Part shown: positions 1 to 64,000 of the stretch, piece by piece
How positions within the stretch are numbered: the stretch's first letter is position 1
How the letters are laid out: every line of letters starts with the position of its first letter
Source: Bacteroidota bacterium
GTDB lineage: Bacteria > Bacteroidota > Bacteroidia > Bacteroidales > UBA12481
Assembly (NCBI GenBank): GCA_018669475.1
Contig: JABHCC010000010.1
Location: forward strand, 124,001 to 188,000
Reading direction: 5' to 3'
DNA length: 64,000 nucleotides
Translations under genes and position numbers: made by a program
The notes under the pieces: model-generated
Told to the model about the DNA's origin: nothing
The model's database searches: none
What the model saw: the letters and a program-made list of their open reading frames with translations, nothing else

Positions 1-349
1 GCCATTTTACCCGATCGTTACCTTCAAGCTCACGCTCAACGACAAAAGTGTGCGTTCCAGTCTGAAATTCATTTATGGCATCCCACTTTTGCTGGCTTCC
101 ATTGTAGACCAACACACTTTTTGAAGATGGTACCTTGTAATAGTCGCCAGGATTATTGTATCCAAAGAAGGCTTTGAATTTCCCATTTTCAAGCGGTTTG
201 ACACACTCTACCCAAATTTTTATGTCGGGTGCCTGAGCAAAAGAACTTAGAGAAAAAAAAGATATAAATATGAAAACAAGTGAAATCTGTTTGAATAGAT
301 GAACGGGCTTTTCAGTGAAGAAAATCCCAGACAAGAGTATTTTTTTCAT
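1..349 (-). CDS. Secreted protein, N-terminal part only (runs off the left edge)
   Basis: The reverse strand is open from an ATG at 349 to the window edge, about 116 codons. The N-terminus is basic and followed by a hydrophobic stretch (LVFIFISFFSL) ending in SSFAQ|AP, a good Sec signal peptide. The mature part has a W-V-E-C-V start and the phrase FGYNNPG, which I know from repeat domains in large Bacteroidota surface proteins (recalled, not searched). The visible part is probably the first domain of a longer extracellular protein. An internal Met would shorten the unusually long n-region of the signal peptide, so the exact start is uncertain. Confidence 0.7.
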   Translation of the reverse strand, partial: MKKILLSGIFFTEKPVHLFKQISLVFIFISFFSLSSFAQAPDIKIWVECVKPLENGKFKAFFGYNNPGDYYKVPSSKSVLVYNGSQQKWDAINEFQTGTHTFVVERELEGNDRVKW

Positions 350-647
350 GACAATGATTTATAACTTCAACCCTAGGAATTCAGAACATAAAGAATCCTT
401 TAGATTGATAGTGTAGTTCAGAAAGAAAATTATTAATATTTACTGATTGCCAGTGACTTATGTAGACTAAATCTATTCTGAAATAATTTACACCAAGAAT
501 CCCCTTTTTTTTAGACTAATATGCAATCTATTGAATAGTAATTTAAAGTCTTTCTAAATAGCGACAAGGTTTTCAAAGCCGACAAAAGCTTTTTTAGTCA
601 AATGTAAATCTGTTAATTACATAACAATGTCAATTCCTTAATTTATT
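350..647. other. AT-rich intergenic region
   Basis: Divergent spacer between the leftmost secreted-protein gene and threonine aldolase. I see no ORF, RNA gene or strong inverted repeat here. It must hold the promoter of the minus-strand gene, which I could not pin down. Confidence 0.5.
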
Positions 648-655
648 TAGCTTTG
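648..655 (+). promoter_or_regulatory. Bacteroidota -7 promoter element for threonine aldolase
   Basis: TAGCTTTG matches the TAnnTTTG consensus exactly and ends 4 nt before the ATG at 659. Transcription would start at or next to the ATG, so the mRNA is probably leaderless. No convincing -33 TTG was found. Confidence 0.5.
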
Positions 656-658
656 TGT

Positions 659-1672
659 ATGATCGATTTAAGAAGTGATACCATAACCCAACCCACACCG
701 GAGATGCTGGATGCCATGATGCATGCAAAAGTTGGGGATGATGTACTTGGAGATGACCCATCGGTAATTAAACTGCAGGATATAGCAGCCAATATGTTTG
801 GCATGGAAGCAGCTCTATTTTGTCCGTCTGGAACTATGACAAATCAGCTTGCTATCAATGTACATACCCAACCTGGTGATGAAGTCATATGCCATAAACA
901 TTCGCATGTATATTACTACGAAGGAGGTGCGATGATGAGGAACTCTGGAGTTTCAGTTTGCTTACTGGATGGACCTAAAGGTAAAATAACAGAAAATGAA
1001 GTTATTCGAAATATTAATCCTGATGATGATCATCGCCCTGTTACCTCTCTGGTTTCTATAGAGAATACAACCAATAAAGGAGGAGGAGCAATCTACTTAT
1101 TAGAGGAGGTCAGAGATATTTCAGATGCTTGCAGGAACAATGGCTTAAAACTTCATCTTGATGGTGCAAGATTATTCAACGCTCTGGTGGAAACCGGCGA
1201 CAAGCCTAAAGATTATGGTAAGCTAACTGATTCGATCTCTATTTGTCTCTCAAAAGGCCTTGGAGCACCAGTGGGTTCGTTACTACTCGGAAATAATGTA
1301 TTTATCAAACGAGCTAAAAGAGTGCGAAAGTCCTTTGGTGGCGCCATGAGACAGGCGGGCTATTTGGCTGCTGCAGGAATTTATGCACTTGCAAACAACA
1401 TCTCCAGACTAAAAGATGACAATTCCAGAGCCAAACATATAGGATTCATATTATCAGACCTGGATTGGGTAAAAGAAGTTCTTCTAACAGAAAGTAATAT
1501 CCTCATATTCAAGCTAAAAGAACCAAATTCATTACAAATAATCTTGAAAGAACTCAGTAATAAAGGAATTAAAGCACTAGCCCTCGATCATGAAACATTA
1601 AGATTTGTAACACATTTACATATTAATGATCAGATGATCTCAGAACTTGAGGGGATTCTATTAAAACTTTAG
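659..1672 (+). CDS. ltaE: Low-specificity L-threonine aldolase
   Basis: PLP-dependent (fold type I) enzyme that cleaves L-threonine or L-allo-threonine to glycine and acetaldehyde in the cytoplasm. The 337-residue protein starts with the family signature [10 protein letters not shown]. It keeps GDDVLGDDP (about 27-34), the PLP-stacking His near H83, LHLDGAR with D168 and R171, and the Schiff-base lysine K199 in [12 protein letters not shown]. Length is normal for the family. I chose ATG 659 over an in-frame TTG at 653 because the family always starts at this Met and the promoter element overlaps the TTG. It is monocistronic; the next gene on this strand is 700 bp away. Confidence 0.93.
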
Positions 1673-1674
1673 TT

Positions 1675-2012
1675 TTAACTCCTTTGAGGATTACTTGTCC
1701 GTTGGCATCACCATTAACGAAGAGATAAAGAATTGTTTTGTCTTGTGAAAGAGCAGTCGCTCCATAATAGTGGTCGTACGGAATTTCCTTTTCTACCATA
1801 CATGGCTTCCCGATGTTTGCTTGTCCATTTACCCAGTTCCCTTACTTATACAATCAACATAGATGTCAATAATCTGCTGTGGTGTTTTATAATTCTTATC
1901 ATCATGCTGGAAGCCCCGGAATCATTTATGGTAAGGCATAATTCCCCAGTGGATAAAGATTCCCAATTTGGCATCCTTAAACCACTCCACTTTTGAGTGG
2001 TCAACTTCGTCA
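1675..2012 (-). pseudogene. Decayed GH29 alpha-L-fucosidase fragment
   Basis: Translating the reverse strand gives, in order, three pieces typical of GH29 alpha-L-fucosidases. First is the N-terminal strand WFKDAKLGIFIHWGI (about 1990-1935), then a stop. Second is NYKTPQQIIDIYVDCISKG (about 1885-1830), the segment that normally lies some 200 residues later. Third is the C-terminal stretch HYYGATALSQDKTILYLF and [11 protein letters not shown] in another frame (about 1790-1680). The catalytic barrel is deleted and frames are broken, so the gene is dead. An open frame on the other strand (1733-1996) is its shadow. The family assignment rests on motif recognition only. Confidence 0.75.
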
Positions 2013-2068
2013 TACTTAACACTTTAACTTATCCCAAATCTTATGCCCTAAGCCCTATGCTTTATTTG

Positions 2069-2278
2069 CTAAGCTTTGAGCGGTCTCAGCAAATGCTCTA
2101 ACCCATTCATTTTAATTACCAGCATGGTTTGAAGCTGCATCCCCAACCTCCCGGCAGGAAAACCTTTTTGCTCGAACCATTCAAGGTAGGCGACAGGTAA
2201 GTCGCACAGGATTCTTCCGGAATACTTACCAAATGGCATTCTCACTCTAACCAGCTCTTCTAAGATTTTCGGATCCAT
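2069..2278 (-). CDS. DUF3820 family small protein
   Basis: A 69-residue cytoplasmic protein with the family pattern: MPFGKYSGR, then DLPVAYLEWFEQKGFPAG (about 28-44), then IKMNGLEHLLRPL at the end. DUF3820 proteins are short, often encoded near exonucleases in other phyla, and have no firmly established function. The start is the only ATG. A TAnnTTTG promoter element ends 4 nt upstream, so this gene too looks leaderless. It is transcribed away from the TRIC channel gene, with about 100 bp between the two starts holding both promoters. Confidence 0.8.
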   Translation of the reverse strand: MDPKILEELVRVRMPFGKYSGRILCDLPVAYLEWFEQKGFPAGRLGMQLQTMLVIKMNGLEHLLRPLKA

Positions 2279-2281
2279 TTA

Positions 2282-2289
2282 CAAAATTA
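2282..2289 (-). promoter_or_regulatory. -7 promoter element for the DUF3820 gene
   Basis: TAATTTTG on the minus strand fits TAnnTTTG. The ATG begins 4 nt downstream, the same spacing as at threonine aldolase, implying a leaderless transcript. Confidence 0.5.
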
Positions 2290-2348
2290 TTTGTCGTCTT
2301 AAATCCATCTTCATCAGTTTTGAGGCATTCAAAAATAGGCATTTTCAC

Positions 2349-2356
2349 TACTTTTG
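2349..2356 (+). promoter_or_regulatory. -7 promoter element for the TRIC channel gene
   Basis: TACTTTTG fits TAnnTTTG, 22 nt before the ATG at 2379, leaving a short 5' leader. Confidence 0.45.
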
Positions 2357-2378
2357 CCCTAAAATTACAAAGAGAATA

Positions 2379-2987
2379 ATGGAGGAAATAGTTTATTACA
2401 TTGCTGTATTTGGTACTATAGCTTTTGCAATTTCAGGTGCCTTGCATGCCATGAACCAGAGATTTGATCCTTTTGGGGTCTTCATTATTGGCTTTGCGAC
2501 AGCGGTTGGTGGAGGAACAGTTCGGGATGTATTACTCGGACAGCCAGTGTTTTGGCTAGTTGATCCCATTTACATCTATGTTATTATAGCGGGTTCAATT
2601 TTAGCCATTGTGTTTCGAACCAGGTTAAATCACTTGCGTAAAACACTTCTTTTTTTCGACACCATTGGCCTGGGTTTATATACTATTATCGGGGTTCAGA
2701 TTGGTTTAAATGCAGAACTTGATTATGTAAGCTGCGTGGCACTTGGTACGCTCACAGGATCTTTTGGTGGTGTTCTTAGAGATATTCTCATTAACCAAAT
2801 ACCGGTTATTTTTAAAAAAGAAATCTATGCAACGGTCAGTATTCTAGGTGGTTCAATATACATTCTCTTACAATCTCTCAATGTGCCAAACATATATCAA
2901 CAGCTTATTCCCAGTATTCTGATTATTGTGGTTCGTTTCTTAATTATCTACTTCAAAGTTTCATTGCCTACAATTTATCGGAATTAG
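2379..2987 (+). CDS. Trimeric intracellular cation (TRIC, UPF0126) channel family protein
   Basis: A 202-residue inner-membrane protein built of two UPF0126 repeats of three helices each plus a final helix. Repeat 1 has SGALHAMNQRFDPFG and the glycine-rich GGGTVRDVLLG (about 45-55). Repeat 2 has GSFGGVLRDILINQIP (about 125-140). The GG-x-x-RD motifs are the family hallmark. Bacterial TRIC homologues form homotrimeric monovalent cation channels; the physiological role here is not known. ATG 2379 gives the normal length. The neighbouring genes do not suggest a pathway. Confidence 0.88.
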   Translation: MEEIVYYIAVFGTIAFAISGALHAMNQRFDPFGVFIIGFATAVGGGTVRDVLLGQPVFWLVDPIYIYVIIAGSILAIVFRTRLNHLRKTLLFFDTIGLGLYTIIGVQIGLNAELDYVSCVALGTLTGSFGGVLRDILINQIPVIFKKEIYATVSILGGSIYILLQSLNVPNIYQQLIPSILIIVVRFLIIYFKVSLPTIYRN

Positions 2988-3036
2988 AAATGGCCGGATA
3001 TTGTTTTATTTGTCTCCCCTCTTATTGACACCATAT

Positions 3037-3138
3037 ATCAAGCTCCCTATCGGATCTATTCAAGCCAAAGGGTGGATCAAGAAACAACTTGAACTTCAGG
3101 CCAATGGAAATCCGATCTTGTATGTGCTATATCTATGA
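3037..3138 (+). pseudogene. Remnant of a DUF1680-like glycoside hydrolase N-terminus
   Basis: The short frame reads IKLPIGSIQAKGWIKKQLEL, then QANGNP and a stop. The pattern L-P-x-GSI-x-x-KGW-x-x-x-QL-x-x-Q-x-xG is the one I associate with the start of DUF1680/GH127-type proteins, which a homologue continues as LTGHL. Only this piece remains, directly before tRNA-Arg. Recognition is from memory. Confidence 0.45.
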
Positions 3139-3146
3139 GATTTTTA

Positions 3147-3154
3147 TACTTTTG
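3147..3154 (+). promoter_or_regulatory. -7 promoter element of tRNA-Arg(CCU)
   Basis: TACTTTTG fits TAnnTTTG and ends 14 nt before the first tRNA base. The second tRNA-Arg has the same element at the same distance. Confidence 0.6.
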
Positions 3155-3167
3155 CACCCACTATTCT

Positions 3168-3242
3168 GGCCTCATAGTTCAAGGGATAGAACAGAAGTTT
3201 CCTAAACTTCAGATTCAGGTTCGAGTCCTGGTGAGGCTACCA
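3168..3242 (+). tRNA. tRNA-Arg (anticodon CCU)
   Basis: It folds as a full cloverleaf: acceptor GGCCTCA/TGAGGCT, T8-A9, D-stem GTTC/GAAC, anticodon stem GAAGT/ACTTC with loop TTCCTAA (anticodon CCT, reading AGG), 4-nt variable loop, and T-arm TCAGG-TTCGAGT-CCTGG. The discriminator is A and CCA is encoded (3240-3242). The 3' ends of tRNA genes are common integration sites, and the region downstream holds accessory genes. Confidence 0.95.
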
Positions 3243-3257
3243 CAATAAACACAATAA

Positions 3258-3293
3258 CCCTGTAGGTTAAGCACTTATGGGGCTTTGTTTTTT
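3258..3293 (+). terminator. Rho-independent terminator after tRNA-Arg(CCU)
   Basis: Stem CCCTGTAGGT/ACTTATGGGG (with G-U pairs) and loop TAAGC, followed by CTTTGTTTTTT. Confidence 0.75.
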
Positions 3294-3344
3294 GTGGGGG
3301 AATAATGAGGGGAATAATAAACGTTCTATAATAATACTGCCATA

Positions 3345-4154
3345 CTAGCAGTGGGTCTCTGGTTCGAATCCAGCTATGACAGGAATTTCAAGCTTTAATA
3401 CCTTTTTCAAACTCTCCTTCCATTTAACCTTAGGATTGTCTTTATAGTTTTCATATAAGTTATAAATGAATTCATCATTTAGACTTTCAATTAGATCTTT
3501 AGCCTTTTTACTTGCGGTCACATCTAATTGACCATTTATTTTAAGACGCCTCAACAGGAAGTTTGGTTTCCCCAACCATATAGAGTCGGTAATAAATTCT
3601 TCTAATTCTTTAATTATTATATCTGGATGTTTATCTAACATTGGTTCACAACTTAAACTTGTCTGAAAACCATTTGAATATGCAAATTTTACACAACTGC
3701 ATCTCTCCTCATAACTGGAGGCATTTGGTTCCCAATATCTCAAAACGCTTTCGATGGATGAGCCTATAGAAAAACGAAACATAATTTTGTCACTATAACG
3801 GTTAAGTTTTGCGCAAATCTGTTTAACACAATCCAACTGTGGCTTTGTGACCAAGAGAAAACTATTTCCTCTTTCTAAGTGTCTTTTTATGAAACTTATT
3901 GAGTGATCAATATTATAAACGGAAATATCATGTGTAGAAGGAAACATTATCCTTCCTTTTCTCGGCTTCATTGTTTTAATAAACCAGTCTTCTCTAAATA
4001 TTTCTTTTTCCCATGTCCAGGGTGTTTTCCGACCAAATCTTATTGCCATTTCCTGTGCGTAGCAATATCTACAATTATTCGAACACCCCTCAACTATATT
4101 TGCTCACTGAGGAGCCCACTCCTTTGTTCCGAAAACTGGTTGACTTTCCATCAT
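3345..4154 (-). pseudogene. Three-Cys-motif radical-SAM-like protein (DUF5131/Gp37-like), interrupted by an in-frame TGA
   Basis: From ATG 4154 the frame reads MMESQPVFGTKEWAPQ, then TGA at 4106-4104 (codon 17), then without frame change ANIVEGCSNNCRYCYAQEMA and on to a stop at 3345. The segment after the stop holds C-x3-C-x2-C, the cluster-binding motif of radical SAM-like proteins, and the segment before it (FGTKEW) also matches this family, so the TGA lies inside a conserved N-terminus. The only ATG after the stop (4049) would lose all three cysteines. The TcmP partner lies just upstream. The last codons (3345-3375) read through a tRNA T-arm-like sequence, as if the 3' end had been replaced at an integration junction. 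Most likely inactive; readthrough cannot be excluded. Confidence 0.7.
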
Positions 4155-4163
4155 GCAAATTTA

Positions 4164-5102
4164 CTAAAAGAGCTTTCGCTGACCATAAAGTTTTTTCTTA
4201 GTTGCTTCTTTCCAAAACTCTTGTCCTGTTTCATTTTTAGACGCAAAGAGTAGCTCATACATATGTCTAACTGTCTCACAATCAAAATAAAGATACTCAA
4301 AAGTTTTAAGCTGTCCAATATAGAAATCTATGAAATTTCGATGTAACTGATCATGCCTACCTTGATTTGCCAACTCCAAGTTTTCATCATTCTCAAAGAA
4401 ATCATTACTGCCGAGAAAATCAGAATATTTTTGCCTGACTCTGCTTTTAGGTTCGTCAAAAGCTCTTTGCATATTTCTTTTAGGATCAGATCCATACATT
4501 ACGCTCAATATTAGATCACATTTATTCAAACTGGAGAGTAATCTTGAAACAGTAGTAAAAGGAACACTACAGTCAGTTGGATCAATAAAGAGCAAGTTTA
4601 GACCTTTCCGTGCGATAATGCTATTAAGAGAATTTAGCAGATTATGATGTTGGTTATAATCACCCAACATTGCCAAAGCTCTATCATCAATTCCAAAATT
4701 CTGGAAACGCTTGTTCAAGTTGTCAACTACCAATGGGTTCATATCTATGAATATCGCTCGATTTATATATTCAAATCCCCTCATTTGGGAAATTGCTAAT
4801 GGGGCACCCAAGATTTCTTTAGAATTGTCTTTGTCAAGACAGATTCCTGGGCCACTGCATATCTCTATGTAGTTAATATTACCAGCCCATTTGTCCTTCA
4901 TCCCTGTTGCAAAAATGTCAAAATACCTGGTTAATAAATGAATTTTTTCATTAGCCCAAGTTTTAACACACCTAATTGGGCCTCCATCATATCCTGCTAC
5001 AACCTTAGTGCATATACCATTCTCAAGATATTTGACCCTCTGGATCTTATTGCAATTACCATCACATTCGTGGTGAGTGGTCCCGAAATAATTAGTGATC
5101 AT
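4164..5102 (-). CDS. tcmP: Three-Cys-motif partner protein TcmP
   Basis: A 312-residue protein from ATG 5102; an in-frame TTG at 5132 is less likely. It has an N-terminal Cys-rich stretch (HHECDGNC), a lysine/tyrosine region KIHLLTRYFDIFA, then NYIEICSGPG and FIDMN with NLLFIDPT, which resemble the SAM-binding and acidic motifs of a class I methyltransferase-like Rossmann fold. The TcmP family is defined by being next to a CxxxCxxC protein, exactly as here: its stop is 10 nt before the partner's ATG, so the two form an operon. The biochemical role is unknown. Such pairs sit in mobile islands and are suspected of a phage-defence or modification role (inference). Confidence 0.75.
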   Translation of the reverse strand: MITNYFGTTHHECDGNCNKIQRVKYLENGICTKVVAGYDGGPIRCVKTWANEKIHLLTRYFDIFATGMKDKWAGNINYIEICSGPGICLDKDNSKEILGAPLAISQMRGFEYINRAIFIDMNPLVVDNLNKRFQNFGIDDRALAMLGDYNQHHNLLNSLNSIIARKGLNLLFIDPTDCSVPFTTVSRLLSSLNKCDLILSVMYGSDPKRNMQRAFDEPKSRVRQKYSDFLGSNDFFENDENLELANQGRHDQLHRNFIDFYIGQLKTFEYLYFDCETVRHMYELLFASKNETGQEFWKEATKKKLYGQRKLF

Positions 5103-5360
5103 TGGTATTCTTATACTGTAAAGAATAGTCAAAGTAGGATTGTCTTGAATTATGCTGGGAAATTAATAATCTGTAAAATGAATGCCACCACTTTGTAGAT
5201 TGCTTCAACGGACAATGTTCTCGGCAGTGATTCGGGTGCGGGCTGTTCAATTCTGAATTTTCGCCAATCCTGTATAATTAGCATCATTCATGTTACCAAA
5301 TGAACCCTTGCAGTCAAACTCAAAATAATCTTGGTCACCGTTTGAAACAATCGTACCTTT

Positions 5361-6065
5361 ATGGTTATCAAGCCTTACACAACCATTAAGCAACTAGCAA
5401 TTATTCTGCTTTTACTATTATCATCATACATAAGTAAAAGTCAAGAGGAAGGTACATTTATTGACGAACGAGATTCAACCGAATACAAATGGATTATGAT
5501 TGGCGATCAGGTTTGGACGGCGCAGAATTTGACCTATCTTCCTTCGATAAGCTGTCCAGAAGATGGTTCAAGACATGAGCCTTTCTATTACGTATATGAC
5601 TACAAAGGAATTACTGTCTCAAAAGCAAAGGCTACTTCCAAATATGATAAGTATGGTATCCTATACAACTGGGTAGCATCCAAAACTGCATGTCCCAAAG
5701 GCTGGCATTTACCATGTGATGAGGAATGGAAAATTCTCGAGCTACATTTAGGAATGAGTCCAGCGTTTGTGGAGGACGAATATTGGAGGGAATCAGGGGG
5801 TGTTGGAAAGAAAATCAAATCAACCTCGACTTGGGCTGGTGGAGGAATTGGTGATAATAGTAGCGGGTTTAATGCCCTTCGAAGTGGAACCCGTTATTTC
5901 AATGGTTTTTTCCAAGTCTATGGCTACAATACCGAGTTCTGGACGTCAACGCCCGTTGGGTAGACGCATGCATGGCATCGGCTTTTGTACTATGGTAACC
6001 ACGGGATTTACCAGGGTTACGATGACTTGGGTATGGGTTGATCCGTCCGCTGCATCAAAGACTGA
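5361..6065 (+). pseudogene. FISUMP-domain exported protein broken by two in-frame stops
   Basis: A signal peptide (LAIILLLLLSSYISKSQ) precedes one FISUMP domain (TIGR02145, Fibrobacter succinogenes major paralogous domain): DERDSTEYKW, WTAQNLTYLPS, YYVYDYKG, YGILYNW, CPKGWHLP, EWKILELHLGMS, GDNSSGFNALRSG, FWTSTPVG. TAG at 5961-5963 ends the frame, but the same frame continues with AWHRLLYYGNHGIYQG, then TGA at 6039-6041 where homologues have Phe or Leu, then SVRCIKD and a stop at 6063-6065. The two lesions are substitutions, not frameshifts. Lacking the conserved C-terminus, the product is probably non-functional. Confidence 0.8.
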
Positions 6066-6162
6066 GCTCCTCAATAATAGATAAATAAAAAAATTACAGC
6101 TGAATCACTATGGTTATTGTTTATTTATTAATCTGAAGCTCTCAATCGACACATTTTACTGC

Positions 6163-6203
6163 TGTCCATTGTCCAATTCATATAGGTTCTGGACAGGTGG
6201 ACA
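6163..6203. repeat. Two-part inverted repeat upstream of the 6315 gene
   Basis: TGTCCA at 6163 and 6170 pair with TGGACA at 6198 and 6190, giving two 6-bp stems separated by a small bulge. It could be an operator or a leader hairpin. No U-tract follows, so it is not a terminator. Confidence 0.4.
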
Positions 6204-6314
6204 CTCATATTGTGTTTGTAACTGGGATTGAATATCTTCGGTCACAGAACCATACAACCAACGCATATGAAATTCCTTAAACTTCCCAATCTGAATCTTT
6301 GGTCGGCTATTTCA

Positions 6315-7190
6315 ATGAATATTTTCAATTCATTTAAAAAGTTTGCACTTTCTACTTCATGGATATCCATGATGATTATTGTAGCTGCTCCTTCTTATTC
6401 GCAGGACAATACGGAACTGAAGAATCTTTCACGTCTCTATACTTCTGGAGGATTTGGTGTTCGAGTAGCCTCTGCATGGCACCAGCCAAATCCAATACCG
6501 TATATGCCCAAATCAGAACCAAACGAAGTATTTAGAGGATTGATGGAGATGAATATGTCCTCAAGATTTCATCTAGTACACAATGGTATAGTGGACGTAA
6601 ATCTCAGCTATGCATACCTTCCGACTAATTTCAAATCATTGCAAAAGAATGGCAAAACCATCCAGGATGGCCCCTATACAATAGACCACTTATCGTTATC
6701 GACTTTTATGAGTTATGGTTTGTTTAAGAATAGTAAACGCAAGTTTTTTGTGGTGGATCGGTTATTAGAGGAGTGGACATTTCCTGATAGCACATTAAGA
6801 AAATACTCTGGGAATTGGATTAATTTTAATGTTAAATCTGGGATATTATATGGTATTGGAGTTTTGTTTTTGGGAAATACTTTTGTTATTAGGGACATGG
6901 GGGAGACTGATAAAATAAAGGCTTACAAGGGCGTTCTGGGTTTTAGACTGGAGTATTATCGACAAGCGATTGGTGCAATAATGCCTATTTACCAAAGTGT
7001 ACAGTTCCAAACTTTTTTTATTGATAAATCACTGGGATTTGACATAGGGATGACCAGTCATAGGTTTAACGAATTAACTTTTCTGGAAAACATTAGCGGT
7101 TATCGAATTGGATTTAGGTTCTATCCCAGTCCATGGAGTAGCCCCGAGTACTTAGCTCAAATCTATTTATCGTTGGACGGTTCTTTTTGA
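6315..7190 (+). CDS. Exported protein, possible outer-membrane beta-barrel, function unknown
   Basis: I do not recognise the family. From ATG 6315 the protein starts MNIFNSFKKFALS with a hydrophobic stretch and the cleavage-like PSYSQ|DN; ATG 6267 and TTG 6228 are in-frame alternatives that give too long an n-region. The mature part of about 260 residues is rich in alternating hydrophobic/aromatic strands (VDVNLSYAYL, NFNVKSGILYGIG, GFRLEYYRQAIG, YRIGFRFYP) as in small outer-membrane barrels, although the C-terminal DGSF is only a weak barrel end. The inverted repeat at 6163-6203 lies in its leader region. Confidence 0.6.
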   Translation: MNIFNSFKKFALSTSWISMMIIVAAPSYSQDNTELKNLSRLYTSGGFGVRVASAWHQPNPIPYMPKSEPNEVFRGLMEMNMSSRFHLVHNGIVDVNLSYAYLPTNFKSLQKNGKTIQDGPYTIDHLSLSTFMSYGLFKNSKRKFFVVDRLLEEWTFPDSTLRKYSGNWINFNVKSGILYGIGVLFLGNTFVIRDMGETDKIKAYKGVLGFRLEYYRQAIGAIMPIYQSVQFQTFFIDKSLGFDIGMTSHRFNELTFLENISGYRIGFRFYPSPWSSPEYLAQIYLSLDGSF

Positions 7191-7193
7191 GAA

Positions 7194-7334
7194 ATGAGGA
7201 GATATAGTTTAAAATTCAACCAATTATCCATTGCTCGAATCTGCAATAGAAAGACAGCCACGATCAAACCAATCCTCCACCTCCTCAAAACTGAATTAGG
7301 CATTGAACGAGAAGAAACTGATACTGATGAATGA
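7194..7334 (+). CDS. Possible 46-codon ORF or remnant
   Basis: ATG at 7194 is 3 nt after the preceding stop. The frame reads MRRYSLKFNQLSIARI, then CNRKTATIKPI and an acidic end ETDTDE. The middle could form a helix-turn-helix-like segment, as in fragments of DNA-binding or integrase proteins. No family is recognised; it may be a remnant or chance. Confidence 0.25.
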   Translation: MRRYSLKFNQLSIARICNRKTATIKPILHLLKTELGIEREETDTDE

Positions 7335-7700
7335 CTCAGTCCGATGCATAAAAGACAAGACATAGTCAGAAATAACCCTACCTAATCCAATAAGGAATAA
7401 TCCAATTCTGGTCGTGAGATATGCTCTTAAATCCGACAATGGTAGGCTAAATAACGGATAATTGACACCCATTCCCCCCCCATTCAAATCGAACCAATCC
7501 AGCCCAACTCAGTACAGCTCCAGCGGGGGCAAAAAAACAGGTTCATTTAAGTGGCATTAGTGGCATACTAGTCCCGTTTAGATACACTGTTCATATCCCG
7601 CAAAATATTCCGCTGACATGGTGCTAGAAGGGTTTGAAAGAGCGCTTTTGGCTATCACGCCATTCTGTCGTAACTTAGTGGTAACCAATCCACAATAATT
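7335..7700. other. Intergenic region
   Basis: I see no convincing coding frame on either strand, and no RNA gene. There is a C8 run near 7475-7482. The promoter of the lipoprotein pair at 7701 should lie here but shows no exact TAnnTTTG. Confidence 0.4.
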
Positions 7701-8228
7701 ATGAAACCAAAATTTTTCGCCAGCGCCATTATTTTTCTAGTAATAATAATTACTTCATGTACACCTGCATCTTACTTGCAAACAGTAAATAAGCCAATCT
7801 CAGCTAGTTTAGCCTCTTATCGTGTTGCTATTGTTGATGTTATACATCCTGAAGGTGATCCGGCTAATTTAGAAGAACGACAATTACTAGCCCGGGAAAT
7901 ATCTATTGGTTTGGAACAAGACGGACCTTTCATTCAAATCATCCATGCCGATTCAGAAGAAAAAGACAGTGGAGACATCTTGATAGAATGCTTAATAACT
8001 AGGATAAAACGTATGTCCAGAGAGGCAAGAATTATGCTGGGAATTATGGCCGGACCTGCATCGATAGAAATTCAAGTGAAACTTATAGAGCAGAAGTCTA
8101 AAAAGGTCATTGGAGAAGCCACAGTTACAGGAAAGTCTTCCGCCGGCACTATAGCTTCAGGAACCACAGAGGAAGCTATTCAAGAGGCTGCAAAGGGAGT
8201 CGTAAAATTTGTTATTGCAAACAAATAA
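7701..8228 (+). CDS. DUF4410-like lipoprotein
   Basis: A 175-residue protein with signal peptide and lipobox ITSC (Cys20). The rest resembles DUF4410: a short Rossmann-like start (YRVAIVDV), an IGLEQDGPF segment, then RMSREARIMLGIMAGPAS, VKLIEQKSKKVIGEATVTG and a final amphipathic helix starting TTEEAIQEAAKG. DUF4410 proteins are envelope lipoproteins of unknown function. Start ATG 7701 is directly in front of the signal peptide. It forms a two-gene unit with the next gene, whose ATG begins 1 nt after this stop. Confidence 0.65.
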   Translation: MKPKFFASAIIFLVIIITSCTPASYLQTVNKPISASLASYRVAIVDVIHPEGDPANLEERQLLAREISIGLEQDGPFIQIIHADSEEKDSGDILIECLITRIKRMSREARIMLGIMAGPASIEIQVKLIEQKSKKVIGEATVTGKSSAGTIASGTTEEAIQEAAKGVVKFVIANK

Positions 8229-8229
8229 A

Positions 8230-8925
8230 ATGGGAAATATGAATAAAATAATAACTCTTCCGAACTTCCTCAAAGCCTTTATGCTTCTCGGCTTGATTAT
8301 CACAATTTGGGGCTGTGCTATTTACAATGTCCGACAGGTCAAGGTAATTCCAATGAATGATTGGGAATTTCACACAACGAAATCTAATATAGAGGTAGCT
8401 TTAAATCTAAATCGAGAATTCAATAAAGAAGATGAATCATATCCTCTCAACAGGAATGGTAACAAAAAATCAATTCTTCCGGTTCATGTAATGGTTATTA
8501 ATGATGGCCCTGCTGAAGTTTTGGTTAAGAAAAACTCCCTAATCTTAGAGGATAATGAAACACAATACAAGCAAATAGAATTTGATGATATGTACTCCAA
8601 ATTAAGCTTTTCACCCTTGGGCAGATATTTTATATGGGCATTCGGCATTAGTCTTCCAGTTGCTTTCATTGGTGTAAATCCGACTTTTGCAGTAATTCCA
8701 GGGATTCTAGTTGGATTTGTTGAAGTGTATAATGCAAAGCAATCAAATGAAAGGATAAGAGAGGATATCTACAGCAAAAGTTTAAGAAACTCGATTTTAC
8801 ATCAAGGTGATTCGGTCAATGGATTCATTTTCTTCGATGTACCAATGGATAAACAATCCAATAATTTCAGAGTCAAACTTCGATTATTGTATAATGATGA
8901 AAGTGAGATTTTATTCGAGTTTTAG
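8230..8925 (+). CDS. Lipoprotein with an internal hydrophobic segment, unknown function
   Basis: About 231 residues. The hydrophobic N-terminus ends in IWGC, a plausible lipobox; ATG 8230 or 8239 are both possible starts. The mature part includes a beta-rich domain (NREFNKEDESYP, VHVMVINDGPAEVLVKK) and a long hydrophobic hairpin at about 140-170 (FIWAFGISLPVAFIG, AVIPGILVGFVEVY). The end, DSVNGFIFFDVPMD then VKLRLLYND, is reminiscent of a small immunoglobulin-like domain. It follows the DUF4410-like gene with a 1-nt gap, so the two are probably co-translated and act together at the envelope. Confidence 0.55.
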   Translation: MGNMNKIITLPNFLKAFMLLGLIITIWGCAIYNVRQVKVIPMNDWEFHTTKSNIEVALNLNREFNKEDESYPLNRNGNKKSILPVHVMVINDGPAEVLVKKNSLILEDNETQYKQIEFDDMYSKLSFSPLGRYFIWAFGISLPVAFIGVNPTFAVIPGILVGFVEVYNAKQSNERIREDIYSKSLRNSILHQGDSVNGFIFFDVPMDKQSNNFRVKLRLLYNDESEILFEF

Positions 8926-9029
8926 TCATTCTTTCAACTTTCCGCTTTTAGGAAACAACTATATTGAAGTAATATTTTCGTGATTCATTTCTGATATAGA
9001 ACAGGCTAAAAATGATGAATGCAGATGGA

Positions 9030-9306
9030 AGTTATATGAAAGAAATAACTAGACAGGAAAAGCAAGATCTGCTCATTCTCAATGACTTTGGTCTACAACC
9101 CATTGTCGATCAGAGTAGATCAATCTTCTTGGAAATCATTGAGGATCACTACGATAGAAAATCAACTATTATAAGATCCCAACTTCCGGTCAGTAGCTGG
9201 TACGAAGTAATAGCAGAAAAAACTATTGTGGAGGTAATCCTTGATCGGCTTGTTCATAAGGCTTATCGATTAAACTCTTAAAGGGGAATCAATGCGAAAA
9301 ACCTGA
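9030..9306 (+). pseudogene. IS21-family helper ATPase (IstB) C-terminal remnant
   Basis: The frame starting near 9030 reads LLILNDFGLQPI, then EIIEDHYDRKSTIIRSQLPV, then WYEVIAEKT and DRLVHKAYR. This is the Walker B (here LILNDFG; homologues have LDDFG, so the Asp is changed to Asn) and C-terminal part of IstB. After RLNS the frame stops at 9281, while another frame continues LKGESMRK, the canonical IstB end, so there is a frameshift near 9275. The N-terminal half and the istA transposase are missing, so the element is dead. IS21-like end sequences may lie in the 9340-9440 spacer but I could not define them. Confidence 0.8.
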
Positions 9307-9475
9307 AAAATCGAAAATGAAAATTAATCTTAAAATTTAGATCGGAAATGAACCGTATTCATTGCATACTTTGTTCACATAAATGCTCTGCCTACTTAAC
9401 AGAATAATGGCTGCCTATTTTAGTGGATAATGTACTGAACACTTTGTGGAGAATACTTACCTTAAACCATAAACC

Positions 9476-10423
9476 ATGAAATTCATCCTGATTAAGAATA
9501 CTAGTATATTTTGTCTGTTGTGCCTAACTCATTTCACATCGCTTATAGCTCAATATGGAATATCAAATTTAAAAGCGTCTGACAATTTCAAATCTGAACA
9601 ACCCGGTTTTGGGGCTTTCATTCAAAACAATGATTCGAGTCGATTCACACTGCCTTTGGGTTCTTCGCCTCAACAATCTTTGACTTTCAAAGTCAATATG
9701 AATTTCTCATGTGGTATTATGACGAAACCTGAAACTATTTATGGTCACCATTCAGATTTTTCCATTAATCCGGGGATAAGTAAAACAGTTCAACTTGATG
9801 GTATTAAAATGGATGAAGATAGTTATTTAGGTTTTGGTATCCGTTATAATAACATAAAGTCAAAATTAGGTTTTCGCAATGAAATTACAGAAGAAGACTA
9901 TTTGAACGCGAAAGGTTCATGGGACTTTTGTTATGGGATTGACACTAGTGCAAAGGCCATTATAAATTCTGGATTTGCTATCGCCAAAGGTGGGATGTTT
10001 TTTGCCCTAGATGATGTTTTTGACCTAAATGGATATCTCGGAATTGAATTAAATTCCGGTTTTGGTTGGTTTTTCTATCAAATAGATCCTTTCGTTACAG
10101 GAGCATTAAATGCTGATTGTCTAAATGATCCAGATTCAAAAGAAGTCATTAACGAATCAATGGTTGAATCTAATACACTAGCTGAATTGGTGTCTGAACC
10201 AGCCTATTCATTTGGGGCTTGGATTGGTTATCGTAGCAATAATAGGTTTCACATCGGCATTGCCATTCAATATAGGGCAGGTCTGAAGTACAAACAGCAC
10301 TATCCCGGTCATTGGGTTGATCATGGAGCAATAGATACATATCACGAGGCTGATAAGCATAGTATGGGACTTCCTACTGTTGAAATTGAAATGGGAATAA
10401 GCCTTTATAATTCTTCAAAATAG
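9476..10423 (+). CDS. Exported protein, probable beta-rich or outer-membrane protein, unknown
   Basis: A 315-residue protein with a signal peptide (FCLLCLTHFTSLIAQ|YG) from ATG 9476. The remainder has long beta-type stretches with alternating glycine and aromatics (GFGIRYNNIKSKLGFR, YGIDTSAKAIINSGFAIAKG, GWFFYQIDPFVTGALNA, GIAIQYRAGLKYKQ). That is consistent with a barrel or beta-sandwich, but the C-terminus (SLYNSSK) lacks the usual aromatic barrel end. No family is recognised. It stands between an IS21 remnant and an intact IS1595-type element, so it may be island cargo. Confidence 0.55.
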   Translation: MKFILIKNTSIFCLLCLTHFTSLIAQYGISNLKASDNFKSEQPGFGAFIQNNDSSRFTLPLGSSPQQSLTFKVNMNFSCGIMTKPETIYGHHSDFSINPGISKTVQLDGIKMDEDSYLGFGIRYNNIKSKLGFRNEITEEDYLNAKGSWDFCYGIDTSAKAIINSGFAIAKGGMFFALDDVFDLNGYLGIELNSGFGWFFYQIDPFVTGALNADCLNDPDSKEVINESMVESNTLAELVSEPAYSFGAWIGYRSNNRFHIGIAIQYRAGLKYKQHYPGHWVDHGAIDTYHEADKHSMGLPTVEIEMGISLYNSSK

Positions 10424-10516
10424 AATTAATAATTACTTAACTTCAGATCATCACCGTGATCAGAGTACTGAGGAATATGCTAAATGGGCGTTATCTGTAT
10501 TGGATCAGCAAAATTA

Positions 10517-11548
10517 AATATGATTGTCCGTAATCAATTACCTAAATGAACCAACTAAAAGAAATACAGGCGATTAGTAATCTCTCGAAGAGTTTGTCAC
10601 CGAAGTATCTGCGATTCAGTTTGTACGTGTATTCATTCAGGTAATTTTGTAAATATTTGTCGTCAACATGATGATAAGCACTCAACATACAACGTTTAGC
10701 GTTGCTAATAGCAATATGTACCCAAGGAAGTTCTTTACCAGCATCCTTTGGCTTGATTGTCTTAGCCTTATGAGTGCGAACCACTTGATCCAACTTGCTA
10801 AAAGCCCTTGCATTATCCGTCATTGCCCGTGTGTTTGGATCCAGACTTTTCAAACTAATATCGTTAATCGTTTCACCAGTTTGATCCTCCATCACAGTAA
10901 GCTTAAAGTTTTTGCAAGAGTAGGCTGGACAACCCTTTTTGCGAGACTTCGAGGTTTTGGTTTCGGCCATAACAAGAACCGGAGTTTGCTTTTGACTTCC
11001 ACGACCACGTTTAAGCTTCTGTTTTCTCTTTCCTCTATTCTCAGAATCAACAGTAGTAAAGAACCCTTCGTCGATTTCAACCATACCGGACAACGTACTG
11101 CTCTCATCACGAGAGCCCATTGCCGTTCGTATCTTTTGCATCATATACCAAATTGGCTCATATCGTTTGTACCCCAGTTGACGCTGCATTTCCTTCGCAG
11201 AGATTGGCTTTTTCACGGAGGTCATCAAATGAATGGCTATAAACCAGGTTTGGAAAGGAAGATTAGAGTCTTCCATAACCGTTCCCTTCCTCAAGGTGGT
11301 TCTGGTTCTGCGTTCCTTACATTGAAACTGCTCTATGCTCTTCATCCAGTAGTGTTTAGTGCCGCCACATTTTCTACATTGAAGGCCCGCTTTGAGTCGA
11401 TAATCCCTGAAGGCCTCTCGGCAAGATTGCTCATCGGGAAAGTGTTGAATAAATTCTATAAGCTTCATAATCATCAATTTGAAGCCAAGACATATTCCAT
11501 GAACGTAACCTACTTACGGACATGTTATTAAATACGGACAATCATATT
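10517..11548 (-). mobile_element. IS1595-family (ISXO2-like) insertion sequence
   Basis: About 1.03 kb with one transposase gene and perfect 16-bp terminal inverted repeats: AATATGATTGTCCGTA at 10517-10532 and its complement TACGGACAATCATATT at 11533-11548. The similarity continues imperfectly further inward. IS1595 elements normally make 8-bp target duplications; I could not find a clean one, so the last base or two of the ends is uncertain, or the target copy has decayed. Confidence 0.8.
10542..11468 (-). CDS. IS1595-family transposase
   Basis: About 308 residues from ATG 11468 (MKLIEFIQHFPDEQSC, the usual ISXO2 start); upstream in-frame ATG/TTG codons add 2-3 residues. An N-terminal zinc ribbon (CRKCGG) is followed by the helix region WYMMQKIRTAMG, then the DDE-type nuclease: VEIDEGFF (first Asp/Glu), MTDNARAF (second Asp), and AISNAKRCMLSAYHHV, then LNEYTYKLNRR at the end of the ISXO2 domain. 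The second cysteine pair of the ribbon appears reduced (FQCKERR). The gene is full length, so the element may be or recently was active. An open frame antisense to it is a shadow. Confidence 0.88.
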   Translation of the reverse strand: MKLIEFIQHFPDEQSCREAFRDYRLKAGLQCRKCGGTKHYWMKSIEQFQCKERRTRTTLRKGTVMEDSNLPFQTWFIAIHLMTSVKKPISAKEMQRQLGYKRYEPIWYMMQKIRTAMGSRDESSTLSGMVEIDEGFFTTVDSENRGKRKQKLKRGRGSQKQTPVLVMAETKTSKSRKKGCPAYSCKNFKLTVMEDQTGETINDISLKSLDPNTRAMTDNARAFSKLDQVVRTHKAKTIKPKDAGKELPWVHIAISNAKRCMLSAYHHVDDKYLQNYLNEYTYKLNRRYFGDKLFERLLIACISFSWFI

Positions 11549-11574
11549 GACTAATTAACCTAAAATCCGTTATT

Positions 11575-13467
11575 ATGAAAAAACTATTCGCTTTTTTTAT
11601 TCTATTAGGAAAATTATTTGCATTTTTTTTGTGCCTGGTCATGATAACTTTATGTAAAAAGGAAGAACCAAATTCTCCACCTCTAGCTGATTTTACAATA
11701 TCTCCAGAGCATGGAAACACTGATACTGTTTTTACTTTTGATGCTTCGGGTTGTAGTGATAAAGAAGATGCATCTGCTCAGCTTCAAGTCAGATGGGATT
11801 GGGAATCGGATGGTACATGGGATACTCAGTTTGCAACAATAAAAACAACCACAAACAAATTTATTGTTGAAGGCAAATACAATATAAGTTTGGAGGTAAA
11901 AGACTCAGAAGGTTTAAAATCCGCTGTTTCAAAGCAACTTGATATTATTATAAGTTTTGCGGGTGATGCTGGCACATTTACAGATTCGCGTGATCATGAA
12001 AAATACAAATGGGTAAAAATTGGAAATCAAATTTGGATGGCGGAGAATCTTAATTTTGATAGAAATATATTCTCATGGTGTTACAATAACAATTTTGAAA
12101 ATGGCAAACAACTAGGCAGATTATATTCATGGCCAACTTCCATGGATATTGACAATTATAATACAGAGTGGGGAGGACATGATAATATAAAAATTCAAGG
12201 AATTTGTCCAACTGGATGGCATTTGCCTTCACCAACCGAGTGGCAGGAAATGACGAATTATTTAGGAGGCAGTAATGTTGCTGGTAAAAAGATGAAATCA
12301 GAAGCAGGGTGGTATAATTATAATAATGGCACTAACGAGAGTGGCTTTGATGCTAAGCCTGCTGGTACTACAAGTAGTAGTGGTCAGTCATTCGGCGGTT
12401 TGTATTTAATGACGATGTTTTGGACTGCAACTGAATATAATAATAGGAATGCCGGAATATTGAGTCTTTCTCATTTAAACGACATAGCAAATCTTGGGGA
12501 CATGCCAAAATCATATGCCTATTCTGTTCGTTGCATACAGGGAAATGGAATTGCCAATACACCACCAACAGCTTCATTTAGTGTTAAACCTGATTCAGGA
12601 AATCTATTTATTACTGTATTCACATTTGATGCATCCGAGAGTAAAGATGATAAATTCAAACCTTCGTCATTGCGAATTAGATGGGATTGGGAAAATGATG
12701 GTACTTGGGATACAGATTTCACAACTAATAAAATTACTACACATCAATTTTCGATATTTGGTACAATTTCTATAAAACTTGAAGTAATTAATCCAAATGG
12801 ATTAAGTGATATTATCGAAAGATATATATATGTGTCAGGTGATGGATATGACACTTTTACTGATTTACGGGATGGAAATGTTTACCTAACAATTTCAATC
12901 GGCTCACAAATATGGATGGCAGAGAACCTGGCTTATTTACCTTCTATTACTACCAATGAGTCTGATATTGAACCGTGTTACTACGTTTATTACTTTGGTG
13001 GCCTTAGTGAGGCTTTAGCAAGAGTTACAGATAATTATTATAATTATGGAGTCCTCTATAATTGGGAGGCTTCCAAGACGGCTTGTCCGGATGGTTGGCA
13101 TTTACCTACGGATCAGGAATGGAAAACGCTAGAGAAACATTTAGGCATGAGTTCATCAGATGCAGATGGTGAAAACTGGCGTTCTTATGGTGAGGTAGGT
13201 AAAAAACTCAAATCAGCAACAGGCTGGAATGAAAACGGTAATGGAGCCAACAGTAGTGGTTTTAATGTTCGTCCAGGTGGCCAAAGTGACTATGGTGGTC
13301 ATTTCCTCGACCTTGGCAATGAGGCTAACTATTGGACTTCAACACCAGATGAAAGTATTGAAGATTTTTTTTCCAGGTATCGCAAACTGACTTTCGAGTC
13401 TGATGGAGTATATAGGCAATCATACTACAGAAGATTAGGGTTTTCTGTCCGCTGCATTAAGGACTAA
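11575..13467 (+). CDS. Exported protein with two PKD-like and two FISUMP domains
   Basis: 630 residues. A hydrophobic N-terminus ends in ITLCKKEEPN, a lipoprotein-like site but with an atypical Leu before Cys. Order: PKD-like domain (about 38-125; ADFTISPEHG, WDWESDGTWDT), FISUMP 1 (about 132-325; TDSRDHEKYKW to YSVRCIQ), second PKD-like domain (about 330-420; ASFSVKPDSG, WDWENDGTWDT), FISUMP 2 (about 424-630; TDLRDGNVYL, CPDGWHLPT, GANSSGFNVRPGG to GFSVRCIKD). The repeated PKD-FISUMP unit indicates internal duplication. FISUMP 1 lacks the long loop of FISUMP 2. Probably displayed at the cell surface; the binding target is unknown. It begins 26 bp after the IS1595 right end. Confidence 0.85.
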   Translation: MKKLFAFFILLGKLFAFFLCLVMITLCKKEEPNSPPLADFTISPEHGNTDTVFTFDASGCSDKEDASAQLQVRWDWESDGTWDTQFATIKTTTNKFIVEGKYNISLEVKDSEGLKSAVSKQLDIIISFAGDAGTFTDSRDHEKYKWVKIGNQIWMAENLNFDRNIFSWCYNNNFENGKQLGRLYSWPTSMDIDNYNTEWGGHDNIKIQGICPTGWHLPSPTEWQEMTNYLGGSNVAGKKMKSEAGWYNYNNGTNESGFDAKPAGTTSSSGQSFGGLYLMTMFWTATEYNNRNAGILSLSHLNDIANLGDMPKSYAYSVRCIQGNGIANTPPTASFSVKPDSGNLFITVFTFDASESKDDKFKPSSLRIRWDWENDGTWDTDFTTNKITTHQFSIFGTISIKLEVINPNGLSDIIERYIYVSGDGYDTFTDLRDGNVYLTISIGSQIWMAENLAYLPSITTNESDIEPCYYVYYFGGLSEALARVTDNYYNYGVLYNWEASKTACPDGWHLPTDQEWKTLEKHLGMSSSDADGENWRSYGEVGKKLKSATGWNENGNGANSSGFNVRPGGQSDYGGHFLDLGNEANYWTSTPDESIEDFFSRYRKLTFESDGVYRQSYYRRLGFSVRCIKD

Positions 13468-13470
13468 TTG

Positions 13471-13543
13471 TGCGCAGAAGCTCGCAATGGATGCAAGGGC
13501 ACATTGCATTAAACAACTGGATCAGTGAACTATAATTAAGATG
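13471..13543 (+). repeat. FISUMP 3'-flank repeat, copy A
   Basis: Starting 3 nt after the FISUMP stop codon, this stretch is homologous to 17997-18068, which follows another FISUMP gene (about 41 of the first 47 positions match by eye). It contains the stem GCAATG/CATTGC (13484-13489 with 13502-13507). Confidence 0.65.
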
Positions 13544-13613
13544 ATAGGCTTGTAAACTACCTTAGAGAGTATCGAACTAAAGGTATAAATGCGGAGGTCG
13601 AGCAAATGGACTC

Positions 13614-13763
13614 GCTGATGTGCCAACTATTTCCATCATGAAGATAACTGGTCATAAAACTGAGAAATCCTTTCTAAGCTACATTCGTATTTCACAAGAG
13701 GATAATGCTATGAAATTGATAAAGCATCCGTTTTTTCAATGTGGTTTAAAGGTGGTAAATTGA
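13614..13763 (+). pseudogene. Tyrosine recombinase C-terminal remnant
   Basis: The frame reads ADVPTISIMKITGHKTEKSF, then LSYIRISQEDNAMKLIKHPF and a stop. This is the end of a Bacteroidota tyrosine recombinase: the GH of the active site (GHKTEKSF) and the catalytic Tyr in SYI are present, but the Arg-bearing upstream part is gone. It indicates that a mobile element once carried its integrase here. Confidence 0.75.
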
Positions 13764-13896
13764 TAGTACACCTCATTCCTTTTCAATTTTCAAAATTTCT
13801 AAATAACTTGGCTAATCTAAAGGAAGAACCTCTTTGTCCAGAATTTCTACCTTGGTATCCTAAGACGTAATTTTCTTCAGAGAAATAGACTTTTAT

Positions 13897-13904
13897 TATA
13901 TTTG
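13897..13904 (+). promoter_or_regulatory. -7 promoter element for the sensor kinase operon
   Basis: TATATTTG fits TAnnTTTG, 22 nt before ATG 13927. Confidence 0.45.
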
Positions 13905-13926
13905 AGGAACCTACATTATTATTCCT

Positions 13927-16020
13927 ATGAAACAAAGACTAAAGAAATTTCTTGGCCATAATTTATTTATCACATTCATCTTGACAATAGCCGTCTTCTG
14001 GTGGATTCCTCTTAATTCAGACCTATATAGGTTCACACCTTTAACTGAAAGAAATTGGCATACTTTGTCAAGTCGCTTTGCGTATAATAATTTGGATACT
14101 TTACCTGATCTGGAGAATATACTTTATTACGAATGGGACGATCATACAGTCACAATGGTTGTGAATAAGGATAACACTGCTATCCAACAGTGGAAATTTA
14201 CCGGGCAGCTACAGAAGAAGCTAATGAATGTTGTCGTATGTGATATTTTTTCAGATGGCCTTAAGGAAATAGCTAGTTTCTATGTTAAAGGAAATTTATT
14301 GATGTTCTCTGTAATCTCTCCATTTGAAAATGAAGAAGCAATTGTTGAAGATTATATTATCGATTCTATTCCAGGTCAAAATCCTGCAACTTTCAGCATT
14401 AATGATTCGAAATTCCATGATCTAAACCATGATCAAATTCCAGAACTTGTATTTCTGGTGGATGGGGATTATAATCAACAACCAAGGAATCTGTATGCGT
14501 TTGATTTCAAGTCTGGTGAATTGCTAAAATCACCAGAATCTGCAACAATTCTTGAAGACATTCATTTCTTTGATATTGATAATGATGGTAATAGTGAAAT
14601 AACTGGTTGGGTAAAATCAAATTGTAATTATTTTGATGCCCCTGGAGCAACCCAACCTTTTCCAGACACCATATCGTGGTTGATGGTATTTGATCACAAC
14701 TTAATATATAAATTTCCTCCAATTGGATTTCCCGGACGACATTCTCGCGTGTACCCAATAATAATTGATGAGGAAGACCACTCTGAATTGTTTGTTATTC
14801 ACTCTACTAAGTTTGAAGGGAATCAATTCTTCAATATCGGTCATGATGGGTTGAAAACAAGTCATGAACACAAGGATCTTCCATCTTCTGTGTTGAATTT
14901 TTGTTTTAATATCCATGAAGATGGAGGTGACAACATATTATGGACGGACCAATCTGGCACTATTGGAACCTATTCACTGGTTGAGGGGACAAAAACTCTG
15001 CAACGAAAAAAGGCAAAGGAAAGCTTTTATCACATTGATGATGTGATTGGAGATAAGGGAGAGGAGTATTGGACTTTTAGTAGTTTTAATGAATGGCAAT
15101 TCAATTTGCACAATAGTAAGGGTCAACTTCTCGCTCGAGAAAAGTTTCCAAAAGAACACGGTTCTGATTTTAATCCAGTTATTAATGTTGTTGAAAAAAA
15201 GGATCATGAATCAATAGTATCATTTCAATTAGGAATGTGGTCATACTTGATACGTATAGAAAAAAATCCTGGGAGATATCTAAGGTTGCTATTTTTTGTT
15301 GCTCTATTTGGAATCATGTACTTGGTTGTATTAATAATTCAAAGAATTCAAATGGTTCAGATTCGTGAAAAGGAGAAGATGAGAACAAATATTCTTCAAT
15401 TGCAAATGAATGCCATGCACAATCAGCTCGACCCTCATTTCACTTTCAATGCATTAAATGTTTTATCTGCATTGTCAATTGAAGGGAACTATGATATCAT
15501 AAATAAATTTGTCACCCACTTTTCACAGCTATTCCGAAGCTATCTGCAATCTTCAGAGAAAATTTGGATTAGCCTACGGGAGGAGATTTCATTTGTTGAA
15601 AACTACATTGCGCTTCAACAGATTCGTTTTGAAGACCAGTGGAGATTTGTTAAAGAGATTGATCTGAACTGTGATCCTGATATTCTTATCCCAAAAATGC
15701 TTATTCATAATCATATTGAAAATGCAATCAAACATGGATTAAGACCCAAGTCAAAGGCCGGAGTTCTTTCATTACAGATATTTGAAGACAACAATAATCT
15801 TCTGATTCGAATTGAAGACAATGGTGTGGGAAGAATTGCATCAAAAGCCAATAACTCTCAGGGAGCTGGAATTGGGCTCAAATCTTTGGAAAAGCTCTTG
15901 AAATATGATTCAGTGGAGAAAAATAGGAAGATTAAACAAATCGTAACGGATCTTTTTCAAGAAAGTGGAGAGCCGTCAGGAACGAGAATTGAAATAATAA
16001 TTCCAATTAATGAGAATTGA
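13927..16020 (+). CDS. LytS-like sensor histidine kinase with a large periplasmic FG-GAP-like sensor
   Basis: 697 residues. TM1 is at about 13-30, then a periplasmic domain of about 430 residues with FG-GAP/VCBS-like motifs (DLNHDQIPELVFL, FFDIDNDGNSEITG), consistent with a propeller. TM2 is at about 456-476, then a short coiled coil and a His_kinase domain (PF06580) with the phospho-acceptor H504 in NQLDPHFTFNALN. The HATPase region has NAIKHGLRP and RIEDNGVG. It pairs with the response regulator 23 nt downstream. Kinases with this architecture sense an extracellular ligand; the ligand is unknown. Nearby FISUMP surface proteins are candidate targets (inference). Confidence 0.88.
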   Translation: MKQRLKKFLGHNLFITFILTIAVFWWIPLNSDLYRFTPLTERNWHTLSSRFAYNNLDTLPDLENILYYEWDDHTVTMVVNKDNTAIQQWKFTGQLQKKLMNVVVCDIFSDGLKEIASFYVKGNLLMFSVISPFENEEAIVEDYIIDSIPGQNPATFSINDSKFHDLNHDQIPELVFLVDGDYNQQPRNLYAFDFKSGELLKSPESATILEDIHFFDIDNDGNSEITGWVKSNCNYFDAPGATQPFPDTISWLMVFDHNLIYKFPPIGFPGRHSRVYPIIIDEEDHSELFVIHSTKFEGNQFFNIGHDGLKTSHEHKDLPSSVLNFCFNIHEDGGDNILWTDQSGTIGTYSLVEGTKTLQRKKAKESFYHIDDVIGDKGEEYWTFSSFNEWQFNLHNSKGQLLAREKFPKEHGSDFNPVINVVEKKDHESIVSFQLGMWSYLIRIEKNPGRYLRLLFFVALFGIMYLVVLIIQRIQMVQIREKEKMRTNILQLQMNAMHNQLDPHFTFNALNVLSALSIEGNYDIINKFVTHFSQLFRSYLQSSEKIWISLREEISFVENYIALQQIRFEDQWRFVKEIDLNCDPDILIPKMLIHNHIENAIKHGLRPKSKAGVLSLQIFEDNNNLLIRIEDNGVGRIASKANNSQGAGIGLKSLEKLLKYDSVEKNRKIKQIVTDLFQESGEPSGTRIEIIIPINEN

Positions 16021-16043
16021 TCCAATTTATTTGAACATTCATT

Positions 16044-16619
16044 ATGATTAAGGTATTTCTTGTGGATGACGAAGAGCTTGCCCTCAAAAGATTAAGACAT
16101 CTGTTAATGGATATTGATGATGTTGAAGTTTCAGGATACTCAATTTCAATTGAAGAATCTGTCAGGAGGATTGTCAAACTAAAACCCGACCTAGTATTTT
16201 TAGATGTTGAATTGAAAGGAAATACAGGTTTCGATTTTCTTAATGCCATTCATACAAAAGGATATTATCCTGATATCATTTTTGTAACTGCCCATCTCCA
16301 TTATACCATACAAGCAATCCGGGCAAAAGCAATTGATTATCTCATGAAACCGATTGACCAGATTGAACTTATTGAAGCGATCGAGCGATATAAAGTTATG
16401 AGAATGGGTACTGATCTGAATAGAAGGATAAACATGTCAGCAGATTTAAATCAAAGCGAAAAAAAGATCCTTTATCTTTTAGCTGAAGGTAAAACATCTA
16501 AGGAAATTGCTGAAATCATTCATCTTGCTCCTAATACAGTGGATACTTATCGTAGAAGGATGCTTAAACGTTTTGGCGTTCACACTAGCCGCGAACTTTT
16601 GTATGTGCTAAAATCATAA
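16044..16619 (+). CDS. Response regulator, REC + LuxR/GerE-type HTH
   Basis: 191 residues. Receiver domain 1-120 with acidic pocket D8/D9, phospho-acceptor D54 (VFLDVELKG), T82 and K102 (YLMKPID). The C-terminal HTH (about 135-190) reads EKKILYLLAEGKTSKEIAEI and PNTVDTYRRRMLKRFGV, a LuxR/GerE domain. This is notable because the receiver looks like the LytTR-associated type (DDEELALKRLRHLL) and LytS-like kinases usually pair with LytTR DNA-binding domains. It is co-transcribed with the kinase (23-nt gap). Targets are unknown; no operator could be defined. Confidence 0.9.
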   Translation: MIKVFLVDDEELALKRLRHLLMDIDDVEVSGYSISIEESVRRIVKLKPDLVFLDVELKGNTGFDFLNAIHTKGYYPDIIFVTAHLHYTIQAIRAKAIDYLMKPIDQIELIEAIERYKVMRMGTDLNRRINMSADLNQSEKKILYLLAEGKTSKEIAEIIHLAPNTVDTYRRRMLKRFGVHTSRELLYVLKS

Positions 16620-16777
16620 TTGGGAACCAATAAGAAGACTCATTATTGATTACAAATTACTCAGAAATGGGTAAAGTTAATAGTTCAGTTTATCTGTTAA
16701 TTTATGATCCGGTAAACTTCAAAACAATCGAGTTTATAATACATGTTAGGATATCTTAAAACAAAAACTTTATCCAA

Positions 16778-17992
16778 ATGAATCCAATTCGCAAATTATT
16801 AGGTTTCTGCATAGCTGTTCTTATGTTGTCTAGCTGCCAGAAAGAACATTTGTTTAACATTTCAGGAGATCAAGGTAATGATCCATATAGCAATTTGTTC
16901 AAGACCGGAGTAATGTCCGATCCTGTAGAATTTGGCAACCTAGCAGGGATCACTTTTCTAGGATCAGAACAAATTGCTGGTAACACAACTTTTTCCTATC
17001 AGGTCGTCTCAGGAACAAAGCCATCATTGAGTCATTGGAATCTTTTAATAATGCCGTCAGCTAATGATCAAGGGGTTCAAGCTGTTGTTGTCCTTGATTG
17101 CAATGAAGAATTCGGGCAGGGAAAAGACGGTTCTTTGAAGAAATACGATAGAGAATTAGCTAATCTGCATTGGTTAAAGTTTGATTCTGGCTTTGAAGAT
17201 GGTGAGGTACGGATTCTGTCCTTTACTCTTGAGGGTATTTGGCAAGAAGGGGATGTTGATGCGATAGCAAAAGGAGGGAAGGATTTTGAAGAAACGACAA
17301 TAACGGGTCCAATTCAATGTGCTTGCGGTCAACCTTTTGTCGATAATAGAGATGGGAATATTTATAAAACGGTCCTCATAGGTGAACAGTGTTGGATGGC
17401 ACAGAATCTAGCGTATTTACCGGCAGTAAGTCCATCGTCACAGGGATCAGATGGAAATCCATATTATTATGTAAGTGGTTATCAAGGGAATAGTGTTGTA
17501 GATGCCAAAGCGGCTACAGGCTACCTGGCTTATGGTGTTTTTTATAACTGGAGAGCAGCCATGGCCGGCGCATCCAGCAGTACTGAGGTTCCCAGTGGAG
17601 TTAAAGGGATTTGCCCTGAAGGCTGGCATTTCCCAAGTGATGCAGAATGGAAAATACTCGAAAAACAACTGGGCATGAGTGAATCAGACGCAAATGCAGT
17701 AGGATTAAGGTATTCAGGTTCTGTTGGGGGACAGTTGAAAGAGGCGGGAACAGAACACTGGTTAAGTCCAAATACGGGAGCTACCAATACCAGCGGTTTT
17801 ACAGCTATTCCAGTTACCGGTCGGAGCGGTTGGGGGCACTTTGGACGTCCTGGCCTTGCCGCCTACTTTTGGACCTCTTCTAGGAACAGTTCTTGGGGCT
17901 GGCGCAGGACAATAAACGGTTCCAGTGATGCTATTAATCGGGATTACAATGTCCTCCGCCATGGGTTTTCGGTTCGCTGCCTAAAGAACTGA
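16778..17992 (+). CDS. FISUMP-domain lipoprotein with a distinct N-terminal domain
   Basis: 404 residues; lipobox LSSC (about Cys20) followed by QKE. The N-terminal domain (about 40-180) is beta-rich with GITFLGSEQIAGNTTFSYQV and WNLLIMPS; I do not recognise it. The FISUMP domain covers about 187-404: DNRDGNIYKT, CWMAQNLAYLP, YYYVSGYQG, YGVFYNWRAAM, CPEGWHFPS, EWKILEKQLGMS, TSGFTAIPVTG, YFWTSS and the terminal GFSVRCLKN. The segment just before that end (RNSSWGWRRTINGSSDAINR) differs strongly from the other copies. It is exported to the envelope; the ligand is unknown. The 3' flank is shared with the 11575 gene. Confidence 0.85.
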   Translation: MNPIRKLLGFCIAVLMLSSCQKEHLFNISGDQGNDPYSNLFKTGVMSDPVEFGNLAGITFLGSEQIAGNTTFSYQVVSGTKPSLSHWNLLIMPSANDQGVQAVVVLDCNEEFGQGKDGSLKKYDRELANLHWLKFDSGFEDGEVRILSFTLEGIWQEGDVDAIAKGGKDFEETTITGPIQCACGQPFVDNRDGNIYKTVLIGEQCWMAQNLAYLPAVSPSSQGSDGNPYYYVSGYQGNSVVDAKAATGYLAYGVFYNWRAAMAGASSSTEVPSGVKGICPEGWHFPSDAEWKILEKQLGMSESDANAVGLRYSGSVGGQLKEAGTEHWLSPNTGATNTSGFTAIPVTGRSGWGHFGRPGLAAYFWTSSRNSSWGWRRTINGSSDAINRDYNVLRHGFSVRCLKN

Positions 17993-17996
17993 TAAT

Positions 17997-18068
17997 GCAC
18001 AGAAGCTCGCAAGGGATGCAAAAGCACTTTGTATTAAACAACTTAACGAACGAACAATAATTAAGATG
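17997..18068 (+). repeat. FISUMP 3'-flank repeat, copy B
   Basis: Homologous to 13471-13543. The stem of copy A is kept with changed bases: GCAAGG (18009-18014) pairs with CTTTGT (18027-18032) using two G-U pairs. Confidence 0.65.
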
Positions 18069-18123
18069 GTGAATTGATTAATGTTGCTGACCACGCTCTG
18101 GTGGGGCTACATTCAATGAATTC

Positions 18124-18160
18124 AAAGCTCTATAGGCCATTGGTTTAAAGAGCTTTTTTT
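18124..18160 (+). terminator. Rho-independent terminator
   Basis: AAGCTCT pairs with AGAGCTT and is followed by a run of T, placed after the FISUMP gene and its flank repeat. Confidence 0.65.
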
Positions 18161-18373
18161 ATCCGCTCCATACTACAAGATCATGTTATCCTTAGCTTTT
18201 ACAAGGCATTCAATCATTCTGAGTGGCATATGCCTCCAAAAGTAGGGTAAGCTGTCTTGAATGCGTTTGATAATATAATAACAATGACAGACTAGTAAAA
18301 TTAAACCATTCTTATTGATGCTGGTCAAAGGTGAGATTAAGGATGATATAGTTACATATTTACATAAACACAT

Positions 18374-19198
18374 ATGAAAAATCTAAAGAAGTATTTGGTT
18401 ATCGCAGCTGTTGCTGTTGGAATTGTTGCACTTCAATCGTGTGACTCAAATGAGATCGTTGATGAGCAAGTTTCAGTCACCTCAATTACTGATTACATCA
18501 ATGTTTCCAACTCGTTTTCATTGACTACGGAGGAAGAAATTACAAATGATAATGAGGGCGTTTTAAAATCCGTCAACCCGTCTGGTTGTTTGACGGTCAC
18601 TATTCATGAAAATGATAATGGAGAATTTTGGCCAAGAAACTGGACACTCGACTATGGTACTGATAACTGTGAAACATTTAATGGTAATTTCAAGCGTGGA
18701 AAAATCAACATCAGCTTGACAGACTGGTGGAGAAATGAGGGGTCTCTGAAAGAAATTAATTTCGAAGAGTACTATTTCAATGACAATAAGATGGAAGGTG
18801 TAAAAACAATCCAAAATACCGGCCTGAATGAAGCCGGAAACTTGACCTTTTCCAAAATCATTTCCGATGCATCAATTACGTATGCTGATGGCAGTTCAAT
18901 GTCATGGAATTGTGACAAATCCAGTGAATTGATCGAAGGGGGAGACTCTTTTATTTTTGCTGATGACGTATGGTCTGTTACTGGTTCAGGTTCAGGGGTA
19001 AACCTTGATGGCAAGGACTATACCATGACGATTACCTCACCTTTAATCTATATAAACGGTTGTTTTTATCCAGTAAGTGGGATCATCGAAATTGCAGTTG
19101 AAGGAGAAGAATTGATCATTATTAATTACGGTGGTGGTGAGTGTGATAATATGGCTACTTCTACCTGTTGTGGGATAACAGAAATTATCGATTTATAA
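18374..19198 (+). CDS. Lipoprotein of a Bacteroidota-specific beta-rich family, unknown function
   Basis: 274 residues; signal peptide with lipobox LQSC (about Cys23) and D at +2. The mature protein has CLTVTIHEND, TLDYGTDNCETFNG, KRGKINISLTDWW, GNLTFSKIISDASI, YADGSSMSW, SFIFADDVWSVTGSG, and near the end IIINYGGGECDN with a terminal CC pair. I recognise this pattern as a widespread hypothetical lipoprotein family in Bacteroidota made of repeating beta hairpins (from memory), with no assigned function. ATG 18374 is immediately upstream of the signal peptide. Monocistronic, with its own terminator. Confidence 0.7.
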   Translation: MKNLKKYLVIAAVAVGIVALQSCDSNEIVDEQVSVTSITDYINVSNSFSLTTEEEITNDNEGVLKSVNPSGCLTVTIHENDNGEFWPRNWTLDYGTDNCETFNGNFKRGKINISLTDWWRNEGSLKEINFEEYYFNDNKMEGVKTIQNTGLNEAGNLTFSKIISDASITYADGSSMSWNCDKSSELIEGGDSFIFADDVWSVTGSGSGVNLDGKDYTMTITSPLIYINGCFYPVSGIIEIAVEGEELIIINYGGGECDNMATSTCCGITEIIDL

Positions 19199-19216
19199 GA
19201 AAATAATTTTTTAGAG

Positions 19217-19252
19217 AAAAGCCGTAAGTCTCCGACAAGATTTGCGGCTTTT
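19217..19252 (+). terminator. Rho-independent terminator
   Basis: AAAAGCCG pairs with CGGCTTTT around a roughly 20-nt loop; T-rich sequence follows. It ends the 18374 gene. Confidence 0.7.
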
Positions 19253-19294
19253 CCTTTGTATGCACGCAATAGAATTCGCTGAATTTATATTCAA

Positions 19295-19909
19295 CTAGGC
19301 CTTACTGAAGCCATACTGCTTCTTTATAAACTTCTTAACCTGAACAATCAAATCAGCTGGATCGTCGGATTGTATTACAGTGCAATGCTTATTGTCTGTG
19401 TCATCGCTTAGCTTACATTCATAAATCACCAAGCCATCACTCTTTTCAATTCTATTATATTCAGGAGGATACAAAATCGGTGCTCGATTTTCACCATAGT
19501 CCCATTCTATTTTTTCAAGAAAAACTGCTATGATCGAATTGATCTCAAAATGTGCCATCTCCCACTCGTCAGGTTCAGGCTCAAAAGAGCTGCTCAATAC
19601 TTCTTTCTCACATTCCTTAACCGGAATCAAATCATGGTTCAAAAACAGGCGTTGCGTATATTTCGTTTCATAGGGAGGATTATCGGGGTAATAGGTAAAT
19701 TCCGTTTCAATGAAAATTGTATACTGATAATCCACTTGCCATTCAGCATTTATCAGATCAGGACTCTTTGATTGATCAATTTCAATGTGATCAATCACAT
19801 AACTAACATGCCCCATGTGGCCACTTCCTCCTGACTGGCTTCCCAATTTTTCTCCGGCCTCAATTTTATCTTGAACTAACTTGTAAATCTTGTCATTAAT
19901 CACCTTCAT
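19295..19909 (-). CDS. Hypothetical cytoplasmic protein
   Basis: 204 residues, no signal peptide or membrane segment, acidic. It starts MKVINDKIYKLVQDKI with a glycine-rich turn (GSQSGGSGHMGHVSY) and alternating strands (AEWQVDYQYTIFIETEFTYYP). A stretch DEWEMAHFEINSIIAVFLEKIEWDYG is next, and the end is a basic helix (VKKFIKKQYGFSKA). No family is recognised. It is the last gene of a minus-strand group; the small membrane protein gene upstream ends 11 bp before this start. Confidence 0.6.
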   Translation of the reverse strand: MKVINDKIYKLVQDKIEAGEKLGSQSGGSGHMGHVSYVIDHIEIDQSKSPDLINAEWQVDYQYTIFIETEFTYYPDNPPYETKYTQRLFLNHDLIPVKECEKEVLSSSFEPEPDEWEMAHFEINSIIAVFLEKIEWDYGENRAPILYPPEYNRIEKSDGLVIYECKLSDDTDNKHCTVIQSDDPADLIVQVKKFIKKQYGFSKA

Positions 19910-19920
19910 GATCGTTGAAA

Positions 19921-20139
19921 TTAATGGTAATCAATCCCCGGTACAGGCCACCTGGATTTTCGCAGTATATTGAAAAAGACTGATAGTATAAGCCCGATTG
20001 GAAAAACCAGGAATAAAAATAATGATCGTTCTTCCCTTCCCTGATTTATAATAAGCAGAATCAAAAGAATCAAACTAAGCACAGCAAACCCGGCCATGCA
20101 GAAAACAGTTATATAATAGATCAGGCTACGGGCTCTCAT
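19921..20139 (-). CDS. Small membrane protein, two TM helices
   Basis: 72 residues with TM helices at about 8-31 and 40-58 (FCMAGFAVLSLILLILLII and FLFLVFPIGLILSVFF) separated by a charged loop NQGREERS, and a short basic tail. Its ATG overlaps the TGA of the upstream gene (ATGA, 20136-20139), indicating translational coupling. No family is recognised. Confidence 0.6.
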   Translation of the reverse strand: MRARSLIYYITVFCMAGFAVLSLILLILLIINQGREERSLFLFLVFPIGLILSVFFNILRKSRWPVPGIDYH

Positions 20140-21422
20140 TTAATTTTATGCTTAATTTCATTTATTTCTGAGACATAGAAGAACCTCCCAGAACCCATTA
20201 CATCAACATGAGTGACTGAAAATTCGCGGTATTGGATTACCCGAGGCTTCAGGAAAAGTTTGTTAAGGTATTTAGCCAATTCACCAGAATTAGAATGCTC
20301 AAATAGCCAGATAATTCTTGACCCCACCTCCATTAAAAGGAACTCTTCGTGAGATGGATGGTACTCCTTTGGTGAGGCCCCCAGGACTATGTTGCCTTCC
20401 TCCCATTTGCCCGGATTGCGACGAGCTCTCCGTTTAATTCTTCTGTAGAATTTAATCAAATCCTGAATGGATGCTGCCTCAGCATGAGGAATTTGCGCAA
20501 AAGAGCTTCGTAATCCTGGTTCAAAATCAAGAATAGTATCGGGTCCTTGTTTGGGCACATAATCAGGGAAAATATTTCTGTCATCTTGCCATTCCCGGAG
20601 GTCTGGAAAATAGTAAAACCGCCTCATCCATGATTTGAGGGTAGATCGACAATCCCCATCAACATTACCTGCCTCGGTCAGTTGTTCCAAATCAGCAAGA
20701 CTCTTTGTAAAACTACCTTGAACCGATTCCAGATCAGGTTTTTGTAAGAGCTTGCTAAATCTTGCCTTGGTTGAATCCAAAAACAGCCCTTCCAGGACAG
20801 AAAAACAGGAATTTCCTGCCACAGCCCCCCTCCTCCAAAAGGTTTTTGCTGGTCCTTGATCAGGAATAAGGCTAATACGAACCATTTTACCAGGGAACAA
20901 TTCAATGATGTCACCAATGACACTTCTGTTTGATCCAGGCTCAGCTATTTGCAGATCGATCCAGTATGCATATTGTGTCATTTCAACAATTCTAATCCCA
21001 TCAAAGGCTGAAGGTCTGTGCTCAATGGTGGCCTCCTGCCCCGCTTCATCCATTCCAATCAGTTTATTGAAACACAAATCAATTCTTTCATACAGATTCT
21101 GGTGTTGTTGATTTAGAATGACTCCGGCAGGATAATTCTTGTATATCACGGCAAAGGGATTGACCCCAATCAATGGGGAGCCTAGCATATTAGAAGAAAC
21201 CAGATCCTGCCATGGAATAAGAATATACTTAACCAACGTTATTTTGGAGTCTTTTAAATAGAAAGTAAGCTCAAGACCTTTGTTTTGTCCGGGTGAAGAA
21301 AGACCATATTCGCTTGTTACTTTCCATGATGAATCTACCGACACTTTCTCTGGTAAATCAGCCATCAACATCAATTGGGCTGACAGTGAAAACAGGCTGA
21401 TCCAGGACACGTAATTAAGCAT
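20136..21422 (-). CDS. Exported protein of unknown function
   Basis: 428 residues with an N-terminal hydrophobic segment (VSWISLFSLSAQLMLMA) that could be a signal peptide. Landmarks: LTFYLKDSKITLVKYILIPW, PAGVILNQQHQNLYERIDLC, IEHRPSAFDGIRIV, an Arg/Lys-rich stretch FYRRIKRRARRNPGKW, and a C-terminal FSVTHVDVMGSGRFFYVSE. I recognise no domain. Spacing and the ATGA overlap put it in one operon with the two genes downstream and perhaps with the gene at 21475 upstream. Confidence 0.55.
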   Translation of the reverse strand: MLNYVSWISLFSLSAQLMLMADLPEKVSVDSSWKVTSEYGLSSPGQNKGLELTFYLKDSKITLVKYILIPWQDLVSSNMLGSPLIGVNPFAVIYKNYPAGVILNQQHQNLYERIDLCFNKLIGMDEAGQEATIEHRPSAFDGIRIVEMTQYAYWIDLQIAEPGSNRSVIGDIIELFPGKMVRISLIPDQGPAKTFWRRGAVAGNSCFSVLEGLFLDSTKARFSKLLQKPDLESVQGSFTKSLADLEQLTEAGNVDGDCRSTLKSWMRRFYYFPDLREWQDDRNIFPDYVPKQGPDTILDFEPGLRSSFAQIPHAEAASIQDLIKFYRRIKRRARRNPGKWEEGNIVLGASPKEYHPSHEEFLLMEVGSRIIWLFEHSNSGELAKYLNKLFLKPRVIQYREFSVTHVDVMGSGRFFYVSEINEIKHKIK

Positions 21423-21474
21423 GATAAAGAATTAATTATCTGATCTACATAAAGGTATGAAATTTTTATATTTC

Positions 21475-22182
21475 TTATTGCACCGATGAGCTATCTTTCT
21501 TCTTCCGTAACTCTCTCTTCAAATTTCGATGAAAATTATCAATTATCCGGGCATGAAAATGAGGGTACAAAAGCAAATCTCTGATCAGCGAGGAACTTTT
21601 GTAATAACTTGAATGCTCAATTCGGGTGTGGCCATTAGCACTTTCATATAATTCCAGTCTCTGTTTTCCCTCTGAATAATTTCCTTTGATATAAGAAAAC
21701 TCGATTACCCTGGCCACGGGATCGATATGAGTAATTTCAAAGGCCATTGCAACATTCACCCATCCGAAGAGAAGATTCAGATTAAGAAACAAGATTTGTC
21801 CGAGAGCCAAATCCTCACCCTTATCATCAGAATAATACAAATTGTCACTTGTTTTCGAATACATTAGTCCAAAGCTTATAAGCCTGCTATTCCAGGCCTC
21901 CTTTGGTTTGGTATGCAAGTAGTGATCCCAGATCTGATGGACAGAATCCTCCAGAAGATAACTCCTCACCTGATAGAAATACCCTTCAGAATCTTCGTCA
22001 GGAGCTAATGAAGGTTCAATGTCAACAAAGCGATTAGTCCTCGTATTTTGATTCGACAGGTAGTCCCGAACACTGGATTGATAAACACTTTCCAGTTTAA
22101 CATCTGAAATTAGCAATTGCCCTTCGGCCGATTGCCAAAACAGAGTACATAAAAAAATAATCAGGCTCTTTTTTAAGGTCAT
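21475..22182 (-). CDS. Exported protein, possible SRPBCC/START-like fold
   Basis: 235 residues; signal peptide ending SAEG|Q. A long N-terminal helix region is followed by strands such as FGWVNVAMAFEITHID, VARVIEFSYIKGNYSEGKQR and GHTRIEHSSYYKS, ending in a basic helix (IIDNFHRNLKRELRKKK). The strand pattern followed by a long terminal helix resembles SRPBCC/DUF1990-like proteins, but this is a weak structural guess. It heads the minus-strand group 22182-19295. Confidence 0.5.
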   Translation of the reverse strand: MTLKKSLIIFLCTLFWQSAEGQLLISDVKLESVYQSSVRDYLSNQNTRTNRFVDIEPSLAPDEDSEGYFYQVRSYLLEDSVHQIWDHYLHTKPKEAWNSRLISFGLMYSKTSDNLYYSDDKGEDLALGQILFLNLNLLFGWVNVAMAFEITHIDPVARVIEFSYIKGNYSEGKQRLELYESANGHTRIEHSSYYKSSSLIRDLLLYPHFHARIIDNFHRNLKRELRKKKDSSSVQ

Positions 22183-22337
22183 TACGTCTATTTGTGGCCG
22201 CGAAAGATAGTAATAAATCTAAGCTTGAATTCTCCAGGTACATTAAGAGATTTCTTAGGAATCGCTATTAATACCTTCGAGACTAATTGAGTCAATGGTT
22301 TTAATCCCGTTAGACAGCTTGAATCAATGATTTTTCC

Positions 22338-22345
22338 TATTTTTG
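22338..22345 (+). promoter_or_regulatory. -7 promoter element of tRNA-Arg(CCG)
   Basis: TATTTTTG fits TAnnTTTG and ends 14 nt before the tRNA, as for the first tRNA-Arg. Confidence 0.6.
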
Positions 22346-22358
22346 CATCCACTGTTTT

Positions 22359-22430
22359 GGCCCCATAGTTCAAGGGATAGAATGGAAGTTTCCGGAACTT
22401 CAGATGCAGGTTCGAGTCCTGCTGGGGCTA
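22359..22430 (+). tRNA. tRNA-Arg (anticodon CCG)
   Basis: Cloverleaf: acceptor GGCCCCA/TGGGGCT, D-stem GTTC/GAAT (one G-U), anticodon stem GAAGT/ACTTC with loop TTCCGGA (anticodon CCG, reading CGG), T-arm GCAGG-TTCGAGT-CCTGC, discriminator A. CCA is not encoded (CTA follows), unlike the CCU copy. Body, promoter spacing and terminator are very similar to the tRNA at 3168. Confidence 0.95.
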
Positions 22431-22447
22431 CTAACAACCCAGAATAT

Positions 22448-22485
22448 ACCCTGTAAGTTAAATACTTGCAGGGTTTTATTTTTTC
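22448..22485 (+). terminator. Rho-independent terminator after tRNA-Arg(CCG)
   Basis: Stem ACCCTGTAAGT/ACTTGCAGGGT (one G-U), loop TAAAT, then a T-rich tract. The 12-mer TGGGGGAATAAT that follows (22486-22497) also follows the first tRNA (3295-3306). Confidence 0.85.
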
Positions 22486-22672
22486 TGGGGGAATAATAGT
22501 CACTCCAGGTTTTAAGAATTTTGGATCTCATAGCTCATTCCTGTCAACTTTCAGATCGAAGTGTGCTCCTGCAATTATAGTGCTATATGTCAGAGCTTAA
22601 GTCAATGAATATTTGCACATTGGCCTAAACCATTTTACCTTTGAAACATGAAGAATCAGTTAGAAATATAAG

Positions 22673-22701
22673 GTCGCTAAACGAAATGTTCGTATAGCGA
22701 C
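22673..22701. repeat. Imperfect 13-bp inverted repeat
   Basis: GTCGCTA-A-ACGAA / TTCGT-A-TAGCGAC around a 3-nt loop: 7 and 5 paired bases with one A-A mismatch. It lies about 35 bp upstream of the gene at 22736, without a U-tract, so it may be an operator or mobile-element end rather than a terminator. Confidence 0.55.
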
Positions 22702-22735
22702 TCGTTGAGTGTCATTACAAAAATGTCTTGAAATT

Positions 22736-23167
22736 ATGAGATAAATTCTGATCATAATATTTATACAATTAAGTGCTATCTCTTTTGTGCAAATCAAAGA
22801 CACAGTAATTATGGAAACAAAATCGACCTCGGATAATGTGACTTTTGATACAACGGTTGATATTTCACAATCAACAAAAGACGGAATCTATATGAATGGA
22901 TACCTTGTTAATATAGATTATGATGAAATCGAGGACCTAAATGGAAAAAAAATAAGGATAACTGGACAGGTAACAATAGTAGAAGGACTAGAAAAGCAAC
23001 TTATAAGATACGATGATAATGGTAATGAGATTATCCAACAAGGACGACAAATGGATACTAAACTCATTGAAGCTCCTAGGATTGAGATCATTGATAATTT
23101 AATTATCAATTTCAAATATTTAAGAAATAACGGCACACACTCAAGAATGCGGCTGACTCCTGATTAA
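22736..23167 (+). pseudogene. Small exported OB-fold-like protein with a stop codon in its signal peptide
   Basis: From ATG 22736 the frame reads M-R-stop (TAA, 22742-22744) and continues in frame as ILIIIFIQLSAISFVQ, a typical signal peptide core, and then the 118-residue domain. Changing one base of TAA to AAA would restore a normal MRK start. The domain has GIYMNGYLVNIDYDEIEDLN, GKKIRITGQVTIVEGLEKQ and IEAPRIEIID, suggesting a small OB-like barrel. Without the signal peptide, translation could only start at GTG 22787 or ATG 22811 and give a cytoplasmic protein. Either a decayed gene or a protein that changed compartment. Confidence 0.55.
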
Positions 23168-23607
23168 CCAGAGCCAGTGCTCCTCTGCTCTGACAAACTG
23201 TAATCCCGATACCAAAGATCCTTCCAAATAAATATTAATTGTGGAGGTTTCATGGTTTTCAGTCGAAAGAGAATACTGCTCATTTATTGGTGATCCGGCG
23301 CTTGGACTGTTCATAGGGTGCGCTAGAAGCACTATCTCTGTTGAATGACACACTGGGGTCAAATAAGTAATTATCGTTGTGATAGCGCCGCCACATAAGA
23401 CTCATTGGGCATGATCATAGTGAAGAGAGTTTTTGGATCTCCAGAAACTACTGTTCCAAAGTGGAAGATGCTATCGACTCATACAGCGAGAAGGACTTTT
23501 GCGACTAATTCTTATCTGGCTAACACCCAGTGCTATTTTGGGTTTAGCTTAGCAAATGTATGGATAATCTGACTGATCCTTTTTCTCGATGCTTTTCGTT
23601 AAATTTA
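23168..23607. other. Intergenic region, possible decayed coding sequence
   Basis: On the minus strand two overlapping frames (about 23141-23400) give protein-like stretches (YHNDNYLFDPSVSFNRDS; ENHETSTINIYLEG) that might be one frameshifted fragment. I cannot name a family. Nothing else was seen. Confidence 0.25.
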
Positions 23608-23635
23608 GGACGAGGTTCCCATGGGAACCTCGTCC
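23608..23635. repeat. Perfect 28-bp palindrome, REP-like
   Basis: GGACGAGGTTCCCA is followed directly by its reverse complement with no spacer, 25 bp before the M28 peptidase ATG. It has the look of a dispersed REP-like palindrome and could also form a leader hairpin. Confidence 0.7.
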
Positions 23636-23660
23636 CGGAAAAACCAAAAAAAGCTACTTA

Positions 23661-25019
23661 ATGAGAAAAACACTTCTTATCCTTGTAATTGGCTTATTCT
23701 TAGCTCAAATTACTATAGCTCAAACAACTATAAAAAGAGATTCAGAGATCAAACAGATGGTTGATGAGATCTCGAGAGACAATATTGAAAATAATGTTCG
23801 CAAACTAGTTAGTTTTAATTCACGTAATAACTTAAGTGTACAAAATGATCCTGGTCAGGGAATTGGTGCAGCCTGGAATTGGATTAAATCTGAGATGGAG
23901 AAGTCAATTCCTTCCTCAGAGGGACGATTAAATGTTGAATTAGTCACTTATACAGCAGGAGGTGAAGGTCGGCGAATTAAAACAGAAATGGAACTTAAAA
24001 ATGTAGTTGCTACCCTAAAAGGGAGTGACCCCAATGATGATCGCATCTTCTTAGTAAGTGCACATCTAGATTCAAGGGCAGCCAACAATAATGACGGTGA
24101 AGTATTTGCTCCAGGTGCAAATGATGACGCCTCAGGAGTTGCTGCGATTATGGAAATGGTTCGCATCCTATCTAAAAAAGCATTCTCAGGCACCATCGTT
24201 TTTATGGCTGTATCTGGTGAAGAACATGGCTTGCTGGGTTCGAAACATATGGCAGAATTAGCTATTGCTGAAGGATGGAATCTTGTAGCAATGCTTAATA
24301 ATGATATGATTGGGAATAGTGGTTCAAGCGGAACCTTGCTGAATGACAATATGAGAGTTCGTGTTTTTAGCGAAGGAGTTCCAGCACTGGAAACGGAGCA
24401 GATGGCGAGAATGCGAGCCTATACTTCTGCCGAGAATGATGGTAAAGCACGTCAATTGGCACGTTATGTAAAAGAAATTGGAGAGCGTTATGTTGATCAA
24501 CTAACAGTTAGCCTTATCTACAGAAACGATCGGTTTGGCAGGGGAGGAGATCACACTCCTTTCTGCAAACTTGGATTCACCGCGGTAAGGATTACAGAAT
24601 TCAACGAAAACTATGATAGAACCCATAAGGTAGTTGAAAAAAAAGACGGCATTCATTATGGTGATACTCCGGAATTTGTGGATTATGAATACGTCCGAAA
24701 AAATGCAGGAATCAACTTAGCCACCTTGTCTAATCTAGCCTCAGCCCCTTATGCGCCTCAAAAGGTAGGCATCAAATTATCAGGGATGAGCAACTCAAGC
24801 ACTATTAGTTGGGAAGCTCCGGAGAAAGGTAAAAAAGTAGCCGGCTATTATCTACTCATGCGTGAAACCTATCAGGCGCTTTGGGAGCGTAAAATTTATG
24901 TAGAAGGAACAACTATCACTGTTCCGTATTCAAAAGATAATTACTTCTTCGCTGTACAATCGGTAGATGAAGAAGGACATGAGAGTGTGGCAGTGTTCCC
25001 AGCTCCGAAAAGAAGATAA
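23661..25019 (+). CDS. Exported M28-family zinc metallopeptidase
   Basis: 452 residues from ATG 23661; a longer frame from 23589 runs through the palindrome and is not credible. The signal peptide ends ITIAQ|TT. The M28 catalytic domain has SAHLDSR (H135 ligand, D137), GANDDASG (bridging D155), SGEEHG (E187/E188), NNDMIG (D215) and GGDHTPF (last His ligand), i.e. the full two-zinc set. The C-terminal part (about 365-450) looks like a fibronectin III domain (VGIKLSGMSNSSTISW, YFFAVQSVDEEG). Family members are aminopeptidases or related hydrolases; substrate unknown. Periplasmic or secreted. Convergent with the ABC operon at 25040. Confidence 0.9.
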   Translation: MRKTLLILVIGLFLAQITIAQTTIKRDSEIKQMVDEISRDNIENNVRKLVSFNSRNNLSVQNDPGQGIGAAWNWIKSEMEKSIPSSEGRLNVELVTYTAGGEGRRIKTEMELKNVVATLKGSDPNDDRIFLVSAHLDSRAANNNDGEVFAPGANDDASGVAAIMEMVRILSKKAFSGTIVFMAVSGEEHGLLGSKHMAELAIAEGWNLVAMLNNDMIGNSGSSGTLLNDNMRVRVFSEGVPALETEQMARMRAYTSAENDGKARQLARYVKEIGERYVDQLTVSLIYRNDRFGRGGDHTPFCKLGFTAVRITEFNENYDRTHKVVEKKDGIHYGDTPEFVDYEYVRKNAGINLATLSNLASAPYAPQKVGIKLSGMSNSSTISWEAPEKGKKVAGYYLLMRETYQALWERKIYVEGTTITVPYSKDNYFFAVQSVDEEGHESVAVFPAPKRR

Positions 25020-25039
25020 TTTTAGATTTATTGTGCCTT

Positions 25040-25684
25040 TTAGATAAGTTTTCCCTGTTGCAGTGTAATCTTCCGACTTGCATAATTTGCTGATTCAGCA
25101 TCGTGAGAAACCAACAATACCGTTCCTCCCTTTTTATGAAAGTCTGTAATTAAAGACATTAATATTCTACTGTTTTCAGGATCAAGATTGCCAGTAGGTT
25201 CATCAGCAAGTAATATATCCGGTTCTGATATTATAGCGCGTATAAAGGCCGTTCGTTGTTTTTCGCCAACACTTAATTCAGATGGATATTTGTTCTTTAA
25301 AGATAATAGCAAACATTTTTCAAGATAATATTCAATACTTTTTTTATTTGCTTTTTTGCCATCAGACATTCTTATATTCTCAAAAACACTAAGATAAGGC
25401 AGCAAGTGAAATTGCTGAAATACAAAACCTATACTCTTCTTACGATACAGGTTCGCGTTTCGATTATTTTTTTCATAAACGTTTTCCCCTTTATAAAAAA
25501 CCTGACCCAAATCAGGTTTGATTAAACCACCGATAGTATGTAATAATGTTGATTTCCCTGAACCACTTGGACCAACAATTGCCGCAAAATCACCTTTATC
25601 AACATTTAAACTTACATCGTTAAGCGCAGTAAAAGTACTTCCGTTTTTTGTATAAGTTTTTGTTATATTTTTTACCTCCAGCAT
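25040..25684 (-). CDS. ABC transporter ATP-binding protein (LolD/MacB type)
   Basis: 214 residues, complete: Walker A GPSGSGKST (38-46), Q-loop FVFQQFHLLPYLSV, signature LSVGEKQR (usually LSGGQ, here LSVGE), Walker B ILLADEPTGNLDP and the switch His in LLVSHD. The LSVGE variant is seen in some members of this class. It powers the FtsX-like permease encoded 21 bp upstream. As in MacB/LolCDE systems, the expected role is mechanotransmission or lipoprotein/periplasmic substrate handling rather than simple import. Last gene of the five-gene operon 31549-25040. Confidence 0.9.
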   Translation of the reverse strand: MLEVKNITKTYTKNGSTFTALNDVSLNVDKGDFAAIVGPSGSGKSTLLHTIGGLIKPDLGQVFYKGENVYEKNNRNANLYRKKSIGFVFQQFHLLPYLSVFENIRMSDGKKANKKSIEYYLEKCLLLSLKNKYPSELSVGEKQRTAFIRAIISEPDILLADEPTGNLDPENSRILMSLITDFHKKGGTVLLVSHDAESANYASRKITLQQGKLI

Positions 25685-25704
25685 TGTTAATCGTTTTACA
25701 TTTT

Positions 25705-26871
25705 TTAATCCTGACTAAGTGTTTTTGCAGCGTCAACTTGTGAAGCTAAAAGTGCAGGGATCCAACTTGATAGCATCCATAATAAAGGAAAAATAATTAT
25801 ACCGTATCCGAAAATCGACCATAATGGTTTGATGGACATTGAAGTAAATCGAAAAATCTCTTTCCCAAAATATTCTGCAAGCCAACTTCCAATAAAAAAT
25901 CCAGCAATACTTCCTAAAAGGCCCAAAATAAATGCCTTAAACAAAAACATAAATAGAATGAAGGATTTGCTATTTCCCATGGCTTTAAAAATTCCAATTT
26001 CGTATTTGCGTGTGCTTACATTGGAGTAAAATAACATGCCAGAAATAAGTAATGAAATGAGTAAAATGAAAGGGATAATAAAAGAACCGTATTTATTCAT
26101 CATTAATCGCTGGTTTTCGCGGGCATCAGCAATGCTACTTATTTCTGTTACTTCAAGATCAGAAAATATGATTTGAACCTGACTGCGTGCATTGTTTATT
26201 CTTCCATCGTGACAAACACAACCCAAGGCTTCAATTTTGTTGATTTGATCTTCCATATCAAGAATTTCCTGCAAATCATCCAAATTAAATGCAACACCCT
26301 GGTCAATCATACCCTTTCCTTCAGCCAATCTTTTTGCAATTTCAAATTCGTACAATTCCCCATTCGTACCACGTATTTCAAAAGTTTCATTTTCAGGAAT
26401 ATTAACTGAAAGATGCGCTCCAACATGAACGGTGCCTTTTGCAACATCAAAACCCATCGTTTCCTGTTTTGATAAAAAGCGCTGCATGGCTTCATCTTTA
26501 TAACCCATAACAACAATCTGATGGCTGGAACCATTCGGGTCGATCCAATTAGGATATTTAAGTTGGAGTATGCCGGTAAGATGCCTAACTGCATCGAATG
26601 TTTTTGAATTGGCCAGCACATCCACATAATTTTCAGGAAAAGTTAGTGTGTTGTTAACAGAATAAAAATCAATGAGATCGGTTCCTTTGGGAAAGATATA
26701 CAGATTCAAGCCCTGCTCGCGCATGATTTTTCGAGTTTCATTTTCGCTGGCTTTACTTAATGTATAAACTGCAACAGAAACCGTACTGGCCGCAATTACC
26801 GTAAGTAAAATAATTATAGAGCTTACTTTTCGGTAAATAAGTTCTTTTATAACCAGCCTGAATGGATTCAT
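25705..26871 (-). CDS. FtsX/MacB-type ABC permease with a periplasmic CxCH motif
   Basis: 388 residues from ATG 26871, which overlaps the preceding TGA (ATGA); an open frame further upstream (to 27039) lies inside the previous gene. TM1 is at about 16-38, followed by a periplasmic domain of about 220 residues, then three TM helices (about 258-280, 305-330, 355-378). The domain contains C218-V-C220-H221 in ALGCVCHDG, unusual for this superfamily. The FtsX region has STRKYEIGIFKAMG, typical of MacB/LolE. It works with the ATPase downstream; presumably a homodimer. Confidence 0.88.
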   Translation of the reverse strand: MNPFRLVIKELIYRKVSSIIILLTVIAASTVSVAVYTLSKASENETRKIMREQGLNLYIFPKGTDLIDFYSVNNTLTFPENYVDVLANSKTFDAVRHLTGILQLKYPNWIDPNGSSHQIVVMGYKDEAMQRFLSKQETMGFDVAKGTVHVGAHLSVNIPENETFEIRGTNGELYEFEIAKRLAEGKGMIDQGVAFNLDDLQEILDMEDQINKIEALGCVCHDGRINNARSQVQIIFSDLEVTEISSIADARENQRLMMNKYGSFIIPFILLISLLISGMLFYSNVSTRKYEIGIFKAMGNSKSFILFMFLFKAFILGLLGSIAGFFIGSWLAEYFGKEIFRFTSMSIKPLWSIFGYGIIIFPLLWMLSSWIPALLASQVDAAKTLSQD

Positions 26872-27092
26872 TTTATACTCTTTTTGTTTTTTCGAAGAAA
26901 ATAGAACGTTAAAATAACAAGCGTGATTAAGATTACAACACCTGTTGATATCAATGAAATTTGCAATGAACGATCTTCTTTCATTTCTAGCTTTTGTGGC
27001 TGATAAGTATTGAGCCCATCCCGTTGATCGGTAAGCCATTTTGGTAAGGGTCGCGTATCTAAGGAATCATATCTTATGGTATCCTGTTCCAT
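26868..27092 (-). CDS. Small single-TM protein of the CxC ABC operon
   Basis: 74 residues: an acidic/polar N-terminal half with KPLPKW-like turn (TRPLPKWLTDQRDG), one TM helix at about 46-66 (SLISTGVVILITLVILTFYF) and a basic tail RKNKKS, so the N-terminus should be periplasmic. Its stop overlaps the permease ATG, and its ATG starts directly after the stop of the gene upstream. The tight packing says it belongs to the transporter complex. No family is recognised. Confidence 0.7.
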   Translation of the reverse strand: MEQDTIRYDSLDTRPLPKWLTDQRDGLNTYQPQKLEMKEDRSLQISLISTGVVILITLVILTFYFLRKNKKSIK

Positions 27093-27881
27093 TTATTGGT
27101 GCTCCAGATGCGGATTTGCATCAATTATTTTATTTACTAACGCCGTTTGTGGATTATCCCAATTTCCGTTAAAAAGAATGCTGACTCCGGGAAGATTATC
27201 TTTAATAAGACAACTGCAATCGGCGGTGAAGAAATTAAGCATCAGATTGATATTTTCTTGTGAAATCCCGTTTGCTAACAGCGGCTCAAGTGCCCTGAAC
27301 TTTCCAAAAATCCCAAATACCATGGGTTCCGCTATTTCTTTTAAATCGCTCTCTACATTAAGCAGCATTGAAACAAGCTGAGCTTCTTCAGTACTTTTCC
27401 TGTCCAGTTCCACAACTGTAACTACACTGCCAAAGGGAGATTCTGCTACACTTTTCTTTACTACTTTCAGTCCTTTATCATCTTTCTCCTGAATTCCACT
27501 TTTCAAATAAAGCATCACACATAGTTTTCCAGCCATCAGTTCAATGGCTATTTTTTTACGAATTGGAGAATTAGCAATAGCTAAAAGTTCTTCTTTATCG
27601 GCATATTCCGTAATAAGACGATTATTAAAATACAGGGCATAATAAGGTTTCTCAATCTCGTCACGCTGCAAAGTTTTAAGAAAAATATTGGAGGTATGAA
27701 ATAGCTCTTCAATTTCAGAATTTTGTTGTTTTACTTCTTCCGTTAATTCATTTTCATGAAAATAAACCAGAAGATATTTGTCTGGAACAGAATTCAGCAA
27801 TACCCACTCCGAGACTTTTGTCGTGCAAGGCAAACTTAATAAAGCACCAATTACAATTATTTTCAAGTAAACCAGTTTCAT
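27093..27881 (-). CDS. Exported CxC-motif protein of the ABC operon
   Basis: 262 residues; signal peptide ending LPC|T or LLSLPC (possible lipoprotein). N-terminal half alpha/beta (YLLVYFHENELTEEV, YYALYFNNRLITEYADKEEL), a middle VVTVVELDRK, and a C-terminal signature VFGIFGKFRALEPLLANGIS, then LNFFTADCSCLIKDNLPG with C222-x-C224. I recall the same C-terminal pattern (FG-x-G-R-x-L-x-P-L...ACSC) from planctomycete proteins next to PQQ-propeller and ABC genes (unverified memory). ATG overlaps the upstream TAA by one base (TAATG). Probably the periplasmic partner of the permease. Confidence 0.7.
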   Translation of the reverse strand: MKLVYLKIIVIGALLSLPCTTKVSEWVLLNSVPDKYLLVYFHENELTEEVKQQNSEIEELFHTSNIFLKTLQRDEIEKPYYALYFNNRLITEYADKEELLAIANSPIRKKIAIELMAGKLCVMLYLKSGIQEKDDKGLKVVKKSVAESPFGSVVTVVELDRKSTEEAQLVSMLLNVESDLKEIAEPMVFGIFGKFRALEPLLANGISQENINLMLNFFTADCSCLIKDNLPGVSILFNGNWDNPQTALVNKIIDANPHLEHQ

Positions 27882-30800
27882 TATTCGACCAACCTTTCCT
27901 GTATTAATTCAACGCCTGAAATTAGGGTATTCCCTTTAATCGGAATTAAGTCAATTTTTAATTTTTCTCCAGCTTTTATCCGCGCAAAGGTCTTCACTAT
28001 CTCTTTATCAATTTTGCCAGCTTCTTTTACAATATCAAATTTTTCAATAAGCTTTTCTCCCTGAACCACAATATCAAAAGACCTTTCATCTTCTTTTTTA
28101 TCTTCCAGTTCAGCAAAATAAAGTTTTACCCTGTAAGTTGATTCAGGGATAAGATTATCCTCAGCCAAAGTTATTTCAATGGAATTAATTCCTATTAAGG
28201 CGCTTGAACTCACCCAAGGTGTATTTTCAGATGAAATACTTATGGGTTCTTTCCTGATTTCCTTATAACCTGAGGTATCAATTTTCACACGAATTCCGGG
28301 AGGAGTACCTGCAACAAAAGGAAATTCAAGCCACAATACTTTATTATCAGCACTTCGGTCACCAGGTGCATTCAGGTTTAATCCTAGCTGTTGAACCGGT
28401 TTTCCGTTCCATGTGTAGTTACTGTTTGTCCAGTAGGCCATCCATGGCATATGAATAAGCGCTAATGAAGTTTGATTTTGGTAAGCACATTGACAAGTTC
28501 GTGTATAATCTGGTGAGTTAAGTACACCATCGGCTGCAATCAGATTAGTTGAACAACTGGATTTCCAACCGCCTAAACTTCCTGTTCCTTCAAAAGTATC
28601 GAGATTAATAAATCCGGCTGAAGCTGAGCGAAAAGTGAGAAGATGTTCGCTGGCGGCAACTATTCCACATCCATATTCTCTTTTATAGCTCCATTTTAGA
28701 TCTTCACCAGTAATCGGGTCTTTTTCTGTTAGTTGTTCTCCTGTTAAAAGATGAAACCCTTCGCCGTTAGTATATATCTTGTCATTATGAATAATTGGTG
28801 GATTGGCATATCTCATGGCCCGGTCCCATATTTTATCTTTTGTGCGAATATCATAAGTAATCATTCGGTTTCCCATTTCTCCATGTAGCATATCGCGCGA
28901 TGGTCTGGTGGCCTGTAACAGTAATTTGTGCTCAGCTGAATAACCGAGCCAGGTTCCGAAAACATCCTCAGTTTCTTCCTGAATAATTTGACCTGTTTTA
29001 GCATCAAGATAAAGTAACCTTGAGCCTTGCGGAATTGGTTCACCTCTTCTTTTTAGTTTTGTTTCCAGGTATTGTGGTAATTTATCCAGACAAAATAGCA
29101 TATCATCACCCGCAATAACTGAATTGTGAATGAAACCATGATTTGCTTTAATACTCCATAATCTTTCTCCCGAGAATCGGTTTAGTACCGTTAACTCTTT
29201 GCTTGCTGATAGATCGAAATCTGAAAAATTCATTCTTTTTGCAAGAATCGTATCATTTTCAGTTCCCTGAAATTCTGCAAAATTATTTCCAAGAATCAGG
29301 AAATCTTTATAAACGCCAATGTATCCAAGTTTTTGGGTATCGTTATCACCAGTCATAAATTCCCTGGCCACTTCTCCGTTATTGATGTCAATGAGCGTGC
29401 ATTTGTTTCCTTCAATTAAATAAACAAACTCTTTAGTAGCAATGTAATTGGTACCTCTGGAATTTGAGCCCGGTAAATGCACTTGGTTGTATTTTGGATC
29501 AAGTGGATGTTCTTCATCGTAAGTTTCATTATAATATACAAGCCAATTATCATCTAATAGATTTTCAGATTTGTGTCGCCATAACACTCTGCCGGTATAA
29601 ACATCGCGTGCACTAATGCTATTCATCCCCAGAATGATTAGCCGCCCGTCAATGACCTGTTCACCCGGACCATGACCATGCCGAGGAAGAACATCCATGT
29701 TTGAATTCCCCCCAAACCATAAAATTCCTAAAGGTGCTTTTACCAACTGATCATCGGACTTAACAGTGTTTGCAATATCTCCGTAGTTGTGCGTCCATGG
29801 AGATGCACCTTGCAGAGGACCAGTTCTTGTGATGATCGACAATCCTTTTTCTGCACGAATTGATGAACCTGGCAAATGCATTGTGTTTAAGCTTGCCATT
29901 AAACGTTTTCGCTTTTCCCTTTTTAGTGGAATAAGAATTTTGCCCCCATATGGACGAGTTGTTTCATAAAGTTTTTCGATAAAATCTTTCCGGCCACCAC
30001 CGATGTACACAAGATCGTTAACAATGGTATGCGAAGAAAAATATTTTGGCAACTTTGGAAATGTATGATGGAAATGCTGAAAACTTATTCGATCGCTTGT
30101 CACGCCTGCACTATCAAAATACTCCCGAAGTGCCTGAACTCTTTGGGATTCTTTTTCATAAACAACAATATCGAAAGAGGTATTGTAAACAAGATTTTCT
30201 AAAAGAGAAATATCTTCACCTCCAAAAACCAGACAATAACCATCACTTACTTCTATGTTGCTGATTATATTATTTACACTCCTGTCATATTCTTTCACTT
30301 CTGCTACTGAAGATTCGCCAAAAGTCATAATTGTTCCATCGTCTGCTACGGCAACCAGTTTTCCGTTTGCTGCTATAAGTCGTTCTATATTTTTATCACT
30401 TCTGTATCTCCAAATTACTTCAGCCTCCTTGTCAGGATGAAGTTTTAAGGCCGTAATTCCAATACTATCGGCTGCAAAAAGGCAATTCCCAGCTTTAATC
30501 AAATCATTACTTGCCGAAATATCTTTCATCCATAAAGTATCCAGTTTATTCTCTATTCCCAGTTTCGCTGCTACAATATTTTTTCCGGAGAAATAGAAGC
30601 TATCTCCATCAACTACCGGATATTCTCCAGCTTTCGAAACTAGTTTTTTTCCAGTTTTAGAATCGTACATGTTCGTCATTCTTTCGCGATGGTGGTTAAA
30701 AAAAACTTTGTCACTGGCACAAGTAAATGCACCCCCGGTTTTCCCACTTGCTGCCAAATGATAATAAATTTCATCTCCCGTTTTCAGGTTAAAAGCTGCT

Positions 30801-31549
30801 GGCACTGAGCGTCCACCGGCAACAAGTAATTTATCTCCACTAATTGTAAAGGCACCTTGTGGTGCCACATCTGCAAAAGCAGGAGAGCGATGGGGTTGAA
30901 GAATATAATTGCTTCCGGTGCCCTCGTTTTTCCAGATAATATCTCCCGTAGTTGCATCCAGAGCATAAATAAATGTTCCCATTAGCGGAAAAATACTTGC
31001 TGCAGTATACACTATATCATCTTTAATAACCACACCTCCACGTGCAGGCCACATTGAAATAAGCCTTTTATTCCCTAAAAGCTTGTTTTCTGCTGGTGCA
31101 AGAAGTCGTTTCCAAACTAAAGACCCGCTTGTAGAGTTCAGGCAATAAATAAAACCATCATCGCCAGTAAAATAGATTTTCCCATTATTGATAGCAAGCG
31201 GCAAACGAACAGGCCCGTCAGCATAAAAATGCCAGATTTCATTTCCCGAATTAAGATCCAATGCCACCACTTTGTCCTGATCGTTAAAACCAATAAATAG
31301 TTTATTGTCGGCAACAACAGGCTCAAATAAACGATCGAATTTCATCAGGTTCTGATTAAGCGGATCGTCCCAAACTGGAATTCGTGGTGAATATTTCACC
31401 TGCCATTGTAGGTTTAATTGTTCTGGCAATTGTTCCGGCGTTGAAGCAGATCTTTTGGAATCGTAACGCCACATTGGCCAATCAGAAGATTGTCCGCTAA
31501 CAGCACTAATTATTAAGAACAAAAAAAATATGGATGATATTTTTTTCAT
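27881..31549 (-). CDS. Large exported PQQ-like beta-propeller protein with C-terminal malectin-like domain
   Basis: 1,222 residues; signal peptide FLFLIISAVSG|QS. Two stretches of PQQ/WD-type blades: about 25-420 (WPMWRYDSKRS, GNEIWHFYADGPVRLP, GSLVWKRLLAP) and about 590-1060 (GRVLWRHKSENL, GERLWSIKANHG, TGQIIQEE). Between them is a Rossmann-like insert (about 425-545; ALREYFDSAGV, YIGGGRKDF). A C-rich region has C1019-x-C1021 (RTCQCAYQNQ). The C-terminal malectin-like domain (about 1075-1220) has YRVKLYFAEL and SFDIVVQG. It heads the operon; a near-consensus -7 element TATCTTTA lies at 31585-31578. Probably periplasmic or surface sensor/binding component; not a demonstrated quinoprotein enzyme. 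Confidence 0.85.
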   Translation of the reverse strand: MKKISSIFFLFLIISAVSGQSSDWPMWRYDSKRSASTPEQLPEQLNLQWQVKYSPRIPVWDDPLNQNLMKFDRLFEPVVADNKLFIGFNDQDKVVALDLNSGNEIWHFYADGPVRLPLAINNGKIYFTGDDGFIYCLNSTSGSLVWKRLLAPAENKLLGNKRLISMWPARGGVVIKDDIVYTAASIFPLMGTFIYALDATTGDIIWKNEGTGSNYILQPHRSPAFADVAPQGAFTISGDKLLVAGGRSVPAAFNLKTGDEIYYHLAASGKTGGAFTCASDKVFFNHHRERMTNMYDSKTGKKLVSKAGEYPVVDGDSFYFSGKNIVAAKLGIENKLDTLWMKDISASNDLIKAGNCLFAADSIGITALKLHPDKEAEVIWRYRSDKNIERLIAANGKLVAVADDGTIMTFGESSVAEVKEYDRSVNNIISNIEVSDGYCLVFGGEDISLLENLVYNTSFDIVVYEKESQRVQALREYFDSAGVTSDRISFQHFHHTFPKLPKYFSSHTIVNDLVYIGGGRKDFIEKLYETTRPYGGKILIPLKREKRKRLMASLNTMHLPGSSIRAEKGLSIITRTGPLQGASPWTHNYGDIANTVKSDDQLVKAPLGILWFGGNSNMDVLPRHGHGPGEQVIDGRLIILGMNSISARDVYTGRVLWRHKSENLLDDNWLVYYNETYDEEHPLDPKYNQVHLPGSNSRGTNYIATKEFVYLIEGNKCTLIDINNGEVAREFMTGDNDTQKLGYIGVYKDFLILGNNFAEFQGTENDTILAKRMNFSDFDLSASKELTVLNRFSGERLWSIKANHGFIHNSVIAGDDMLFCLDKLPQYLETKLKRRGEPIPQGSRLLYLDAKTGQIIQEETEDVFGTWLGYSAEHKLLLQATRPSRDMLHGEMGNRMITYDIRTKDKIWDRAMRYANPPIIHNDKIYTNGEGFHLLTGEQLTEKDPITGEDLKWSYKREYGCGIVAASEHLLTFRSASAGFINLDTFEGTGSLGGWKSSCSTNLIAADGVLNSPDYTRTCQCAYQNQTSLALIHMPWMAYWTNSNYTWNGKPVQQLGLNLNAPGDRSADNKVLWLEFPFVAGTPPGIRVKIDTSGYKEIRKEPISISSENTPWVSSSALIGINSIEITLAEDNLIPESTYRVKLYFAELEDKKEDERSFDIVVQGEKLIEKFDIVKEAGKIDKEIVKTFARIKAGEKLKIDLIPIKGNTLISGVELIQERLVE

Positions 31550-31949
31550 GGTGTTAAGATATTTAATTCAGGGCAATTAAAGATAATTGTATTTTAAGTG
31601 GACAATAGTGGCTTTTTAGCTATAACCATACATTCAATTAGAGCAAACAACTCACCATCAATTGCTGATATTCCTGTCCACCCCAAAGATAGTATGAGTT
31701 AGAGGCGAACCAATGCGGTGTTATGGTAAATACACGAAAAGGGAGGGCAGGCTGTGCAGTTTTCAAGGGATTTACACTATTTCCGGCTCATAAAGAGCCA
31801 TACTTACATAAACATGTGAAGCGACCAATGCTGGAACATATATTGAGCATCCATAAACATCTGTCAAGTTTGGCGACTTACAACATTTTAGCTTCAATTG
31901 ACCAGGCACAATTGGCATATTAAGGAACTCATGTAATTATAATCTGCTA
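31550..31949. other. Intergenic region upstream of the CxC operon
   Basis: Contains the probable operon promoter (TATCTTTA on the minus strand, 31585-31578). A 66-codon plus-strand frame (31723-31923) has no recognisable features. No RNA gene seen. Confidence 0.4.
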
Positions 31950-32745
31950 TTATTTCTCCCACTTGGGATCATCCAGAAATGTATCTAAATATTTTATCTG
32001 CTTCAAGTAAGATGGTCGTTCCAATCCTGTTCCAATTATGTTACCATTAGGATCAAATAGCATATGACGTGGAATTCCGTCGAATTTATAAGTCTCGCTA
32101 AAATCACATGGCATACCTCTTTCACTAATCATCTGTATGCCTGGCATTTCATTATTCTCAAGATAGTTCAACCAATCTTCCCTTCTATCATCCATGGAAT
32201 ACATAATAAATGTAATATTTCTTTCCTCGTAAGCTTTAACCAATTCACGAAAGGAGGGTAACTCTCCAATACATGGGCCACACCATGTTGCCCAAACATC
32301 AACAAACACAAACTGCCCCTTGAATTCTGATAATGCTCTTGATTCACCATCTGGTGTTTGACCAATTACTGCTGGAGCTAATTCGCCAGGTTGTAATTTT
32401 CTCCAACTATCCTCCTCTTTCTGAATAAACTCAACGTACTCATTATTTGTGCAGTTTTGTTTGAAAAGAACTAGTAAGTTCTCAATTGGTTTTAATTCCC
32501 CAGAATCAAAAGCCCGCTTAGCCAAATCCAACAAGAGAAAGTTTCTCACTTCCTCATTATTAACACTGTCTATAACAAAGGTTATATCCATAAACATCAG
32601 AAGAGAAAAAGCCAATCATCCTATAATCTGGATTTTGAATCCTGTATTCAACTATAATTTGATCATTAGGAACCTTATTGCAGGAAGAAATAAACATGCA
32701 AATACCGACTGCAAAAACAGATAACATTATCAGGTAGTGTTTCAT
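31950..32745 (-). pseudogene. TlpA-like thioredoxin-fold lipoprotein, split by a frameshift
   Basis: From ATG 32745 one frame gives a lipoprotein start MKHYLIMLSVFAVGI...ISSC (lipobox) and ends at 32560 after DVYGYNLCYRQC. The overlapping frame, open from about 32615, gives a helical linker (FLLLDLAKRAFDSGE) and a full TlpA/ResA-type domain with WATWCGPC, SMDDRREDW and the cis-Pro loop GIPRHMLFD. Together they make the usual lipoprotein-linker-thioredoxin layout, so a one-base shift near the T-run around 32606-32612 has split the gene. The second frame has only a TTG start with no signal peptide. Role: periplasmic thiol-disulfide exchange. It could also be a sequencing error. Confidence 0.7.
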
Positions 32746-32884
32746 AAAAGTGATTTTTTTAGATCTGTTCAAGGATTGAGAATTAAAAATAACAATAATA
32801 ATTAACCTTTTGTCTAGCGATACAACAACTCTGGTGCGAGATCATAGTCCCATTTAGAATCATACATCATCCCTCTTAAAAGCC

Positions 32885-32892
32885 TATATTTG
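32885..32892 (+). promoter_or_regulatory. -7 promoter element for acpH
   Basis: TATATTTG fits TAnnTTTG and lies 13 nt before ATG 32906; the earlier in-frame ATG 32894 would be at or before the transcription start, supporting 32906. Confidence 0.5.
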
Positions 32893-32905
32893 TATGCACC
32901 GGAAT

Positions 32906-33487
32906 ATGAATTATCTAGCTCATTTATATTTAACAAAAAATTACTCCGAAGAGATTTCTGTTGGGAATTTCATTGCTGATGCAGTGAAGGGGCAGAAGGC
33001 CTTATCCAATTATCCGGAGCAAATTCAAAGCGGAATACGAGTTCACCGAGAGATTGATAGTTTTACTGATACACATCCCCTGTTCAAGAAAGGTACAAAA
33101 CGATTACATAGTAACTATGGGAAATTTGCGGGCATTATTTTGGACATCTTTTATGATCATATTTTAGCCGAGAATTGGGATCAATACTCTGAAGATTCGT
33201 TGGAAAATTTTGCCCAATCACAATATAGTCTTATCACCACCCACTGGATTCATCTGCCACTACGTACGCAGTATTGGTATCACTATATGTATCATAACAA
33301 CCTACTGGTCACTTATGCCAAGGAAGCTGTCATTGAACTGGTACTGCAACGCATGGATAAGCGCTTGGGCAGTATCTCAGAAATGGGACGAGCGATAGTA
33401 GAATTGAGGACTTACAAAGATGAATATACAGAGGAGTTTAGAACTTTCTTTCAAGAAATTCAAGAGCATTTATCCTCCCGCTTTTGA
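32906..33487 (+). CDS. acpH: ACP phosphodiesterase (AcpH, DUF479)
   Basis: 193 residues starting MNYLAHLYL, the family N-terminus, which decides for ATG 32906. It removes the 4'-phosphopantetheine arm from acyl carrier protein. HD-like metal residues are visible in VGNFIADAVKG, IRVHREIDSFTDTHP (H/D pair) and ILDIFYDHILAENW (D...DH). The C-terminal helix HYMYHNNLLVTYA and RMDKRLGS match the family. Normal length. Monocistronic; nothing in the context suggests more than housekeeping ACP turnover. Confidence 0.88.
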   Translation: MNYLAHLYLTKNYSEEISVGNFIADAVKGQKALSNYPEQIQSGIRVHREIDSFTDTHPLFKKGTKRLHSNYGKFAGIILDIFYDHILAENWDQYSEDSLENFAQSQYSLITTHWIHLPLRTQYWYHYMYHNNLLVTYAKEAVIELVLQRMDKRLGSISEMGRAIVELRTYKDEYTEEFRTFFQEIQEHLSSRF

Positions 33488-33731
33488 CTCAGATCTGATA
33501 TAGCAGTCTGATAGCAGCTTACCATAATATCAAAATCGATCTGGCTTGGTTTTTCTTGCACTGGCAAATGTGAAGCCTGCCGATTCTTGGAATAATTGCC
33601 AAGCACCATTGTTACAAACTTATTTCACAATGGATTTCAATAGAAATAGAAGAATTCTAACCTGTAAAGGCTGGAATAGTTCCAGATGCAACCGTTTCCT
33701 GTTTAATAGTTGAGAGAAGGAAGAACAAATG

Positions 33732-34532
33732 CTATCTCGCTATTGTGGCTGTGGCAGTATTCCGTTTTTCCCGAAAATCATTCATAGCCAGATCCCAGTA
33801 TATCTCGTAACATTCAGACGTCACGGTACTCCCACTAAATGAAATTGTCCTTTTGATTGTATATTCATGCCCATTGCTTATTCCTTTCTCAATGAACTCT
33901 CCACTTTCTGGTGCACCACAACTAAAATAAGACCGGGTTCCAGAACCTGAATAAACATCATCCATTAGGGCCATTCTGAAATTTCTGTTCTCATAGAAAA
34001 AAAGTGTCCCAGTTGCAACAGTGGATGTATAATTACTACCGCCAGTTTTGAATTTGAAATCCTCAGCATTAATATCGCAAATAAGATAATCATTGTCAAT
34101 ATGTGCCACCTCACCTTTATAAGTATATAAAGTAGTGTCAAGACTTACTGAATATGTTTCCATACCAATGGCCATTACAGGATCACCTGAGATCTGATCC
34201 TCCCATGGAATCTTTACACGAATTGGTTTAAATAGTACTTCCGGCAATTGATCAATGTGGATTACGGGTGATACTGCATCTTCACCCAATGGATGATTGC
34301 TCATAACCGTATCTATGTATACATTTATTGTGGCAATTTCACCAAATGCTCCCTCGGGTACTTCTATAACTATTTCATCTAAAAAAATATCACCCCCTTG
34401 TGGTCTAATAGTTCCAGAACCAATCTTTGTAAATCCATCCATATCAAGGTCAATACCATAATCAGGATCACAAGAATAAAAAAGCAAAATACTAGCAATT
34501 ATCAAAGAGATTCACTTTAGTATTAATTTCAT
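33732..34532 (-). pseudogene. Lipoprotein with a TGA in its signal peptide
   Basis: From ATG 34532 the frame reads MKLILK, then TGA (34514-34512, codon 7), then ISLIIASILLFYSCDPDYG, i.e. the rest of a perfectly normal lipoprotein signal peptide in the same frame. The only in-frame start after the stop is TTG 34505, which leaves MIIASILLFYSC without positive charges. The mature part has a ZU5-like or Ig-like beta domain (GSGTIRPQGGDIFLDEIVIE, VPEGAFGEIATINVYID, VRVKIPW) and a C-terminal domain with an SCGAP pair. Possibly inactive, possibly rescued from the TTG. Confidence 0.55.
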
Positions 34533-34815
34533 TTTAGTTTAGGCTTGAGGCATGTAGCATCCTGATTTCCTTAAGGGTACTAAATTCATCACGATCAACA
34601 AAATTGATCTGCTAGTCTTATACCTGAATAAAATTAGAAAGTGGTGTCCCGAACAGTGTTCTTGTTAGACCAGAAAAAGTGGCCTCATTTATATCTGTAC
34701 AAGTGGCTCATTAGATCGGGATTGTCTAATATGTAAGCAAACACAGAAACTGTATAAGGCTGAAGTGGGAGGAGATAAGAGTTTCGAGGAATGTAAGCTG
34801 GATATAAAAAATCGC
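34533..34815. other. Intergenic region between divergent lipoprotein genes
   Basis: No ORF, RNA gene or clear repeat recognised. Confidence 0.35.
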
Positions 34816-34823
34816 TACATTTG
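34816..34823 (+). promoter_or_regulatory. -7 promoter element for the FISUMP gene at 34887
   Basis: TACATTTG fits TAnnTTTG, about 63 nt before ATG 34887. It overlaps an earlier in-frame TTG, which argues against that longer start. Confidence 0.45.
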
Positions 34824-34886
34824 ATTGGCTTCTCTTATAAAGCCATGGCTTTACTCAGTGTTGATTATAACGTAATTACCGTAACA

Positions 34887-35612
34887 ATGATTATTTTAAA
34901 AACAAGCTTGCAAATCTTACTTCTTGGAGCTGTAATTCTATTTTCAGTCTCTTGTGAGGATTATCTTCCAGAGAGCAATGAACCCTTTGATTTCACCGAT
35001 TCAAGGGATGGAAATTCCTACACCGCTTTGAAGATTGGTGACCAGACCTGGATGATTAAAAATCTGGCCTATCTACCGAGCGTTGCTCCTTCTTCTGAAG
35101 GTTCAGAAAGCTCACCCTTCTATTATGTTTATGATTATCAAGGTACTGATATTGCTGAGGCTATTGCTACATCCAATTATGAAAGCTATGGAGTACTCTA
35201 CAATTGGCATGCAGCCTTGACTGCTTGTCCATCGGGATGGCATTTGCCCACAGAAACTGAGTGGCAGACCTTAGAGATGCATGTTGCACTGGACGAGATC
35301 GATGTGGATCGTATAGAGTGGCGAGGCAGACCTGAACTGCTTGGAACTAAACTGAGATCTACATCTGGCTGGGATAGTGATGGAAACGGAGACAATAGTA
35401 GTGGTTTTAATGCTCTTCCTGCTGGTTTTTGTATGGGTGGTGGTAGTTTTCAGGAAGAAGGCCGATGGGCTACTTTCTGGACTTCAACAGAAATCGATCC
35501 TCCTTACAACGTTTTACCCTGGTATCGGGGACTCCGTTCCAACGAAGACGGTGTTCACCGAGTTACGACATTTTACCATTCTGGTTTTTCGGTGAGGTGT
35601 GTGAAGGATTAG
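34887..35612 (+). CDS. FISUMP-domain lipoprotein, single domain
   Basis: About 241 residues from ATG 34887 (MIILKTSLQILLLGAVI...SVSC, lipobox VSC, then EDY). One FISUMP domain: TDSRDGNSYTALKIG, DQTWMIKNLAYLPS, YYVYDYQGTD, YGVLYNWHAAL, CPSGWHLPTETEWQTLE, GDNSSGFNALPAG, TFWTSTE and the terminal GFSVRCVKD. The variable segment before the end reads WYRGLRSNEDGVHR. It is anchored in the envelope and probably surface exposed. It differs from the 5361 copy mainly in the loop after LPTETEW. No operon partner. Confidence 0.88.
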   Translation: MIILKTSLQILLLGAVILFSVSCEDYLPESNEPFDFTDSRDGNSYTALKIGDQTWMIKNLAYLPSVAPSSEGSESSPFYYVYDYQGTDIAEAIATSNYESYGVLYNWHAALTACPSGWHLPTETEWQTLEMHVALDEIDVDRIEWRGRPELLGTKLRSTSGWDSDGNGDNSSGFNALPAGFCMGGGSFQEEGRWATFWTSTEIDPPYNVLPWYRGLRSNEDGVHRVTTFYHSGFSVRCVKD

Positions 35613-35655
35613 GCAGAAATTATGGCAGGTTTTGACTATTTCCTGAATGGGTTAA

Positions 35656-35769
35656 GATACTGGCTTATCTATTTGTGAGGATGTTGCTGATATACTGGGA
35701 GCGAAGATATGGGCTGAGAGTGTTCCCAATAAAGGAAACCAACTTTGTATAAACTTAAAACTTGGATAA
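35656..35769 (+). pseudogene. Histidine kinase C-terminal (HATPase) remnant
   Basis: The frame reads DTGLSICEDVADILGAKIWA, then ESVPNKGNQLCINL and a stop. This is the G2-box and final strand region of a sensor kinase (homologues: GLGLSI...GGKIWVES-x-x-GKG). The upstream part is out of frame or missing. Confidence 0.6.
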
Positions 35770-36091
35770 TTGATTGATATTTACCTTACCTGGGGGGGAA
35801 TATTAGTAATGAGAATGATTATTCTGAGAACACCTTTTTCATTCAATTACTAAAAGACCTGCTGACGCTTGACAGGAAAAAAGATCCCGTATTTATCCAC
35901 TGTCTTCTTCGCCTCCTGCCCGATCAATTGTCCTGACAAATACAGGATCGAATGCCCAGCTACGGTCTTTGCATCGCACATTAGGCATATTTTGATATGG
36001 TAAACGAAATAAAAATTCAGTTAATTTTGAACTGGTGAATTATTAATCTTACTTTCCTCATTGACGAATAAACAACTGAAAAGTTATAATT
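35770..36091. other. Intergenic region with an unassigned minus-strand open stretch
   Basis: The minus strand at about 36010-35850 is open for about 50 codons (KTVAGHSILYLSGQLIG, KKTVDKYGIFFPVKRQQV). It reads like protein but I cannot assign it; probably a remnant. The rest is upstream sequence of the GH127 gene. Confidence 0.3.
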
Positions 36092-39000
36092 ATGAAAATA
36101 TATAAGCTGTTCGTTGGAATAATACTAAGTTTTTGTGCTTTGGGTATAACTTCAACATTTGCACAAAGCGGTGATCAGATTTTAGACGGAATTGGAGAAA
36201 CAGGATTAATTGCTCGCTATACATTTGCAGAGAATGCAAAAGATTGGTCTCGTAATAATTTACATGGCAGCATTCAAGGCTCTAATTTCAAGTTTGTAGA
36301 TGACGACATCTTTGGTAATGTACTTTCTATACCAGAAAATAGTGACGCGTTTATATCAATCCCGGGTGAAGCAGTAGCAGGAGAAGAATCACTTAGTATC
36401 ACTGGATGGATTTATCTGCGTTCTGCAAAAAGCGGGCAGTTATTTTTCGATTTTGGAAAAAACAGCAAGTCACATCTGTTTGCTGCTCCGGAAGGGACGG
36501 AGGACAAAGAAGGTTTTCAGGCTCAAATCCATACTAAATCTGACAAGTATATTACTAGTTCACCAGCGCTGGGACTGTATAGATGGAATCATTTAGCTAT
36601 TGTTATAAATGTTCCCTCCAAAACTTTGAGTACATATTTAAATGGAGCGCTTGTAAGTGAGACAAAGAATGTAAATGTAGAATTAGAACAACTGTTCGAT
36701 TACAATTCAGGAAAAAAGAACAAACTCTATATAGGAAAATCACTGGATTCTGATAATACCTGTTTAAATGCCAAATTACATGATTTCCGAATCTATAGAA
36801 TCCCTTTGAGTGAAAGACAAATTGCCAGGATTCAAACCAATGCTTTGAAAAACGAAGAAGCGGTAGTTAGAAGAAACCGTGAACCAGACCGGAACCTTCC
36901 AGAATTTTCCGAAACAAGTCCTCAGTTGTATAATGCATTTCTGACTAGCGTTCCGGATATTTATGAGGAGACAATAGTGGGGCATCTTCCAAGATTACCA
37001 CGATATGTACAGGGCGTTTACAGCAATAATATTGAATGGCCTGATGTAAGAGTACTCTGGCCAGCACCTGTTGATAATAGTCAGGCACTTACCCCTGGCA
37101 CATTTACAGTAACAGGAAGGGTTGCTGGAACAGACATCCAGCCAAATGCAATTATCACAGTTATAGAAGCTGAAAAACCTGCCACACCACATCGCTCCTT
37201 GGAAGTTTTTAATCTAAATCAGGTTATATTAAACACTGATATTCATAAAAACGACACAAAGTTTATCGAGAATCGTGATAAATTTATAACAGGCCTTGCC
37301 AATACAAATCCAGACAATTTCCTTTATATGTTTCGTAATGCCTTTGGGCAGGAACAACCTGAGGGAGCAGAACCACTAAGGGGATGGGATAGTCAACAAA
37401 CCAAATTACGCGGTCATGCTACAGGGCATTATCTTAGCGCTATAGCTCAGGCCTATGCAGGTACCGCTTATGATGCGTCGCTCCAGGCTAATTTTGCTGG
37501 TAAGATGGAATATATGGTAAATACTCTGTATGAATTATCACAAATGTCTGGACAAGCACAAACAAGCGGTGGAGAATATGTGTCAGACCCGATAGCTGTG
37601 CTACCAGGTCATGGTAAATCAGAATTTGATTCAGATTTGAGTGTAGAAAATATCCGAACAGATTACTGGAATTGGGGAAAAGGATTTATTAGTGCCTATC
37701 CACCTGACCAGTTTATTATGTTAGAAAATGGAGCGAGCTATGGAGGGGATAACACTAAAATCTGGGCCCCATATTATACCTTGCATAAAATCCTGGCCGG
37801 ATTGATGGATAATTATGAAGTCAGTGGCAATGAAAAAGCCTTGGAAATAGTAAAAGGTATGGGGGACTGGGTATATGCCCGTCTGAGTCAGTTGCCAACC
37901 GAGACACTAATAAGTATGTGGAACAGATACATTGCAGGAGAGTTTGGGGGTATGAATGAAGCTATGGCAAGACTGTATCGACTGACCAGCGAGCCTCGGT
38001 ATCTGGAAGTTGCACAATTATTTGACAACATTAAAGTATTTTTTGGTGATGCTGAACATTCTCACGGCCTGGCTAAAAATGTAGATATGTTCCGTGGATT
38101 ACATGCCAACCAGCACATACCCCAAATTATGGGGGCACTTGAAATTTATCGTGATTCAGATGCTCCGGAGTATTATCATATAGCTGATAATTTCTGGAAT
38201 ATGGCCACTAATGATTATATGTATAGTATTGGAGGAGTTGCAGGAGCGCGGAACCCTAATAATGCAGAATGCTTCACCAGCGAACCGGCAACACTTTATG
38301 AAAACGGTTTCTCGGCTGGTGGCCAGAATGAAACATGTGCTACCTATAATATGCTCAAATTAACCAGAAACCTTTTCCTCTTCGATCAGCGTGCAGAGTT
38401 AATGGATTATTACGAGCGTGGACTTTACAATCACATTCTCGCTTCTGTTGCAGAGAATACCCCTGCAAATACCTATCATGTACCCTTGAGAACAGGTTCA
38501 GTAAAACGGTTTGGCAACCCAAATATGACAGGTTTTACCTGTTGTAACGGTACGGCTCTTGAGAGTAGTACAAAACTTCAAAACTCAATCTATTTTAAAA
38601 GTGCAGACAACCGGGCTTTGTATGTAAACCTTTTTGTGCCTTCAACATTAAAATGGACAGAAAAGAAAGTAACTGTAACGCAAACAACAGCTTATCCAAA
38701 AGATGACCATACACGATTAACCATTAAAGGCAAGGGTACATTTGACCTTAATGTACGTGTGCCAAATTGGGCAACTAAAGGATTTTTTGTGAAAATAAAT
38801 GGTAAGGAAGAAAAAGTTATGGCTGTGCCAGGAAGCTATCTTACTTTAAGCCGTAAATGGGAAGACGGTGATATTGTTGAGCTGAGCATGCCGTTTCAAT
38901 TTCACTTAGAACCAGTGATGGATCAGCAAAATATTGCTAGCTTATTTTACGGACCGGTATTACTGGCAGCTCAGGAGTCTGAACCCCGAAACGAATGGCG

Positions 39001-39148
39001 TAAAGTAACACTAGACGCAAAAGATTTAAGTAAATCGATATCAGGTGATGCTGACCAGTTGCAATTTAATATTGACGGTGTTGTTTTTAAGCCTTTCTAC
39101 GAAACTTATGGGCCTTATTCGGTTTATCTCGATGTTATCTTAAAATAA
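36092..39148 (+). CDS. LamG-GH127 beta-L-arabinofuranosidase (DUF1680)
   Basis: 1,018 residues. Signal peptide (ITSTFAQ|SG), LamG/concanavalin domain at about 30-250 (ARYTFAENAKDWS, LSITGWIYLRS, DFRIYRIPLSERQIARI), a small Ig-like linker (about 285-365), and a DUF1680 (alpha/alpha)6 catalytic domain at about 370-1015. The zinc site of GH127 is present: E747 and C749 in NETCATYNM, C817 and C818 in FTCCNG, where the first Cys of CC is the known nucleophile. Other marks: LRGHATGHYLSA, YYTLHKILAGL, EFGGMNEAMARLY. It releases L-arabinofuranose from plant glycans or glycoproteins (GH146 is a close alternative). Exported; no SusCD pair nearby. Confidence 0.88.
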   Translation: MKIYKLFVGIILSFCALGITSTFAQSGDQILDGIGETGLIARYTFAENAKDWSRNNLHGSIQGSNFKFVDDDIFGNVLSIPENSDAFISIPGEAVAGEESLSITGWIYLRSAKSGQLFFDFGKNSKSHLFAAPEGTEDKEGFQAQIHTKSDKYITSSPALGLYRWNHLAIVINVPSKTLSTYLNGALVSETKNVNVELEQLFDYNSGKKNKLYIGKSLDSDNTCLNAKLHDFRIYRIPLSERQIARIQTNALKNEEAVVRRNREPDRNLPEFSETSPQLYNAFLTSVPDIYEETIVGHLPRLPRYVQGVYSNNIEWPDVRVLWPAPVDNSQALTPGTFTVTGRVAGTDIQPNAIITVIEAEKPATPHRSLEVFNLNQVILNTDIHKNDTKFIENRDKFITGLANTNPDNFLYMFRNAFGQEQPEGAEPLRGWDSQQTKLRGHATGHYLSAIAQAYAGTAYDASLQANFAGKMEYMVNTLYELSQMSGQAQTSGGEYVSDPIAVLPGHGKSEFDSDLSVENIRTDYWNWGKGFISAYPPDQFIMLENGASYGGDNTKIWAPYYTLHKILAGLMDNYEVSGNEKALEIVKGMGDWVYARLSQLPTETLISMWNRYIAGEFGGMNEAMARLYRLTSEPRYLEVAQLFDNIKVFFGDAEHSHGLAKNVDMFRGLHANQHIPQIMGALEIYRDSDAPEYYHIADNFWNMATNDYMYSIGGVAGARNPNNAECFTSEPATLYENGFSAGGQNETCATYNMLKLTRNLFLFDQRAELMDYYERGLYNHILASVAENTPANTYHVPLRTGSVKRFGNPNMTGFTCCNGTALESSTKLQNSIYFKSADNRALYVNLFVPSTLKWTEKKVTVTQTTAYPKDDHTRLTIKGKGTFDLNVRVPNWATKGFFVKINGKEEKVMAVPGSYLTLSRKWEDGDIVELSMPFQFHLEPVMDQQNIASLFYGPVLLAAQESEPRNEWRKVTLDAKDLSKSISGDADQLQFNIDGVVFKPFYETYGPYSVYLDVILK

Positions 39149-39317
39149 GACTCTTTTCTACCATTATATAGGCAAAGAGGCTGGATATTTAGAATTAAAA
39201 CGGTTTATAGAGTGGTTCACAACACAGATGAAAGCATGGAGCCTGTAATGAAATCTAAAAAGGGGGTTTTATCGGATTCAGGTGAAGGCGGTAGACGCAC
39301 AAACTACATTTTGAACC

Positions 39318-39356
39318 TTCCTTCTCAAATTAATGAAACATTAATTTGAGAAGGAA
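39318..39356. repeat. Perfect 18-bp inverted repeat with 3-nt loop
   Basis: TTCCTTCTCAAATTAATG, AAA, then the exact complement. The stop codon of the minus-strand gene (39343-39341) lies inside the stem. There is no U-tract on either strand, so it is not a classical terminator; it may stabilise the 3' end of converging transcripts. Confidence 0.75.
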
Positions 39357-41932
39357 AAAATGTCAATTGAAATATGGTGTCTACTTCTCGGGTCAATCTT
39401 TATCAGCTCATCGTCTCCTTTAGTAAAACTTCTTTTATGCAGGATGATACTCTCGCAGGAAGGATCTGATAAAGCTTCAATTTCCAGGCTTGCTTTATCT
39501 CCATTTTTATTCACCTTCAGCTCAAAGCTCAGGTCTCCAAATGGGGTTGCAATTCCGCTTAGTTTCGTGACCATCCCGGCTTGTATCCACTCAACCGGAA
39601 GACCCTCAAAAAGATGTAGCTCATTACCCCTGTCAATTGCCAGTAAGTGAGTCATCAGACGGATAAATTCAGCACTGGCCCAATTATGGGGCATGTCGCC
39701 GACTTTTTTGTAATCTGCTCCCTTGAGGGATTGTTCCTCACGCCATACCAGAGTAGGGGCCGCATGATTACCAAATGCATAGAGTAGTTCAGCTGCCTTT
39801 TCTCCATCACCTTGCCAAAGCATGGCATGGCCGTAAAAAGAGGCAAAATAATTCCATATTCCTTTAGCATCCCAACCGGTCCCATAAACCATTCCTTCTT
39901 TCTCAGTGGCTTCAAGCATCTTAAGATTTCCATTGGCTATGGGATCATCTTTTGAAAAGATTTGTCCGGGATACACAGCATGGCAAAAAGCCCATTGGGC
40001 ACGCTGTGGAAGATGCTTCTTGCCAGCTTCTCCCATCAGCATGGGCAAATACAAATTTCCGTGGTGATCAGTTGTTTTGTCACGTTGGACTGCTTTTTCA
40101 AAGGCAAAAATAAAATCATCATATTCTTTCTGCCAATATGAGGCTTCCTCTTTTTTACCCAGCCATTTCGCTGCCTGAATGAAAGCCCTTAGTCCGGCAA
40201 GATTCCAATAGGAATTCGTGTATTCATCATGTGTACCACCGATACCTCCATCCAGGGTTCCAGCAGGGTGTAAACCATCATCCAGGGGAGAATCATTCTC
40301 TAATGTCTGCTTTCTCAATGTCTGAATAAACTCCGCAACGAGTTGAAGCTTTGGCCAAATAGATTCCAGCCACTCTTTATCCTGGGTGAGTAGAGCATGC
40401 CTTGTGCAGGTCCAGAGCACGATTCCGTTTTCTTTCCAAAAATCCGGTGCCAATGATTGGATCCGACCATCTTCTTTCTGTGTTGTTAACTCGTAAGCCA
40501 CCCCATTGCGGGCCTGTTCCCCAGCTCCCAGGATTGCTGCTGCTTCGAGGAGAAAGGCTCCGTCAACTATCCATAAACCACGATAGCAGGTTGGTCCCAC
40601 CTGAAAAGCAGGTAAGCCATTTTTTATTTCTCTGGCTTGCCAGATATTACGAATTGACGATTCCATGAGACCCTGAATCCCGGCATCGGGTACATGAATC
40701 TTATTAAAAGGAATCAAGGGATGATTATCCCAATAGTCTCTTGCCTGGTCACGACAAATATGAACCTGCTCAAGTGATCTTTTCTCTTGTATGCCCCTTT
40801 CTCGTGAAAAGCCATTCGTGTATTGAATGTAAAATTCAATCGTCTTACCCGGTTTAACATTGATTTCTTCAAGCTCAACCAGATATTGAGTCTCATTTTG
40901 CTGTTCTGTCTGAACCATTCTCAGAGAAGAACATAGCGACTCACCACCATCAATACTCACCAACTGGTTTTCCGTATTGAATACCACAGGGAGGGTCGAA
41001 TTGATCTCAATCTTTGGATTAAGACTTTGTTCATTATTGCCGATATTTTTGATCCGGACAAGCATCAGATCATCACGGGAAGGTCCGGAATGCTGAAGTT
41101 TTCTGGTATCTGCCAGAGCAGAAGCATTCATTTTTCCATTAAGCAGTTTCTTATGATCCGGTTTTGTATCAGACTTAAAAACCCATAGCCCGTTGAGGAT
41201 AGTATTTTTATCCGATCCAGCCGCATTTATTGTTAGCTGTATTTTCCCGTCCAGATTCTGGTCTATCGCATTGAACCAAAATGAGGCTACTTCGTTATGT
41301 CCGACATCCTCAATAAGGTCAATTGTTTTTGTTTCAGCTCCTTCAACTATTAAGCTTTGAATTCGTCTCCCCGTTTCTTTCCAATAACCCTCGCATAAGA
41401 CCAGAGCTATACTCCGGGATTCTCCAGCGGGTACCACTAGTTCATAGGAGATACTTCCATCCATATGAACTGCAATATTTCTTATTGACTTTTCAATATC
41501 AGATGAAGGATTGGCCCAGTTTTTTAAATAGCCACCATCATCAGTACGACGTAGATCAGATCGATCCTGAGGTGCTGGTCTAAGTTCAATATCGGCAAAG
41601 GTTTCCTGAATAATCTCCAATTGGTCAGCCAGGAATGTTGTTTCAACAATGGGGATTCTTGGGGAATATAGTTCTTGTTTGGCCCATTTTTCACCTGTAT
41701 CAAGCCTGACACCTATACGGGTTCCAAATTCCCGTCCACCTTGCCGATAATGATATAATAACTCACCACTTTTATCTACCAGACTTTTATGCGGATCATC
41801 CGGCAGGCAGATCGCTGTCTGCCATTCTGGTGGAGAAAAGGCAAGGTCTTCTCCTACCCAGAGATCCTTTGTGGTTTTACATCCGCTTATCAGGATAATA
41901 GCTATCAATGCTAAAAGGGAAATCCTCTTCAT
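39341..41932 (-). CDS. Lipoprotein with a six-hairpin glycosidase-like domain
   Basis: 863 residues from ATG 41932 (MKRISLLALIAIILISGC, lipobox ISGC); the longer frame to 42010 overlaps the promoter. An N-terminal beta-sandwich half (about 25-420) is followed by an (alpha/alpha)6 toroid (about 430-800): GPTCYRGLWIVDGAFLLEAA, HALLTQDKEWLESIWPKL, GGTHDEYTNSYWNLAGLRAF, GHAMLWQGDGEKAAELLYAF, MPHNWASAEFIRLMTHLL. The small C-terminal beta domain is typical after such toroids. Related to GH78/GH65-like clans in layout, family not resolved; Asp/Glu in IVDGAF and HDEYTN are candidate catalytic residues. Probably acts on the same class of glycans as the convergent GH127. Confidence 0.7.
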   Translation of the reverse strand: MKRISLLALIAIILISGCKTTKDLWVGEDLAFSPPEWQTAICLPDDPHKSLVDKSGELLYHYRQGGREFGTRIGVRLDTGEKWAKQELYSPRIPIVETTFLADQLEIIQETFADIELRPAPQDRSDLRRTDDGGYLKNWANPSSDIEKSIRNIAVHMDGSISYELVVPAGESRSIALVLCEGYWKETGRRIQSLIVEGAETKTIDLIEDVGHNEVASFWFNAIDQNLDGKIQLTINAAGSDKNTILNGLWVFKSDTKPDHKKLLNGKMNASALADTRKLQHSGPSRDDLMLVRIKNIGNNEQSLNPKIEINSTLPVVFNTENQLVSIDGGESLCSSLRMVQTEQQNETQYLVELEEINVKPGKTIEFYIQYTNGFSRERGIQEKRSLEQVHICRDQARDYWDNHPLIPFNKIHVPDAGIQGLMESSIRNIWQAREIKNGLPAFQVGPTCYRGLWIVDGAFLLEAAAILGAGEQARNGVAYELTTQKEDGRIQSLAPDFWKENGIVLWTCTRHALLTQDKEWLESIWPKLQLVAEFIQTLRKQTLENDSPLDDGLHPAGTLDGGIGGTHDEYTNSYWNLAGLRAFIQAAKWLGKKEEASYWQKEYDDFIFAFEKAVQRDKTTDHHGNLYLPMLMGEAGKKHLPQRAQWAFCHAVYPGQIFSKDDPIANGNLKMLEATEKEGMVYGTGWDAKGIWNYFASFYGHAMLWQGDGEKAAELLYAFGNHAAPTLVWREEQSLKGADYKKVGDMPHNWASAEFIRLMTHLLAIDRGNELHLFEGLPVEWIQAGMVTKLSGIATPFGDLSFELKVNKNGDKASLEIEALSDPSCESIILHKRSFTKGDDELIKIDPRSRHHISIDIFSFSN

Positions 41933-41982
41933 GTCAGGTTTTGTTTGGATCGAAGTTAGTATAATCACTCCTTGTATCAATG

Positions 41983-41990
41983 CAAAGATA
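41983..41990 (-). promoter_or_regulatory. -7 promoter element of the six-hairpin lipoprotein gene
   Basis: TATCTTTG on the minus strand fits TAnnTTTG, about 50 nt before ATG 41932. Confidence 0.45.
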
Positions 41991-42050
41991 GGCATTGATA
42001 TATTTTTCAAAAAATCCGGCGTGTATTTGTCTATATGTAAATCTTCAAAT

Positions 42051-42090
42051 CAATCTTGACACAATCTTGACACTTCTTAACACAATCTTC
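42051..42090. repeat. Short direct repeats in the divergent promoter region
   Basis: CAATCTTGACA occurs twice in tandem (42051-42061, 42062-42072), followed by CTTCTTAACA and CAATCTTC, giving about four 10-11-bp periods. The period equals one helical turn, as in operator arrays. It lies between divergent genes at 41932 and 42227. Confidence 0.5.
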
Positions 42091-42226
42091 ATATTATCTT
42101 ATCCAGCTAAGGTTACTTTTCCAGTGTTAAACCACTAAGGATAGTTTATGGCCGGGAAAAGTCCTGGTCAGATAAAATCTTTGATTCATGTATAATAGGA
42201 TTACTAAACACTAAACTACCTGAAAA

Positions 42227-44197
42227 ATGAAACATGTATTATTTATTCTCTGTTCCCTTCTTCTGATCCTTAGTTGTCAGAAAGAAGATGATTTCTGCTT
42301 TCCCACAGAAAGTGATGTCCAGATTCAAAATCATCAGCTTAAAACCTCTTTTAATACTGATCCTCTTTTCTCCCTGATCGATCTTATTGGTGATTTACAG
42401 ATTGCAGGTGACCTTAAGAAAGGTCAGGCCAACTCCTTGATCAGTAAAATAGAAAATGCGATCAAGAGTATTGAAAAAGGCAATCTGAATGCAGCCACCG
42501 GACAGTTAAACTCCTTTATCAAAGGAGTAGAAGGAATGATAAAAAAAGGTGCCCTGGATGATATCCTGGGATATTCCATGATTAATATTGTCACGGACGT
42601 GCTTAATCCTGGCAGTGAAGATTCCTTTGTTGACTCGAGAGATGGTAGGGAATATGGGTATGTTACCATTGGTGACCAAACCTGGATGAGCGAAAATCTT
42701 GCTTATTTGCCACTTGTTAGTGGGTCTGGTGATTATTCCTTTTCAGAGCCATATTATTATGTGTACAACAATGAAAGTGATGATGTGGAGGTGGCTCAGG
42801 CCAATGAAAACTTCAATAAATATGGGGTCCTCTACAACCGGGAGGCAGCCATGATATCCTGTCCTGAAGGATGGAGCTTGCCGCAAGATCAGGATTGGTC
42901 AGAATTGATTTCATTTCTTGGTGAAGGAGTTGCTACTGATTTAAAAGCTACCGAAGGTTGGTATATATCAGATTGGACAGATGGTAACGGTGATAATAGT
43001 AGCGGATTTACAGCTCTCCCAGGGGGGATCCTTTGGGATGAGTTTAATTATGAGGGTCAGGAAGCCTATTTCTGGTCTTCAACTGAGAATTCAGCAAACT
43101 CAATGGCTGCCTGGTGTTATTATCTATATTTTCACCTGACAGACGATGTTTATAGAACAGATATGGATAAAAAAAATGGATTATCTGTTCGTTGCATTAA
43201 AAAAACCGGAGCGGAGATCGGACTTGCAACAGTCACAACAAGCGATCCTTTTAATATAACGCAGTACTCTGCTGAAGTGAGTGGTGAAGTTGTCAATGAC
43301 GGAGGAGCGGCCGTTTTTGACAGAGGAATTACCTGGAGTATGGAAGAAAATCCCACAATTCAAGAAATGTATTCCAGCAATGGATCTGGAATTGGAACTT
43401 TCTCTTGTTTTATTTCAGGCCTTGAACCAGGTAGCTCTTACTATGTCAGGGCCTATGCATCAAATGAAGTTGGAACTTCTTATGGAGAACAATATTCATT
43501 TACAACTGAAGAACAGATAATTGGCCCAAGTGTATTTACAGATTCCAGGGATGGAACCGAGTATAAATATATAAGCCTGGGGTCACAAACCTGGATGGCT
43601 GAGAACCTGGCTTTTTTGCCATCAGTTGATGCATCTGCAAGTGGTTCAGATATTGAACCCATGTACTATGTTTATGGTTATGAGGGAAATGATGTATCCT
43701 TAGCTAAACAAAACCCAAATTATACGACTTACGGTGTATTGTATAATTGGCCAGCTGCCATGAACGGTTCATCAGGTAGCACATCAATTCCAAGCGGAAT
43801 ACAAGGAGTATGTCCAGATGGATGGCATTTACCGAGTGATTTAGAATGGACTGCTTTGATCAATTACTTAAGCGACAATGGATATGGATATGAGGGAAGT
43901 GGAAGTGATGTCGGCAAGGCGATGGCCTCTACCTGGGCTTGGATTACCAGCACAATTCCAGGGGCAGTTGGATACGATCAGAATGATAACAATGATAGTG
44001 GATTCAAGGCATTTCCAGCTGGTTTCCGTAACGCTACAGGAGGATTTTTAGGAATAAGCCAGTATGCTTACTTCTGGTCAACATCAGTGTATGGTTCCTC
44101 AACCTGGTACAGAATGTTGCACTACAACTATGGAGGAGTTTATCGCAATTACAGCAATCCTAAAAACGGATACCCGGTACGCTGCTTAAAAGATTAA
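42227..44197 (+). CDS. Lipoprotein with FIMAH-like, FISUMP, FnIII-like and FISUMP domains
   Basis: 656 residues; lipobox ILSC (about Cys17) then QKEDD. Order: a helical FIMAH-like region (about 45-125; LISKIENAIKSIEKGN, AATGQLNSFIKGVEGMI), FISUMP 1 (about 132-326; VDSRDGREYGYVTIG, CPEGWSLPQ, GDNSSGFTALPGG, GLSVRCIKK), a fibronectin-like domain (about 330-425; AEVSGEVVNDGGAAVFDRGI, YYVRAYASNEVG), and FISUMP 2 (about 430-656; TDSRDGTEYKY, CPDGWHLPS, NDSGFKAFPAG, GYPVRCLKD). FISUMP 1 has YNREAAM and GWSLP instead of the conserved YNW and GWHLP. Surface-anchored; followed by a strong terminator. Confidence 0.87.
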   Translation: MKHVLFILCSLLLILSCQKEDDFCFPTESDVQIQNHQLKTSFNTDPLFSLIDLIGDLQIAGDLKKGQANSLISKIENAIKSIEKGNLNAATGQLNSFIKGVEGMIKKGALDDILGYSMINIVTDVLNPGSEDSFVDSRDGREYGYVTIGDQTWMSENLAYLPLVSGSGDYSFSEPYYYVYNNESDDVEVAQANENFNKYGVLYNREAAMISCPEGWSLPQDQDWSELISFLGEGVATDLKATEGWYISDWTDGNGDNSSGFTALPGGILWDEFNYEGQEAYFWSSTENSANSMAAWCYYLYFHLTDDVYRTDMDKKNGLSVRCIKKTGAEIGLATVTTSDPFNITQYSAEVSGEVVNDGGAAVFDRGITWSMEENPTIQEMYSSNGSGIGTFSCFISGLEPGSSYYVRAYASNEVGTSYGEQYSFTTEEQIIGPSVFTDSRDGTEYKYISLGSQTWMAENLAFLPSVDASASGSDIEPMYYVYGYEGNDVSLAKQNPNYTTYGVLYNWPAAMNGSSGSTSIPSGIQGVCPDGWHLPSDLEWTALINYLSDNGYGYEGSGSDVGKAMASTWAWITSTIPGAVGYDQNDNNDSGFKAFPAGFRNATGGFLGISQYAYFWSTSVYGSSTWYRMLHYNYGGVYRNYSNPKNGYPVRCLKD

Positions 44198-44235
44198 ACC
44201 ACCACACCATTTAGCTCTTAATCCCACCGAATTTA

Positions 44236-44268
44236 AAAGGCCCGTTTTAAATGAATAAACGGGCCTTT
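44236..44268 (+). terminator. Rho-independent terminator
   Basis: Perfect 12-bp stem AAAGGCCCGTTT/AAACGGGCCTTT with a 9-nt loop, ending the double FISUMP gene. Confidence 0.85.
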
Positions 44269-44382
44269 CTCCTATTCCTCTGTGTTGCAAAACCTTTTAT
44301 CCATGGTAAATGAAATGAAAGTTTCTTTTAAGTTTTATACCTTAAGGCTCTAATCACTATGCTAATGCCCGTGCCTAAGAAT

Positions 44383-46119
44383 ATGAGAAATATCTTCCTT
44401 ATTCTCTTCCTGAGTTTTATTCTTTTCAACTCAGCACAGGCACAAGATCCTTTCGCTAAAATTGTAGAACAAAGAAGTCAGAATAAGAAAATCCAGGAAT
44501 GTATTTATGGAGGTCTGCTTTTCCTGGCCGATCGACAGGTACTCGACAGGCAGGGTAAGCATAGCTGCATGTTCGATGCAACTGAGTCAACAAGTGGAGC
44601 TAAAAACCGGGCCTTCATTAACCTTCCCTTTTTAACAGGTATTCCAATTTACCCTGGGAATAAACGTCCGGCTGTAAATGCCATCGGCGGATGGGCAGGA
44701 ACAGTACACGCATTACCAAAAACTCTTGGTTTCAAAAACGGAAACTCCATTCTGTCAAGACCCGATTTTAATCTCTTCATACCCATGTCAGTTCTCTACC
44801 CTTTATTTCTTTTTGATGAATCTGATATTCCTCCGGATAAAAGAATTATCTCTAAGATGATAAAGAATTCGTGGAATACCCTGGAATCATATAACAGGGG
44901 GTCAGCATATAATTTTTGGCTCCCCCTAAAATCGCATCCTGAATATACTGGTCCGGGTAATTTAAGTTTCGTACCCCTGGAGAAGCTTTCCCAATTAATA
45001 AAAACTGAGCAGTACCAATCGCTGAGGAATAAAAACGCGAAAAAGAAATACGTGCCTGATGCTACATGGTCGGCCCGGTTTCTTGATAAAGAACTTAATC
45101 CGACAGGTGGTATTGCTATGTTTAATATCCCGAATGATGGTGATGATGCGGCATTGGTAATAGCTTTTCAACAACTACGAAAGCTACTGTATGAACAATA
45201 CCCTAAAGATGAATTCTTTAGCAATCCTGATAATTACCCGATTGACCACAAAACTCTGAGGCAATTTGCTTTATACAGAGATATTGATCGCTTACCGGCG
45301 AATGAAGACGGGCGTGATACCTGGAAAGGATATAACTCGGGCGCTTATCTCACCTGGTTCAAAGATGAAGCCGATCCGGTATTTGACAATCCGATGAAGG
45401 GGACAATCCCTTTCGGAAAAAACAATGTTGACGGACTTGTAAACGCCAATATCCTTTATATGCTGGGTCTGCTCAATGCCTCTGACTACCCGGGTTACTC
45501 TGATTGTATAAATCTTGTTTCTAAAGCAATAATAGTACAAAGCTGGCCAAAATGTGGACTGTATTATCCACAACTAATGATGTTTCCCTATGCAGCCAGC
45601 AGGGCTTTCAGAGATGGTCAAATCAAAGAATTGAAACCGGCCATGGCTGTTTTACTCAGACAAATTCTGAATTTGAAAGAGATATATTCGTCTCAGGACC
45701 GAAGCCATAAAGGGGCTTTCCCGGGGGGTGAAGATCCCACTGACCACTTGTCAACAGCACTTGCGGTATGCGCTCTGCTGAATATTTCCAGAGAAGTGGC
45801 AAGAGAAGAGGGTCTGGTATCAAAATATGATGAGGCGATAAACGAAGGAATTAAATATCTGATGAAAAAACGACGTCGATATGCTCTTGTGAATAATAAT
45901 GAGCTCCCCTTGCATCCGGCAGGTGAAAAAAACATAAAGGCCTATCGTTGGAAAAGCGGATTGTATTTCTCGAGTTCTTTCTGGGATCTGGCCCACTGGA
46001 GATCTGAAGCGTTTACAGTTGCTATGGTTATTGAGGCGGTATCAAAATATGCTCTGGCCTGGGATTATCGTGAATCTGGTATCATCACAGGATCCAGATA
46101 TAAGTTAGTTTTTAAATGA
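44383..46119 (+). CDS. Exported alpha-toroid protein, first gene of a sugar operon
   Basis: 578 residues from ATG 44383 (MRNIFLILFLSFILFNSAQA|Q); an in-frame ATG at 44359 is possible. The mature protein is helical with motifs INLPFLTGIPIYPGNKRPAV, NAIGGWAGTV, IAMFNIPNDGDDAALVIAF, GYNSGAYLTWFKDEADP, DHLSTALAVCALLNIS and SSFWDLAHWRSEAFTVAMVI. Repeating helix pairs with polar glycine turns suggest an (alpha/alpha) toroid as in polysaccharide lyases and hydrolases, but I cannot name a family. It is 25 bp upstream of a symporter and an amino-sugar deacetylase, so a periplasmic enzyme acting on an N-acetylated saccharide is plausible (inference). Confidence 0.65.
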   Translation: MRNIFLILFLSFILFNSAQAQDPFAKIVEQRSQNKKIQECIYGGLLFLADRQVLDRQGKHSCMFDATESTSGAKNRAFINLPFLTGIPIYPGNKRPAVNAIGGWAGTVHALPKTLGFKNGNSILSRPDFNLFIPMSVLYPLFLFDESDIPPDKRIISKMIKNSWNTLESYNRGSAYNFWLPLKSHPEYTGPGNLSFVPLEKLSQLIKTEQYQSLRNKNAKKKYVPDATWSARFLDKELNPTGGIAMFNIPNDGDDAALVIAFQQLRKLLYEQYPKDEFFSNPDNYPIDHKTLRQFALYRDIDRLPANEDGRDTWKGYNSGAYLTWFKDEADPVFDNPMKGTIPFGKNNVDGLVNANILYMLGLLNASDYPGYSDCINLVSKAIIVQSWPKCGLYYPQLMMFPYAASRAFRDGQIKELKPAMAVLLRQILNLKEIYSSQDRSHKGAFPGGEDPTDHLSTALAVCALLNISREVAREEGLVSKYDEAINEGIKYLMKKRRRYALVNNNELPLHPAGEKNIKAYRWKSGLYFSSSFWDLAHWRSEAFTVAMVIEAVSKYALAWDYRESGIITGSRYKLVFK

Positions 46120-46144
46120 ACAGTGAATTATAATTTTATTGCAT

Positions 46145-47857
46145 ATGGTTTTTGGTCTTTATTTTATTGATTATCTGGTAATTCTGGTCTATTTCGCAGG
46201 GATTGGATGGATCGGCTGGTGGACAAAACGTATGGTTAAGTCCTCTGATGATTTTTTTATGGGGAACCGTCGCTTTGGCAAATTCCTGATGATCATGCAG
46301 GGTTTTGGTGTGGGTACACATACTGATCAACCCGTTTCGGTTTCAGGAGCAGCCTATACCGGTGGTTTATCAGGCATCTGGTTTCAATGGCTTTGGATGT
46401 TTATAACTCCGTTTTACTGGCTTATTGCTCCCATTTATCGCCGTCTTCGCTATGTAACCATGTCTGATTTTTTCGAAGAGCGTTTCGGAAAATCCATGTC
46501 AATACTCTACACAATTAGTGGTATGCTCTTTTTCTGCATGTATATCGGACTCATGCTGAAGGGCACCGGGCTAACTATTGAGGGCATCACTCATGGCAAT
46601 TTATCAGAAGAGTTTGTAATCATACTTACCACTTTGATGTTCCTGTTTTATGGCCTGGCGGGAGGCTTAATTGCAGCGGCATTTACCGATGCCATTCAGG
46701 GCATTTTCATCCTTATCCTCTCTTTCCTGCTTATCCCTTTCGCTATTAAGGCATTGGGGGGAATGGCTACTGTTCATGAAACCCTGCCGGATGAGATGTT
46801 CAAACTTTTTTCTAATAACGAGATCACCGGTTTTTTTGTTCTTATGGTTGTGATCAATGGTCTGTTTGGGATTACGGTTCAACCACATCACATGGCAATT
46901 GGCGGATCGGGAAAAACAGAAATCGCCTGTCGGAGTGGATGGACATATGGTAATTTTATCAAGCGATTCGCAACAATGGGATGGGTATTCCTCGGTGTTT
47001 TTGCAGCTGTTTTGTACCCGGGTCTGGTATTCGCCGAGCGGGAGCAGGCTTTTGGTATTTTGGCTGGAAATCTTTTACCTGCCGGATTTGTGGGTTTGAT
47101 GGTGGCCAGTCTGATTGCAGCTGTGATGTCGAGTTGTGATGCTTTTATGATACACGGATCAGCCTTATATACACGTAATGTGTACAAAAGCTATCGAAAA
47201 CCTGATGCGAGTCAGAAACAACTACTACGCACCGGACGTCTGGCATCTTTGGCCATTGTGGCTGGCGGCCTGATCTTTGCGTTTATTTTTCCCTCAGTAA
47301 TTGACGGATTGAAAATACTATGGAAATTCACCGCCTACCTTGGTGTGGCTTTCTGGTTCGGTATCATATGGAAAAAATCCAACAGATACGGTGCCTGGGC
47401 AAGCGTTGTTGTTATGATTCTGGCTTCTGTTTACACCGAATATGTTCTTGACTGGAGCCTCCCGAAACAGATTCTGGCATATCTGCCTCTCGGCATTTTC
47501 ACCATGTGGCTGGTTAGTTTGTTGACCCGGCCTGAGCCAAAAGAAAAACTCCGGCAGTTCTATACTCTCCTCGACACCCCTGTCGGTAAAGAATCAGAGC
47601 TCAGAGCTCAGGATGTAGAAATCAAACTGGAAGGAATATCTGAAGGAAAACCGAAAGAGAGCAGAAGGCCCTGGTTCTTGCCAGGGAAGGGCACAGAGGA
47701 AGAATCTGACGGACTGATTCTTGTTGATTTGCTGTCATTAGGAAAGAAGTTCAGTTGGAAGCGTTATCGGGTAGATATCATAGGCTTTGCAGTAGCCTCA
47801 CTGATAGTGGGATTATTACTGAGCCTTTTAATATTTTTAGCAAGGCTGGGGGCTTAA
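46145..47857 (+). CDS. Sodium:solute symporter (SSS family)
   Basis: 570 residues from ATG 46145; an in-frame TTG is 6 nt earlier. A polytopic inner-membrane protein with about 14 TM helices. N-terminal features of the SSS family: SSDDFFMGNRRFGKFLMIMQ and FGVGTHTDQPVS at the sodium site region. YGLAGGLIAAAFTDAIQG is the conserved core motif, and LIAAVMSSCDAFMIHGSALY is the second one. A charged cytoplasmic loop (about 480-540) precedes the last helix, common in Bacteroidota members. It lies 3 nt upstream of a NagA-like gene, so it probably imports the amino sugar (or a derivative) released by the enzyme encoded before it. Confidence 0.88.
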   Translation: MVFGLYFIDYLVILVYFAGIGWIGWWTKRMVKSSDDFFMGNRRFGKFLMIMQGFGVGTHTDQPVSVSGAAYTGGLSGIWFQWLWMFITPFYWLIAPIYRRLRYVTMSDFFEERFGKSMSILYTISGMLFFCMYIGLMLKGTGLTIEGITHGNLSEEFVIILTTLMFLFYGLAGGLIAAAFTDAIQGIFILILSFLLIPFAIKALGGMATVHETLPDEMFKLFSNNEITGFFVLMVVINGLFGITVQPHHMAIGGSGKTEIACRSGWTYGNFIKRFATMGWVFLGVFAAVLYPGLVFAEREQAFGILAGNLLPAGFVGLMVASLIAAVMSSCDAFMIHGSALYTRNVYKSYRKPDASQKQLLRTGRLASLAIVAGGLIFAFIFPSVIDGLKILWKFTAYLGVAFWFGIIWKKSNRYGAWASVVVMILASVYTEYVLDWSLPKQILAYLPLGIFTMWLVSLLTRPEPKEKLRQFYTLLDTPVGKESELRAQDVEIKLEGISEGKPKESRRPWFLPGKGTEEESDGLILVDLLSLGKKFSWKRYRVDIIGFAVASLIVGLLLSLLIFLARLGA

Positions 47858-47860
47858 GAA

Positions 47861-48985
47861 ATGGAGAAAACATATTCAGGCAAACATTACGAGACAGGTG
47901 AATCTATTAGGGTTCACACAAATAAGGGATTGATTAAATCGATTGAATCAACTGATGAGGATCTCGATAACTTCATAGCACCAGGCTTAATTGATATCCA
48001 GGTGAATGGATATGCCGGAATTGGGTTCACTCATCCTGAATTAAGTATTGACAAAATCCGGGAGGTAGCAATAAAAATGCAGAAAATTGGTGTCACTACT
48101 TTTTTGCCAACTCTGATTACTGCACCTGAAAAAATATTGCTGGCCAATCTTCGAACGATTCGCGAAGCCTGTATTGATCCATTCATCGCAAGCTTCATTC
48201 CCGGAATTCACCTCGAAGGGCCATTTATCAGTCCTCTGGATGGCTACAGGGGTGCTCATAATCTTGAGTGGGTGCTGCCTCCTGATTTGGAAACCTTCAA
48301 GAGGCTTCAGGATGCTGCGGGGGGGAGAATTATTCAACTTACCCTTGCACCAGAACGGGAAGGAGCAATGGACTTAATTCATTACTGTCAATCAAAAGGA
48401 ACTATTGTCGGCCTGGCTCATCATAATGCAAATGCAAAACAAATCCATACCGCAGTAGAAACCGGAGCCAGACTGGCTGTGCATTTGGGAAATGGGATCG
48501 CCAATACTATGTCAAGACATGAGAATCCAATTTGGCCTCAGCTAGCTAATAATAACCTAATGATAAGCATGATAGCTGATGGATTTCATCTGACAAGAGA
48601 TGAGATGATAACTTTCTACAAAGCAAAAGGAAGAGAAAGAGTTATTTTGACATCTGACTGTACTGACCTGGCAGGATTAACTCCCGGACCATATCTTTGG
48701 GATGGTAAAGAGGTGATCTTAGAGGCTGAGGGGGTAATTCGCTATCCTGAACAAAATGTTTTGGCGGGAGCTGCAAGCCCCCTGATTCGTGATTTGGGGA
48801 TTATGAAAAAATGCATTGGCTGTACATGGAGTGAGGTCATAAACATGGCCACACTGAATCCGGCAGGTTTGCTTGGCCTGCATAACAGAGGGGAAATTAA
48901 AGCAGGAAACAAGGCTGATTTAATCCTTTTTCAGATAGCCGATGATAAGATCAAACTGCTTCAAACAATTAAAAAAGCCGGCTAA
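47861..48985 (+). CDS. nagA: N-acetylglucosamine-6-phosphate deacetylase-like amidohydrolase
   Basis: 374 residues, cytoplasmic. NagA layout: small beta domain, FIAPGLIDIQVNGYAGIGF (about 38-56), IPGIHLEGPFISPLDGYRGAH with the metal ligand Glu, GLAHHNANAKQI with a ligand His, AVHLGNGIAN with the second His, and LTSDCTDLAG with the catalytic Asp. Two sites differ from textbook NagA, where HLFNAM and TDA are usual, so this may be a sub-branch acting on another N-acyl amino sugar. It ends MATLNPAGLLGLHNRGEIKA, as expected. Third gene of the operon; the stop codon is inside a hairpin. Confidence 0.8.
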   Translation: MEKTYSGKHYETGESIRVHTNKGLIKSIESTDEDLDNFIAPGLIDIQVNGYAGIGFTHPELSIDKIREVAIKMQKIGVTTFLPTLITAPEKILLANLRTIREACIDPFIASFIPGIHLEGPFISPLDGYRGAHNLEWVLPPDLETFKRLQDAAGGRIIQLTLAPEREGAMDLIHYCQSKGTIVGLAHHNANAKQIHTAVETGARLAVHLGNGIANTMSRHENPIWPQLANNNLMISMIADGFHLTRDEMITFYKAKGRERVILTSDCTDLAGLTPGPYLWDGKEVILEAEGVIRYPEQNVLAGAASPLIRDLGIMKKCIGCTWSEVINMATLNPAGLLGLHNRGEIKAGNKADLILFQIADDKIKLLQTIKKAG

Positions 48986-49000
48986 TTTCATTAGCCGGCT
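48970..49000 (-). terminator. Terminator hairpin shared by convergent genes
   Basis: AGCCGGCTAAT/ATTAGCCGGCT with a 3-nt loop (48976-49000). The T6 run follows on the minus strand, so it terminates the 49556-49023 gene; the nagA-like stop codon lies in the stem. Confidence 0.75.
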
Positions 49001-49022
49001 CAATTATATATTCGTCTGACTT

Positions 49023-49556
49023 TTAGAGTCCAACTGTCAATGTTGTCGACAATTTAAGCTCCAAAGTGTAAGTAACATTATTCACGCTTGAATTTCCGGA
49101 TAATTCGACGGTTACCTCCTCCAGTGATTTCAGTATAGATGATAATGTAGTATACTTAGTTCCCTCATCTGGTAAAGACAATTCTGTGCCATTAGATAAA
49201 GTTACGTTGTCGAAATCCCAGGATACTTCTGAGCCGTTTCCAGAAACTTTTAAATTGGTTTCAGTAAGGACAGTACTTTCAGATAAATCCTTTATTGTAC
49301 CAGTGATAGCAGAAAGATCTATGTCACCAATTTGGTCCTTATACTCTTCCAGATCAGCATTGCTTAAAGGATCATATACTTTTGTTGCATCAAATGCAAA
49401 AGGCCCGGTTTTCATAAGAGGAGCCGAAACGTCAACAGGAACATCGATTTTGAAATCAGTTTCAACCTTAACACTAAATAAACTCCCTAAATCGGTACAT
49501 CCTACACTGCCCATCAGCAGAATCACTCCGAGGAAAATAAAACTTTTTTTGATCAT
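49023..49556 (-). CDS. Small lipoprotein, paralogue of the next gene
   Basis: 177 residues; lipobox SVGC (about Cys20) followed by TDLG. Beta-rich mature domain: FSVKVETDFKIDVPVDV, FDATKVYDPLSN, TNLKVSGNGSEVSWDF, LSNGTELSLP, VTVELSGNSS and a terminal strand YTLELKLSTTLTV. It shares landmarks with the neighbour at 49669: the D-x-G start after Cys, VETxF/Y, DP near residue 60, VSWDF/VKWDF, and the antepenultimate SG-N-S strand. No named family. Function unknown, outer-membrane-associated. Confidence 0.65.
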   Translation of the reverse strand: MIKKSFIFLGVILLMGSVGCTDLGSLFSVKVETDFKIDVPVDVSAPLMKTGPFAFDATKVYDPLSNADLEEYKDQIGDIDLSAITGTIKDLSESTVLTETNLKVSGNGSEVSWDFDNVTLSNGTELSLPDEGTKYTTLSSILKSLEEVTVELSGNSSVNNVTYTLELKLSTTLTVGL

Positions 49557-49668
49557 AATCTATTGTGGTTTATTGAATTCTAAAGCAATAGTACAAATTG
49601 TATCACAGTAAACAAACTTAAACATGATAATGTTTAGGAAACATATTGTCTTCTATGTCAGCCTCAAA

Positions 49669-50214
49669 TCATTTCGCTTTGGCAATAATCCTGAGGGATA
49701 TTTGGCTTGAAAGAATAAAATCAATGGAATTGTGATTCGCCGTACCTGAGAAACTGGCATGAAATGTATCCATCGTGCTAATCAATGCAGTGAGCTTATC
49801 CCATTCATCATTTTCATTGCCTAGGGTCAGCTCATAGTCCTCGAAGAAATCAATCTCTCCGAAATCCCATTTGACAGATAATGAATCAGTGTAAATTGAA
49901 AAGCTTGAATTTGAAATGAGGAGGGAACTGTCCATATCTGAAACAAAAACTACTATCTCATCTAAAATCACATCTATAATTTTCCCAAAATAAGGTTGTA
50001 ACACTGCTATGTTCTGAGGATCAACCGAATCACTTTCATGAAAATCAATAGTTGAGGCAGTGCTATCTTCAAATAAAAACTCAGATTGAAGCTCATAAAC
50101 AGTTTCTACTTCAACAGTTAAAGCATTACCAAAATCACTACATGCCCAGCCACCAAAAAGAACTATTACAAGAAAGGCAGTCTGGACACCTCTTAGTTTC
50201 ACTAGTCTGTTCAT
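49669..50214 (-). CDS. Small lipoprotein, paralogue of the previous gene
   Basis: 181 residues; lipobox GWAC (about Cys25) followed by SDFG. Corresponding segments: LTVEVETVYELQ, DSVDPQNIAVLQPYFGKIID, SSFSIYTDSLSVKWDFGEID, YELTLGNENDEW, FSGTANHNSIDFIL. It is 112 bp upstream of its paralogue on the same strand, so a tandem duplication that has diverged widely. No family recognised. Confidence 0.65.
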   Translation of the reverse strand: MNRLVKLRGVQTAFLVIVLFGGWACSDFGNALTVEVETVYELQSEFLFEDSTASTIDFHESDSVDPQNIAVLQPYFGKIIDVILDEIVVFVSDMDSSLLISNSSFSIYTDSLSVKWDFGEIDFFEDYELTLGNENDEWDKLTALISTMDTFHASFSGTANHNSIDFILSSQISLRIIAKAK

Positions 50215-50385
50215 TTTATAAGTTTAAGGAAATCTAAAGCAATGTAATGTTATCTCTTTCCGCTCACAAATACAATCAAAGACTCTGAGTACCTGTACAA
50301 CATAAAGGAACAAATATGAATTTTTCACTAAATTCGCAAAACAGTAGTGCTAGTAAAATAACAATCTTAAAAAAAAAGCCACACC

Positions 50386-53300
50386 ATGTTGAATACCAAA
50401 CACTTACTTTTCTTGCTGTCTCTTTCCATGATTACCCTGTCATCAATGGCTCAGGTAGAATCAGGAAAGGACAAGGATTACGCAGCTTATCCTCACTGGC
50501 AGGATATGATGCTTGATCATAGCATAAGTTTTTTTGAAACTCAGAAAGCATTTAATACTTATTGGGAAAACCGCACTCCTGCACGTGGAACAGGATATAA
50601 GGTTTTCAAACGTTGGGAGTATCTGTGGGAGACTCTTGTTACTCCAGACGGTAAATTCCCGGAGCCCGGGCATGTGTATAATGAATATTCCCGCTATGCC
50701 AAAGAACATCCTGTATCGGGCAGAATGAAATCTGGTACTGCAGTATGGCAGGAGCTAGGTCCAAAAACTCGCCAGAATTATGGTGGATATGTTGGTGTAG
50801 GTCGTATTAATGCAATTGCATTCCACCCCACAGATCCTGAGACCATCTTTGCTGGAGCACCTTCAGGTGGTTTCTGGTACACACACAACGGTGGTGCCAG
50901 CTGGGCAACATCTACTGATACCCTGCCTACTTTGGGGGTATCGGCTATTCTCGTTCATCCTGATGATCCCAATGCTATCCTTATTGGAACAGGTGATGAT
51001 GATGGTGGAGATGACCAGGGTCTTGGCGTTTTCAAAAGTCAGGATGGAGGTTTAAGCTGGGAACAATCTAATGAGGGCATGGGAAATGTTACGGTGAATG
51101 TTTTTGCTCATCACGACACCGAACCCGGAATATTGCTTGCAGGAACAAAAAATTCAGGCATTTACAAAACTGAAGATTTTGGAGAAAACTGGACTAAAAC
51201 CAATGCCCCGGACAGACATTTTCGAAATCTGGTATACAAACCCGGTGATATGTCGGTTGTTTATGCCAGTGAAAATGGTTTTTGGCGCAGCATTGATAGT
51301 GGCGAAAACTGGACACAAATTGGATCGGATGAGGGATTGACTTCCACCGGACGTATGGTTATTGATGTTACCAAGGCAAATGATAGTTTGGTATATATTT
51401 TAGTGGGTGGTGGTCCTTTCAGGGGTCTGTTTCAATCAAGAGATTTTGGTCAGACTTTTACTGAAATGTCTGATTCACCGAATATTCTGGGATATGCTAA
51501 CGATGGCAGTGATGATAGTAGCCAGGCAGGTTATGATTTGATTTTGCATGCTGATCCTGATAATCAGAACGTGATTCATGCGGGTGGTATTAACCTTTGG
51601 AAGTCCACCAATGGTGGTACAAGCTGGACAATCACCGGACACTGGACAGGCAGTGGTACTAATGCAGTACACGCCGACCAGCATCATTTTGCTCATAATC
51701 CCCTTAATGACAGAATATATGTTGGAAATGACGGAGGTGTTTACTGGACAGCCAACAACGCAACTACATGGAGTGAAATCAGTGAAGGTTTAGGTATTGG
51801 TCAAATGTACAAAATTGGTGTAGCACAAACCAACAGCAACAAAGTAGTTGCTGGTTTTCAAGACAATGGAAGCGCCACCTTGATGGGAAATACCTGGCTG
51901 AGTACGGGAGGTGGAGACGGAATGGAATGTGCGGTTGACCCGGTTGATGATGCCTGGAGTTACACAACACTATATTATGGAGACATTACCCGACGGTACA
52001 ATAATACAAATGGGCGAAGAGTTGCCGGGGAAGACACTTATGGTATGACGGAAAGCGGTGCTTGGGTAACCCCTTTCTGTGTAGCTGAAAATGATCCTAA
52101 CATTATGATTGTTGGTATGAAAAACCTCTGGATGAGTAATAACATACGTAGCCAGAATTCAGTCGTTTGGAACAAAATCACAAATAATCTTGGCGATGTC
52201 AACAATGTAAACGGCCGGGTTGTAGAACATTCACCTGCTGATTTTAACATCTTTTATTATGTAAGAGGAGACAATAAAGTCTGGAGAACAGATAAATTGT
52301 TTGACCATCCAGCCTGGAATGAAATCACATCAAAACTTCCCGGAGGCGGATCAGTCAGAGATCTGGAATGTCATCCCTATGAAAAAAACACAGTGTATAT
52401 GGTCCAGGGCACGAAAGTGTACAAATCAAGCGACAAAGGCAATTCCTGGGATAATATTTCAGGGTCCCTGCCGGATGTAGCAATGATGGACATTGTATAT
52501 GACAAAAGCTCAGATGAGGGCCTTTATGTGGCTACACTAACAGGAGTGTTCTTTAAAAATGCCAGTATGGAAGATTGGGTACAATATGGCCTTGGTTTGC
52601 CAGTATCAGTACATGCCCGTGAAGTTGAAATATATTTCGATCGAACAGATCGCAACGAATCCCGACTGCGTGTTGGCACGTACGGCAGAGGGCTCTGGGA
52701 AGTGGTTCTGGCTCCTGCAGAAGCCATTTTGCCTCCTGTTTTGCTAACTGCAAGTGCCAGTACCGGTTTAGTTGAATTGGAATGGCAAGCCCCATTCTAC
52801 CCGCAAAACATATCAGATTACAATGTTTATCGTGAAGAAGAGTTGATTGCGACTGTTACCGGTAAAACTTATCTCGATAGGGAAATCGAAAATGATGTAA
52901 CCTACGAGTATTATGTAACGGCAAATTATATTAGCATTGGGGAATCTCAAAAATCCAATAGGGCTCAGGCTACTCCTCTTGCAACAATTTACTTACCTTA
53001 TGAGCAGGATTTTGAAATCGGACATGGAGGATGGAACGCGAAATTTTCTCTTGATGGATGGAATTATGGAAGATCCAGTGAGCTTAATATCACTGGAAAT
53101 AATGGCTCCTTTTTTGGTATAAACTCCGGTATGGCGGGTGAGGGAATCCATGTTAGTGATTACCTGTACACACCAAAAATTGATTTAAGTTCTTACGCAA
53201 ATAATCCGGTTACAGTTCGGTTCAAATACACACTTCGTTTATACATGGACTACGATCATCTGTATTTTGTTTGGAAAACTCCGGAGGGAGACAGATGGAA

Positions 53301-53751
53301 TATTCAGGAAGAAATAACTAAACCATCTGGCTTCGGATGGCCATGGGCTGAAAAAGAAATCGACTTGCCTGTTGAAGCTCTTGTCGCTGATGTGCAATTT
53401 GGATTCTTATATGACGACAATAACGAACATGGCTGGGGAGCAGGAATTGATGATTTTCAGCTCTTTGTAAATACTACATCAATCTTTGATCTTGAATTAG
53501 CATCAAGAGTGACAGTATTTCCAAATCCCAATAATGGTCATTTTGAAGTAAAAATAACAGACTCAAAACCGGGTACTTTAAGTCTTGAAGTGTCTGATCT
53601 TGCGGGACGCACAATATATAGCAAATCTTATCCTGCTGGTACAATTAATGTATCTGAAGCAATCGACCTGACAAAATACAGCAATGGTCTCTATAATTTA
53701 ACTATCAGAAACGGTAATGCTGTGTATGTAACAAAGCTCACAATACAATAG
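50386..53751 (+). CDS. T9SS-secreted sortilin/BNR-type propeller protein, copy 1
   Basis: 1,121 residues. Signal peptide (TLSSMAQ|VE). A propeller made of Asp-box/BNR-like blades spans about 120-750 (NGGASWATSTDTLPTLGVS, DGGLSWEQSNEGM, DFGENWTKT, SSDKGNSWDNISGSLP). Then an FnIII domain (about 755-850; VELEWQAPFYPQNISDYNVY), a jelly-roll/MAM-like domain (about 860-1030), and a type A T9SS sorting domain (about 1040-1121; VTVFPNPNNGHFEVKI, LAGRTIYSK, GLYNLTIRNG). Secreted or attached to the cell surface. Propellers of this kind bind glycans or act as peptidase-associated adhesins; the exact role is unknown. A paralogue follows immediately. Confidence 0.88.
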   Translation: MLNTKHLLFLLSLSMITLSSMAQVESGKDKDYAAYPHWQDMMLDHSISFFETQKAFNTYWENRTPARGTGYKVFKRWEYLWETLVTPDGKFPEPGHVYNEYSRYAKEHPVSGRMKSGTAVWQELGPKTRQNYGGYVGVGRINAIAFHPTDPETIFAGAPSGGFWYTHNGGASWATSTDTLPTLGVSAILVHPDDPNAILIGTGDDDGGDDQGLGVFKSQDGGLSWEQSNEGMGNVTVNVFAHHDTEPGILLAGTKNSGIYKTEDFGENWTKTNAPDRHFRNLVYKPGDMSVVYASENGFWRSIDSGENWTQIGSDEGLTSTGRMVIDVTKANDSLVYILVGGGPFRGLFQSRDFGQTFTEMSDSPNILGYANDGSDDSSQAGYDLILHADPDNQNVIHAGGINLWKSTNGGTSWTITGHWTGSGTNAVHADQHHFAHNPLNDRIYVGNDGGVYWTANNATTWSEISEGLGIGQMYKIGVAQTNSNKVVAGFQDNGSATLMGNTWLSTGGGDGMECAVDPVDDAWSYTTLYYGDITRRYNNTNGRRVAGEDTYGMTESGAWVTPFCVAENDPNIMIVGMKNLWMSNNIRSQNSVVWNKITNNLGDVNNVNGRVVEHSPADFNIFYYVRGDNKVWRTDKLFDHPAWNEITSKLPGGGSVRDLECHPYEKNTVYMVQGTKVYKSSDKGNSWDNISGSLPDVAMMDIVYDKSSDEGLYVATLTGVFFKNASMEDWVQYGLGLPVSVHAREVEIYFDRTDRNESRLRVGTYGRGLWEVVLAPAEAILPPVLLTASASTGLVELEWQAPFYPQNISDYNVYREEELIATVTGKTYLDREIENDVTYEYYVTANYISIGESQKSNRAQATPLATIYLPYEQDFEIGHGGWNAKFSLDGWNYGRSSELNITGNNGSFFGINSGMAGEGIHVSDYLYTPKIDLSSYANNPVTVRFKYTLRLYMDYDHLYFVWKTPEGDRWNIQEEITKPSGFGWPWAEKEIDLPVEALVADVQFGFLYDDNNEHGWGAGIDDFQLFVNTTSIFDLELASRVTVFPNPNNGHFEVKITDSKPGTLSLEVSDLAGRTIYSKSYPAGTINVSEAIDLTKYSNGLYNLTIRNGNAVYVTKLTIQ

Positions 53752-53767
53752 AAAACCAAACATTTAA

Positions 53768-53801
53768 AAGGCTGTCTCAAACTGTTGAGACAGCCTTTTT
53801 T
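53768..53801 (+). terminator. Rho-independent terminator between the two propeller genes
   Basis: 13-bp perfect stem AAGGCTGTCTCAA/TTGAGACAGCCTT with a 4-nt loop, then T-run. It separates the paralogues into two transcription units. Confidence 0.9.
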
Positions 53802-53840
53802 CATATATTCGTGACCTGTAATAATCAATCCAAGAAGCAA

Positions 53841-56800
53841 ATGAAAAGACATATCATATTTTTACTGGTAATTGTCGGGATAAGCCTGAGTACATGGAGT
53901 CAGGTTAATACAAATGCCGATAGAGATTGGCACGACATGATGCTCGATCCCGGGACTAACTTTTTCGAAACTCAGAAAGCATTTTATGATTTCTGGGAAG
54001 GGAAAACACCAGCCAAAGGAATGGGATATAGCGTTTTTAAAAGATGGGAATATTATTGGCAAAGCCGTGTAGATGAAAAGGGCAATTTCCCTTCACCTGG
54101 TCAGGTCGCTGATGAATACCACTCTTTTTTGGAAGATTATCCGGTAGGTGATGGTTTTAAAAGCGGTCAGGCTCAATGGTTAGAACTGGGACCACGTAAC
54201 AGAAACAGTCAACTAGGCTATATGGGTATCGGACGAGTGAATGCCATTGCTTTTCATCCCAGTGATGAAAATAAAATATATGTGGGAGCACCGGCCGGCG
54301 GTTTCTGGATTACTGAAGATGCGGGTCAGAACTGGACAAGTTATACCGATAATCTACCTACCCTGGGAGTATCTGCCATTGCTGTTCATCCTGAAAATCC
54401 TGATCATATACTAATCGGTACAGGTGACCGTGACGGAGGAAATGACTGGGGAGTAGGAACGATGATCAGTCTCGATGGGGGTATAAGCTGGGAAATCAGC
54501 AATACCGGGATAGGCGAAATTACTGTTGGCTTCTTCGCCCATCATGAAACTGAGCCCAACACCTTGCTGGCTGCTGGAAATGGTGGGATTTTTAAAACCA
54601 CTGATTTTGGGGCTACCTGGACTATAACATCCTCCAATACTGAAAACTACCGCGATATAAAGTACAAGCCAGGGGATATGAATGTAGCATATGCCAGTTC
54701 AAATGCCGGATTCTATCGCAGTGAGGATGCTGGTGAAACCTGGACCATGATCGGGGAGAATGAAGGCATCACCGCAAGCGGTCGTATTGTTATTGGAGTT
54801 TCTCCTGCCAGCCCTGACAGGGTTTATCTGGTATTGGGCGGAACTTTTCAGGGATGTTTTCTATCGACAGACGAAGGTAAAACTTTCACGATTAGATCAG
54901 ATTCACCAAATATCCTTGGCGGCTCACAAACAGGAGATGATAGTCGTAATCAAAGTTGGTATGATCTGACCATCCACATTGATCCTTTCAATGCCAATAT
55001 TGTTCATGTTGGCGGCATCAATACATGGCGTTCAGATGACTCGGGCCAAACCTGGACATTAACTTCACATTGGTCTGGTCAGGGAGGAGTAACAGTACAT
55101 GCCGATCATCACTGTGTTACATACAACTACCTGAATAACAGAATGTATGATGGTAATGATGGTGGCATTTACTGGACAGATAACCAGGGAGCTTCCTGGA
55201 CAGATATCAGTCCGGGTTTGGGTATAGGACAAATGTACAAATTGGGCGTAAGTGCCACCAACCGGCATAAAACACTGGCAGGCTTTCAGGATAATGGTTC
55301 GGCCACCCTTACTGACCATGGATGGTATAGTACAGGTGGAGGAGATGGATTTGAGTGTGTGGTAGATCCTTTTTCAGATGGATATAGCTACACTTCAGTT
55401 TATTATGGAGCTATTACCCGTTGGATTAATAACTCCTCAGCGATGAGTATAGCAGGTGATGGACGATTTGGGATTGATGAAAGTGGAGCCTGGGTTACTC
55501 CTTTTGGGATTTCAGAATGGGATCCTGCTACCATGGCCATAGGCTTTAAGAATTTGTGGATATCGAGAAACATCAAGGATATCGGAGCAATAAAATGGCA
55601 AAAAGTATCTGACAATTTAGGCGGTTCTAATACCACCAATTGTGCTGTTATTGAATTCTCACCTCCTGATAGCAACTTGTTCTATTTTGCTCGTCATGAC
55701 GGAAAAATTTTCAGAACTGACAATCTGCTCGGCAATCCGGTTTGGGAAGATCTGACTGATAACAAACCTGTTAATGGTACTCCCACTGACCTGGAGGCTC
55801 ACCCTTATATTCGAAATACCATTTTCATGACTCTGGCCAACAAGGTGTTTCGCTCAGATGATCTTGGAGAAAGCTGGGAGAACATCAGTCTCAATCTCCC
55901 AAATATTAACATGAATGATATTGTTTTTGATCGCTCTTCGGATGAAGGACTTTATGTGGCCTCAGATGCAGGAGTATATTATAAAAATGCCGATATGAGC
56001 GATTGGAGCCTGTACGGACCAAACCTCCCGGCACAGGTAGAAGTTACTGAACTCGAAATTTATTATGCGCGCTCAAACAGGTCAGATTCCCGCTTAAAAG
56101 CCTCCACTTATGGCAGAGGAATGTGGGAGATTGAACTGGCAGATGCGGGGAGCCCGATGAATCCACCCTATTTTTTGAATGCAACAGTGTATGAGAATGA
56201 TGTTGAACTGTCATGGAATCCTCCTCATTTCCCACTACAGGTATCCGGGTACAATATTTACCGCAACAATGAATTATTTGCAAACTCCTCAGGAACCACA
56301 TTTCTTGATCGCGACAAACCCGAAAAGCAAAGTGTGAGCTATTGGGTTACAGCTATTTATCCGGGAGGTGAGTCTATGGAATCGAATGAGGCTTATATAC
56401 AAGCTCCTATTCAATTACCTTACATGCAGGACTTTGAAAACGGAACGGATGGATGGATAGCAAAGTTTACTGACGATGGTTGGATGCTGGGTAATAGTGA
56501 ACAGTTACATATTACTGGTAATGACGGCAGTTTCTTTGGCATAAGTTCTGCCTATGCCGGTGAGGATATTCATGTTTCCGATCATTTATACACCCCAAAA
56601 ATCGATCTTTCTGAGTACACAGGGCAAACAGTAAGCCTGAAATTCTCTTATGCTTTAAGGGTTTATCGTAATTATGATAAATTATCGCTTGTGTACCGTT
56701 TATCTGCTCAGGATGACTGGTCGATATTGAAAGTTTTAGAAGGTACTGCTACTAATTCATGGACATGGCTCGAGCAAGAGATTGTCCTGCCGGATGAAAT

Positions 56801-57173
56801 ATTGACCGAAGAATTACAGTTAGGTTTTCTATATGATGATAGCAAGCAGCATGCCTGGGGGGCCGGCATAGATGATTTACAACTTTACGTAAATACAAGT
56901 TCTGTTTACGTGCTTGCATCTGAGTCAGAATTAAGTCTGTATCCCAATCCAAATCATGGAGAATTTCAACTCAGTATGACTCTGAATCAACCCGGAACAG
57001 TACAAATATTGCTTTACGATCTGGCAGGCAGAAAAGTATGGGAAGAAAGCTTCGAAGCTTCTGAAAACAAAGTCTCAAAAGCAGTAACACTCCCTGCCAT
57101 TGACGCAGGTTTATATCAATTCATGATTAAGACGCTTGATCAGGAATTTTCAAAAACCATCAGTATTCAATAA
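53841..57173 (+). CDS. T9SS-secreted sortilin/BNR-type propeller protein, copy 2
   Basis: 1,110 residues from ATG 53841 (MKRHIIFLLVIVGISLSTWS|Q); an upstream in-frame start at 53811 is disfavoured. The domain order is the same as copy 1: propeller with DLGESWENIS-type boxes (about 110-740), FnIII (about 745-840; VELSWNPPHFPLQVSGYNIY), jelly-roll (about 850-1020; YMQDFENGTDGWIAKF), T9SS type A domain (about 1030-1110; LSLYPNPNHGEFQLSM, LAGRKVW, GLYQFMIKT). Shared segments such as GIGQMYK-LGV and AGFQDNGSATL mark the two as a duplication that diverged over the whole length. Extracellular. Confidence 0.88.
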   Translation: MKRHIIFLLVIVGISLSTWSQVNTNADRDWHDMMLDPGTNFFETQKAFYDFWEGKTPAKGMGYSVFKRWEYYWQSRVDEKGNFPSPGQVADEYHSFLEDYPVGDGFKSGQAQWLELGPRNRNSQLGYMGIGRVNAIAFHPSDENKIYVGAPAGGFWITEDAGQNWTSYTDNLPTLGVSAIAVHPENPDHILIGTGDRDGGNDWGVGTMISLDGGISWEISNTGIGEITVGFFAHHETEPNTLLAAGNGGIFKTTDFGATWTITSSNTENYRDIKYKPGDMNVAYASSNAGFYRSEDAGETWTMIGENEGITASGRIVIGVSPASPDRVYLVLGGTFQGCFLSTDEGKTFTIRSDSPNILGGSQTGDDSRNQSWYDLTIHIDPFNANIVHVGGINTWRSDDSGQTWTLTSHWSGQGGVTVHADHHCVTYNYLNNRMYDGNDGGIYWTDNQGASWTDISPGLGIGQMYKLGVSATNRHKTLAGFQDNGSATLTDHGWYSTGGGDGFECVVDPFSDGYSYTSVYYGAITRWINNSSAMSIAGDGRFGIDESGAWVTPFGISEWDPATMAIGFKNLWISRNIKDIGAIKWQKVSDNLGGSNTTNCAVIEFSPPDSNLFYFARHDGKIFRTDNLLGNPVWEDLTDNKPVNGTPTDLEAHPYIRNTIFMTLANKVFRSDDLGESWENISLNLPNINMNDIVFDRSSDEGLYVASDAGVYYKNADMSDWSLYGPNLPAQVEVTELEIYYARSNRSDSRLKASTYGRGMWEIELADAGSPMNPPYFLNATVYENDVELSWNPPHFPLQVSGYNIYRNNELFANSSGTTFLDRDKPEKQSVSYWVTAIYPGGESMESNEAYIQAPIQLPYMQDFENGTDGWIAKFTDDGWMLGNSEQLHITGNDGSFFGISSAYAGEDIHVSDHLYTPKIDLSEYTGQTVSLKFSYALRVYRNYDKLSLVYRLSAQDDWSILKVLEGTATNSWTWLEQEIVLPDEILTEELQLGFLYDDSKQHAWGAGIDDLQLYVNTSSVYVLASESELSLYPNPNHGEFQLSMTLNQPGTVQILLYDLAGRKVWEESFEASENKVSKAVTLPAIDAGLYQFMIKTLDQEFSKTISIQ

Positions 57174-57212
57174 TGAATAAAAACAGATATAATAAACGCA
57201 TAAAATAAACAG

Positions 57213-57677
57213 ATGAAGACAACTGTTTTAAGCCTACTTGTCAGTCTGATGATAATTGCCTTTGCCTGCCAGCAAAAAGAGACAGAAAACACCTCCGGAG
57301 AAAGCACGGAAGAGGCCCAGGGCAAGTTTGCAACAAAAAGATATTGCTATGCATTGGATTTGAAAAATGATTCGGCATTAATCGGCTTATATAAAAAGTA
57401 TCATACCCCAGATGGCATCTGGAAGGAAATACCTGTCGGAATAAGGGAGTCAGGAGTAAGCGACATGGAAATCTATTTGCTTGAAAATCACATGTTTCTG
57501 ATTGTAGAGATTCCGGATAGTCTTGACCTTGATGTAGTTTGGGAGAAAATGGGGCAATTAGACAGGCAGAGTGAATGGCAGGATTTTACATGGCAATTCC
57601 AGCAGGCTTTACCGATGGCCATGGATGATGAAAAATGGATTCTGATGGATAGAATATTCGATTTGGATGAGCACTAG
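57213..57677 (+). CDS. Exported L-rhamnose mutarotase-like lipoprotein
   Basis: 154 residues. The N-terminus is a lipoprotein signal (MIIAFAC, Cys19) with a Ser/Glu-rich linker, followed by a complete RhaM/DUF718 domain (about 38-152): KRYCYALDLKND, LYKKYHTPDGIWKEIP with the catalytic-type His, SDMEIYLLENHMFLIVE, and WQFQQALPMAMDDEKWILMD. Cytoplasmic RhaM interconverts alpha and beta anomers of L-rhamnose. Lipid anchoring puts this one in the periplasm or outside, so it may act on sugar released by surface enzymes. Its stop overlaps that of the convergent phosphodiesterase gene. Confidence 0.8.
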   Translation: MKTTVLSLLVSLMIIAFACQQKETENTSGESTEEAQGKFATKRYCYALDLKNDSALIGLYKKYHTPDGIWKEIPVGIRESGVSDMEIYLLENHMFLIVEIPDSLDLDVVWEKMGQLDRQSEWQDFTWQFQQALPMAMDDEKWILMDRIFDLDEH

Positions 57678-58885
57678 TGCCCCACCAGCATCGGAATAAC
57701 TGTGTCAAGACTTCCGTCAGTTGGTTCTGGGTCAATTTCCAGTATTTGTGCCAGCAAAGGGTATATACATACATTTTCAAAGGAAGGATGTGTATAGCCC
57801 TTTTTAAAAGCGGGTCCGCGGGCATAAAAAATACCATGCATATCCGTATTATCAGGATCATAGCCATGGGTTCCCAATGAGTACTTTCCCCTTTTGTTGC
57901 TGAATCCAATTCCCCAGCCCCGGTCAGCCTCAACAACTATCTCAGGGACTCTGGGATTCGTACCATAATTATACGAGGCTGGTAATTCACCTTTCCGCCA
58001 GGTCTTCAGATGGGGAGCCTGGGAAAGCAGTTTATAGGCTTCATCAAGGTAATCTGGTTCTGGCTCCAGCAAATAAACAGGATTACTCCCATGAACGCGG
58101 ATCATAGCTGTCATATCAACAATCTCATCCAGCATTACGTTTTGTTCTGGTGGGATATAGCCCATACCATGATCTGAAGTAACAATAAGATTGATATCAA
58201 TTTTCAGCTCCTTTTCAGCTTCTTCAATATTGTCAAGTAATACTCCAAGCAACATATCTAACTCCCGGATGGTTTCTTGCGTTTCAGCACTTTCTGGTCC
58301 AAAATTATGCCCCACTCCATCAGGTTCATGAAAATAAAAGAGAATCAGGTGTGGACGTTTTTCATCCGGCAGGTGCAACCAGCTAATAACGGAATCAATT
58401 CTCTGTTCAAAGGGAAAATCATGATCATACAGCTTTCGCATCGACGGCTTGAAATACTCATTATTCTCACTCCCCACCCAGAAGTACGAGGCTGATTTCA
58501 CTCCTTGCTTTTCAGCTGTTTCCCATATGGCCTCACCTCCCCAGAAAACTGAATCCTGCACAGCCTCCCTGTTTCCGATTGTAAATTTCCTGTCGAGATC
58601 AGGATCGTAGAAATTATTCTGAACAATTCCATGATGATCAGGGTACAGGCCTGTAACCATTGAATAATGATTTGGGAAAGTCTTAGTTGGATATGATGGT
58701 TTCAATGATGCTGCCTGTACTCCGGATGATGTCAGACGATCGAAATTTGGAGTCTCGGTCATAGTTGTATAATCCCAGCGAAAACCATCCATAGAAAGCA
58801 TGATTACGTATGGCGTCTGTTTTGTGCATGAAGCAGTGAGTATAAAAAAGATAAGGGCGGAGAGGATGATTTTTGCTTTTGACAT
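57674..58885 (-). CDS. Ectonucleotide pyrophosphatase/phosphodiesterase (NPP)-type lipoprotein
   Basis: 403 residues; lipobox TASC (Cys20). Alkaline-phosphatase superfamily, NPP branch: SMDGFRWDY with metal ligand D33, PTKTFPNHYSMVTG with the nucleophile T69 and N72, HHGIVQNNFYD, HEPDGVGHNFGP (Asp/His ligands), TSDHGMGYI (Asp/His) and LGTHGYDP (last His). All six metal ligands are visible. Such enzymes hydrolyse nucleotide or other phosphodiesters outside the cytoplasm. The last two codons and stop overlap the end of the mutarotase gene tail to tail at a CACTAGTG palindrome. Confidence 0.88.
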   Translation of the reverse strand: MSKAKIILSALIFFILTASCTKQTPYVIMLSMDGFRWDYTTMTETPNFDRLTSSGVQAASLKPSYPTKTFPNHYSMVTGLYPDHHGIVQNNFYDPDLDRKFTIGNREAVQDSVFWGGEAIWETAEKQGVKSASYFWVGSENNEYFKPSMRKLYDHDFPFEQRIDSVISWLHLPDEKRPHLILFYFHEPDGVGHNFGPESAETQETIRELDMLLGVLLDNIEEAEKELKIDINLIVTSDHGMGYIPPEQNVMLDEIVDMTAMIRVHGSNPVYLLEPEPDYLDEAYKLLSQAPHLKTWRKGELPASYNYGTNPRVPEIVVEADRGWGIGFSNKRGKYSLGTHGYDPDNTDMHGIFYARGPAFKKGYTHPSFENVCIYPLLAQILEIDPEPTDGSLDTVIPMLVGH

Positions 58886-58971
58886 TACTGGGTAAGGGCT
58901 TAGGGCTTAAAGTATTCGTTTTGAGGCTTTCTGAAAACTGATGACTGAGAACTGAAGACTATTATTATATA

Positions 58972-59001
58972 AAAGCAAAGCCCCGAAAATGCGGAGCTTT
59001 G
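58972..59001 (-). terminator. Rho-independent terminator of the TonB-dependent receptor gene
   Basis: On the minus strand CAAAGCTCCG pairs with CGGGGCTTTG (one G-U) and is followed by CTTTTA. Confidence 0.7.
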
Positions 59002-59023
59002 TCTTTTATATTATCAACAGTTT

Positions 59024-62000
59024 TTAGAATGTGTAACGTACACCAATCTGACCCATCCAGCGTGAGCTGCGAAGGCCACTGTCATCAGCACTCCATGTGT
59101 TCTTTGGAGTTGAGAATTCATAAGTAGGAGTTGTGCCATCATCGGCAAATCCTTTGAATTTAACTAATTGGAAAGCATCATTTGCGACATACCAGCGACG
59201 TCCCCAATCAGCATTAATCATATTACCCAGATTGAATACATCGAGTGTTAGCTGCAATTTGTGACGTGTTCCACCAGCCTGAACAAATATGTCCTGAGCA
59301 ATTTTCAGGTCAATAGTGTTCTGGAAAGGGGTGCGGGCACCATTACGCTCAGCATACTCACCACGATGGTCAGCAAGATAGGCATCGTTCTCAATATAGT
59401 CATTAAGATCTGTCCATTGTGCGCTAGCTGTTTCAGCATCAGCAAAAACGATATCCGCCTGGCTTGCCGGTACATACATCAGGTTACCAGAGTTTTCACC
59501 TTCACCGTTCATGTCACCATAATCATTATACACATAAGAGAAACGATCACCTGAACGTCCGTTATAGAATACACTGATTTGAGTTGCGGCATGGTTGAAG
59601 TACTCTTTACGATAGCTCAGAAAGCTAGTAAATCTGTGTCCCTGATCAAAGTCAGAATATGTAAGTGCCAGATCGTTTAAGCCATTAACTTGCTCCATAT
59701 ATCTCCATTGTGAGGAGTTTTGTGAAGAGGTAGCATCATTAACTGCCAACGAACGTCCAAATGAATAAGCAAAATGAGCTGTCAGACCATTGTCGAAAGG
59801 TTTCTGTAAAATAGCACTGAAATTCCATGCATAACCTTCATTTGTATTATGTCCGAGCATAATCCTTGTGTAGGTAGGATCTATTTGATCTCCTGAATAA
59901 AAAGCTCTGGTGTCAGCACCAGTGAGGTTGTATTCAGCATCAGGACTTACGTTAACATTATAATAGTTCACATTATTGATAGTCTTTGTGAAAATACCTT
60001 CAATAGTTCCAATCATTCCCCAGGCCAGTTTTTGGTCTAAACCAAGATTAGCACGGAACATCTGTGGAAATTTGAAATCAGAAGAAAATAAGTCCATTTG
60101 TCCGCTTGGAATAGCATCTTCCATTCCGAAATCAGTATTTTGATACTGGTCTTCCCAGTCACCTGAGAATACAATATCATAACCCCAGCTACTCTTCACA
60201 TAAACACCACCAATGGTCAGACCATTGTTTGTATATGATCCACCGGGCCATACAAGAGGAAGACGTGAAGTAAAGATTCCAATACCTCCGCGAAGCTGTG
60301 TACTTTCATCACCTTTAACATCCCAGTTAAATCCAAGACGAGGAGAAAATAGAATTGATGAATTAGGCATTTGACCAGCTTTAGCTCCCATAAGATCCCA
60401 ACCTTCAGCTTCAAGTGCAGGTATTGTTGTGTCATTAAAGTCAGTATCAACACCTGGTTGAGTTAGGAAGATTGGCATATCAGCACGTAAACCAATGGTC
60501 AACTTAAAGTTATCTGAAGCCTGGTATTCATCTTGCAGATATAAACCTAACTGCAACATTTGGAAATCAGCTGCAGCAGCTGATCCGTCACCTGTTTTAT
60601 CATCAACCAATGAGTATCCACGCTCATACTGTATAGGATCATTATCATAGAAACCCTGTATGTTAGAGAAGCGATATTCACCAAAGTTTTTACGCATAAA
60701 TAAGTTATAAACACCAGCAAATTCATTTGATGTTCCAACAGTAATAGTGTGCTTTCCTTTATAAAACGAAAGATTGTCAGTTAAGGATATCGTGTTCTGG
60801 ATAAGTCCGTTAGCAGTTGAATAAGGCTCTGATCCAAAGTAGATTGTTCCTGAACCATCATAGATTCTCACTGCAGGAAATTCTGAACCCATCGGGTCAC
60901 GGTCATCAGTTACATTGGTAGCAACAATAAGAAGGTCGTTACTCATGTTATCAAAATTCGATTTCAACTGAAGAGTTGTTGAATTTGTAACACTTGGGAA
61001 ATAAACACCGTTGTTATAGTAATTAATTGAGCTACTTGATGAACGGCGAGGTGATAATGATTCATGCTTAGTATAACTGTGGCGAAGCATCAGTTTGTGT
61101 ACATCACTGATATTCCAGTCTAAACGAGCAAGAACTTTATCTGACTTAAGTTCTCTAGTGTTAGCATCAAAAGAACCGGGATCATAGTCATAATTATTTC
61201 TCAGGTAATCACCAAGAGCATCAAGATCTGCAGTAGAGGCATTTCCATTGTAATTTCCGATATCAAATGGCTGAGGTGTACCATCACGTTGTACCTCTCC
61301 ATTAATGAAGAAATGCAATTTGTTTTTAATAATCGGACCACCCAGGCGGAAACCAGTTGTCATAGCTGTAAAGCTATCCAGCTTCTCACGCTCGGCATCA
61401 ATTTCTTCAGCAGTCATCTCATCAGCACCACTTATAGCATTTAGTGGTGTTTTTCCTGATAGGTTTTCATTGCGATAATATCCGTACACGGATCCGCTGA
61501 ATTTATTTGCTCCACGACGTGTAACGGCGTTGATTCCTGCACCAGCAAAACCACTGTAACGTACATCATAAGGAGCCAGTGTAATCTGGAACTGCTCAAT
61601 AGCATCAAGTGAAATTGGTGTACCACCAGTTTGGCCGCCATTAACACCCGAAGCTGCCAAACCAAATGCATCATTTTGGATACCACCATCAATTGTAAGA
61701 CTATTATAGCGATTGTTTACGCCAGCAATAGAAATGGCATGGTTATCATCAACAGTAGCCTGTGGAGTAAGGCGGGTAAAATCAGTCAGGTCGCGTCCTA
61801 CCGTTGGCATTGCATCAATAAGATCAAGACTTACAACGGTTTCAGAACCAGTTCTGTTACCATCAAAAACGTCAACTACTCCGCGCCGGCCAATAACAGC
61901 CACTTCACCAAGTTTAACCTCAGTATCTTGCAATCCGACGTTCATTCTGAATGTTTGTCCCAGTGTAAGGTAAATACCTTCTTTGGTCCAAGATTCATAA

Positions 62001-62260
62001 CCAACATATGTTACTTTTAAAGTGTACGGTCCACCAACATCCATGTTGGGTAAACGGTATAATCCCTCTCCATTGGAGATTCCACCAAATTGTGCTCCGG
62101 TAGGAACATGAATAGCGACAACGGTTGCACCGATGAGCACATTTCCATCCGGGCCGACAACTTTGCCGTTCATACCGGACGTTGTAACCTGAGCAAGGCT
62201 TGTTCCGGCAAGAAACAATCCCAGGGTCATCATCATTAAGACTTGGATCAATTTTCTCAT
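59024..62260 (-). CDS. TonB-dependent outer-membrane receptor with carboxypeptidase-regulatory-like N-domain
   Basis: 1,078 residues. Signal peptide (LAGTSLAQ|VT), CarboxypepD_reg-like domain at about 28-115 (GKVVGPDGNVLIGATVVAIH, KVTYVGYES), plug domain at about 120-240 (DAMPTVGRDLTDFTRLTPQA, ISIAGVNNRYNSLTIDGG, ISLDAIEQFQITLAPYDVR), then a beta-barrel ending GQIGVRYTF, a proper aromatic C-terminus. The plug resembles Oar-like receptors rather than SusC: the typical SusC box and a SusD partner are absent. Substrate unknown; possibly protein or peptide export/import. Transcribed alone, with its own terminator; the 380-bp upstream region is AT-rich. Confidence 0.9.
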   Translation of the reverse strand: MRKLIQVLMMMTLGLFLAGTSLAQVTTSGMNGKVVGPDGNVLIGATVVAIHVPTGAQFGGISNGEGLYRLPNMDVGGPYTLKVTYVGYESWTKEGIYLTLGQTFRMNVGLQDTEVKLGEVAVIGRRGVVDVFDGNRTGSETVVSLDLIDAMPTVGRDLTDFTRLTPQATVDDNHAISIAGVNNRYNSLTIDGGIQNDAFGLAASGVNGGQTGGTPISLDAIEQFQITLAPYDVRYSGFAGAGINAVTRRGANKFSGSVYGYYRNENLSGKTPLNAISGADEMTAEEIDAEREKLDSFTAMTTGFRLGGPIIKNKLHFFINGEVQRDGTPQPFDIGNYNGNASTADLDALGDYLRNNYDYDPGSFDANTRELKSDKVLARLDWNISDVHKLMLRHSYTKHESLSPRRSSSSSINYYNNGVYFPSVTNSTTLQLKSNFDNMSNDLLIVATNVTDDRDPMGSEFPAVRIYDGSGTIYFGSEPYSTANGLIQNTISLTDNLSFYKGKHTITVGTSNEFAGVYNLFMRKNFGEYRFSNIQGFYDNDPIQYERGYSLVDDKTGDGSAAAADFQMLQLGLYLQDEYQASDNFKLTIGLRADMPIFLTQPGVDTDFNDTTIPALEAEGWDLMGAKAGQMPNSSILFSPRLGFNWDVKGDESTQLRGGIGIFTSRLPLVWPGGSYTNNGLTIGGVYVKSSWGYDIVFSGDWEDQYQNTDFGMEDAIPSGQMDLFSSDFKFPQMFRANLGLDQKLAWGMIGTIEGIFTKTINNVNYYNVNVSPDAEYNLTGADTRAFYSGDQIDPTYTRIMLGHNTNEGYAWNFSAILQKPFDNGLTAHFAYSFGRSLAVNDATSSQNSSQWRYMEQVNGLNDLALTYSDFDQGHRFTSFLSYRKEYFNHAATQISVFYNGRSGDRFSYVYNDYGDMNGEGENSGNLMYVPASQADIVFADAETASAQWTDLNDYIENDAYLADHRGEYAERNGARTPFQNTIDLKIAQDIFVQAGGTRHKLQLTLDVFNLGNMINADWGRRWYVANDAFQLVKFKGFADDGTTPTYEFSTPKNTWSADDSGLRSSRWMGQIGVRYTF

Positions 62261-62629
62261 AAAAAACAGTTTTGGTAAAACAAAATATATTAATAATTAA
62301 CTAGCAATTTTCACTATTGGGTAACATGCAAGATAAGTATTCAGAATCTCTGAGATGTTTGTACACCTACCAACTTTTGCACATGTTCTAAACAAACTAT
62401 TAACCGGTTTTAAACATTTTGAGGCTGCAAATATGGTCATTCCACATATGAAAAAAAAAAAATGTTAAAAAACCTGTTAACATCCTGTTAAGAGTCATTA
62501 TTAATACGCATATAATACTTGCTACTTTTACATGACAATGAGTAACTACATCTGACAATCGCTCAACAGGTTTAAGATTTATCTTCATTCACCGTTGAAC
62601 AGTTTTTAGAATATTTAGCTTTATATTAA
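62261..62629. other. Divergent promoter region
   Basis: AT-rich spacer between the TonB-dependent receptor and the VTC-type operon. A T/A-rich A12 run lies near 62450-62462. No RNA gene or strong hairpin was seen; near-consensus TATATTTTG upstream of the receptor ATG is a candidate -7 element. Confidence 0.35.
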
Positions 62630-62637
62630 TAAGTTTG
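62630..62637 (+). promoter_or_regulatory. -7 promoter element, VTC-type operon
   Basis: TAAGTTTG fits TAnnTTTG and ends 4 nt before ATG 62642, again implying a leaderless transcript. Confidence 0.45.
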
Positions 62638-62641
62638 CAAA

Positions 62642-63034
62642 ATGAAAAAATTCATCCCTCTGCTATTACTTGGTATTGCCTTTCTGACAGGATGTGCCAG
62701 CGGTCCTGGTGAAGGAGGAACCGGAACCATTACCGGCAAGGTATATGCGTATGATTATAATGCCGAAATGACCCTTCTGCGTGCCCAATATTATGCACCT
62801 GATGAAGATGTATACATCATTTACGGGAGCGATAGTATATACAGCGATCGAACCAGAACAAGTTTTGATGGCAGTTATCGCTTCAAATATTTACGTCCGG
62901 GCACTTATACTATTTTCGCCTACTCAAAAAATTTATCTACTAAATTGCCACCAGATATTCCAGTGACAAAAACACTTACTATTCTGGCTGAAAATCAGGT
63001 TGTATTTGTTGAAGATATTGAAATCACAAAATAG
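62642..63034 (+). CDS. Small lipoprotein with transthyretin-like (carboxypeptidase-regulatory) fold
   Basis: 130 residues; lipobox LTGC (Cys18) then a Gly-rich linker. GTGTITGKVYAYDYN, FDGSYRFKYLRPGTYTIFAY and VVFVEDIEIT are the strand pattern of a CarboxypepD_reg/CNA-B-like beta-sandwich. The three genes 62642-64000 run the same way with gaps of 8 and 9 nt. I recall small exported proteins like this next to VTC-domain genes in Bacteroidota (unverified). Function unknown. Confidence 0.65.
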   Translation: MKKFIPLLLLGIAFLTGCASGPGEGGTGTITGKVYAYDYNAEMTLLRAQYYAPDEDVYIIYGSDSIYSDRTRTSFDGSYRFKYLRPGTYTIFAYSKNLSTKLPPDIPVTKTLTILAENQVVFVEDIEITK

Positions 63035-63042
63035 AAATAGCC

Positions 63043-63459
63043 ATGTATAAAAATATTCTTTTAGCTATTTTCATACTGTCAGCGAGCAGTAGCTTTGCAC
63101 AATTGAGCAAGAAAGAAGTCATCGAACATAAAGTCAAATCAGTAGCAGAATGGGAGACTGACCTAAGATCCCGTAAAAGCAAACCTATTCAGGAGTCTTA
63201 CACTAAATACGACGCAAAAGGGCGTGTTTTGGAACTGATAGAACGTGACAACGAGGGCCTTATTAAACTGCATGAATCCTATGAATATGATGCTAATGGT
63301 AACAAAACTTTAGAGATTCAATATCAGCCTGATGGTTCAATAAAAAAGAAACATGTGTACAAATATGTCAATGGCTTGAGAACAGAAAGGTTAAGTTACG
63401 ACAAGAGGGGAAATCTCATTACAGAGAAGAAGTATATTTATGAGTTTCAGGAAAATTAA
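63043..63459 (+). CDS. Exported YD-repeat-like small protein
   Basis: 138 residues; signal peptide ending SSSFAQ|LS. The rest is made of short repeats with the motif YD-x-x-G: YTKYDAKGRVLELIERD, YEYDANGNKTLEIQY, LSYDKRGNLITEKKY. This is the YD/RHS-type beta-hairpin repeat, about four units. Encoded 8 nt after the small lipoprotein and 9 nt before the VTC gene, so probably a partner at the envelope. Function unknown. Confidence 0.65.
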   Translation: MYKNILLAIFILSASSSFAQLSKKEVIEHKVKSVAEWETDLRSRKSKPIQESYTKYDAKGRVLELIERDNEGLIKLHESYEYDANGNKTLEIQYQPDGSIKKKHVYKYVNGLRTERLSYDKRGNLITEKKYIYEFQEN

Positions 63460-63468
63460 CCCATCGTT

Positions 63469-64000
63469 TTGAAGCAATACAAAGATATCGTTCCACTCTT
63501 CACGCCAATTTCACTTGATGAAATGGACAATGTGAAATTGATGAATCGTATTGACACAAAGTATCTGCTAAATATCAAGCAATTACCCAATATTCTGAAA
63601 ATTGCACAAAAAGATTATCGTATTGTCGAAATCAAAGGTGCGAGAATCATGGGATATGAAAGTTTATACTTTGACACACCGGATCATGAGATGTACATCA
63701 AGCATCATAATCGAAAATTAAACCGATATAAGGTTCGTATTCGTCAGTACCTGGATTCTCACGAGTTTTTCCTTGAAATAAAGTTTAAAAATAACAAAGG
63801 ACGAACAAAGAAAAAAAGAATCACTGTTGATGGTATTCATGCTTTGAATCAGGCTGAATCAAAAGACTTACTGACTCGATATTCACCATACTCATTCGAC
63901 CAGATTGCCCCAGTATTGTTCACAGCATTCGAGCGTATTACATTGGTAAATCAACAACTTCGTGAAAGAATCACTATTGATCTAAACCTTGATCTTCATA
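63469..64000 (+). CDS. VTC-domain (polyphosphate polymerase-like) protein, N-terminal part
   Basis: Runs off the right edge. The frame after the preceding stop contains TTG at 63469 as the only usable start (KQYKDIVPLFTPISLDEMDN); no ATG precedes the conserved region. VTC-domain motifs: VKLMNRIDTKYLL, MGYESLYFDTPDHEMY, LNRYKVRIRQY with the basic pocket, EFFLEIKFKNNKGRTKKKR and PVLFTAFERI. Proteins with this triphosphate-tunnel fold make polyphosphate from ATP in yeast (VTC4); bacterial homologues are presumed similar. Confidence 0.85.
   Translation, partial: MKQYKDIVPLFTPISLDEMDNVKLMNRIDTKYLLNIKQLPNILKIAQKDYRIVEIKGARIMGYESLYFDTPDHEMYIKHHNRKLNRYKVRIRQYLDSHEFFLEIKFKNNKGRTKKKRITVDGIHALNQAESKDLLTRYSPYSFDQIAPVLFTAFERITLVNQQLRERITIDLNLDLH

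Follow-up and report, generated by a model that had tools for sequence, protein, structure and literature searches.

The locus raises the question of what an ABC transporter unit encoded together with a giant secreted propeller protein might handle outside the cytoplasm, and why its extracytoplasmic parts should each carry a CxC motif. The window, by which we mean the whole 64,000-nucleotide stretch of DNA that was analysed, contains five genes, which encode a propeller protein, an exported protein, a one-TM protein, a permease and an ATPase; as read from the DNA, all lie on the minus strand, as do all features given below. These genes and their tight packing were located where a sequence-only reading by a model had placed them. 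In the order from propeller to ATPase, the junctions are TAATG, back to back, ATGA and a gap of 20 bp; the reading had given the first three correctly and the last as 21 bp. The three CxC pairs were also found at the positions it reported, namely C1019-Q-C1021 in the propeller protein, C222-S-C224 in the exported protein and C218-V-C220-H in the permease.

The permease (388 aa; 25705–26871) is of the FtsX/MacB type (FtsX, E 8e-14), its FtsX domain (PF02687) scoring 52.2 bits against a cut-off of 25.5, and the ATPase (214 aa; 25040–25684; ABC_tran, E 9e-32) is LolD/FtsE-like, has LolD as its nearest NCBIfam model and adjoins the permease in most loci. Judged by sequence, an FtsX-type core co-encoded with an ATPase of the LolD/FtsE/MacB group assigns the pair to the type VII ABC superfamily. 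The pair did not reach the NCBIfam cut-offs of LolCDE (permease, lolCE, 30.2 vs 362.5; ATPase, LolD, 193.2 vs 307.8), and the cut-offs for FtsX and FtsE were likewise not reached. The MacB model was also missed (permease 14.3 bits and ATPase 143 bits vs 966), ATPase and permease being separate genes here. Neither a MacA adaptor nor a TolC-like gene was seen in the families that recur next to the system, and none was recognised in the window; the ABC-2 type permease NosY was not matched, FtsX being the only model above its cut-off for the permease. The periplasmic pair C218-V-C220 (26212–26220) was present at the aligned position in 65 of the 67 aligned permeases, which come from several phyla (66 were scored, one as an adjacent CC); the exceptions have CC in locus L112 and CxxxC in locus L165. 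A control drawn from genes L003 and L004 adds little weight, their ORFs having been misparsed. This genome's permease has no cysteine besides the pair. Anti-phage defence was considered and rejected, as PADLOC gave generic ATPase/FtsX matches only.

The exported protein (262 aa; 27093–27881) had no match among Pfam or PDB sequence profiles and was placed only by its predicted fold. The AlphaFold model (pLDDT 91.1, pTM 0.87) showed a confident tandem thioredoxin fold, which aligned with thioredoxin at Z 11.0 and rmsd 2.0 over 99 residues, and its closest whole-length folds were PDI bb' pairs and calsequestrin; the VIA-align matches are dominated by one domain (model residues 85–202) and barely test the rest. 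The CxxC that opens helix 1 of thioredoxin is absent, and the only cysteines are C19, C121, C222 and C224. The CxC (27210–27218) lies beyond the final helix of domain two and was present in 44 of 45 sequences (C222 and C224 each 98%), the sole exception being cut by a contig end, and C19, which the earlier reading did not list, was conserved in all 45 (100%). A single-sequence search of 296 Bacteroidota genomes with the 262-aa protein recovered the window copy alone, and profiles were therefore needed to find its relatives. The one-TM protein (74 aa; 26868–27092) aligns with a C-terminal TM tail that is fused to the exported protein in most other genomes. The gene is present as first described, but the alignment indicates that its product is the split-off C-terminal membrane anchor of the exported protein and not an independent subunit. 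The anchor was found in 61 of 63 permease-linked loci, compared with 3 of 10 loci with no permease nearby.

The propeller protein (27881–31549) is a secreted protein of 1222 aa with matches to PQQ_2 (E 3e-25) and Malectin (E 2.5e-11). It is modelled by AlphaFold at pLDDT 87.2 and pTM 0.87 and comprises an N-terminal 8-bladed quinoprotein/BamB-like propeller, a methyltransferase-like insert, a strand-rich region and a C-terminal malectin domain (PF11721, residues 1136–1211; 27917–28144). Model residues 1–392 matched propeller structures at Z up to 35 and the N-terminal part resembled BamB; the VIA-align matches are dominated by one domain (model residues 16–392), leaving the remainder barely tested. 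The protein falls below the NCBIfam cut-offs of the PQQ-dependent dehydrogenases (PQQ_enz_alc_DH, 40.5 vs 480) and of BamB (51.4 vs 285). An identity with the pore-like propellers of Gemmata was set aside, as the paper on those makes no mention of PQQ/BamB-like proteins. The insert (29860–30241) appears to be class I methyltransferase-like (Rossmann); it is matched by Methyltransf_25 in 27 of 50 relatives (E up to 0.1; best 1.1e-8) and by the profile of PDB 3dlc (7.6e-6), and is decayed in the window copy, where Methyltransf_25 gave no match.

Four near-invariant cysteines lie in the second strand-rich region of the propeller protein, namely C961 (28667–28669), C999 (28553–28555) and the pair C1019-x-C1021 (28487–28495), each kept in 98% of 85 relatives. 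C961 and C999 were absent from the list of the sequence-only reading. The CxC sits in a loop with the invariant context PDYTRTCxC, in a block with a mean pLDDT of 52. At least three of the four cysteines lie in loops of the model, and three of the four have a pLDDT of 52–58 where the sequence is invariant. The CxC was also retained in genomes in which the permease family was not found, which implies that it is more than a contact for the ABC part.

Searches from two starting points converged on the same quartet of propeller, exported protein, permease and ATPase in Bacteroidota, Planctomycetota, Acidobacteriota and other phyla. The propeller-first scan gave 80 loci from many phyla, and among the 83 related loci the exported protein was found in 45 and the permease in 32. 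The permease-first scan showed the exported protein next to the permease at nearly every one of 34 Planctomycetota loci and at each of the 7 new Bacteroidales/Acidobacteriota loci. Across 199 Planctomycetota genomes the three proteins were co-distributed (permease–exported protein, p 3e-24; permease–propeller, p 5e-20; exported protein–propeller, p 5e-26), unlinked cases included. Propeller and exported protein were co-distributed even without the permease; some Planctomycetota have the propeller and no permease, and others the permease pair with no propeller nearby. Occurrence is patchy (6/247 Bacteroidales, 4/149 Acidobacteriota and 31/199 Planctomycetota). A quartet with all CxC pairs occurs in the window and at loci L014, L015 and L008, L014 being a second, paralogous full set in the same genome. 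The two outcomes that would have refuted the sequence-only reading, motifs lost in homologues and genes not co-occurring outside this genome, were both looked for and not observed; its mention of similar proteins in planctomycetes was borne out, and no published description of the cross-phylum system was found in the literature searched. The conservation exceeds what chance would give, and these comparisons support the CxC pairs as the signature of the system in all three of its extracytoplasmic parts.

Neighbouring genes offered a view of what the system might handle. A tandem ModA was found in 28 of 199 Planctomycetota genomes, each of them also encoding the exported protein or the permease (p 3e-27), and at 21 of 34 Planctomycetota loci this ModA and the permease are no more than about 10 kb apart. 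A MoeB/ThiF-like gene was present in 15 and a MoaD-like gene in 15 of these 34 loci, in varying gene orders. The Planctomycetota ModA, in which a double domain and a membrane anchor are fused, passes TIGR01256 (111.6, 103.8 and 86.2 bits vs 62.5). The associations indicate that a tandem ModA-type oxyanion transporter and MoaD-/MoeB-like genes belong to the system in Planctomycetota, with molybdate/tungstate binding as a putative function. ModABC, MoaD and ThiF were found neither near the window copy nor at any non-Planctomycetota locus looked at. Outside Planctomycetota, a siderophore/heme-type TonB receptor often stands beside the system, as in Bacteroidota; such a receptor occurs in 9 loci, and the window has none. 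The earlier suggestion that the CxC pairs serve metal or thiol handling is favoured by the ModABC/MoaD/MoeB neighbours and the TonB receptors and may be right, but its examples, copper and zinc, gain no support, the evidence pointing neither way. Tungsten AOR enzymes were rejected as a client, since across 199 genomes their presence was uncorrelated with that of either the permease (p 0.38) or the propeller (p 1.0). Upstream, the TlpA-like gene (about 32770–31950) is broken as the reading described, being split between two frames, but a role as partner was discarded, as none of 83 related loci has a relative of it nearby.

We tentatively propose, as a possibility somewhat short of probable, that the locus encodes an undescribed type VII (FtsX/MacB/LolCDE-superfamily) ABC system that handles a metal oxyanion or its chelate in the periplasm. 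ATPase and permease would move the periplasmic domain of the permease, and transport of substrate through the membrane would not be expected. The dedicated partner would be the tandem thioredoxin-fold protein, held at the inner membrane by its C-terminal helix. Its CxC pair and that of the permease may face each other and, in step with ATP, either hand over or let go of a thiophilic ligand or else make and break a disulfide. The propeller protein with its four near-invariant cysteines would be a soluble binder or enzyme served by the ABC unit. Judging from its neighbours only, the cargo is most likely a molybdate/tungstate-type metal oxyanion, or its chelate or thiolated form; the proposed direction of flow has it entering through the TonB receptor in some lineages and being handed to the ModABC importer in Planctomycetota. 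A more specific version, which we regard as doubtful, is a hitherto unrecognised cysteine relay, powered by ATP and situated at the outer side of the inner membrane, in which permease, anchored thioredoxin-fold protein and propeller would hand on a metal oxyanion or metal-sulfur unit from one cysteine pair to the next. Uptake through outer-membrane TonB receptors would in this way be connected with import of the Mod type or with the building of a metal site in the propeller.

An alternative reading is cofactor maturation, with the propeller as an extracytoplasmic metalloenzyme whose four cysteines hold a metal or metal-sulfur site, supplied with metal and sulfur by the ABC unit and the CxC relay, together with MoaD/MoeB sulfur chemistry in Planctomycetota; NosDFY and nitrous oxide reductase would be the analogy. 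Such a role would suit the near-invariance of those cysteines, their low pLDDT despite invariant sequence, as expected of a site lacking its ligand, the finding that propeller and exported protein are distributed together also where the permease is missing, the MoaD/MoeB-like neighbours, and the setting of locus L033 among rhodanese, molybdopterin oxidoreductase and Hdr-like genes. We consider it unlikely, given that no enzyme activity or cofactor motif was identified in the propeller, that the permease is of FtsX and not NosY (ABC-2) type, and that no propeller is close by at several Planctomycetota loci. The patchy distribution is unlike that of a general machine, which, together with the near-perfect tandem ModA link that would be left unexplained, makes it improbable that the locus encodes a thiol-disulfide or envelope-assembly machine that folds cysteine-rich surface proteins or puts them in place. 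The closest folds of the exported protein, the BamB match of the propeller's N-terminal part and the ATPase's nearness to LolD do suit such a machine; the roles these would suggest, of a PDI-/calsequestrin-like non-catalytic chaperone, a BamB-like scaffold and a Lol-like extractor for the ABC unit, are improbable to the same degree. It seems very improbable that the CxC pairs are unrelated local disulfides, gathered in an island that is built round the malectin-propeller protein and serves degradation or surface attachment. Malectin domains of known proteins bind sugars, and the propeller CxC is kept where no ABC unit is nearby, but permease and exported protein keep their pair almost always, whatever the phylum and whichever of the two paralogous types, and associate even without a nearby propeller; in addition, the pair holds the only cysteines of this genome's permease, and the permease-first Planctomycetota loci have no recurring sugar-active neighbours.

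The proposed oxyanion- or chelate-handling system can be set against several known ones. NosDFY, the transporter that works for nitrous oxide reductase, itself a propeller enzyme, is similar in having an ABC unit serve an extracytoplasmic beta-propeller protein, with a possible sulfur link; its permease is of another family, however, and NosD and NosL are not among the parts found here. PvdRT-OpmQ acts in pyoverdine recycling, a likeness being the MacB-type ABC in the periplasm alongside TonB-dependent metal-chelate uptake, whereas here adaptor and TolC-like genes are not recurrent neighbours, and nothing in PvdRT-OpmQ corresponds to the CxC and thioredoxin-fold parts. The link to ModABC/WtpABC is that tandem ModA, ModB and ModC adjoin the system in Planctomycetota, but none occurs at the window and the neighbouring ModA is double-domain with a fused membrane anchor.

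Type VII ABC machines are classed by their periplasmic partner, of which a handful are known, the systems including LolCDE-LolA, MacAB-TolC, FtsEX-EnvC, YbbAP-TesA and PvdRT-OpmQ with its MacB-type PvdT (PMC12646458). Common to the first four of these and to the present system are an FtsX-type permease, a separate LolD/FtsE-like ATPase and a periplasmic partner encoded alongside. Here, in contrast, the partner is predicted to be a membrane-anchored tandem thioredoxin-fold protein with a CxC, a type not among the partners named in the literature consulted; the permease has a CxC of its own and a giant propeller protein is part of the set. With the system would come a cysteine signature that is invariant in each extracytoplasmic part, together with a link to an importer of oxyanions that holds genome-wide. 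A testable function is also suggested for a family of giant secreted propellers, found in Planctomycetota and other phyla, whose labels have so far been only generic PQQ-like ones. Model residues 1–392 of the propeller protein studied here share their fold with the 8-bladed quinoprotein-like propellers (PQQ-dependent dehydrogenases, BamB and Rv3035), from which it differs by scoring far under the dehydrogenase and BamB family cut-offs and by its additional methyltransferase-like, cysteine-bearing and malectin parts.

Type VII ABC systems perform mechanical work in the periplasm, with a partner protein defining the function of each system (PMC12646458). In the unit at 25040-31549 (minus strand), this partner would be the anchored CxC protein with its thioredoxin fold; a second, soluble part would be the propeller. 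Gene calls and the DNA read at the junctions bore out the five genes of the sequence-only reading, with their order, packing and CxC pairs (propeller C1019/C1021, exported protein C222/C224, permease C218/C220). Pfam matches mark the 1222-aa product as a quinoprotein-type propeller ending in a malectin domain, the permease as FtsX and the ATPase as ABC; the 262-aa exported protein and the 74-aa one-TM protein had none. At 31950-32772 (minus strand), a TlpA-like thioredoxin gene was broken across two reading frames, its redoxin domain being whole within one frame.

A permease search of the window's own genome revealed a paralogue (32% identity), around which lay a complete second, divergent set (L014, G000:C154:66000-84000), comprising a DCECG exported protein that has a C-terminal helix, a GCSCG propeller, an NCMC permease and an ATPase. 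This second type was found in a same-genus genome (L015), and the first type in another family of the order (L008), there with the exported and one-TM proteins fused into a single 404-aa protein. Alignments showed that all three CxC pairs were retained across these four sets. The second type was also seen at L051, L111 and some Planctomycetota loci.

The near-invariant cysteines were C19, C222 and C224 in the exported protein, C218 and C220 in the permease, and C961, C999, C1019 and C1021 in the propeller. In the wider set, the permease pair was CxC in 65 of 67 sequences, the exceptions being one CC (L112) and one CxxxC (L165). The latter (L165:9622-10782) is the sole family member with CxxxC, and its exported partner retains CxC. 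The Gimesia loci L105, L106, L107 and L112 form a permease sister group with an adjacent CC (VMGCCED) at the same position; L112 has an ATPase near but no exported CxC partner nearby.

In the permease-first regions, the exported protein almost always adjoined the permease, and in four genomes seemingly without it, divergent copies did so. Genome-wide co-distribution across 199 Planctomycetota genomes gave p-values, inflated by shared ancestry, of 3e-24 (permease-exported), 5e-20 (permease-propeller) and 5e-26 (exported-propeller). Since the propeller lay far from the permease in several genomes, the permease-propeller link is more than synteny. Of 63 permease-linked loci, 61 paired the exported protein with a C-terminal TM helix, fused or encoded by a separate small gene; only three of the ten loci lacking a permease within the flank, a small sample, did so. 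The anchorless ones were from Planctomycetota, and three of them (L077, L078 and L090) had no permease match in the whole genome. An exported/propeller pair without permease (L091:15761-19173) was adjoined by two ExbD-like genes and by a 762-aa membrane protein that carries ClpP-like segments. A third, distant propeller type (HNCAC, HSCGC, NACSC) lay beside the permease pair at L109:518-7845 and L189:2621-6058, with an N-terminal methyltransferase-like segment in L109.

The propeller-alignment scan gave 80 loci, whose records name Bacteroidota, Planctomycetota, Verrucomicrobiota, Acidobacteriota, KSB1, Hydrogenedentota, Omnitrophota, Latescibacterota, Armatimonadetes, Nitrospiraceae and others. 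Despite many short contigs, profiles detected the exported protein in 45 of 83 loci and the permease in 32. The permease profile matched 31/199 Planctomycetota, 4/149 Acidobacteriota and 6/247 genomes of the window's order.

The exported protein model (pLDDT 91, pTM 0.87) resembled PDI- and calsequestrin-type tandem thioredoxin folds, the second domain matching thioredoxin with Z 11; the thioredoxin CxxC is not present in this protein, and its CxC follows the last helix of that domain. A PDI/Lol/Bam-like assembly role was considered improbable. The propeller model (pLDDT 87) began with an 8-bladed propeller, followed by an insert that matched class I methyltransferases in 27 of 50 relatives and is decayed in the window copy. 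Such a domain is odd in a secreted protein; its glycine motif looks intact in some propellers (e.g. L082:4889-5488) and decayed in others. The invariant cysteine loops had the lowest local confidence of their region (58 for block 971-980, 52 for 991-1000), which would fit a ligand absent from the model. By analogy with NosDFY, a role in maturing a propeller metal site may be a slightly better candidate than assembly, yet still an unlikely one.

The reading we tentatively prefer concerns cargo: the neighbouring genes, for TonB receptors on one side of the periplasm and for a Mod-type importer with sulfur-carrier genes on the other, point to a metal oxyanion or its chelate as a candidate. Related TonB-dependent receptors, nearest to siderophore and heme receptors, occurred in nine loci, mostly Bacteroidota. 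The Planctomycetota operon often continued, in varying orders, with a ModA-like protein made up of two SBP domains and a membrane anchor, ModB, ModC, a MoaD-like protein with terminal GG and a MoeB/ThiF-like protein. ModA lay within ~10 kb of the permease in 21 of 34 Planctomycetota permease loci. Tandem ModA occurred in 28 of the 199 genomes, 25 with the permease and the other three with the exported protein. The protein families are already known. No account of their combination, the cysteine signature or the tandem-ModA link turned up in the literature searched, which covered few subscription journals. Tungsten AOR enzymes, considered as the system's client, showed no correlation with the system across the 199 Planctomycetota genomes. 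On a Bacteroidia contig (L033:1331-6926, 16617-19520), the system was flanked by a molybdopterin oxidoreductase/NrfD/YeeE-like/rhodanese cluster and HdrA/B/C-like genes.
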